Shown piece after piece: positions 1-29,999 of a stretch of DNA of 29,999 nt; position 1 is the first letter of the stretch, and each line of letters begins with the position of its first letter. The notes below the pieces were generated by a model, which saw only the letters and a program-made list of their open reading frames with translations, was not told where the DNA came from and searched no databases. The DNA is from a virus. The translations under genes and the position numbers were made by a program. The DNA lies in the IMG/VR virus record IMGVR_UViG_3300046028_001977, positions 1 to 29,999 of that record; one strand, given 5' to 3'.

Positions 1-2
1 AA

Positions 3-992
3 ATTAATGGTGTAACATCAGAATTAAAATTGGTTTCAGTTGAACCTATAGGCATTGAATTTAGTGAAGCTACTATAGTTGCTAATGTACCTAAAGAATG
101 GATATTAGAAAAACTTGGTATTGATTTAACTAAATATGGTTTACCTGCTGCAGGTGAAGCACCTATAGCACAAGAAGGGTTATCTGTTAATGAGCACATT
201 AAAGGGCTTAAAGGCAGGGAATGGCAGAACATGCAAAGAATCATTAGGGAATTTAACAAGGGTAAGATTAATAGAGAACAGGCATCTGCAATGCTTAAAA
301 CAGGATATGCTTTAAGTGATGAAGAAGTTGCTACATGGTTAGGGTCAGAAGAACTTGAGGCTGAATTTGCAGAAGATGATTTTAAAGTATTCTTTGAATT
401 TGGTGATGTAAAAGATGTATATAATGTATGGCAGAAGAAAACAAGATTTTCAGATGATGCTGATTATCAAATGTTTGCAGATGTAAACCAATTAGAATCA
501 AATGTATTAGACCAAATTTCTAAGCAAAAGGATATTACACCTGATGTATTAGCACAAATTTTAAAAGTTGATGTTAAAGAAATTGTAGCAGTTTTAAAAA
601 GTTTAGAAGAAAGAAACATTATAAAAGCTATTAGTAAAAGTATAGGCAGGGGTATTGATTCAAATGTTGTAACTGAAAGACAATTAGTAAAGCCATTAAG
701 CAAGACTATTGGTGAAGTTACACCTACAACTACTGAAATGCTTGTTAGGTATTCGTATGAATGGAAAACAGGATTTAGTGATGCTAATTTAGGTACAAGC
801 AGACCATTCTGCAAAAACCTTATTCAAGCAGATAAATTCTATAGCAGAAGTGAAATTGAACAAATGTCAGCAAGATTAGGATATTCTGTATGGGATAGGG
901 GTGGTGGTTGGTGGACAAAGAAAGGCACTAATACACATTCAGTATCATGCAGACATGAGTGGAAAACAAATATAGTAACAAGAAAAAAATAA
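3..992 (+). CDS. Portal / minor head-like protein, C-terminal part (5' end outside window)
   Basis: The reading frame is open to the left edge of the window, so this is the last ~329 residues of a longer protein; a TTG at 30 is only an internal codon. The stretch SVEPIGIEFSE resembles the C-terminal part of portal proteins of Bacteroidota phages (recalled, not searched). A middle section around DITPDVLAQIL...LEERNI looks like a winged helix. The last ~70 residues hold SRPFCKNL and, 40 residues on, SCRHEW, a Cys/His arrangement like the C-terminal tail of MuF/gp7-type minor head proteins, possibly metal binding. The head-tail connector gene starts 5 bases downstream, which fits a head/neck role. 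It could instead be a separate minor capsid protein. Function class fairly sure, exact role not. Confidence 0.55.
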   Translation: MNGVTSELKLVSVEPIGIEFSEATIVANVPKEWILEKLGIDLTKYGLPAAGEAPIAQEGLSVNEHIKGLKGREWQNMQRIIREFNKGKINREQASAMLKTGYALSDEEVATWLGSEELEAEFAEDDFKVFFEFGDVKDVYNVWQKKTRFSDDADYQMFADVNQLESNVLDQISKQKDITPDVLAQILKVDVKEIVAVLKSLEERNIIKAISKSIGRGIDSNVVTERQLVKPLSKTIGEVTPTTTEMLVRYSYEWKTGFSDANLGTSRPFCKNLIQADKFYSRSEIEQMSARLGYSVWDRGGGWWTKKGTNTHSVSCRHEWKTNIVTRKK

Positions 993-996
993 TTAA

Positions 997-1572
997 ATGA
1001 GTAAAAACATTTTATTCATATCTGTACAAAGTATAAAGGATAGGACAGGTTTACATGCTAATGTTGATGAAAAATTAGTATTGCCTGAAATTAAGACTGC
1101 ACAGGATATGTACATATTACCTGCATTAGGTAGTGCTTTCTATAATAGATTACAAACAGGTGTTGATTCAAATAACTTAACTGCCAATGAATTAATATTA
1201 ATAAATGATTATTTAGTTGATTGTTTAGTGTATTATGTAATGGCAGAATTGCCAATGGGATTATCTTACCAATTCTATAACAAAGGATTATTAAGAAAGT
1301 CAGGTGACAATCAAGAAAACCCATCAATGCAGGATATGATTGATGTGGCTAATAGATATAGAGCAAGGGCAGAATTCTATAAAGAAAGAATGATTAAATA
1401 CCTTAAAGAATATGAACAATTGTATTTTGAATACTTAAATTTTGGTAGTGGTATTGATGCAATCAGACCTGAAAATAATGGATATTCTGCATCTATATGG
1501 TTAGGTGACAATGATTGTTGTGATGGCAAAACATTATCAGAAAAGTATCAAGGTAATAATGGATGCAGATAA
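997..1572 (+). CDS. Head-tail connector (DUF6712-like)
   Basis: This 191-residue protein is mostly helical. It has the N-terminal pattern in which incoming residues around K34-L53 (TAQDMYILPALGSAFYNRL) lead into a long helical body, as in small head-tail adaptor proteins of the gp6/gp15 type and the DUF6712 proteins of Bacteroidota phages. The adaptor ring sits under the portal and receives the tail. The gene lies 4 bases after the portal/minor-head-like gene and is followed by a tail-completion-like gene, the usual neck order. The C-terminal ~40 residues are rich in Gly, Asn and Cys and look flexible. The family call is from memory of the pattern. Confidence 0.6.
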   Translation: MSKNILFISVQSIKDRTGLHANVDEKLVLPEIKTAQDMYILPALGSAFYNRLQTGVDSNNLTANELILINDYLVDCLVYYVMAELPMGLSYQFYNKGLLRKSGDNQENPSMQDMIDVANRYRARAEFYKERMIKYLKEYEQLYFEYLNFGSGIDAIRPENNGYSASIWLGDNDCCDGKTLSEKYQGNNGCR

Positions 1573-1573
1573 T

Positions 1574-1687
1574 ATGAGTAAGAAAGCTAATATTAAGAAT
1601 CAGAATAAACTTAAAGTTTATTTATCTAAAATAAAACCCAATGACATTAAACCAAATAGTAAAGGAAATAACAACAATAGGCAATGA
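1574..1687 (+). CDS. Small basic protein of 37 residues
   Basis: An ATG one base after the connector stop opens a 37-residue frame, very rich in Lys and Asn (MSKKANIKNQNK...), which overlaps the next gene by 47 bases. Position and A-rich start context match real genes here. A longer version starting at 1505 would lie inside the connector gene and is unlikely. No recognisable domain. It may be a small virion or assembly protein, or a chance frame; composition alone cannot decide. Confidence 0.45.
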   Translation: MSKKANIKNQNKLKVYLSKIKPNDIKPNSKGNNNNRQ

Positions 1688-2078
1688 CCATGAACAGGTT
1701 AAGTATGTCTATTTTGGTGATGTATGGGAACGATTAAGCAATGGTGAGGTTACTTATCCTGCATTGTTTTTCACATTAAATTCTGCAGCTTTTTTAGCAA
1801 AGCAAATTCAGTACAATTTTTCTATATACTTAATGGATAGGATGCTAAGTGAAGAAACAAATGAAACTGAAGTATTAAGTGATATGACATTGATAGGTGA
1901 AGATATGATGGCACAATTAAGAAAACCTACCCAACAATGGATAGTTTCTGATAATGCTTTAATTACTTATTATACAGAATCAGACCCTGATTACTTAGCA
2001 GGTATTAAGATTGATATAACATTAACATTACCATCTATTAATAATAGATGTCAAGTACCAAGTACATATGGAATCTAA
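1641..2078 (+). CDS. Tail-completion / neck-like protein
   Basis: 145 residues of mixed alpha/beta character. The N-terminal helix is followed by V22-Y-F-G-D-V-W and then TYPALFFTL (residues 38-46), a pattern I associate with the tail-completion or tail-terminator-like proteins that follow connectors in Bacteroidota phages. A Cys-x-x-Pro (CQVP) close to the C-terminus also fits that group. Its product would join the finished tail to the neck. It overlaps the tail fibre start by 11 bases, so head-neck and fibre genes are translated as one block. No family search was possible. Confidence 0.5.
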   Translation: MTLNQIVKEITTIGNDHEQVKYVYFGDVWERLSNGEVTYPALFFTLNSAAFLAKQIQYNFSIYLMDRMLSEETNETEVLSDMTLIGEDMMAQLRKPTQQWIVSDNALITYYTESDPDYLAGIKIDITLTLPSINNRCQVPSTYGI

Positions 2079-5000
2079 AAAAATAAATCAGTTAGCAACT
2101 GCAGTCAGCCCTTCAACAAGTGACTTAGCTATTATTGGTGACCCTGTAACAGGGGTAAGTAAGAAGATTACATGGCTGCAAGTTTCTACTTTAATTGGTA
2201 CTGCTGCTAACTTGCAACAGGTTACAGATAATGGTGCAACTACAACTAACCCTGTAACTATTGGTGGTTTAACAATTACAGGATTAAGTACAGGGGTTTT
2301 AAAAAGTGATAGTGGGGTTATTAGTTCTGTACCTTTTGGTGCAGCTAATGGTGTAGCAACATTGGCAGGTGATGGCAAAGTACCATCAAACCAATTGCCA
2401 TCTTATGTTGATGATGTGGTTGAAGTAGCAAACTATGCTGCTTTGCCTGTAACAGGTGAAACAGGTAAGATATATATTACCTTAGATAATAATAAAGTAT
2501 ATAGATGGGGTGGGTCAGTATATGTAGAAATTGCTGCTAATAATGCAATATGGGGTTCTATAACAGGTACATTAGCTAATCAAACAGATTTGCAAAATGT
2601 ATTAAATTTAAAGGCTACTGATTCTTTAGTAGTGCATTTAGCAGGTACAGAAACAATTACAGGTACTAAGACATTTAGCAACCCAAGTAAAAATGATGGG
2701 GGGATATTATTACAAAATGGTTCATCATATTCACTAAGTGGGTATATGAATTTGGGGGGTATGACTGATGGTTTAAGATTTACAAGTGGTGGTGGCATTA
2801 GTAACTATTTTGCATTACCAAGTTCGGTTGGTTATACTTATACATTCCCTGCCATTTCAGGTACAATTGTAGCAATAAGTGGTGGTAATTCTACACAATA
2901 TATTGATGGCACAGGTTCATTACAAACATTTCCAACATTACTTTCAAGTGATAACTTAGTTAAGTTAGTAAGGAATCAAAGTGGTGCAACAATGACTGCA
3001 GGTACTATTGTTTATATTAGTGGTGCTACAGGTAATAAGCCATTAATAACAAAAGCTATAGCTACAGGTGATGCAACAAGTGCACAGACTTTTGGATTAG
3101 TTCAAAGCAGTATTGCAAACAATGCAGATGGGTATGTAGTTATTATTGGTAATATAGGTGATTTAGATACAAGTGCATTAACAGAAGGTCAGCAATTATA
3201 TTTAAGTGGTACAACTGCAGGTGCTTATACAACTACAAAGCCATATGCACCTATTCATTTAGTGTATGTAGGTATTGTTTTGCGTAGCCATCCTAATCAG
3301 GGTATCATAGGTGTTAAGATTCAGAATGGTTATGAAATGGATGAACTGCATAATGTTGATGCACAAAGCCCATCTAATAATGATATTTTATCTTATAATA
3401 CAACTACAAGTTTATGGGAACATAAGCAGATAGCAACTACATTAGGATTCACACCAATATCATTAGCATCTTTAAGTGCAGTAAGCCCATTAATTTATAA
3501 TAATGGCACAGGTGCATTTAGCATTCAAGTTGCTACTGCATCACAAAATGGGTACTTATCTTCAACAGATTGGTCAACATTTAATAATAAACAAGCTGCA
3601 TTAGGTGGTACAGGATTTGTAAAAATATCAGGTAGCACAATCAGCTATGACAATAGCACATACTATTTGGCTTCAAACCCAAGTGCATTTATTACATTGG
3701 CATCTTTAAGTGCAGGTACAGGTATTTCATATAGCAATACTACAGGTGTAATTAGTTCAACAATTACACAATATACAGATGCATTAGCAAGGGCTGCAAT
3801 AAGTTCTTCAGCAACAGGTTTAACATATACATCTGCAACAGGTGTATTCAGTTTAACTGCAGGTTATGCAATACCAACTACTGCAAAGCAGACAGAATGG
3901 GATACTGCTTATACAAATAGAATTTCAAGTTTAACCACTACAGGTACAAGTGGTGTAGCTACATTAGTTGCAAATACTTTAAACATACCTAATTATGGTT
4001 CAGTATTAAGTGGATATGTGCCATATACAGGTGCAACTGCTAATGTTGATTTAGGTGCATATAAACTTACAACAAGTTCACCATTAATAGATAATATTGG
4101 TAGTGGGGGAAGTTTAAATTTTAAAATGTATAATTCATCTGATGACTATGCATTAAATAACAATAATTCTTTTTCATTCTACCCATTAGCAGGATACTAT
4201 GCTATTTTTTCTTTTAATAATGCAGGGGTTAAAAAAAGATTTTTATTTCATACAGGTAATTTAGCAGCAGATACACCAAGATATTATGGTATGCCTAATG
4301 CTGATGGTACTTTAGCATTAACTTCAGATATTGTAACTTATACATTACCTACTGCAAGTACAACTATTTTAGGTGGGGTTAAAGTTGATGGTACTACAAT
4401 TACAATAAATGGTAGTGGTGTTATATCAGGTGCTAATACATATTCTTTACCAATAGCAACTTCATCTGTATTAGGTGGGGTTAAAATTGGTTCAGGTGTT
4501 AGTGTTGATGTAAATGGTGTTATTAGTGTATCAACAAATTATCAAGCACCTTTAAATGGTACAGGATTTGTAAAGGCTACAGGTACTACAATCAGTTATG
4601 ATAATAGTACATACCTAACTACATCTTCTGCATCTTCAACATATGTACCTTATACAGGTGCAACAGGAAATGTTAACTTAGGGGTATATAGTATAACAAC
4701 AGGAAGTACTGCTACATTTAATTCAAGTAATAGTATTGCTGCAGTTTTTACAAATTCAGGTAATGCAAGTAATTTTAATAGTATAGAATTAAAAGGGGGA
4801 AGTGCAGGTACTGCAAGAAATTGGCAAATAAGTAAAGATAATAGTACTTCAAATGCTTTTGAATTAGCAGCATCAACAACTAATGGTGGTAGCACTTATG
4901 GTAGCCCTGTTTTTAAAATATTAAATACAGGTGTAGCTACATTTAGTGGCAGTATATCTGCATCAAATTTAAGTGGAACTAATACAGGTGACCAAGATTT

Positions 5001-7215
5001 AAGTGGGTATGTAACAATAGGTACTACACAAACAATTACAGGTGCTAAAACATTTAGTTCACAATTAGTAGTTAATGGAAATATTGTTTATATAAATGGT
5101 GCACAACCTGAAACCCGTTATACTGAAAATGATGTAGGTGCTTTACCACTTGGATTGTGGCGAAGTGTATTAGGTGGTGATGCATTTTATATACAAAAAA
5201 ATACTGCAGTTGCAGGTGATTTTTCAACTGCTATAGATTGTTTAAAATTTGCAAGTTCAGGTGCTGCAATATTTAGTTCAACAGGTGCTTTTAATAATGC
5301 TACATTAAATGGTGCTTATCTTGTTGTTAAGGGTGCAAATGGAGTACCTGCATCAAGTGGTACTACAACAACTGCAGTTTTTAGAGTATCAAGTGGTACA
5401 GGTTTATATAATGTTCTTGATTTTGGAACTAATGAATCATTAGATTATTCTTGGATTCAATCAACAAGAGCAAATAGTTTAGGAACTTATGACTACTTAG
5501 CTATTCAACCTAATGGTGGAAACTTGCTTGTTGGAACTTTAAGTAATTCTTCTTACAAACTTGATGTTAATGGTAATGGTAGATTTACTTCAGGTCTTAC
5601 TGCAGCAAGTTTTAGTACAGGTGGTAATATTGAAGTAACAACAACAAGTGCAGGATATTATATTTATAATTCTAAACCTGCTTTAAGATATTCTTATTTT
5701 GGTTATAGTAGTAGTTATCATGGTATATTAGTTGGTGCAACAACAGGTAATCAATCTTTATTTTTTAATGTTGATATAACAGGTAATCCAAGTGGTGCAT
5801 TTAGTGGGGGTGGTAGTGAATATGTATGGAGAAATACAGGTTCATTTATTACACCTAATGCTTCAAATAATGGTTATAATACTTTATTTAGTTGGAATAG
5901 TAGTGGACAGGTTACTATTAATAATTTAAGTGTATCAGGATTTACAATAGGTAGCAATTTACAATTAGGTGATTATACAGGTAGCACATCTTTAACATTT
6001 GCTTCATCTAATAATGGTATTGCTAAAATTAATTTTTATGATGGAAATAATACTGAAGGTTTATATTTAAGAACAGATGGCGAAGCATATGGTGGTACTA
6101 TGACATTTGGTGCAAGATGGGATGATGATGAAGCAAAAATTGTATTTAAAATGTACCAAGTATCAGCAGGTGGTTCTTACCATGCAAGAGTAGGTATAGG
6201 TACTACTGCACCACTTAAAATATTACATATTGCTGAAGGTGGAAATAATAATGGTATTTTATGGACAGATGATGCAGCAGGTAATTATAGAAATGAAATA
6301 AATAATACATATAGTGGTGCTGCTGCTGCTTCTAACACAATGGTATTTAAAGTTAGTAATGCAACAACAACAGGTCAGGTAACTGCCTTGACTTTGAATG
6401 GTGCAGGTGCAGGTACTTTTGGTGGGGGTCTTACTATTGGAAGTACTATGAATATTAATGGGAATGGTGCAATAAATATAAATTCTCAAAATGGGTTTCA
6501 AGTAGGTGCAGATGCTTTTAGTGGTGGTTTTTATGTATATGATAATACTGCAAGTGTTTATAGATTTAAAATAACAAATGCAGGACTTGCTAATTTTAGT
6601 GGTAATGTTTATGCAGTAGGTTCATTTGTTGCTTCATCAAGTACTACTGCTGAAATAAGACTTCAAGGTGGTTCATATGGTAGTTCATATAATACTTCAC
6701 TAAGGTCTATAGCAGGTGCAATAGGAATATTACAATTTGGTAATAATGGTGAAAACTATATTTTAGCAGGTAATACTCTTGCAGGTGGTTATTTATCAAT
6801 TAGGGTAAATTGTGCATCAGAATCTATTACTGCAGGTACAGAAGCAGTTAGATTTTTAGCAAGTGGTGGTACAAATTTTTATGGTACAATAACAAGCACA
6901 AGTGATATTATTGCATATTATTCATCTGATAAAAGATTAAAAGATAATATAAAAAATATTGAAAATAGTATTGATAAGATTAAAAAATTAAATGGTATAT
7001 CTTTTAATTGGAATGATAAGCAAGATATATATGAAATAGGTAAAAAAGATTATGGTGTAATTGCACAAGATGTAGAAAATATATTGCCTGAACTTGTTGA
7101 AACAAGAAGCAATGGATATAAAGCAGTTAAGTATGAAAAATTAATTTCTTTATTAATTGAAGGTATTAAAGAGCAACAAGTACAAATTGATGAACTTAAA
7201 AAACAAATAATATAA
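2068..7215 (+). CDS. Tail fibre with S74 intramolecular chaperone
   Basis: A 1715-residue, Gly/Ser/Thr/Asn-rich beta protein typical of trimeric fibres. The N-terminus (SKKINQLATA..) is a common virion-attachment start in Bacteroidota phage fibres. Modules recur: GTGFVK-type segments near residues 515 and 832, YVPYTGAT near 650 and 859, and LGGVK-type segments near 770 and 805. The last ~98 residues form a peptidase S74 chaperone: SSDKRLKDNI with candidate catalytic Ser1620 and nearby lysine, then GVIAQDVE and a final coiled coil (LLIEGIKEQQVQIDELK). This domain drives trimer folding and then cleaves itself off. Other domains are not assignable by eye. The fibre would bind the host surface. 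Confidence 0.88.
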   Translation: MESKKINQLATAVSPSTSDLAIIGDPVTGVSKKITWLQVSTLIGTAANLQQVTDNGATTTNPVTIGGLTITGLSTGVLKSDSGVISSVPFGAANGVATLAGDGKVPSNQLPSYVDDVVEVANYAALPVTGETGKIYITLDNNKVYRWGGSVYVEIAANNAIWGSITGTLANQTDLQNVLNLKATDSLVVHLAGTETITGTKTFSNPSKNDGGILLQNGSSYSLSGYMNLGGMTDGLRFTSGGGISNYFALPSSVGYTYTFPAISGTIVAISGGNSTQYIDGTGSLQTFPTLLSSDNLVKLVRNQSGATMTAGTIVYISGATGNKPLITKAIATGDATSAQTFGLVQSSIANNADGYVVIIGNIGDLDTSALTEGQQLYLSGTTAGAYTTTKPYAPIHLVYVGIVLRSHPNQGIIGVKIQNGYEMDELHNVDAQSPSNNDILSYNTTTSLWEHKQIATTLGFTPISLASLSAVSPLIYNNGTGAFSIQVATASQNGYLSSTDWSTFNNKQAALGGTGFVKISGSTISYDNSTYYLASNPSAFITLASLSAGTGISYSNTTGVISSTITQYTDALARAAISSSATGLTYTSATGVFSLTAGYAIPTTAKQTEWDTAYTNRISSLTTTGTSGVATLVANTLNIPNYGSVLSGYVPYTGATANVDLGAYKLTTSSPLIDNIGSGGSLNFKMYNSSDDYALNNNNSFSFYPLAGYYAIFSFNNAGVKKRFLFHTGNLAADTPRYYGMPNADGTLALTSDIVTYTLPTASTTILGGVKVDGTTITINGSGVISGANTYSLPIATSSVLGGVKIGSGVSVDVNGVISVSTNYQAPLNGTGFVKATGTTISYDNSTYLTTSSASSTYVPYTGATGNVNLGVYSITTGSTATFNSSNSIAAVFTNSGNASNFNSIELKGGSAGTARNWQISKDNSTSNAFELAASTTNGGSTYGSPVFKILNTGVATFSGSISASNLSGTNTGDQDLSGYVTIGTTQTITGAKTFSSQLVVNGNIVYINGAQPETRYTENDVGALPLGLWRSVLGGDAFYIQKNTAVAGDFSTAIDCLKFASSGAAIFSSTGAFNNATLNGAYLVVKGANGVPASSGTTTTAVFRVSSGTGLYNVLDFGTNESLDYSWIQSTRANSLGTYDYLAIQPNGGNLLVGTLSNSSYKLDVNGNGRFTSGLTAASFSTGGNIEVTTTSAGYYIYNSKPALRYSYFGYSSSYHGILVGATTGNQSLFFNVDITGNPSGAFSGGGSEYVWRNTGSFITPNASNNGYNTLFSWNSSGQVTINNLSVSGFTIGSNLQLGDYTGSTSLTFASSNNGIAKINFYDGNNTEGLYLRTDGEAYGGTMTFGARWDDDEAKIVFKMYQVSAGGSYHARVGIGTTAPLKILHIAEGGNNNGILWTDDAAGNYRNEINNTYSGAAAASNTMVFKVSNATTTGQVTALTLNGAGAGTFGGGLTIGSTMNINGNGAININSQNGFQVGADAFSGGFYVYDNTASVYRFKITNAGLANFSGNVYAVGSFVASSSTTAEIRLQGGSYGSSYNTSLRSIAGAIGILQFGNNGENYILAGNTLAGGYLSIRVNCASESITAGTEAVRFLASGGTNFYGTITSTSDIIAYYSSDKRLKDNIKNIENSIDKIKKLNGISFNWNDKQDIYEIGKKDYGVIAQDVENILPELVETRSNGYKAVKYEKLISLLIEGIKEQQVQIDELKKQII

Positions 7216-8141
7216 TGGGTGTACCTGTAAGTGGACAAGTAAGTTTAGGTGATATTGGTAACATATATGTTAAAATGAAACCAACAAATGTATCTTTAAG
7301 AGAATGTACATTAGTAACTGCAGTAGGTGGTTACTATGACCCACAATGGTTTGGTACACCTTATGAAATTAGTAGTTTTCGTGGTTGGGTAGGTTATGGA
7401 TATAATTATAATTTTAGTGCAGGTATTATACATGATTTTGGTTTAAATAATCTATACCCTACAAGTACAAGTGTTATAGCAGATTGTGCTTTTACTTCAA
7501 GAACAGGCACTTTTGTAACAGGTACAGGTAATGGTACTGCAACTAATATAACAGGATATAGTTCAACATTCCCTGCAAATATTGCAATTAATGCTTCATC
7601 ACAATATTCTATTAAACTTGATAACTATGCTAAATTTACAGGCAATTCACCATATACTGCAGTAATATGGTTCAAAGTAAATTCATTCCCATCAAACTAT
7701 CCGGGTCTTATTGCTGCTGAAGGTAGGTCAGGTAGCACACCAATAGGTTGGGGTTTATATATAAGTAATGCAGGTAGCCCTTATACTTATAATATAACAC
7801 ATAGCAGATGGAATGGTACAAGTGGTAGTGGTGCATTTAATACAATTAGTTGGAGTAATGGGTTACCTGCATTTTCAACTAATAAATGGTATATGGCAGC
7901 AGCAAGATATACAGGGTCATTAAATTGGGTTGAACTTTTTATTGATGGTACAAGATATTATCAATCAATATCTGATACAAATTCAACAACTTCAGATGCA
8001 AGTTGGGGTGCTTTTGCAGGATTAAGATATAATAATTGGCTTGATGGTGTTTTAGGTTATACTGCTATTTATAATGGAGATATTGGTACTACAGGTGTAA
8101 ATGCAATATATGAATCAACAAGAATAAGATATGATGTATAA
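7215..8141 (+). CDS. Virion/tail protein with C-terminal LamG-like domain
   Basis: 308 residues starting at an ATG that overlaps the fibre stop codon. Residues 1-20 (GVPVSGQVSLGDIGNIYV) match a short N-terminal segment common in Bacteroidota phage tail proteins. From about residue 135 the sequence reads as a concanavalin/LamG jelly roll: FTAVIWFKVN-like strand, NKWYMAAARYTG, VELFIDGTRYYQ and a final DGVLGYTAIYNG strand. Such folds bind sugars. Placed directly after the fibre, it is probably a receptor-binding or fibre-accessory protein. The domain call is good, the ligand unknown. Confidence 0.65.
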   Translation: MGVPVSGQVSLGDIGNIYVKMKPTNVSLRECTLVTAVGGYYDPQWFGTPYEISSFRGWVGYGYNYNFSAGIIHDFGLNNLYPTSTSVIADCAFTSRTGTFVTGTGNGTATNITGYSSTFPANIAINASSQYSIKLDNYAKFTGNSPYTAVIWFKVNSFPSNYPGLIAAEGRSGSTPIGWGLYISNAGSPYTYNITHSRWNGTSGSGAFNTISWSNGLPAFSTNKWYMAAARYTGSLNWVELFIDGTRYYQSISDTNSTTSDASWGAFAGLRYNNWLDGVLGYTAIYNGDIGTTGVNAIYESTRIRYDV

Positions 8142-8289
8142 TATAATAAATTTAAAACAAACAAAAAGTATTATAACATTAATAGCCTTATTATTAATGG
8201 CTTATATAATATTAAATAGCAATATAACATATGTAATGCCTATAAGATTTAATAGTGCAGATTCAGTAATGCAAGATTTTTACCCTTAA
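8131..8289 (+). CDS. Small single-pass membrane protein
   Basis: ATGATG at 8131 opens a 52-residue frame (51 from the second ATG) overlapping the previous gene by 11 bases. It has a lysine-containing N-terminus, one hydrophobic segment (SIITLIALLLMAYIIL), then a polar tail ending in DSVMQDFYP. It fills an otherwise gene-free gap, and gene overlaps of this type are normal in this phage. No function can be given; a fibre-module accessory or a host membrane effector are both possible. Confidence 0.6.
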   Translation: MMYNIINLKQTKSIITLIALLLMAYIILNSNITYVMPIRFNSADSVMQDFYP

Positions 8290-8300
8290 AATATATAAAA

Positions 8301-8591
8301 ATGAAAAAAATAGAACCCATTTTAATTTGGGATAATGGACAAGAAAAGAAAGCAGAAGTATTAAATGCTTATGCATCAATTGTTAACTTAAATGCAAATG
8401 CTACATTTAATTATTCATTGCATGATTTAAAAGATGATGGCAATATAGGTCAACAAGTAACTTCAGGCACAATTTACATGGATAATGATGAATATGCTTT
8501 ATGGAATACAGATGATGTAGCATGGGATTTTGTAGCTTCTAAATTAAATTTAGTAATTATTGGTGATTATATTAAGCCTGTTATTGAATAA
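8301..8591 (+). CDS. Conserved-looking phage protein, unknown function
   Basis: A 96-residue soluble protein with mixed beta/alpha character (IEPILIWDNG, then NATFNYSLHDL, TSGTIYMDNDEYALW). It contains no signal peptide, membrane segment or recognised motif. Its place, after the fibre module and just before a probable promoter and the lysis genes, suggests a structural or tail-accessory protein. The start at 8301 is A-rich and well separated from the upstream stop at 8287-8289. Confidence 0.65.
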   Translation: MKKIEPILIWDNGQEKKAEVLNAYASIVNLNANATFNYSLHDLKDDGNIGQQVTSGTIYMDNDEYALWNTDDVAWDFVASKLNLVIIGDYIKPVIE

Positions 8592-8618
8592 TAATAATAT
8601 AAAAATGTAAAAAATTGT

Positions 8619-8626
8619 TATATTTG
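8619..8626 (+). promoter_or_regulatory. Possible promoter -7 element before the lysis region
   Basis: TATATTTG matches the Bacteroidota -7 consensus TAnnTTTG and lies 23 bases before the next start codon. The longer TATATTTGTGTA (8619-8630) is identical to the -7 region at 22676-22687. No good TTTG is seen at the usual upstream distance, so this is weaker than the promoters at 12.6 and 22.7 kb. Confidence 0.4.
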
Positions 8627-8648
8627 TGTATAAAATATATATAATATT

Positions 8649-9062
8649 ATGAAACTAACACTTCAGCAGGTCGTTGACCTTAATTATGAATTAAATGGCT
8701 TAGCAGTTAAAACAAGCGAAGGCAAACAAATTCAGATTACTAAAGGCATTTTAGCCCAAAAGACATCCATGAAATTGAAACTTTATTTGCAAAGACTTAA
8801 CAAAGTTGTAGCTGATGAAATTAAATTATATGATGATGCTAAGAAAGAAATATTTGAAAAGTATGCAATAGGTGAAGGTGAAGATAAAGATATTCCTGAA
8901 GATAAGATTGAAGATGCAGAAAAAGAGCATAAAGACTTAATTACTGCTGAAAAAGAAATTGATGTTGCAAACCTATGGTCAGGTAATATTACCATTGAAA
9001 CCCTTGCTGACATTGAAACAGAAGAAAATTACCCTGTATTATTAAAACTTATAGATAAATAA
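8649..9062 (+). CDS. Helical charged protein, unknown
   Basis: 137 residues. The first half (LTLQQVVDLNYELNG ... LAQKTSMKLKLYLQRL) and the second half (long Lys/Glu-rich helices, DKIEDAEKEHKDLITAEKEID) look like a coiled-coil or helical bundle. It is the first gene after a possible promoter and precedes two small membrane proteins of the lysis region. The pattern distantly recalls DUF1617-type phage proteins, but I am not sure. No catalytic motif is visible. Confidence 0.65.
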   Translation: MKLTLQQVVDLNYELNGLAVKTSEGKQIQITKGILAQKTSMKLKLYLQRLNKVVADEIKLYDDAKKEIFEKYAIGEGEDKDIPEDKIEDAEKEHKDLITAEKEIDVANLWSGNITIETLADIETEENYPVLLKLIDK

Positions 9063-9063
9063 A

Positions 9064-9234
9064 ATGGCACAAAGCAATCAAGCAGACACATTAACAATAG
9101 TAAGTGGATTAGGTGCAGTTGTAAGCATCACAAGCATTCAACCTATTGTTACATTATTAGCAAGTTTGGTTGCTATTGCATCAGGTTTATTTGCTATAAG
9201 ATATTACTACAAAGCAGCAAAAAAATTTAAGTAA
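9064..9234 (+). CDS. Small membrane protein, holin candidate
   Basis: A 56-residue frame from an ATG one base after the previous stop, ending in TAATG so that its stop overlaps the next start. It has a short hydrophobic stretch (TIVSGLGAVVSIT), a turn with Pro, a longer one (IVTLLASLVAIASGLFAI) and a basic tail (YYYKAAKKFK). Two hydrophobic helices with a positively charged end in a lysis region is the usual look of small holins. The gene at 9770 is an equally good holin candidate; one may be the antiholin. Confidence 0.55.
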   Translation: MAQSNQADTLTIVSGLGAVVSITSIQPIVTLLASLVAIASGLFAIRYYYKAAKKFK

Positions 9235-9773
9235 TGTATAAGAACATTTTTATTGGAGTAGTAATATTTTTGTTACTACTTTTTTTGTTTAGCAAAAGCA
9301 CCTATATTGGTAATACTATAACCATTACTAAGGTTGATACTATCTATAGTAAGCAGGAAATAGTAAAGTATAAGAAGGGAAAAGATATACAATTTACTAT
9401 CATTGATTCTGTACCATATCCTGTACATATCCCTGTGCATGATACTATTCAGATTATATCTGATTATAGCCGTATATATGCGTATAATGACACAATAAAT
9501 ATGGATTCAAGCCGTTTTATTATTAATGATACTATTAGTCAGAACAGAATAATAGGCAGGAAATTTAATGCATCTATTGCCGAAAAGACAATAACAATCA
9601 ACAATACCAAGATAATTCAGCCTAAGAATGCTATATATGTTGGGGGTGATTTGACAAGTTATAATGGCAGATTAGAACCCAATATAGGAATAGGATTCAA
9701 AATGCCATCAGGTTTATTTATGGCTAAGTATGGTACATTAGGTTATTCAATAGGATATTATAAAAAGCTATGA
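9234..9773 (+). CDS. Membrane-anchored periplasmic protein, spanin-like candidate
   Basis: 179 residues. An N-terminal membrane helix (IFIGVVIFLLLLFLF) is followed by a periplasmic body with many Thr/Ile beta strands and a short helical part (FNASIAEKTITI). The final ~45 residues (GGDLTSYNGRLEPNIGIGF...YGTLGYSIGYY) are alternating Gly and aromatic residues ending in a C-terminal hydrophobic/aromatic pattern, like outer-membrane beta strands. It sits between holin candidates and the endolysin, where Bacteroidota phages often code an Rz-like protein (DUF6808 type, from memory). It may link inner and outer membranes at lysis. Several CG dinucleotides occur here, unlike in neighbouring genes. Confidence 0.5.
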   Translation: MYKNIFIGVVIFLLLLFLFSKSTYIGNTITITKVDTIYSKQEIVKYKKGKDIQFTIIDSVPYPVHIPVHDTIQIISDYSRIYAYNDTINMDSSRFIINDTISQNRIIGRKFNASIAEKTITINNTKIIQPKNAIYVGGDLTSYNGRLEPNIGIGFKMPSGLFMAKYGTLGYSIGYYKKL

Positions 9774-9958
9774 AACAATTCTTTACAGAAGAAAATGGTA
9801 GGTTATCAATGAAAAGGCTTTGTGGCTTTTTCTGTACTTTATCATTATGTATTAAGCTATTAGGCACACCTACAGAAGCATTAGTTTATTCAGTAGCAAC
9901 ATTAGGTGCAGCTTGTTTAGGGTTAACTGCTGCTGAAAAAATATGGAAAAAAGACTAA
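9770..9958 (+). CDS. Holin-like protein
   Basis: 62 residues starting 4 bases inside the previous gene (ATGA overlap). After a polar start (FFTEENGRLSMKRL) come two hydrophobic helices (GFFCTLSLCIKLLG and ALVYSVATLGAACLGLTAA) and a charged end (EKIWKKD). The NGRLS-x-x-R-L-C-G pattern followed by two helices is familiar from holin-like genes next to endolysins in Bacteroidota phages. The endolysin starts one base after its stop. It would make the inner-membrane lesion that triggers lysis. Confidence 0.65.
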   Translation: MKQFFTEENGRLSMKRLCGFFCTLSLCIKLLGTPTEALVYSVATLGAACLGLTAAEKIWKKD

Positions 9959-9959
9959 T

Positions 9960-10466
9960 ATGAAAGACCAAGTAACTTTAGACAGAATTAATCTATTGCA
10001 CCCAAAACTTCGTGATGAAGTAGTTAAGATGTATGATGAAATAGTAGCTGCCTTAACAGGGTCAGCTATTTGCCGTTTTGCATATACCCTAAGAACCTTT
10101 GCTGAACAGGATGCATTATATGCACAGGGCAGAACTAAGGGGGGTCTTAAAGTTACTAATGCTAAAGGTGGGCAGTCATATCATAATTATGGATTAGCTA
10201 TTGACATAGTATTGTTGGTTGATAAAGATAAGAATGGCACATATGAAAGTGCATCATGGGATATTAAGACAGACTTTGATGGTGATGGCAAAGCAGATTG
10301 GATGGAAATAGTAACCATCTTTAAAAGATATGGGTTTGAATGGGGTGGTGATTGGAAATTTAATGATGCACCACATTTCCAAAAGACTTTTGGTAAGACC
10401 ATTAATGAATTAGCTGAACTTCATAAAAATGATAAAGTTGATAAAAATGGGTTTGTCTTAATATAA
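9960..10466 (+). CDS. Endolysin, M15-family L-Ala-D-Glu peptidase
   Basis: 168 residues with the M15_4/VanY-like fold: SYHNYGLAIDIVL gives zinc ligands His75 and Asp82, and DAPHFQ gives His139 with the likely catalytic acid Asp136. The family cleaves the peptide stems of peptidoglycan; in the lysis region this is the endolysin. Between the two zinc motifs is D105-F-D107-G-D109-G-K-A-D113-W-M-E116, which fits an EF-hand calcium loop at positions 1, 3, 5, 9 and 12; D88-K-D90-K-N92-G is a weaker second one. Phage T5 endolysin, also M15, is known to be calcium regulated. The C-terminal ~25 residues may be a small extension. No signal peptide, so export depends on a holin. Confidence 0.9.
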   Translation: MKDQVTLDRINLLHPKLRDEVVKMYDEIVAALTGSAICRFAYTLRTFAEQDALYAQGRTKGGLKVTNAKGGQSYHNYGLAIDIVLLVDKDKNGTYESASWDIKTDFDGDGKADWMEIVTIFKRYGFEWGGDWKFNDAPHFQKTFGKTINELAELHKNDKVDKNGFVLI

Positions 10467-10471
10467 AAAAT

Positions 10472-11206
10472 ATGCTAAAAACCAAAAGAAGAAGATTATT
10501 CTTTGACATTGAAACAAGCCCTAACATTGGCTTATTTTGGGAAGCAGGATACAAAAAAAATATTGATGTTTCAAACATTATACAAGAAAGGGCTATAATC
10601 TGTATATGTTATAAATGGGAAGATGAAAAAGAAGTTTACTACCTGACATGGGATAGTAAGCAGAATGATAAAAGGATGCTGCAGCAGTTCATTGAAGTAG
10701 CTAATGTAGCTAATGAATTGGTAGGGCACAATGGTGACAAGTTTGATTTGGCATGGATTCGTACAAGGTGTTTATTTCATGGAATAGAAATGTTCCCTGA
10801 TTATGTAACCATTGACACATTAAAGATTGCAAGGCAGAAGTTTAGGTTTAATTCAAATAGGCTGAACTATATAGCAGATTTCTTAGGCATAGGTACAAAG
10901 ATTAAAACTGAATATAGTTTATGGAAAGACATTCTATTGCATAAGGATAAGGTAGCAATGGGTAAGATGATTAAGTATTGCCAAAAAGATGTGGTACTAC
11001 TTGAAAAAGTTTATAAGGCATTAAGTGGGCACATAAAGTCTAAAACACATTATGGTGTAATATTTGGTGGTGACAGGGGTACATGTCCTGAATGTGGGTC
11101 AGATGATTTAACAAGAAATAATAAGGTAGTAACTGCTACAGGATTGACAAGGATTCAATATAAATGCAAGACCTGTCATAAATATCATTCTAAAACTGAT
11201 AAGTGA
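10472..11206 (+). CDS. DnaQ-like 3'-5' exonuclease with C-terminal zinc ribbon
   Basis: 244 residues. Exo motif I is D12-I-E14 (FFDIETSP), motif II is in H86-N87-x4-D92 (GHNGDKFDLAW) and motif III is Y169-x3-D173 (YCQKDVVLLE), the full set of acidic residues for a DEDDy exonuclease of the RNase H-like type related to the exonuclease domain of family B polymerases. A C-terminal zinc ribbon, C205-PE-C208 and C232-KT-C235, probably contacts nucleic acid. It starts 5 bases after the endolysin, away from the replication genes, so it may serve DNA degradation or repair rather than replication. The catalytic class is clear. Confidence 0.8.
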   Translation: MLKTKRRRLFFDIETSPNIGLFWEAGYKKNIDVSNIIQERAIICICYKWEDEKEVYYLTWDSKQNDKRMLQQFIEVANVANELVGHNGDKFDLAWIRTRCLFHGIEMFPDYVTIDTLKIARQKFRFNSNRLNYIADFLGIGTKIKTEYSLWKDILLHKDKVAMGKMIKYCQKDVVLLEKVYKALSGHIKSKTHYGVIFGGDRGTCPECGSDDLTRNNKVVTATGLTRIQYKCKTCHKYHSKTDK

Positions 11207-11409
11207 TGAGCAAACTTTTGTATTCAATTATTGATGATTTATTGTTTAGAGAAGAAAAGGGTAGAATAGAATATGGCACTACAATGGACAGGACTGACCT
11301 GACTGAATTAGAATGGATGCAACATGCTTATGAAGAAGCATTAGACTTAGCAATTTATTTAAAAAAGATTATAAAACTTAAAAAAGATGAAGATGCCAAA
11401 AGGGTTTAA
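11203..11409 (+). CDS. Small MazG-like / nucleotide-pyrophosphohydrolase-like helical protein
   Basis: 68 residues, all helical, with EKGRIEYG followed by WMQHAYEEALDLAIYLKK. The EExxD in a helix pattern is that of all-alpha NTP pyrophosphohydrolases (MazG-like), which are common in phages, but the protein is shorter than typical family members and may be only a dimer-forming relative. It overlaps the exonuclease stop by 4 bases (ATGA) and the next gene by 23 bases. Confidence 0.45.
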   Translation: MMSKLLYSIIDDLLFREEKGRIEYGTTMDRTDLTELEWMQHAYEEALDLAIYLKKIIKLKKDEDAKRV

Positions 11410-11575
11410 CAAGTGGTCAGCAGTAGAACAGGAATCATGGTTAGTGAAAAGATTGCAGGAATACTATGCAGTTGAAACACAAATATCAAGAATGTTGGCA
11501 TCTATTAGGGGTGGTCAAAGATTGCAGGTATCTGAAATTGAAAGACCTGATGAACTATTGTTAAAAGCAGTATAA
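11387..11575 (+). CDS. Small phage protein, unknown
   Basis: 62 residues (56 if the second ATG at 11393 is used). It overlaps the MazG-like gene and its stop overlaps the start of the zincin gene by one base (TAATG). It begins MPKGFNKWSAVEQESWLVKRL, suggesting an amphipathic helix with Trp, and is charged and helical throughout. No recognised family; probably a small soluble helper protein of its operon neighbours. Confidence 0.55.
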   Translation: MKMPKGFNKWSAVEQESWLVKRLQEYYAVETQISRMLASIRGGQRLQVSEIERPDELLLKAV

Positions 11576-11994
11576 TGAAAATAGCCATTATAACCTTATT
11601 TTTGGCAGTTATTTCAATTTTGGCATATCCATACACAAAACAGGATAAGTTTGAAATTCAAGGCACTTCTGTTGATTTAAGTGTTACCATATTGGTTACA
11701 GAAGATACTGCAAAAGCAGCAGCATATGTAAGGGCTAATTTAGATACTACTGCAAAGGGGTCAGATTTTGATTGCAGGGGGGTTACATTTCCAACACAGG
11801 ATGGTAAGCCAATTATTATTTGGCTGCCTAATTTAGAAGATAAAGGGGTTATAAGTCATGAACTATTTCATGCAACTATAAGCAAGATGCAATGGGCAGG
11901 TATATCATTGACAGATGATACAGAAGAAATATATGCCTATGAACTTCAATACTTAACTAATCAATTTAATAATCATGTCAGAAGGTCTAATTAG
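11575..11994 (+). CDS. Membrane or exported zincin-like metallopeptidase
   Basis: 139 residues. The first ~18 residues (IAIITLFLAVISILAY) are a signal anchor or signal peptide. The zinc motif is H95-E96-L-F-H99 (HELFH), and TEEIYAYELQYL begins 17 residues later, with Glu117 or Glu118 as a likely third ligand in the gluzincin manner. The fold before it (SVTILVTED..., VTFPTQDGKPIIIWLP) reads as the beta sheet that precedes such a helix. It is thus likely an active peptidase facing the periplasm, though substrates cannot be inferred. It overlaps the SPFH gene by 20 bases. Confidence 0.65.
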   Translation: MKIAIITLFLAVISILAYPYTKQDKFEIQGTSVDLSVTILVTEDTAKAAAYVRANLDTTAKGSDFDCRGVTFPTQDGKPIIIWLPNLEDKGVISHELFHATISKMQWAGISLTDDTEEIYAYELQYLTNQFNNHVRRSN

Positions 11995-12496
11995 AATTTT
12001 TGAATGGATAGCTGAAATTTGGCGTGATTACCTAAGCCCTGTATTAGTTCTAAGATGTTATGAAGGTGGGGTGCTACTTAGATTAGGCACATACAGAAAG
12101 AATTTAAAAGAAGGGATTAATTTTAAAATTCCATTAATAGATGAAGTTCATTTTGTTATTACAACAATAGATACTTTTCATATAAGCCCTGTGGATATTA
12201 CCACATTAGATAATAAACAGGTTTCAGTTGAACCTATTATTAAGTTTGATATTATAGACCCTAAGAAATACCTTGTTGATGTTAATGAAGCAGCAGGTAA
12301 CATACATGACATTGCAAGGGGGGTTATTGCAGATTACCTTACAGATTGTACATGGGATGAAATAAAGAAGAAAAGTACCCTGACTGCCATTAAGAATGCC
12401 CTTAAAAAAGAATGTGATGACATGGGCATTAATATTTATAAAGTGTATTTTGGTAGGATTGTTACCACAAAAATGTACACTATCTTTAAAGACTAA
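11975..12496 (+). CDS. Minimal SPFH (band 7 / stomatin-like) protein
   Basis: 173 residues. After an amphipathic N-terminal section (IFEWIAEIWRDYLSPVLVL) comes the SPFH start pattern (EGGVLLRLGTYRKNLKEGINFKIPLIDEV), then TTLDNKQVSVEPIIKFDI, the conserved central strands, and the helix IARGVIADYLTDCTWDEIKKK typical of prohibitin and HflC type domains. Bacterial HflK/HflC and stomatins are ~300 residues; this one lacks the long coiled-coil tail. SPFH proteins form rings on membranes and usually partner a membrane protease; the upstream overlapping zincin gene is a candidate partner. The family call is strong, the role inferred. Confidence 0.75.
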   Translation: MSEGLIRIFEWIAEIWRDYLSPVLVLRCYEGGVLLRLGTYRKNLKEGINFKIPLIDEVHFVITTIDTFHISPVDITTLDNKQVSVEPIIKFDIIDPKKYLVDVNEAAGNIHDIARGVIADYLTDCTWDEIKKKSTLTAIKNALKKECDDMGINIYKVYFGRIVTTKMYTIFKD

Positions 12497-12501
12497 CTAA
12501 G

Positions 12502-12534
12502 TTTTTTAGTAATTGTTGCTAATGTTTTTAGCAA
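12502..12534 (+). terminator. Weak hairpin after the SPFH gene
   Basis: TTGCTAA (12516-12522) pairs with TTAGCAA (12528-12534) around a 5-base loop, preceded by six T at 12502-12507. There is no T run after the stem, so it is a weak terminator at best. It lies directly before the operator-like repeats and may belong to that regulatory region. Confidence 0.3.
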
Positions 12535-12537
12535 TTA

Positions 12538-12567
12538 CCATTCATCAGTTTTATTTGCCGTTCATGT
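12538..12567 (+). promoter_or_regulatory. Pair of operator-like direct repeats (copy A)
   Basis: CCATTCATCA (12538-12547) and CCGTTCATGT (12558-12567) are direct repeats with a 20-base period, about two helical turns. The same arrangement with the shared spacer end TATTTG recurs at 22594-22623. The repeats contain a CG, rare in this genome. They lie 6 bases upstream of the promoter -33 element, where an activator or repressor would bind. Confidence 0.65.
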
Positions 12568-12573
12568 ATTTTA

Positions 12574-12605
12574 TTTGGATATGTTGTGTGTATCCTGTAT
12601 ATTTG
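12574..12605 (+). promoter_or_regulatory. Bacteroidota-type promoter for the replication module
   Basis: TTTG at 12574-12577 and TATATTTG at 12598-12605 are 20 bases apart, matching the Bacteroidota consensus TTTG / TAnnTTTG. The spacer (ATGT, TATCCTG) is also shared with the promoter at 22651. Transcription would start near 12611 and run ~60 bases of A-rich leader, containing AACAAACAAACAGG, to the gene at 12672. Confidence 0.7.
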
Positions 12606-12671
12606 TTGTATAGTTCTTTGATATATTAACAAACAAACAGGTGAGGCACACCATAAACTGCACAAACAATT

Positions 12672-12974
12672 ATGATAAATCCATTTATCAAAACACAGAT
12701 TAAAAGTATCATGAAGCAATTACCAAAACAATTGCCTTATGACCACCCTGATTATTTTACAACATTTGAACTAATGATTTACACAAACAATGAAATTAAT
12801 GAATGGGATTTAGATGACTTTGACCATTTTAAAGATTTAAGAAGTTTAGACAAAGTTGTAAAAAAGATTATTAAAGACTATGGTAAAAGATTAAATCACA
12901 TTGATTTTAAATGGTCAGAAGAAGAAGGGGATTTTGACCAAATGACAATTTACATTAGAGATGTAAATAAATAA
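12672..12974 (+). CDS. First gene of the early block, unknown function
   Basis: 100 residues, first gene after the strong promoter. The protein is acidic in the middle (NEINEWDLDDFDHFKDLRSLD), probably alpha/beta, with a final strand (FDQMTIYIRDVNK). No membrane segment or known motif. First early genes of phages are often host take-over or anti-defence proteins, but there is no direct evidence here. Confidence 0.7.
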   Translation: MINPFIKTQIKSIMKQLPKQLPYDHPDYFTTFELMIYTNNEINEWDLDDFDHFKDLRSLDKVVKKIIKDYGKRLNHIDFKWSEEEGDFDQMTIYIRDVNK

Positions 12975-12986
12975 AAACAAATAGGG

Positions 12987-13005
12987 ATGCGACTATTCAA
13001 CGCAT
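12987..13005 (+). other. Short CG-containing hairpin before the 13032 gene
   Basis: ATGCG (12987-12991) pairs with CGCAT (13001-13005) around a 9-base loop and is followed by ATTTTATT. The two CG steps stand out in this CG-poor sequence. It may attenuate transcription or affect translation of the gene starting at 13032. Confidence 0.35.
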
Positions 13006-13031
13006 ATTTTATTCATCTTAATAATACAACT

Positions 13032-13304
13032 ATGAGAACAGAAATTTATTCCTATGAACAATTATGTCAAATGTATGGTAAGCATATTATTGACCCATTA
13101 GAAACTTATGAGTATTGGCAATTACAGACTACAGGACAGATTTTATTTCAAGGCACACCTTATGACCTGCATGATTGGTTAGCTATTACCAAGAAGAAAG
13201 CAACACCATTTGCAGGGTATGACTATGAAGATGATGCATTTACATTTGGGCAATGGATGCAGCATCAGGCTGAAATGGAATATAACAAAATGATTGAAAT
13301 TTAA
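13032..13304 (+). CDS. Phage protein, unknown function
   Basis: 90 residues from the ATG at 13032, which has the start context ACAACTATG seen before other genes here (13326, 23088). A longer form from 12987 (105 residues) is possible, but its start codon lies inside a hairpin. The protein has an aromatic-rich N-terminal half (IYSYEQLCQMYG, YEYWQL) and an acidic, helical end (DYEDDAFTFGQWMQHQAEMEY). No family recognised. Confidence 0.65.
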   Translation: MRTEIYSYEQLCQMYGKHIIDPLETYEYWQLQTTGQILFQGTPYDLHDWLAITKKKATPFAGYDYEDDAFTFGQWMQHQAEMEYNKMIEI

Positions 13305-13325
13305 TATCTTTATAAAAACTACAAC

Positions 13326-13955
13326 ATGAAAAACCTACTACAAGCACTTGTTAAATTTAACAATGAAGTGCTACCAATTATTAAGGGTGCAAACAATCCC
13401 TTTTTTAAATCTAAGTTTGCTGACTTAGCAACTATTCAGCAGACTATTAAGCAACCATTATGTAAAAATGGTTTAGTTATAACACAAGCAAACATATGGA
13501 CTGATAGTCAATTGTTTGTTGAAACAAGAATATGGCATAGTGAATCAGGTGAAAACATAGCTTCAGTATTCCCTGTTATTGTAAACAAACAGGCAGCACA
13601 GGATTATGGTTCTGCAGTATCTTATGCAAAAAGATATTCACTAAGTGGGCTAATGAATTTAATCATTCAGGATGAAGATGATGATGGTGAAAAAGCACAG
13701 GGCAGAAATAACCCTGCACCATTACCTATTAATCTTAATGAAGATAAGAAATTGTATCTTATAACATTACTTGAAAAGACTGCCTATGATGATGATACTA
13801 AAGATAAGTTAGCTATGAAGATTGAAGCAATGAATACACCTGCACAATTTAAGAAGGCTGAAGCTAATTTGTTAGCTAATCAAATTGAAGATAGGAATAG
13901 GATAGCAATGGGCTTAAACTATAATCAATCAGACATTAAAAAAACACTTAAATAA
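13326..13955 (+). CDS. erf: ERF-family single-strand annealing recombinase
   Basis: 209 residues. The ERF pattern is clear: NNPFFKSKFADLATIQQTI near the start, CKNGLVITQ (residues 46-54), ETRIWHSESGE, then GSAVSYAKRY (95-104) and DEDDDG (116-121). ERF proteins anneal complementary single strands in phage recombination and genome circularisation. The C-terminal ~70 residues are helical and probably used for partner binding. It overlaps the next gene by one base (TAATG). A small SSB-like protein and a nuclease in the same block would supply the rest of a recombination system. The symbol is used as a family name. Confidence 0.88.
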   Translation: MKNLLQALVKFNNEVLPIIKGANNPFFKSKFADLATIQQTIKQPLCKNGLVITQANIWTDSQLFVETRIWHSESGENIASVFPVIVNKQAAQDYGSAVSYAKRYSLSGLMNLIIQDEDDDGEKAQGRNNPAPLPINLNEDKKLYLITLLEKTAYDDDTKDKLAMKIEAMNTPAQFKKAEANLLANQIEDRNRIAMGLNYNQSDIKKTLK

Positions 13956-14350
13956 TGAGGGAATATACTTTTGAATTTCTTACTGACAAGGCTGAAAAAA
14001 TGTTGGATTACTTAGCAAAGCCATTACCTAAAAATGATACTGCTGACTTTCATGATTCATTAATTTCAAGATTAGATAACCTAAGTATTGCCATGACACA
14101 ATCAGGTGAATATAGAACTGCTGCTGAATACAAAATAGATTGTGTAATTGATTTAGAAATAGGTAATAAGATTGAAGAAATCATGGATGGTAAGTTAGCT
14201 ACAAGCACTATTAATATGTGGGTTAAAAGCAAAGCAAGGGATTGGACAAGGCTTAGGAATGCATTTGACAGAATCAATGCATCTTCAGTACATCAGATTG
14301 ATGCTATCAGAAGTATCCTTTCATGGGAAAAAGCTAAAATACAATTATAA
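13955..14350 (+). CDS. Helical protein next to ERF, unknown
   Basis: 131 residues, nearly all helical, no membrane segment: long helices around FEFLTDKAEKMLDYL, DFHDSLISRLDNL, EYRTAAEYKIDCVIDLEIG and IDAIRSILSWEKAK. It shares its start with the ERF stop, so the two are translationally coupled. This suggests a recombination or replication accessory role, but no family is recognised. Confidence 0.7.
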   Translation: MREYTFEFLTDKAEKMLDYLAKPLPKNDTADFHDSLISRLDNLSIAMTQSGEYRTAAEYKIDCVIDLEIGNKIEEIMDGKLATSTINMWVKSKARDWTRLRNAFDRINASSVHQIDAIRSILSWEKAKIQL

Positions 14351-14351
14351 T

Positions 14352-14552
14352 ATGGAAAACATGTGGGGTATAAAAATTAGCAGGATTTCAATTCCTGAAG
14401 AAAAACTAACCTTTAATGAATGGGTTAGGCAATTCAATGTTTCAAGTTTCTATGAAGATAGGACTGAAATACTTAGCAAGTCATGTATTAATAATCAATA
14501 CAATTTTTCAAAATTAAAACAAAAAAATGAGTCAAAAACTACAGGTGCTTAA
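14352..14552 (+). CDS. Small phage protein, unknown
   Basis: 66 residues from the ATG at 14352, one base after the previous stop; a start at 14259 would overlap that gene by 92 bases and is rejected. Key stretch: FNEWVRQFNVSSFYEDRTEIL, likely a helix pair as in small DNA-binding or adaptor proteins. It overlaps the next gene by 26 bases. No family recognised. Confidence 0.6.
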   Translation: MENMWGIKISRISIPEEKLTFNEWVRQFNVSSFYEDRTEILSKSCINNQYNFSKLKQKNESKTTGA

Positions 14553-14733
14553 TCACCTTAAAAAAGAAACCCTAACACCATTAGTGGCATTAAGAAAGTA
14601 TGGTACACTTAGATTAGCAGCTATTGTATTTAACCTTAGAAGTGAAGGTTATAGAATTGAAACTAATAGTATCAATGTAGGTACAAAGAAAAAACCTAAG
14701 TATGTAGCTAATTATAAATTAATAAAACTTTAA
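14527..14733 (+). CDS. Small helix-turn-helix protein
   Basis: 68 residues with a compact winged-helix layout: KLQVLNHLKKETLTPLVAL, then RKYGTLRLAAIVFNLRSEGY as recognition part, then a wing (ETNSINVGTKKKPKYVANYKL). This is the HTH_39-like pattern (from memory) common in phage replication blocks. It could bind DNA or serve as a transcription regulator; target unknown. Next gene starts 2 bases after its stop. Confidence 0.65.
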   Translation: MSQKLQVLNHLKKETLTPLVALRKYGTLRLAAIVFNLRSEGYRIETNSINVGTKKKPKYVANYKLIKL

Positions 14734-14735
14734 TC

Positions 14736-14957
14736 ATGTCAGAAGAAAAAAAGAAATATGGTGCTTGGAAAAAAGAAACATCTAAAGGTGAAGTAATTAA
14801 CTTTTCTATTGAAGGCAAAAGATATTCAATGTGGGTTAATACATATAAAAAAGAATCAAGGCATCCTGATTATCAAATATTTGAAGATACATATGTGATG
14901 CCACCAAAAGAAGTACAAACCAATAACCAAGAATCTGCAGAAGATTTACCATTTTAA
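14736..14957 (+). CDS. Small SSB-like protein with acidic C-terminal tip
   Basis: 73 residues. A likely short beta barrel (YGAWKKETSKGEVINFSI, KRYSMWVNTY, HPDYQIFEDTYV) is followed by a Gln/Asn-rich linker and ends in SAEDLPF. SSB proteins end in a very similar acidic tip (DDLPF/DDIPF) that recruits replication and repair proteins. Together with the ERF and DnaA-like genes, a single-strand binding role is plausible, but the domain is far shorter than the ~110-residue OB fold of normal SSB. No search done. Confidence 0.45.
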   Translation: MSEEKKKYGAWKKETSKGEVINFSIEGKRYSMWVNTYKKESRHPDYQIFEDTYVMPPKEVQTNNQESAEDLPF

Positions 14958-14959
14958 TT

Positions 14960-15397
14960 ATGATTTCAACTACTAAACAAGAATTAATAAATACATATTC
15001 TTCTATAAGAAAAGGGTTTTCAGACCTACACAATATAATGAAAAAAGAAAATTTAATTGATGATGACTTTTTTAATGTTCAATATCCAAAAATTGCAACA
15101 CCTGAAAAAATAGTAGAATTAGTTAATGATTTCTTTGATGCTGATTTAAGGGCTAAGAATAGAAAGAAAACTACTATTTATGCAAGACAAGCAGCAGCAT
15201 ATATTTTAAGAAAATACACCCATTTGTCATTACAGGAAATAGCATTTAATGTAGGACTTACAGACCATACAAGTGCTATATATCATGTCAGAAAATGTCA
15301 GGATATTATGGATACAGAAGAATGGTTTAGGGATAAAGTTTATTATATTATTGCTGAAATAGAAGAATATTTAGTACATTTGAGGTCTAAAGATTAA
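14960..15397 (+). CDS. DnaA domain IV-like DNA-binding protein
   Basis: 145 residues. Residues ~70-120 match DnaA domain IV: TTIYARQAAAYILRKYT, HLSLQEIAFNVGL and the signature T101-D102-H103-T104 followed by IYHVRKCQ, the region that reads DnaA boxes. There is no AAA+ ATPase, so it can bind DNA but not form the DnaA initiation filament alone. The N-terminal ~65 residues are a helical unknown domain. It lies right before the RNA leader and the replication initiator gene, so it may act at the origin or as a regulator there. Confidence 0.78.
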   Translation: MISTTKQELINTYSSIRKGFSDLHNIMKKENLIDDDFFNVQYPKIATPEKIVELVNDFFDADLRAKNRKKTTIYARQAAAYILRKYTHLSLQEIAFNVGLTDHTSAIYHVRKCQDIMDTEEWFRDKVYYIIAEIEEYLVHLRSKD

Positions 15398-15404
15398 TAT
15401 TAAT

Positions 15405-15515
15405 GCTATGTCGTATATAGCTTACACAGACAATATTGGGTCAAGGATGAACTGCAGATACGACCTGCAGGGATTCTGCGACCCATTTTTTATTTTATGG
15501 CAAAAGACCCTGCAG
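15405..15515 (+). ncRNA. Kissing-loop structured RNA leader of the replication initiator
   Basis: Hairpin 1 (15405-15421) has stem GCTAT/ATAGC and the 7-base loop GTCGTAT. Hairpin 2 (15452-15470) has two CTGCAG arms and the 7-base loop ATACGAC. The loops are exact reverse complements. TGGGTC (15437-15442) pairs with GACCCA (15480-15485), enclosing hairpin 2, and six T follow (15486-15491). Competing fold: CTGCAGGG (15465-15472) pairs over 8 bases with CCCTGCAG (15508-15515), placing the start codon at 15497 in the loop. The region lies entirely between two genes except its last bases. It looks like a cis-acting RNA switch; no known class recognised. Confidence 0.7.
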
Positions 15516-16132
15516 TATTATTTTATACATCAGATTTTTTAAGTGGCACATTTACTTTAACAGATGAACAGGTAGGTAAGTATATTAGATTGTTATGCTT
15601 ACAACATCAGAAAGGTAAGCTAAGTGCAAAGGATATGCTAAGCATATGCAAAGCATATGATGTTGACATTTATGAAAAATTTAAAGTAGAAGATGGTTTT
15701 TACTTAAATGAAAAGATGTACAATGAAACTATTAGAAGGCAAAAGTTTACAGAAAGTAGAAGAAATAATGCTAAAACAACTAAAAATGATAGCATAAGCG
15801 AAGCACATGCTAAGCATATGCCTAAGCATATGGAAACTGAAACTGAAACTATAACTATAACTAATACTATAAATAGAAAGGAAAACTTTGAAAATTTAGT
15901 ATCTGAATATAAAAGCCTACTAACTGAATCATATGATGAATTTATTGAATATTGGTGTGAACCATCTAAAAGTGGTAAATTACGATATGAAGCAGAAAAG
16001 TTTTTTGATGTGAAAAGAAGGGTTAATACTTGGATTAAAAACAAACTTAAATATGGAAATACAAAAACATCTACACCAACTGCAGCAAGTACAAAAAGAA
16101 TGTCAGACCTTGCAGATTGGGTTAATAGCTGA
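15497..16132 (+). CDS. Replication initiator-like protein (DUF1376 / replisome-organizer type)
   Basis: 211 residues. The N-terminal ~95 residues (PAVLFYTSDFLSGTFTLTDEQVGKYIRLLCLQHQKG ... NEKMYNETIRRQK) are a DUF1376-type winged-helix domain found in phage replication proteins. The middle is a low-complexity linker (METETETITITNTIN) encoded by tandem DNA repeats. The C-terminal ~80 residues are helical (YKSLLTESYDEFIEYWCE ... VNTWIKNKLKYG). As in lambda O, the origin repeats appear to lie inside this gene. The next gene overlaps its end and is probably the helicase-loader partner. Expression is probably controlled by the RNA leader. Confidence 0.72.
   Translation: MAKDPAVLFYTSDFLSGTFTLTDEQVGKYIRLLCLQHQKGKLSAKDMLSICKAYDVDIYEKFKVEDGFYLNEKMYNETIRRQKFTESRRNNAKTTKNDSISEAHAKHMPKHMETETETITITNTINRKENFENLVSEYKSLLTESYDEFIEYWCEPSKSGKLRYEAEKFFDVKRRVNTWIKNKLKYGNTKTSTPTAASTKRMSDLADWVNS
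15629..15659 (+). repeat. Origin iteron cluster 1
   Basis: Three copies of AAGCATATG at 15629 (one mismatch, AAGGATATG), 15640 and 15651, period 11 bases. The copies fall in different reading frames, so the DNA rather than the protein sequence is repeated. The half CATATG is palindromic. A possible degenerate repeat precedes them near 15617. Confidence 0.62.
15801..15832 (+). repeat. Origin iteron cluster 2
   Basis: AAGCACATG at 15801, then AAGCATATG at 15812 and 15824 (periods 11 and 12). This continues the motif of cluster 1, 150 bases upstream. Together they give six iterons on one strand inside the initiator gene, matching the layout of lambda-type origins. Confidence 0.62.
15833..15874 (+). 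repeat. A+T-rich tandem 6-mers, probable unwinding element
   Basis: Seven tandem six-base units, starting with three GAAACT and then ATAACT, ATAACT, AATACT and ATAAAT. They lie directly after the last iteron. Because the units drift towards A+T, the run resembles the DNA unwinding element beside iterons in phage and plasmid origins. It encodes a TETETITIT-type linker. Confidence 0.55.
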
Positions 16133-16796
16133 TAATGAAATATTAGAAGCATTTAAAGGTGATAAGTTAAACTTAGTATCACCTGTAACTTTAAAGCAAA
16201 CATTGGCTTATATCTTTACTTTAATAGGATTAACTAAATATCCTGATGAAAATGAATTTGCTATTATTGAAGATTACATAAGGACATCATATCCAAAATT
16301 TACTTTACAGGAATTTAGGATAGCATTTAAGATGGCTACACAAGGTAAATTAGATTGCCATGTTGACCATTATGAAAAGTTTAGCCCTAAGTTTATTAGT
16401 CAGGTAATGAATGCATACAAGGGTAAAGCTAATGATATTAGAAAGATGCTGCAATATAAGCAGGTTGAAGAACTGCCTGTACCTAAATTAACTGATGACC
16501 AAATTGTTGACTTCAGCAAAAAGGAATGGCTTGAAAGTAAAAAGGATGATTTTAATAGATTGTTTAATGCAGACAGGGTATTTGATATACTTTACAAAAG
16601 GGGTGACATTAAAATTAATGCTGAAACAATTGCTGAAACATTAAAAATAGTTAGGGCAGATAATCTTTACAGGCTTAATAAACTATCAGTATTAGAAGCT
16701 AAAGAATTCAATAAGCAGATTAAGAATGAAGATTATATAGAAACACAATGTAAGAAGTTAACAATAGTAAGATACTATGAAAATTTATCAGATTAA
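16053..16796 (+). CDS. Replication partner, helicase-loader candidate
   Basis: Up to 247 residues from the ATG at 16053, overlapping the initiator gene by 80 bases; a TTG at 16110 would cut the overlap to 23 bases and may be the true start. The body is helical: VTLKQTLAYIFTLIGLTKYP, EFRIAFKMATQGKL, HYEKFSPKFISQVMNAYKGK, then long charged helices. There is no P-loop, so it is not a DnaC-type ATPase. Position after an O-like initiator and before nuclease and sigma-like genes suggests an analogue of lambda P. Function is inferred from position only. Confidence 0.55.
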   Translation: MEIQKHLHQLQQVQKECQTLQIGLIADNEILEAFKGDKLNLVSPVTLKQTLAYIFTLIGLTKYPDENEFAIIEDYIRTSYPKFTLQEFRIAFKMATQGKLDCHVDHYEKFSPKFISQVMNAYKGKANDIRKMLQYKQVEELPVPKLTDDQIVDFSKKEWLESKKDDFNRLFNADRVFDILYKRGDIKINAETIAETLKIVRADNLYRLNKLSVLEAKEFNKQIKNEDYIETQCKKLTIVRYYENLSD

Positions 16797-16953
16797 ATAT
16801 ACTAACTATGGCATTGTTAAATACTGCTATAGTAGTAACTTTGTTGATATTTATTTAAACTTTACTGATGTTGAAATTGATAAAGATAAATTAATATTCC
16901 CTAAAGAATTCTATGATGCATTAAATAAATTCAATGGATATATCAGCAAATGA
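16777..16953 (+). CDS. Small 58-residue protein
   Basis: An ATG 20 bases before the end of the previous gene opens this frame, and its stop overlaps the next gene by 20 bases, so it bridges the gap completely. The protein has beta-like N-terminal strands (MKIYQIKYTNYGIVKYCYS), then DVEIDKDKLIFPKEFYDALNKF. No family recognised. Overlap on both sides and normal phage codon character support it as real. Confidence 0.6.
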   Translation: MKIYQIKYTNYGIVKYCYSSNFVDIYLNFTDVEIDKDKLIFPKEFYDALNKFNGYISK

Positions 16954-17248
16954 ATTAACTAAGTGGGCTAAAACCAACTTTGAATACATGGGTTATAGAC
17001 TTAACAGGGTTAACAATATACCTTATGGTAAAAGAAAAGGCACTATTCAAAAAGGATGGGCAGACCTACAGGGTTACACTACAGATGGTAAATATTTGGC
17101 AGTTGAAATTAAAAAACTTGGTGACAGATTAAGCATTGACCAAAAAGAAAGATTTAATGATATACATAAATGTGGGGGGATTGTGTATATTTGTACTGAA
17201 AAGGATAACAAGCCTATTCTTATAGAATGGTCAAAACTGAAATTATAG
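16934..17248 (+). CDS. VRR-NUC / resolvase-type nuclease
   Basis: 104 residues with the PD-(D/E)xK pattern: KGWAD (Asp44), a short hairpin, then LAVEIKK (Glu58-x-Lys60), and SIDQKERF (Gln70) before a final strand (GIVYICTE). This is the VRR-NUC layout, found in phage and repair nucleases that cut branched or flap DNA. With ERF and the SSB-like protein it would complete a recombination set. It overlaps the sigma-like gene by 22 bases. Confidence 0.75.
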   Translation: MDISANELTKWAKTNFEYMGYRLNRVNNIPYGKRKGTIQKGWADLQGYTTDGKYLAVEIKKLGDRLSIDQKERFNDIHKCGGIVYICTEKDNKPILIEWSKLKL

Positions 17249-17709
17249 CTAAGCTATGGGATAACAAAGAAGTTAATGAAGCATTTTCCAAGATGCATCC
17301 TGTAGAACTGCAATATGATTTGAAGGCAGAAGTTTTTTTAGTTCTTTGTGAAATGGATGATGACAAGTTGATAGGAATGTATAACAGAAATGAAATAAGA
17401 TTTTTTTTAGTTAGGGTTATGCTTAACATGATTAAATCAGACAGAAGTACATTTTGGAAACAATATAGAAACTATACTGAATATGATGGTAAAGAACAGG
17501 TAGAAGTAGTACAGGCAAACATTATAGACAAAATGGAATCAAGCATTGAAAAACTACATTGGTATCAAAAAGAAATATTAAGACTATATGCATTAGACTT
17601 TAACAAGAATGCAAAAGAATTAAGCAGACAAACAGGAATACCATACATGTCTATTATAAGAACTTTAAAACAAACTAAAACAGAACTAAAGAAAAACATT
17701 AGAACATGA
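17227..17709 (+). CDS. Sigma-like transcription factor candidate
   Basis: 160 residues. Residues ~14-80 form a helical block like sigma region 2 (VELQYDLKAEVFLVL ... FFLVRVMLNMIKSDRSTFWKQY) and residues ~108-155 a region-4-like helix-turn-helix (LHWYQKEILRLYALDFNKNAKELSRQTGIPYMSIIRTL). ECF-type sigma factors are ~170-200 residues, so the size fits a compact version. It may direct transcription of middle or late phage promoters, perhaps those with the CC(A/G)TTCAT repeats. A different HTH regulator remains possible. Its stop overlaps the next start (ATGA). Confidence 0.55.
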   Translation: MVKTEIIAKLWDNKEVNEAFSKMHPVELQYDLKAEVFLVLCEMDDDKLIGMYNRNEIRFFLVRVMLNMIKSDRSTFWKQYRNYTEYDGKEQVEVVQANIIDKMESSIEKLHWYQKEILRLYALDFNKNAKELSRQTGIPYMSIIRTLKQTKTELKKNIRT

Positions 17710-17942
17710 TTCAAATAATTTTAACTGCAATATGTGCATCACTATTTTTTAATACTATCCACAAGCTACACATTAAATGGGGAATCAATTTCAAGCCTTT
17801 CAATTGTACAAGTTGTTTGGCTGCATGGATTGCAGCAGTATTGTGTTTCACACCTGAATTAGTGTTAAATTTAGCTTCTGCACTATTTATTAGTGGATTA
17901 CTAACACCATTGGTGGAAAACTTAATGGAAAAATTATTTTAA
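17706..17942 (+). CDS. Membrane protein with CxxC
   Basis: 78 residues with two or three hydrophobic helices (IILTAICASLFFNTI, LAAWIAAVLCFTPELVLNL, ALFISGLLTPLVENL). The loop between the first two holds FNCTSCLAAW, a CxxC pair placed at the membrane edge, which could bind metal or be redox active. Next gene starts one base after its stop. Small phage membrane proteins of this kind are frequent, and role is unknown; host-membrane or superinfection functions are speculative. Confidence 0.6.
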   Translation: MIQIILTAICASLFFNTIHKLHIKWGINFKPFNCTSCLAAWIAAVLCFTPELVLNLASALFISGLLTPLVENLMEKLF

Positions 17943-17943
17943 T

Positions 17944-18294
17944 ATGATACAAGAACACAAAGATTTTTTAGTTGAAAACATCAACAATTGGCATACTGCA
18001 CAGAATGGCTATGTCAGAAACTTAGATTTGCCATTGCTTAAAATGTATGAGCATATATACAGAAAACACTTAGATGCTAATTTTGTACTTACCCATTGGT
18101 GTGGTGGTTGCAAGATGGAAATGATTACAAGGTTGTATAAGTACTATGAAAGTTTACCAATAGAAAACTTACCTGTAGAAAAGAAAGAAATTCTAATTGA
18201 ATTAACTAATGATAATTTTGAAGAAGATTCAGTAATAACTTTTATAACAGAAGAACCTAAAAAAAGAGGTCGTAAACCAAAAAAGAATGGCTAA
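17944..18294 (+). CDS. Unknown protein with CxxC and AT-hook-like tail
   Basis: 116 residues. A helical N-terminal part (LPLLKMYEHIYRKHL) leads to HWCGGCKMEMITRLYKYYE, a CxxC pattern seen in many small Bacteroidota phage proteins of unknown role. The very end, EEPKKRGRKPKKNG, holds RGRKP flanked by lysines, similar to an AT-hook (RGRP core) that grips A+T-rich minor grooves, suggestive of a DNA-binding tail. Its gene overlaps the acyltransferase gene by 8 bases. Confidence 0.6.
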   Translation: MIQEHKDFLVENINNWHTAQNGYVRNLDLPLLKMYEHIYRKHLDANFVLTHWCGGCKMEMITRLYKYYESLPIENLPVEKKEILIELTNDNFEEDSVITFITEEPKKRGRKPKKNG

Positions 18295-18790
18295 CTATAT
18301 ACATCCAACTGCTATCATTTATGATGGTGTAACATTAGGTGATAACAATTATATTGGTGCTTATTGCATTATAGGTGCACCTGCTGAACATAAAAAGTAT
18401 TGGGGTAAAGAAACAGGCAAAGTAATTATAGGTAATAACAATATCATTACAGGTTTAGTTACAATTGATGCAGGTACAGAAGATATTACTTATATCCAAG
18501 ATAATTGCTTTATTATGAAACATGCACATATAGGGCATGATTGTACAATTTTTGATAATGTTACTATCAGTTGTGGTGCTAAGATTGGTGGTCATTGTAT
18601 CATTGAACCATATTCAAACATAGGATTGAATGCAGTACTACATCAATATGCACATGTGCATGAAGGTTGTATGATAGGTGCAAGTGCATTCTTTAAAGGT
18701 GAATCAGAACCATTTACAAAATATGCAGGTGTACCTGCAAGAAAATTAGGTAGCAATGAATATAGCCGTAATCTTATTGACCCTAAATAG
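18287..18790 (+). CDS. LpxA-like hexapeptide acyltransferase
   Basis: 167 residues of left-handed beta-helix repeats (hexapeptides from HPTAIIYDGVTLG onward). HAHIGHD gives His81 and His84, GGHC gives His103 and LHQY gives His119, matching in order and spacing the His122, His125, His144 and His160 of E. coli LpxA; the NNIITGLVTIDAGT region also matches LpxA. LpxA-type enzymes move an acyl group from ACP to a UDP-sugar, or similar. The C-terminal helical domain of LpxA (~262 residues in total) is missing and the chain ends at YAGVPARKLG. Next to two glycosyltransferases it probably modifies a surface sugar or lipid; the substrate is unknown. It overlaps the next gene by 35 bases. Confidence 0.72.
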   Translation: MANYIHPTAIIYDGVTLGDNNYIGAYCIIGAPAEHKKYWGKETGKVIIGNNNIITGLVTIDAGTEDITYIQDNCFIMKHAHIGHDCTIFDNVTISCGAKIGGHCIIEPYSNIGLNAVLHQYAHVHEGCMIGASAFFKGESEPFTKYAGVPARKLGSNEYSRNLIDPK

Positions 18791-19466
18791 AAGTGACTAT
18801 TCTATTCAAGTGATTAACCAAAACTTTAAAAATAGTGGTTACAATGCTGACTGCTTTTTAATTGATAATGGTAGTACTGATAAAGAATTTTTAAATGTAG
18901 CTAATGCATATAAATGGCATTTTGCTACATGGTCACAATCAAAAAGGGGAATAGCTGCAGGTGTGAATTTTGGGCTAACACTTACTAAAGATTATGATGC
19001 AGTTGTAATTATGGCAAATGATATTTTAATGCCTGAATTTTGGCTATTGTCAATGGTCAATCATTCAATCAATATACCAAGTACAGGAATCATTGGCATA
19101 CATTGTGTAGAAGAATTACCCCCATTAGTTGATGGCATCCATAAGACACATACACCATTTGGTAACAATCTTATTACAAGAAGTTTAATAGATACTATAG
19201 GTGGGTACAATACAGAATATGACCCATATGGAATGCAAGACAGGGATTATGCAGAAAGGGCTACATTGGCAGGGTACACTAATTACTATCTGCCAAATAT
19301 GAAAAGTGTACATATAGGGCATGATGTTGGTGAAAATTCTGAATATAGGATAATGAAAGATAATAGTTTAAACATAGCACAATTGGTATGGGAAAGATAC
19401 CAACCAATATATCACCAACAAAAGAATCTGTTTATACCTTATGCGAATATTAGCAATAACAAGTAA
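18756..19466 (+). CDS. GT2-family glycosyltransferase
   Basis: 236 residues with the GT-A fold: N-terminal VILLTLNR, then IDNGSTD (37-42), KRGIAAGVNFGL, MANDI (Asn88-Asp89 in the usual DxD place) and QDRDYAERATLAGY, where the catalytic acid normally lies. It would move a sugar from a nucleotide sugar to a glycan. The start lies inside the acyltransferase gene and the end inside the next glycosyltransferase gene, so the three are translationally linked. Confidence 0.75.
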   Translation: MNIAVILLTLNRSDYSIQVINQNFKNSGYNADCFLIDNGSTDKEFLNVANAYKWHFATWSQSKRGIAAGVNFGLTLTKDYDAVVIMANDILMPEFWLLSMVNHSINIPSTGIIGIHCVEELPPLVDGIHKTHTPFGNNLITRSLIDTIGGYNTEYDPYGMQDRDYAERATLAGYTNYYLPNMKSVHIGHDVGENSEYRIMKDNSLNIAQLVWERYQPIYHQQKNLFIPYANISNNK

Positions 19467-20436
19467 ATTTAGTGGGGTTGGCTATCATAGGATTATGATG
19501 CCTTTAGTTAATATGCAGAAAGATTATTGCATGATAACAGATACTTTGAGTGAAGAAATAATAGATAACAAGTATGACATCTTAGTGATGAATAGAATGC
19601 TGACAGGTGTAACCCCTGAAGAATTACAAGCATGGCAAAAGAAATATGGCTTTAAGATTGTAGTTGACAATGATGACTATTGGGAATTACCCCCATCACA
19701 CCCATTAGCATATGCCTACCAAATTAATCAAGTACCTGCACAGATTAAATCATTTATACAAATTGCTGACCTATGCACCTGTACACATGAAAGGTTGGCT
19801 GAAGAAATATCTGCATTGAATAAGGTAGTGGAAATACTACCTAATGCATTACCATATGGTGAAGAACAATTTATGGATAATAAGATTGAAAGTGATTTAG
19901 TCAGATTGTTTTGGTCAGGTTCAGGTACACATGAAAAGGATATTGACATTCTTAGGAATCCAATGAAGAAAATTAATTTCCCTGTTAAGACAATTGTAGC
20001 AGGTTACAATGATGGTGAAAAATTAATATGGGGTCGCATTATTGATTCATTTACTAAAGGGCTTAAATTGAATCCTACCATCTATAACTACAATGAAGTG
20101 ACAAAGTACATGGCAGCATATACTGATTCAGACATTAGTGTTATACCATTGGTTGACAATAAGTTTAATGCCATGAAGTCAAACCTAAAGATATTAGAAA
20201 CTGCTACCAAGAAGAACCCTGCCATTGTATCACATGTCAACCCATACCTTAATATGCCTGTTCAGTATGTAAAGAAGCAAACAGATTGGTATAAACATAT
20301 GCATCAATTAGTTCATGATAAAGAATTAAGGATAGGACTTGGACAGGAATTATATGACTACTGCCATAAGCATTATAACTTTCACCAAATAAATAAGCAA
20401 AGGTTTGCTATTTATAATAAACTAATAGGCAAATAA
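19441..20436 (+). CDS. GT4-like (GT-B) glycosyltransferase
   Basis: 331 residues. N-terminal ILAITSKFSGVGYHRIMMPL, VVDNDDYWELP, then TCTHERLAEEI, and a second half with LFWSGSGTHEKDID, the C-terminal nucleotide-sugar domain, and SNLKILETATKKNPAI, the typical GT-B acidic/lysine binding site region. Such enzymes are common in Bacteroidota phages. With GT2 and the LpxA-like enzyme it forms a three-gene cell-surface or virion glycan cassette. Shares its stop with the next start (TAATG). Confidence 0.7.
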   Translation: MRILAITSKFSGVGYHRIMMPLVNMQKDYCMITDTLSEEIIDNKYDILVMNRMLTGVTPEELQAWQKKYGFKIVVDNDDYWELPPSHPLAYAYQINQVPAQIKSFIQIADLCTCTHERLAEEISALNKVVEILPNALPYGEEQFMDNKIESDLVRLFWSGSGTHEKDIDILRNPMKKINFPVKTIVAGYNDGEKLIWGRIIDSFTKGLKLNPTIYNYNEVTKYMAAYTDSDISVIPLVDNKFNAMKSNLKILETATKKNPAIVSHVNPYLNMPVQYVKKQTDWYKHMHQLVHDKELRIGLGQELYDYCHKHYNFHQINKQRFAIYNKLIGK

Positions 20437-20630
20437 TGGAATTCTGCATACAATTTTATAACTTTAGAATCAGCTTATTTGTGCTGCCTGACTTCTTATT
20501 GATAGGAATAGGCTTAGGATATACCATTGATGAAAACAAGAACATTCACAAAAGTTTAAATATAGGTGCAGCATTCATTTGTTTAGCATTTACCATAATA
20601 GATGAAGAACCATACAAAAATTTATATTAA
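20436..20630 (+). CDS. Small membrane protein
   Basis: 64 residues with two hydrophobic segments (FVLPDFLLIGIGLGY and LNIGAAFICLAFTII), a polar loop (TIDENKNIHKS) and a polar tail. It begins at the stop of the glycosyltransferase and overlaps the HNH gene by 29 bases. No family assigned. Could be a partner of the glycan cassette. Confidence 0.6.
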   Translation: MEFCIQFYNFRISLFVLPDFLLIGIGLGYTIDENKNIHKSLNIGAAFICLAFTIIDEEPYKNLY

Positions 20631-20859
20631 ACATTTTGGGTATGGCTTAGAAGATTTTATACCCTGTGAAGTATGTGGGCAAAGGGCAGTTGATATACAC
20701 CACATTGACTGCAGGGGTATGGGGGGAAATAAGAAGGTTGACACAATAGAAAACCTGATGGCACTATGTAGGTACTGCCATGTGGTAATGGGGGATACTA
20801 AGACACATATGGAATATTTAAAACATAAACATAATATAGCATTAAATGGCAAAGGTTAA
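20602..20859 (+). CDS. HNH endonuclease
   Basis: 85 residues with the full HNH layout: C22-x2-C25, H33-H34 (VDIHHID), N51 (TIENLMAL) and C56-x2-C59-H60. The structural zinc pairs and the catalytic His/Asn are present. Small free HNH nucleases next to terminase genes are often required for DNA packaging in HK97-type phages; the terminase genes follow here. A homing role is less likely since no intron or interrupted gene is visible. Confidence 0.85.
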   Translation: MKNHTKIYIKHFGYGLEDFIPCEVCGQRAVDIHHIDCRGMGGNKKVDTIENLMALCRYCHVVMGDTKTHMEYLKHKHNIALNGKG

Positions 20860-20968
20860 ATCAGATAGCAGAAAGGTAAATTTTGGCAAAAGAAAAGAAG
20901 GACATGCTAAGAAATCATTTAATAAACATTCACCAAGACCCAAAAAGTACAGGGGTCAGGGCAGATAA
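20846..20968 (+). CDS. Very basic 40-residue protein
   Basis: The ATG lies 14 bases before the HNH stop. The protein (MAKVKSDSRKVNFGKRK ... KKYRGQGR) is ~40 percent Lys/Arg with a C-terminal KYRGQGR; I recall similar small basic proteins before terminase genes in Bacteroidota phages. Probably binds DNA or RNA. Start supported by the A-rich context and by the correct gap before the next gene. Confidence 0.55.
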   Translation: MAKVKSDSRKVNFGKRKEGHAKKSFNKHSPRPKKYRGQGR

Positions 20969-20983
20969 AACAAAGGCAAAACA

Positions 20984-21364
20984 ATGGGGGAACTAATAAA
21001 ACAGAAACATGGTGGTGCACTTAGACCATTAAAGAAAGGGCAGACTGCTAATCCAAATGGCAGACCAAGAAAGTATATCTGCTTACTTAAAGAACAGGGG
21101 TACAAACTATCTGAAATCAATGATACAATACAGGCAATGATGTCTATGGATGAAAAGGAATTAAGGGCAGTATTAGCTAATGATGATGCAACCATTATGG
21201 AAAAGACTATTGCAAAGGCAATGATGAAGTCATACAAGAATGGTAGTCTATATTCAATGGACACATTATTGACAAGGGTTTTTGGTAAGCCTAAAGAACA
21301 GATGGACATGAAAACAGATAGTACTATTGAAGTTATATTTGTTGATGGTAAAACCATTTTATAA
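20984..21364 (+). CDS. Terminase small subunit-like (DUF5681 start)
   Basis: 126 residues. The N-terminal KKGQTANPNGRPRK (17-30) is the DUF5681 signature of phage packaging-associated proteins; the middle is helical (SEINDTIQAMMSMDEKELRAVL, then EKTIAKAMMKSYKNG). It ends with the start of the terminase large subunit gene (TAATG), as usual for small subunits that recognise the packaging site and load the motor. Alternatively it is a host-like DUF5681 DNA-binding protein. Confidence 0.7.
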   Translation: MGELIKQKHGGALRPLKKGQTANPNGRPRKYICLLKEQGYKLSEINDTIQAMMSMDEKELRAVLANDDATIMEKTIAKAMMKSYKNGSLYSMDTLLTRVFGKPKEQMDMKTDSTIEVIFVDGKTIL

Positions 21365-22515
21365 TGCAGATATTCCTGCCAACCCCACATGCTAATCAGC
21401 AGAAAATACTTGAATCTGATAAAAGGTTTAGGGTTATTATGTGTGGTCGCAGATTTGGTAAGTCAGAACTTTCACAGATATTAGGGGTATCATATGCAGT
21501 CAAAGGGCTGCAGGTTGCATACATTACACCTACCTATGGGTTAGCTAAGGTATTTTTTGGTAGGCTAACTGAATCATTACCATTCCCTAAAAACAAGTCT
21601 GACCTGAAGATTGACTTCAGCAATGGTGGGCAAATAGAATTCTTTACAGGTGAAAGGTTGGATAACCTAAGGGGTCGCAAATTCCATTTAGTAATAATAG
21701 ATGAAGCATCATTTATCCCTGACCTTGAAAATGGTTGGAATAATAGTATCAGACCTACCCTGACAGACTTTAAAGGTAAGGCAGTATTTCTTTCTACACC
21801 TAAGGGTAAGAACTTTTTCTATAGCCTGTTCATGAAGGCAGGTGAAAATGATTGGGCATCCTTTAAATTCACATCATATGATAACCCACATATTGACCCT
21901 AAGGAAATAGATGATGCAAGAATGCAGCTACCTGAAGTAGTATTTGAACAGGAATACATGGCTAACCCTGCAGAAAATAGTGCTAACCCATTTGGTAGCA
22001 AGTTTATCAGGGCATGTATCAAACCAATTAGCAACCAACAAATAGTCGCATTTGGGATTGACCTTGCAAAGTCTGTTGACCATACTGCAATCATAGGGCT
22101 TGATAATAGTGGCAATGTAGCCTATTTTGATAGGTTTCAAATGGATTGGCACAATACTAAGGAAAACATTAAGAGGCTGCCAAGAAGCCCTATATTGATT
22201 GATAGCACAGGTGTGGGTGACCCCATCACAGAAGATTTAAAAAGAGAGGGCATAATGATTGAAGGGCTGAAGTTCACAAGTCAATCTAAGCAGCAGCTTA
22301 TGGAAGGTTTAGCAACTGCCATTCAGCAGAACAGAATAGGATTCCCTGATGGTGTTATAGTAAAGGAATTAGAAATATTTGAATATATATTTTCAAGTCA
22401 TGGGGTAAGGTATTCTGCACCTTCAGGCTTTCATGATGATTGTGTTATGGCATTGGCTTTAGCATGGTCTAATTACAATCTTAGAAGGGGGTCAGGCAGG
22501 TATTCATTCGTTTAA
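21364..22515 (+). CDS. terL: Terminase large subunit
   Basis: 383 residues. ATPase: Walker A CGRRFGKS (27-34), Walker B LVIIDE (109-114) and coupling motif STP (144-146). Nuclease: Asp233 in GIDLAKSVDHTAI, Asp280 in ILIDSTGVGD, and H357-D358-D359 near the end (RNase H-like set). This is the motor that moves DNA into the capsid and cuts it. Short for a large subunit (usually 400-600) but all key motifs are present. It is followed by hairpins and the second promoter region. Confidence 0.92.
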   Translation: MQIFLPTPHANQQKILESDKRFRVIMCGRRFGKSELSQILGVSYAVKGLQVAYITPTYGLAKVFFGRLTESLPFPKNKSDLKIDFSNGGQIEFFTGERLDNLRGRKFHLVIIDEASFIPDLENGWNNSIRPTLTDFKGKAVFLSTPKGKNFFYSLFMKAGENDWASFKFTSYDNPHIDPKEIDDARMQLPEVVFEQEYMANPAENSANPFGSKFIRACIKPISNQQIVAFGIDLAKSVDHTAIIGLDNSGNVAYFDRFQMDWHNTKENIKRLPRSPILIDSTGVGDPITEDLKREGIMIEGLKFTSQSKQQLMEGLATAIQQNRIGFPDGVIVKELEIFEYIFSSHGVRYSAPSGFHDDCVMALALAWSNYNLRRGSGRYSFV

Positions 22516-22526
22516 TCAATCATAAG

Positions 22527-22549
22527 AAGTTGCTTTATAGTGCAACTTT
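22527..22549 (+). terminator. Hairpin terminator candidate after terL
   Basis: AAGTTGC (22527-22533) pairs perfectly with GCAACTT (22542-22548) around an 8-base loop, with one T after it. It begins 11 bases after the terL stop and immediately precedes the second hairpin, so the two probably end the packaging transcript. Confidence 0.5.
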
Positions 22550-22582
22550 GAGCCGAAAATGATTCATAATCAGCTCATTTTT
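22549..22582 (+). terminator. Second hairpin with T run after terL
   Basis: TGAGC (22549-22553) pairs with GCTCA (22573-22577); inside, TGATT (22560-22564) pairs with AATCA (22568-22572), and five T follow (22578-22582). The shape, with a bulge, and the T run fit a rho-independent terminator. Confidence 0.5.
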
Positions 22583-22593
22583 GATTGATAATA

Positions 22594-22623
22594 CCATTCA
22601 TCACTTCTATTTGCCGTTCATCA
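22594..22623 (+). promoter_or_regulatory. Pair of operator-like direct repeats (copy B)
   Basis: CCATTCATCA (22594-22603) and CCGTTCATCA (22614-22623) with a 10-base spacer, 20-base period. It matches copy A (12538-12567) at all but a few bases, including most of the spacer. It lies 27 bases before the -33 element, against 6 in copy A; the difference of 21 bases is two helical turns. Confidence 0.65.
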
Positions 22624-22650
22624 CAAAGTTTAAAAATAGTTGGCTTAATG

Positions 22651-22683
22651 TTTGGAATGTGTATATATCCTGTTATATATTTG
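22651..22683 (+). promoter_or_regulatory. Bacteroidota-type promoter for the small-gene and tail block
   Basis: TTTG (22651-22654) and TATATTTG (22676-22683) with 21 bases between. The spacer parts ATGTGT and TATCCTG are shared with the promoter at 12574. The leader GTAAACAAACAAAAAC resembles that of the other promoter, and the gene starts at 22709. Confidence 0.7.
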
Positions 22684-22708
22684 TGTAAACAAACAAAAAC
22701 TATTTATT

Positions 22709-23044
22709 ATGAACTACGAATTAAAGGTTACAGAAACTAAAAACAAAGCAGGTAAATTTCATTACCAAGTTATTGATGAAAATGGCACTATTATTAGTGA
22801 AAGAAAAAGCAATAGAGAATATGCTGCATGTACTTCAGGTAGTGGTTATTATTTTGGTAGAATTGATTTGGTAGGTAAAGGTGAACATGGCATGACTATA
22901 AAGCATTATAATAAAATATTGGCAATGACAAAATTTCCATATAAACATACTAATGGGGATACACCTGAAGAAGCATTAATTAAATTGCAAAAAGATGCTA
23001 AAGAATCATTAGAAAGACTTACTACTATAGCTTACAAAAAATAA
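22709..23044 (+). CDS. Phage protein after the second promoter, unknown
   Basis: 111 residues from the ATG at 22709; the longer frame from 22652 runs through the promoter and is rejected. Beta-rich start (ELKVTETKNKAGKFHYQVIDENGTIIS), then a Gly/aromatic stretch (SGSGYYFGRIDLVG) and a helical end. The N-terminal part has the look of a small WGR-like or beta-sandwich domain, but no family is firmly recognised. First gene of the small-gene block. Confidence 0.65.
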   Translation: MNYELKVTETKNKAGKFHYQVIDENGTIISERKSNREYAACTSGSGYYFGRIDLVGKGEHGMTIKHYNKILAMTKFPYKHTNGDTPEEALIKLQKDAKESLERLTTIAYKK

Positions 23045-23051
23045 ACAAACA

Positions 23052-23071
23052 GGGGGGTGAAATATCCCCCC
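23052..23071 (+). terminator. Strong GC hairpin between small genes
   Basis: Six G (23052-23057) face six C (23066-23071) over an 8-base loop. The only all-GC stem in the window, in an A+T-rich genome. A short ATTT follows, without a real T run. It is preceded by AAACAAACAGG, similar to the leader at 12628-12641. May slow or partly stop transcription before the next gene. Confidence 0.5.
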
Positions 23072-23087
23072 ATTTAAAAATACAACT

Positions 23088-23216
23088 ATGAACAGATTAA
23101 AAACAATACAGGAAAAAAGGAATGAGCAATACAAAGCAGAAAGCCTATCAGGTAAATGGTTTTGGTACATCATGGGTGCTGCTTTATTATTAACTGCCTT
23201 AATTGAAAACATATGA
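23088..23216 (+). CDS. Tiny membrane protein, 42 residues
   Basis: The ATG is in the ACAACTATG context used here. A charged N-terminus (NRLKTIQEKRNEQYKAE) leads to one membrane segment (WYIMGAALLLTALI) at the C-terminal end. The stop overlaps the next start (ATGA). Unknown role; C-terminally anchored peptide. Confidence 0.55.
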   Translation: MNRLKTIQEKRNEQYKAESLSGKWFWYIMGAALLLTALIENI

Positions 23217-23377
23217 CACAATATGAACTAAAGCAAAGCCTATTGGATAAGATGGAAATAGAAGGTCTTATTGAAAGGATTCAGAAACTTGAAAAAGCAT
23301 TAGCTTTGAAAGAATTAGAAGTTAAAACACTAACAAGGGAATTAATATCATTTCAGCATGAATACTATAAAGACTAA
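23213..23377 (+). CDS. Tiny coiled-coil protein, 54 residues
   Basis: The sequence is one long amphipathic helix (LLDKMEIEGLIERIQKLEKALALKELEVKTL) with heptad spacing of Leu/Ile, hence a dimer-forming coiled coil. It overlaps the previous gene by 4 bases, and the next starts one base after its stop. Unknown function. Confidence 0.55.
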   Translation: MTQYELKQSLLDKMEIEGLIERIQKLEKALALKELEVKTLTRELISFQHEYYKD

Positions 23378-23378
23378 T

Positions 23379-23507
23379 ATGAAAGCAAAATTTAAACTAA
23401 CCTGTGCAGCAGGTGCATATGAATCTGATACCTTTTGGGGTATCTTCATTGAAGTATTAAAACATAGGTTTTGGCATCTAATGACAGATGGTAAATGGAT
23501 TGATTAA
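23379..23507 (+). CDS. Tiny protein, 42 residues, aromatic C-terminal half
   Basis: MKAKFKLTCAAGAYESD, then FWGIFIEVLKHRFWHLMTDGKWID. Rich in Trp/Phe with one Cys. Starts directly after the preceding stop. No family recognised; short enough that only its place in an ordered run of small genes supports it. Confidence 0.45.
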   Translation: MKAKFKLTCAAGAYESDTFWGIFIEVLKHRFWHLMTDGKWID

Positions 23508-23517
23508 AAAACACATT

Positions 23518-23643
23518 ATGGATAAATTAGAAATGTATATCATGGCTTTAAAAAGCCAAATGGATAAGATTGAAGATAAAAGCAGTATTGTCTATAGGAC
23601 ATTAGATGCATGTTTAGAATTAGCTAAAGCCATAAATGCATAA
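23518..23643 (+). CDS. Tiny helical protein, 41 residues
   Basis: Two helices (KLEMYIMALKSQMDKIED and IVYRTLDACLELAKAIN). Start in an A-rich context 10 bases after the previous stop. Unknown function; similar small helical hairpins act as protein-binding inhibitors in phages, which is only a possibility here. Confidence 0.45.
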   Translation: MDKLEMYIMALKSQMDKIEDKSSIVYRTLDACLELAKAINA

Positions 23644-23645
23644 AA

Positions 23646-23786
23646 ATGATTATAATAATTGGATTAATTGTCTTAATTTTGATTTGGTTATGGTTAGCAT
23701 ATGAAATGCTATATGCACCAATGCTTGATGATGATGATAAAATTATTGACTTAGACCCTGACAATGAACATGATAATCTATTTTAA
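23646..23786 (+). CDS. Tiny membrane protein with acidic tail, 46 residues
   Basis: Begins at once with a membrane segment (IIIIGLIVLILIWLWLAY) and ends in an acidic tail (MLDDDDKIIDLDPDNEHDNLF). Last of the six small genes; the tail chaperone starts 2 bases after the stop. Could act on the host inner membrane; unknown. Confidence 0.55.
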   Translation: MIIIIGLIVLILIWLWLAYEMLYAPMLDDDDKIIDLDPDNEHDNLF

Positions 23787-23788
23787 CT

Positions 23789-24412
23789 ATGTGGCATAAG
23801 ATTTCAGTTTGGCAATATCAGCAGATGTACCCCATTATTACTAACCCATCTAAAGAATGGACAGAATTTGATATTGAATGTAAGTTGGTAGGCATAGTAA
23901 ATAACATGACTGAAAAGCAGGTTAGTGAATTGTCTAAAAAAGAACTTAATAAGCTAAGGGCTGAAGTGCTATTTCTTAAAGATGATTATGAAGGTCAACC
24001 TGTAAAAAGGATATATACCAATGGTAAGGTATATAAGTTCATTGATGATGCTAAGCATATTAATGCAGCAAGGTATATTGAAAGTAAGTTTTTCTGTAAG
24101 GACATTATACCTAACCTTCACAAGGTAGCAGCTTCAATAGTCATACCACAAAAAAGGATATGGTTTAAATGGGTTGACTTAAAGTATGATTCAGACATGC
24201 ACCAAGAATATGCCAATGATATTCTGTATGCCAATTTTAAAGAAGTCTATTATTCGGTGGTTTTTTTTTATCAAGTATTTCAAGATTGGATGCCAATTAC
24301 ACAGGATTATTTGATAGCCAACCTGAAGCAGAAGGGGATGCAGGATATGAGGGCAGAAAAGGTGGCAGCAATTTTATGGAATATTTTGGATGGCAGTATT
24401 GTGCCAAAATAG
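23789..24412 (+). CDS. Tail assembly chaperone, zero-frame form
   Basis: 207 residues, start ATG in ACTATG context. Helical with a beta-strand-containing middle (VKRIYTNGKVYKFIDDAKHINAARYIESKFF). Genes of this size and place (before the tape measure gene) in Bacteroidota phages act as tail assembly chaperones. A run of nine T at 24261-24269 provides a -1 shift site (T TTT TTT, 24262-24268), after which a long second frame follows to 24540. The zero-frame protein ends at 24412. I infer the role from context and shift site, not from a motif. Confidence 0.65.
   Translation: MWHKISVWQYQQMYPIITNPSKEWTEFDIECKLVGIVNNMTEKQVSELSKKELNKLRAEVLFLKDDYEGQPVKRIYTNGKVYKFIDDAKHINAARYIESKFFCKDIIPNLHKVAASIVIPQKRIWFKWVDLKYDSDMHQEYANDILYANFKEVYYSVVFFYQVFQDWMPITQDYLIANLKQKGMQDMRAEKVAAILWNILDGSIVPK
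24262..24268 (+). promoter_or_regulatory. Slippery heptamer T TTT TTT (probable -1 frameshift site)
   Basis: Inside the T9 run at 24261-24269, in the zero frame the codons are read T|TTT|TTT. This is the ideal X XXY YYZ form. ATTGG (24285-24289) pairs with CCAAT (24293-24297) shortly after, and TATCAA (24269-24274) with TTGATA (24311-24316), a modest downstream structure. Confidence 0.55.
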
Positions 24413-24540
24413 TTTCTGACCATGAGCACATACCATTGCAAGATGCATATGAACTTAAAGTGGTACATTTTTTAAATACATTGTCTTACCTTAAAGCTAA
24501 ATCAGATTATGATTCAGAACAGGTTAAGAAAATAAGATAG
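24268..24540 (+). CDS. -1 frame extension of the tail chaperone (frameshift product)
   Basis: Read in the -1 frame from the T run, this gives 90 residues (LSSISRLDANYTGLF ... EYFGWQYCAKIVSDHEHIPLQ ... YLKAKSDYDSEQVKKIR), added to the first 160 residues for a ~250-residue fusion. This second frame has no ATG at its start (only TTG at 24286), consistent with being made by shifting. The C-terminal part resembles the second tail chaperone domain (gpT-type) made by -1 shift in many tailed phages. An assembly error in the T run would also give this pattern. Confidence 0.55.
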   Translation, partial: LSSISRLDANYTGLFDSQPEAEGDAGYEGRKGGSNFMEYFGWQYCAKIVSDHEHIPLQDAYELKVVHFLNTLSYLKAKSDYDSEQVKKIR

Positions 24541-24568
24541 TTTGTTGGTTAATAAATAGAGCAATCGT

Positions 24569-24594
24569 ACCCCTGCCATTTCTATGGTGGGGGT
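24569..24594 (+). terminator. Strong hairpin before the tail block
   Basis: ACCCCTGCCAT (24569-24579) and ATGGTGGGGGT (24584-24594) pair over 11 positions (two G-T) around a 4-base loop. Followed by TAGTTATTTTATAAC, itself a small hairpin (24597-24609). No long T run. Lies between the chaperone and the next gene and could be an attenuator that lowers tail protein transcription. Confidence 0.5.
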
Positions 24595-24628
24595 TAGTTA
24601 TTTTATAACCTTTGCCCTATTTATATAC

Positions 24629-25324
24629 ATGAGCATCAACAGGAATCAAATAGAAGCATTAAGGGATGGCTACATTCAAAAGATAGGTAGTGGTGACTAT
24701 AAGGTTTTAAATAGCAAGAAACTACCCATACTTGAACAGGCTTTATTAGAATTTGGTAAAGACTTTAATGATGCTATAGTGGATAATTTAGAAAAGGCAG
24801 GTGCTATTGGTAGGGGTAAACTTGCTGAACCTGCTTTTCCTACCATCACAAAATTTGGTACTAAGTATGTTTTAAACTTAGGTTATCCTACAGGTAGTGA
24901 ACAGATTGAATATTTTGATTATATAAATAAAGGGGTTAAGGGTGTAAAAAGTGGTACACCTGCAGATACACCATATTCATTTAAAAGTATATACCCTAAC
25001 AGAAAAATGGCAGCTAATATCTTTAGTTGGCTTAATACTGCAAGAAAGAAAGCAAGTGCTGATAATGTAGCAACAAGCCCAACTGAAAAGAAAAGACAGG
25101 GATTAAAGCAAACACTTACAGGTGCAAACAATAAAAGAAGTTTAGCTTATGCAATATCTGTAAACATTAAGAAAAGGGGTATTGCTCAAACTAAATACTT
25201 TGACAATGCAGTAGCACAGGTATTTAATAAGGAATTTACTGATGCAGTAGCTTATGCAGTTATAAGTGATGCAGCAGTTAGGATAGTAGCAAATATTACA
25301 AAAGAAACAAAAGGAAATAAATAA
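24629..25324 (+). CDS. Tail/neck-like structural protein
   Basis: 231 residues from the ATG at 24629; the longer frame from 24584 starts within a hairpin and is rejected. Helical N-terminus (IEALRDGYIQKIG), a beta section (KYVLNLGYPTGSEQIEYFDYINKG), then SWLNTARKKA, and a helical end that binds with KKRGIAQTKYFDNAVAQVF. Similar proteins occur in Bacteroidota phage tail modules next to the chaperone; a minor tail or tail-tube-related role is likely. Its stop overlaps the next start. Confidence 0.5.
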   Translation: MSINRNQIEALRDGYIQKIGSGDYKVLNSKKLPILEQALLEFGKDFNDAIVDNLEKAGAIGRGKLAEPAFPTITKFGTKYVLNLGYPTGSEQIEYFDYINKGVKGVKSGTPADTPYSFKSIYPNRKMAANIFSWLNTARKKASADNVATSPTEKKRQGLKQTLTGANNKRSLAYAISVNIKKRGIAQTKYFDNAVAQVFNKEFTDAVAYAVISDAAVRIVANITKETKGNK

Positions 25325-26550
25325 TGGCAATAACAATACAAAGTAGCCCTGCAACCTATGCAAGTATGCATGATGACTTATGGTTTGTAGCATCTTCAAC
25401 TAATGTAGGGCAGACTTCATTTAAGTTTGTATATGATGTTTATGTGAATGGTAGTCAGGTTAGCAGAACAAAGGTATTCCCTGCACCAAGTGCTGAAGGC
25501 AGCTATGGTATTTTTAATAGTTCACCAATGGTTAGGTCTTATGTTACTAACTACTTTGAACCATCAGGCAGTTCAATATTGGTAGCATCTAATAATAAGA
25601 TAAAGGTTGATTATACACTACAGATAGGTGAAGAATATGTTTCAGGTGGTAATTTAGTTACTACATTAAATATGGCATCAGGTGAATTGTCAGCTTACAA
25701 TTATTACCCACCATTGTTTGCAGATATATTCTATGTTAATAATGACACACCATTGGTATTGTCAGATTATTATGAAAACCTTTTAATTGAAAACTTTACA
25801 GATGATTGGTTGACTGAAAGGAATAATGATGAAATAGGTATTGAATATGGTGATAATTTTTATGCTACATACTTAAAGATTACTGCAGGTACATATGTAG
25901 CATGGGTTGATGTGGTAAATGAAGCAGGTGCAGTAACAGATACTGCAAGTGCTAATATTACATTAAGTGGGCAGATGAACTTATTTAATTGTCAGGCAGG
26001 TCATATTAATACATGGGCAGGTAGGACTTTAATTACTGCTGCAGCTTATGGGTATCATGTATATCTTAAAAGGGGTGTAGCAATATCAAGAAAGTTAAAG
26101 TTTGTTCAGAAGTGTTACCCTAAATTTAAACAATATAACCTGCACTTTTTAAACAGATTAGGTGGTTGGGATACTATGAAGTTTGCTTTAGTTAATAGAA
26201 GGTCAACAGAACTACAAAGGGCTTCGTACAGAAGAAACGATTGGCAGCTAAGTGGCAATACAATGACTAACATAGATTCATATAATAAATACAATGAAAC
26301 TACTTTGAACTATGCTATTCAGCATAAAGATAAGTTTCATCTTATATCTGATTGGGTAAGTCAACAAGATTATGAATGGTTGGCACAATTGGTAGCAAGT
26401 ACAATCACTTATGTAGAAGTACAGGGTGCATATTTCCCTGTAACTATAAGCAGCAATACTTATGAATATAAGGTTAATAGTGCTGATAAGATATTTAATT
26501 TTGAAATTGACATTGAAGTAGGTAAATATTTAACAAGCCAATTTAGATAA
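25324..26550 (+). CDS. Tail protein (distal/baseplate-like)
   Basis: 408 residues, beta rich. The start (AITIQSSPATYASMHDDLWFVASS) and FLNRLGGWDTMKFALVNRRS (~275-294) are patterns I recall from tail proteins of Bacteroidota phages, usually near the baseplate proteins. The C-terminus (VEVQGAYFPVTISSNTYEYK) resembles the packing region of distal-tail domains. Next gene overlaps its stop. Probably in the tail tip. Confidence 0.6.
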   Translation: MAITIQSSPATYASMHDDLWFVASSTNVGQTSFKFVYDVYVNGSQVSRTKVFPAPSAEGSYGIFNSSPMVRSYVTNYFEPSGSSILVASNNKIKVDYTLQIGEEYVSGGNLVTTLNMASGELSAYNYYPPLFADIFYVNNDTPLVLSDYYENLLIENFTDDWLTERNNDEIGIEYGDNFYATYLKITAGTYVAWVDVVNEAGAVTDTASANITLSGQMNLFNCQAGHINTWAGRTLITAAAYGYHVYLKRGVAISRKLKFVQKCYPKFKQYNLHFLNRLGGWDTMKFALVNRRSTELQRASYRRNDWQLSGNTMTNIDSYNKYNETTLNYAIQHKDKFHLISDWVSQQDYEWLAQLVASTITYVEVQGAYFPVTISSNTYEYKVNSADKIFNFEIDIEVGKYLTSQFR

Positions 26551-28643
26551 TGATAAGTACTGAAATATATATTGAAGATTATAAATTAGACCTGTTACAG
26601 GATATAAGTACAGAATTCACTTATACCATTGATGACATAGCAGATTTTGGTGCAAAGAATACATCATTTAGCAAAACAATATCTTTATCAGGTACTGCAA
26701 AGAATAACCAAATATTTGGCTTTGTATTTGATTTGGGTAATGCAAACTTTACTGATGATACATTTCCAAATGTTAACTATAACTTCAATGTATCTAAGTC
26801 AGCACAATGTAAGATATTCATTGACAAGGTACAGATATTTAAAGGGTCATTAAGGATATTAGAAATAGTAAGTCAGCATGATACTATTGAATATCAATGT
26901 TCGGTATTTGGTGAATTGGGTGGTTTTATAACTGCATTAGGAAATAAAAGATTAACAGGTAATGATAATATTGCAGATGATTTAGATTTTAGTGCATATA
27001 ACCATTCTTATACTACTACTAATATTTCAAATAGTTGGGATGCTGCAAGGGGGTCAGGGTATTATTATCCATTGATTGATTATGGAAATGTAAGTACAGG
27101 ATTATATGGAACTGCTAAAGTAGATTTTCAATATAGTGCACTTAGACCTTCATTCTATGTTAAAGAATATATAGATAAAATATTTGCAGCTACAGATTAT
27201 ACTTATGAATCTGATTTTTTTAATACTGATTTCTTTAAAAGATTAATTATACCTAATAATCAAAAGACATTATCAGGATATAGTACATCAGGTTTAAATG
27301 TTTCTGCATATCAACAAATATATGATACAAGTAATTACATAGTACCAATTGAATATGATATTAAAACATTATTAGGTAATTTTACTGCTAATGGTACTAA
27401 TACAATTTTTACATATACAAGTGCTACACCTAAAACAGGTACATTAAGTGGCAATGTATTGGGTAGATACAGAACTGCTAACTATGAAGGCAGGGTTAAA
27501 ATATTAAAAAACAATTCAGAAATATTTTCATATTCAGTAGGTACAGGTAGTACAGGTAACTATTTTAATGTAGGGTTTTCATTGGAAAATATAACATTTA
27601 ATAATAATGAAACTTTAGAAGTACAATTTGTAAGAATTGGTGGTAATCAATTTATTACTACATTACTTGATATTTATAGTGCTGATATTGTATTAACTTC
27701 AGGTGCTTCAGAAGTTACACCTATTAATTATGGTGAAGCAATTGCAGTAAATAGTACATTGCCAAAAGGTATATTTCAAAGGGATTTTATATTGAGCATT
27801 GCAAAGATGTTTAATTTATATATTTTTGATGATGTATATGATGACAAGAAAATACATATAAGACCTTACATTGATTTTTACCCAAATGTTTCTGACAATG
27901 CTTTAGATTGGTCTAATAAAATAGATAGGTCTAAGCCATTAAGCATTAAACCAATGAGTGAATTAAATGCAAGGTATTACCATTACAAGTTTAAAGAGGA
28001 TAACGATTTTTATAATGAAAACTACAGAAAGAAGTATAATGAAAGCTATGGTGATAGGGTATATGATACTTCTTATGATTTCAGTAAGAATACAGAAAGT
28101 GTTGAAGTAATATTTGCACCATCTGTATTGTATCAGGCTACAGGTACTGATAAAAAATATGCTGCTATATATAAAAAGTCTAATAATAATACTACAGAAG
28201 ATACTATAGATAGTGTTATAAGAATTATGCAGGTTAAGAAAATTACAAGTGTAGCATCTTGGACTATTAAAAATGGTGCAACCACATTAGCAACATATAC
28301 ATCATATGGTTATGCAGGTCATTTGGATGACCCTAATAGCCCTACCAATGATATTAATTTTGGTGCACCTAAGGAATTGTTTATATCAGTTGGCACATAC
28401 CCAACTACTAATGTATTCAATGCATATCATTCTGAATACATAGCTGAAATTACAGATAAGAATAGCAAGTTGCTGACATGTTCAGCTTTGCTAAGCACTA
28501 TAGATATATTGAATTTAGACTTTAGCAAATACATTTGGATTGATGGTGTACTATTCAGATTAAATAAAGTTGATGGGTTTAACCCAATGGAATACAACAC
28601 TACAAAAATAAGTTTATTAAAAGTAATTGAAACTGAATACTAA
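26550..28643 (+). CDS. Large tail-tip / hub-like protein
   Basis: 697 residues. The N-terminal part holds TIDDIADFGAKNTSFSKTISLSGT followed by NQIFGFVFDLGN, a pattern I know from large tail proteins in Bacteroidota phages, with repeated beta domains after it, including an Ig-like or beta-sandwich region (DIYSADIVLTSGASEV) and a domain with FQRDFILSIAKMFNLYIFDD. Probably the tail hub that contacts the fibres. Its last codon overlaps the tape measure start. Confidence 0.6.
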   Translation: MISTEIYIEDYKLDLLQDISTEFTYTIDDIADFGAKNTSFSKTISLSGTAKNNQIFGFVFDLGNANFTDDTFPNVNYNFNVSKSAQCKIFIDKVQIFKGSLRILEIVSQHDTIEYQCSVFGELGGFITALGNKRLTGNDNIADDLDFSAYNHSYTTTNISNSWDAARGSGYYYPLIDYGNVSTGLYGTAKVDFQYSALRPSFYVKEYIDKIFAATDYTYESDFFNTDFFKRLIIPNNQKTLSGYSTSGLNVSAYQQIYDTSNYIVPIEYDIKTLLGNFTANGTNTIFTYTSATPKTGTLSGNVLGRYRTANYEGRVKILKNNSEIFSYSVGTGSTGNYFNVGFSLENITFNNNETLEVQFVRIGGNQFITTLLDIYSADIVLTSGASEVTPINYGEAIAVNSTLPKGIFQRDFILSIAKMFNLYIFDDVYDDKKIHIRPYIDFYPNVSDNALDWSNKIDRSKPLSIKPMSELNARYYHYKFKEDNDFYNENYRKKYNESYGDRVYDTSYDFSKNTESVEVIFAPSVLYQATGTDKKYAAIYKKSNNNTTEDTIDSVIRIMQVKKITSVASWTIKNGATTLATYTSYGYAGHLDDPNSPTNDINFGAPKELFISVGTYPTTNVFNAYHSEYIAEITDKNSKLLTCSALLSTIDILNLDFSKYIWIDGVLFRLNKVDGFNPMEYNTTKISLLKVIETEY

Positions 28644-29999
28644 TGGCAGAAGAAAAATTAAATTTGCAGATAACAATTGATACTGCAGCAGGTACAGAAA
28701 ATGTTGACAAACTTAATAATAAGACTAAAGAAACTGCTAAGTCTGCTAAAGAAGGGCAGGGTGCATTTTCTTCATTAGGTAATACTATTAAGTCATTGGG
28801 TATTATATCTGTTATTGCAGGTGCATTCAATTTCTTTAAAGAAACATTATCTAAGAATCAAAAGGTAGCAGATTCAGTAGCAGCAGTATTTAATACTATT
28901 GCTACAATAGTTAATAAGTTAGTGGACATATTTATTGATGTAACTGCAGCAGTAGGTAAAAATACTAATGGGTTTGATGCACTTGGTAAAGTAATGACAG
29001 GCTTACTTACATTAGCCATTACTCCATTAAAGTTTGCTTTTGGTGGTATTAAGTTATTCATTCAAGAAGCACAATTAGCATGGGAAGATTCTTTTTTAGG
29101 TGGTAAAGATGCTGACAAGATTAAAGAACTTACAAAGAACATTGGTGACACAAAGAAGTTTTTAGGTGAAACTGCAGACAATGCAGCAGAGGCAGGTAAG
29201 AAGATATATAATAATTTTAGTGCTGCAGCATCTTCTGTTATTGATGTAGTTAGTGGGGTGGTTGATAAGGCATCTAAAATAAATGTAGGTGCAATATATG
29301 AGCAATCAAAAGCAACTATAGCCCTTCAGAATAATGCAAAGTTAGCTGCTGCTGAATTAGCAGGGTTAGTTGAAAAATATGACAGACAGGCTGAAACATT
29401 AAGACAAGTTAGGGATGATGAATTTAAAAGTATTGATGATAGGATAGCAGCAAATGAAAGTTTAGGGCTTGTTTTAAATGAGCAAGAAAAGGCAATGAAG
29501 AAACTTGCTGCTACAAAAGTAGCTGCTGCTGCTGCTGAATTGTCACAAAACAAAACAAGCATTGACTTACAGGTAGCATTAAAAGAAGCTATTAATGAAC
29601 AGGCAGGAATTGAAGCACAGGTTGCAGGGTTAAGGTCAGAATACTTAGTTAATCAGACAGGGTTAGCAAAGGAAAAGTTAGCTATAGATGCATCTATTGC
29701 AGCAAGTGCTAATAAGATAACATTAGATGAACAAAAGGCAAATGCTGAATTAATCAAGGATGAAATATTAAAACTTGAAATTAAGAAGCAAATTGCTGCA
29801 GAAGAAGCAGAATTAGAATTAACAAGACTTCAGCAGAATATAGATAATTCTAAGGTAGGTACACAAGCAAGGGCTGATGCTGAAATAGCTTTTGCTGAAA
29901 AGAAAGCTGAAATAAATAATCAGATATTAGCATTAGATGATAGCCTAAATATAGCAATATTAGATAGGGCAGCTAAGACAAGGACTGAACAAGAAGCAT
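28643..29999 (+). CDS. Tape measure protein, N-terminal part (runs off the window)
   Basis: The ATG at 28643 opens a frame with no stop to the window end (452 residues shown). It begins EEKLNLQITIDTAAGTENVDKL, typical of tape measure proteins, followed by a hydrophobic segment (SLGIISVIAGAFNFF), another near NGFDALGKVMTGLLTL, and then long Ala/Lys/Glu-rich coiled coil (DSNYVE-like heptads; EEAELELTRLQQNIDNS). Sets tail length and holds the ejection channel. The remaining part lies beyond the window. Confidence 0.8.
   Translation, partial: MAEEKLNLQITIDTAAGTENVDKLNNKTKETAKSAKEGQGAFSSLGNTIKSLGIISVIAGAFNFFKETLSKNQKVADSVAAVFNTIATIVNKLVDIFIDVTAAVGKNTNGFDALGKVMTGLLTLAITPLKFAFGGIKLFIQEAQLAWEDSFLGGKDADKIKELTKNIGDTKKFLGETADNAAEAGKKIYNNFSAAASSVIDVVSGVVDKASKINVGAIYEQSKATIALQNNAKLAAAELAGLVEKYDRQAETLRQVRDDEFKSIDDRIAANESLGLVLNEQEKAMKKLAATKVAAAAAELSQNKTSIDLQVALKEAINEQAGIEAQVAGLRSEYLVNQTGLAKEKLAIDASIAASANKITLDEQKANAELIKDEILKLEIKKQIAAEEAELELTRLQQNIDNSKVGTQARADAEIAFAEKKAEINNQILALDDSLNIAILDRAAKTRTEQEA

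Follow-up and report, generated by a model that had tools for sequence, protein, structure and literature searches.

A covariation-supported kissing-loop RNA, probably a cis-acting leader, upstream of a replication operon in Bacteroidota phages

Results

The element and its neighbouring genes

The window analysed here is an IMG/VR virus record of 29,999 bases in which the larger recognisable genes lie on the + strand. Ten of these genes carry tail, endolysin, terminase or other phage-type domains, and no integrase domain was found among the ten. The element under study sits in the 99 bases between an ORF at 14960-15397 and an ORF at 15497-16132. The upstream ORF matches the DnaA C-terminal domain (PF08299, 2.5e-14) and reads as a stand-alone DnaA-box-binding domain (145 aa) that seems to lack the AAA+ part. 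Judged by matches to PF07120 (7e-4, below Pfam's cut-off) and to the primosomal protein phrog_9327 (0.0078), the downstream product is a probable phage replication initiator or organiser. Further downstream, ORF 17227-17709 has a C-terminus resembling the helix-turn-helix of sigma region 4 (a weak match to phrog_22826 and none in Pfam); it possibly encodes a phage sigma-like regulator belonging to the same operon. We also observed, interspersed with the phage genes, an SPFH/Band-7 protein and several consecutive genes that look like hexapeptide transferases and glycosyltransferases (11975-12496 and 18287-20436).

A sequence-only reading of this window had described two hairpins with perfectly complementary 7-base loops and a terminator-like end, formed by a 6-bp outer stem followed by six T. 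We found both to be present at these positions (Table 1). The region 15387-15492 folds at -29.2 kcal/mol (z = -3.86, with 0 of 200 shuffles as good) and hairpin 2 (HP2) at -23.6 kcal/mol (z -4.5). The outer stem of HP2 in the window's subfamily is only 5-6 bp long with internal loops above it, and is weaker than a textbook terminator. From the position of the -7 box, transcription would start near 15387, and the 3' end of the upstream ORF would contain the leader promoter.

Table 1. Positions of the leader RNA, its putative promoter and neighbouring features in the window
Feature	Position	Strand	Remarks
-33-like TTG of putative Bacteroidota-type promoter	15351..15353	+	within 3' end of upstream ORF; 24 nt before TA of -7 box
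Putative -7 box TACATTTG	15375..15382	+	consensus TAnnTTTG
Hairpin 1 (HP1)	15405..15421	+	5-bp stem GCTAT/ATAGC, 15405-15409/15417-15421
HP1 loop GTCGTAT	15410-15416	+	7 nt
A/U-rich single-stranded linker TTACACAGACAATAT	15422..15436	+	in relatives, conserved end AATATT / AACTTATT
Hairpin 2 (HP2), terminator-like	15437..15485	+	outer, middle and inner stems and 7-nt loop
HP2 outer stem TGGGTC/GACCCA	15437-15442/15480-15485	+	6 bp
HP2 middle stem AGGAT/ATTCT	15444-15448/15473-15477	+	absent from the sequence-only reading
HP2 inner stem CTGCAG/CTGCAG	15452-15457/15465-15470	+	carries loop ATACGAC
HP2 loop ATACGAC	15458-15464	+	exact reverse complement of HP1 loop
Kissing helix	15410..15464	+	15410-15416 with 15458-15464, 7 bp; covariation-supported
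U-tract, six T	15486..15491	+	directly 3' of HP2
First gene, DUF1376-like	15497..16132	+	ATG at 15497
CATATG clusters	15619-15662, 15791-15836		also L003 825-865, 986-1015; L021 6123-6174, 6295-6335; L158 3121-3174, 3293-3335; and in L033, L036, L043

The element recurs in related loci

We searched IMG/VR with the downstream protein, which gave 79 loci, with an alignment, which gave another 80 loci on contigs partly the same as those of the protein search, and with a Lin1244-type protein whose gene follows the RNA in some relatives, which gave another 64 loci. Using a strict scanner that demanded a 7-mer complement, both stems, a T-run and an ORF no more than 24 nt further on, we obtained 90 distinct copies from 2.68 Mb; block-shuffled sequence yielded none. 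The RNA was present within 3 kb upstream in 73 of 79 loci from the alignment search, 34 of 38 from the Lin1244-type search and 48 of 78 from the downstream-protein search, and in 4 of 64 bacterial-genome loci. These counts are minima, since the strict criterion misses diverged members that are visible by eye (L033, L044, L046, L050, L058, L060). A match with a 65-nt linker (L120) was treated as chance. All 19 records with a match held one copy each.

The loop pairs of the relatives include ATGGTAC/GTACCAT, ATGCGAC/GTCGCAT, ATGCAAC/GTTGCAT, GTAGGAT/ATCCTAC, GTCAGAT/ATCTGAC, GTGTCCG/CGGACAC, CCGCCAG/CTGGCGG, CTACCAG/CTGGTAG, and more. By string there are 27 different loop 7-mers; a few are one-base shifts of others, which leaves about 20-24 alleles. 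Loop sequences are also swapped between the hairpins, as with GTCGCAT, which is the HP1 loop of L052 and the HP2 loop of L021. The three CG steps pointed out in the sequence-only reading are present in the window; however, CG is not a conserved trait, and the commonest loop among relatives is GTAGGAT.

Host names, where given, are mostly Bacteroidota MAGs (L081, L092, L105, L116). In three close relatives (L026-L028) the leader RNA is missing and the ATG follows a TATATTTG box at a distance of 24 nt, as though excision had removed the leader module between promoter and gene. Relatives of the gene in Clostridia MAGs are without the leader RNA and have AGGAG sites instead. In five clostridial loci (L082, L085, L086, L087, L089) we observed a short hairpin upstream of the DUF1376-like start, before an AGGAG-like site, with stems that vary yet remain self-complementary (GGGCTAG/CTAGCCC, GGAGCAG/CTGCTCC, GGGATAA/TTATCCC); this is possibly another conserved leader element.

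No DNA similarity of the window to named phages was found, and at the protein level named phages contain remote relatives only. The strict scanner found no copy in Riemerella CRP5, Porphyromonas phage005 or Flavobacterium phage 1/32; in phage005 only 61 nt separate the two genes. No protein match was found in plasmids. Rfam 15 gave 0 matches at the gathering threshold for the whole window, only two chance hits far below threshold for the element alone at E<=5, and only tRNAs, located elsewhere, for 16 relatives. No earlier description was found in the literature searched, which lay mostly outside subscription journals. The leader RNA is almost certainly real and apparently undescribed so far.

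The hairpins and the kissing helix covary

A covariance model was built from the two hairpins only, without the kissing pairs, which guards against circularity. Its 33 training sequences were chosen by us, mostly from loci in which the pairing had already been seen, with one (L197) lacking it; over 100 sources this model gave 99 matches, of which 96 were strong and three weak (two of them on the opposite strand). Among 73 distinct rows, 97.3% of the cells of the kissing helix were paired, compared with 74.2% after shuffling and 17-45% when the loops were slid. The check on related genomes that the sequence-only reading had proposed therefore shows that loops changing without compensation are not the rule. 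The kissing helix had 118 double-change cells compared with 36 in shuffled alignments, a number that 0 of 500 shuffles reached, and on its own it had a covariation score of 0.60 versus 0.18 for shuffles. The counts of varied pairs and pair types do not separate this helix, taken alone, from shuffles (298/500 and 249/500), because the columns are already diverse.

For the whole structure 97.7% of cells were paired, 21 of 24 pairs had changed on both sides, and 496 double-change cells were counted versus 147 in shuffles (covariation score 0.76 versus 0.18). All 5 pairs of the HP1 stem (helix 1) are double-changed in relatives, with 94% of cells paired; in HP2 (helices 3-5) the paired fraction is 98.6-100% and 11 of 12 pairs have double changes. 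RNAalifold recovered both hairpins unaided, with double changes in 15 of 17 pairs. We also carried out a test blind to complementarity, in which hairpins were picked by stem strength alone and loci by their T-rich tail. At least 6 complementary nt were found in 16 of 38 distinct loop pairs, compared with 1.0 (max 5) when the loops were re-dealt.

The GU pairs conserved in HP2, together with its UA/UG exchanges, point to an RNA rather than a DNA structure. Also conserved are the purines left unpaired in the internal loops of HP2 (UGAA facing GGA). These alignments describe complementary stem-loops kept by compensatory change, the mark of an intramolecular kissing-loop RNA, and on this comparative evidence its structure and conservation appear very nearly certain.

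The competing fold is not a family feature

The sequence-only reading had further proposed a two-state switch, in which an 8-bp competing pairing would trap the start codon. In the window CTGCAGGG (15465-15472) can indeed pair with CCCTGCAG (15508-15515), but this pairing is found only in the window's own group. Across the family the longest helix that the 3' arm of HP2 can form with the start region has a mean length of 5.5 bp versus 5.3 bp in shuffled sequence, so trapping of the start codon is not a conserved property. No covarying alternative helix, antiterminator or other, was found in the family alignment. Since the competing fold is unconserved and no mutually exclusive helix covaries, a two-state RNA switch is unsupported. 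This pairing was the only listed item to fail on comparison.

A promoter consensus and a U-tract flank the element

The sigma-A promoter of Bacteroidota consists of a -33 TTTG and a -7 TAnnTTTG (PMC6847099, PMC9723704), and in F. psychrophilum the TAnnTTTG box lies at -12 to -5 (PMC9723704). In 70 of 88 copies, where 2.8 would be expected, a TAnnTTTG box falls within the 45 nt that precede HP1; in 37 of 67 relatives a TTG precedes this box by 23 or 25 nt. The box ends mostly 2-5 nt or about 13-18 nt before HP1; at a distance of 2-5 nt the predicted transcript starts with the first base pairs of HP1.

At the other end of the element, stems, T-run and ATG spacing recur in relatives, and the bases upstream of their start codons keep the same architecture with different letters. 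T is found at -10 to -6 in 85-95% of copies and at -1/-2 in 93-99%. The distance from T-run to ATG is 0-11 nt overall and 3-5 nt in 71 of 88 copies. A run of five or more T precedes the ATG in 70 of 74 leader genes versus 8 of 329 other long ORFs of the same loci, which are A-rich upstream of the start. As A at -3/-6/-12/-13 favours translation in F. johnsoniae (PMC6847099), the U-tract tail would be a poor initiation context and a good terminator tail. Several diverged members (L040, L041, L061) have uninterrupted terminator stems of 11-17 bp.

An AUG was also observed inside HP1 in 70 of 87 distinct copies (e.g. 15408 in the window, L159, L230). The frames that these open are AUG-stop in 24 copies and 2 to >30 codons in the others (30+ in 4).

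The first gene varies while the spacing is kept

The first gene behind the RNA is DUF1376-type in 53 copies, Lin1244-like (PF14297) in 23 and of another type in 14. In four loci (L031, L053, L211, L218) an HNH endonuclease gene lies precisely between T-run and initiator with the RNA-to-ATG spacing kept; the same spacing is seen before a DNA methyltransferase-like first gene (L242), and in L092 the first gene is a DEAD/SNF2-type helicase. We therefore rejected a tie to DUF1376 genes only. Because the first gene varies, the leader RNA belongs to the operon and not to one initiator. It is highly probable that it is the cis-acting leader of an operon.

Within the DUF1376-type gene we observed CATATG/GCATATG repeats with 11-bp spacing in two clusters about 150 bp apart (Table 1). 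They are kept in relatives despite different surrounding codons, and were not found in the Lin1244 member L230. These repeats look like initiator-binding iterons, and the initiator gene would then contain an origin, an arrangement known from lambda O.

Discussion

Our data are best explained by a cis-acting leader RNA of about 100 nt that makes up nearly the whole 5' UTR of the early/replication operon in Bacteroidota phages. Comparison of related sequences establishes the two hairpins and the kissing helix between them, as well as the U-tract, a promoter consensus and a location ahead of an operon. The suggestion that an RNA controls initiator dosage thus stands in part: a selected kissing-loop RNA with a terminator-like end precedes a replication-type gene, but 'initiator' is too narrow a term for a first gene that varies.

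Attenuation has, in our view, a somewhat better than even chance of being the main mechanism. Transcription would start just upstream of, or at, HP1, which would fold first, followed by the short A/U linker and then HP2. The 7-nt loop of HP2 could dock onto the HP1 loop to give an intramolecular kissing complex, and HP2 with the U-tract would form an intrinsic-terminator-like element ending shortly before whichever start codon is first. Many transcripts would stop at the U-tract, yielding a stable kissing RNA of about 100 nt, and the operon would be expressed via read-through. HP1-HP2 docking may set terminator efficiency, possibly tuned by a protein or RNA.

An attenuator is the simplest reading because a stable hairpin with an immediate U-tract lies between the putative promoter and the first gene, and because start sites elsewhere are A-rich. 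We infer termination, its regulation by the kissing contact and any trans factor or ligand from this arrangement. The contact is compatible with a formed terminator; as no antiterminator fold covaries, the ON state would have to come from a factor or from leakiness. Further observations count against attenuation: a pure terminator does not need the tight T-run-to-ATG spacing, which hints at translation, the outer HP2 stem is short and interrupted in the window's subfamily, and some close relatives (L026-L028) do without the leader RNA.

The fixed AUG spacing makes a translational leader a serious rival, although we judge it rather unlikely. With its 3' edge about 12 nt upstream of the AUG, the kissing complex would then block or recruit the 30S subunit in a non-Shine-Dalgarno host. 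A protein, possibly the operon's own product, would bind the structure and thereby control the first gene, in the way that gp32 acts at the pseudoknot of its own mRNA. Consistent with this, the spacing and the T at -1/-2 hold whatever the first gene, HNH and methyltransferase insertions before the initiator included, and the 3' edge of HP2 falls within -20..+20, where structure tunes initiation in F. johnsoniae (PMC6847099). However, no conserved pairing sequesters the start codon or the T-run, a U-tract stands where other genes of the same phages have an A-rich initiation context, and the layout of hairpin and U-tract is that of an intrinsic terminator.

The element might also be a promoter-terminator unit for an abundant phage small RNA of about 100 nt that acts mainly in trans, for example through base-pairing of one of its loops (HP1 or HP2) with RNAs from the host or from co-infecting phages, or by protein binding, with the operon fed by leaky read-through. 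A 5' end at HP1 and a terminator-like 3' end would make a closed RNA unit, there are at least 20 distinct self-complementary loop alleles, and prophage leaders that are both small RNA and mRNA start have precedents in IsrK and P4 CI RNA (PMC4825925). Against it, the element always lies directly before an operon ORF at fixed spacing. Among close relatives the loops change less quickly than does the HP2 stem (0.83 versus 0.70 identity), so we rejected loop hypervariability as a sign of a trans arms race over specificity. Neither loop 7-mer, nor HP1, has a second copy within the 30-kb window, whose record is possibly a fragment, and on this count a P4 CI / P1 C4-type antisense immunity RNA was also set aside. 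We consider an RNA acting mainly in trans unlikely.

It is decidedly unlikely, too, that the terminated RNA of about 100 nt works in trans, using its self-complementary loops to contact nascent leaders; RNA concentration, and with it the number of phage genome copies, would then set termination ahead of the replication operon. If true, copy number or superinfection exclusion would be controlled by RNA only and in an allele-specific manner, and the many loop alleles would define incompatibility groups. A DNA-level structure (origin, primer site or protein operator), suggested by the adjoining replication genes and the iteron-like 11-bp-phased CATATG repeats 120-340 bp downstream in the DUF1376 gene, is very improbable given the strand asymmetry (promoter 5', U-tract and ATG 3'), the GU pairs conserved in HP2, and the presence of the RNA before Lin1244 genes, with L230 lacking the repeats.

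The regulatory RNAs of Bacteroidota phages are largely unmapped, in a phylum without Shine-Dalgarno pairing. Here a compact RNA module lies between the putative promoter and the replication operon of many phages, ahead of exchangeable first genes. With its loop-loop contact supported by covariation, it offers a clean and testable case of leader tertiary structure, and the family is ready for a database entry. If attenuation is true, it would provide a swap-the-loops system for how a tertiary contact alters intrinsic termination.

Comparison with known systems

ColE1 RNAI-RNAII has hairpins with fully complementary 7-nt loops, is linked to replication and occurs as many loop alleles. The leader RNA shares the complementary 7-nt loops, the many alleles and the adjoining replication function. 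In ColE1, however, the loops lie on two opposite-strand transcripts and pair in trans, whereas here they are in cis on one short RNA whose second hairpin is terminator-like. As both loops are in cis, the opposite strand of the element mirrors both. In IncI/IncB a loop-loop pairing lies upstream of the replication gene, and RepZ requires a translated leader peptide and an antisense RNA. The analogy to RepZ/RNAI drawn in the sequence-only reading holds for loop-loop pairing near a replication gene and for nothing beyond that: HP1 frames here run from 1 to >30 codons and are absent in 17 of 87 copies, and no antisense gene is evident. A RepZ-type leader peptide was rejected, as HP1 AUGs are common but neither frames nor peptide are conserved.

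The T4 gene 32 leader is a phage mRNA with a tertiary pairing before an A/U-rich start region, near replication proteins. It differs in being an H-type pseudoknot without a terminator hairpin or U-tract, and in serving one gene whose product binds it, whereas here the first gene varies.

Orthogonality of RNAI/RNAII is the subject of PMC9458437. In the immunity system of satellite phage P4, RNA pairing in the leader of a phage replication operon is tied to premature transcription termination (PMC4825925, citing the P4 work). P4 CI RNA arises by processing of a long leader and has its pairing partners in separate seqA/seqC sites; the RNA described here would be one compact intramolecular fold. 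Gifsy-1 IsrK is a phage leader that ends as a short RNA or is read through into the operon (PMC4825925). By its description IsrK is set apart, since it opens the site of the downstream ORF by pairing elsewhere, in an Enterobacterial host (PMC4825925). By analogy, and with no homology implied, the leader RNA would be closest in function to P4 leader attenuation by CI RNA and to IsrK, and closest in geometry to ColE1 RNAI/RNAII.
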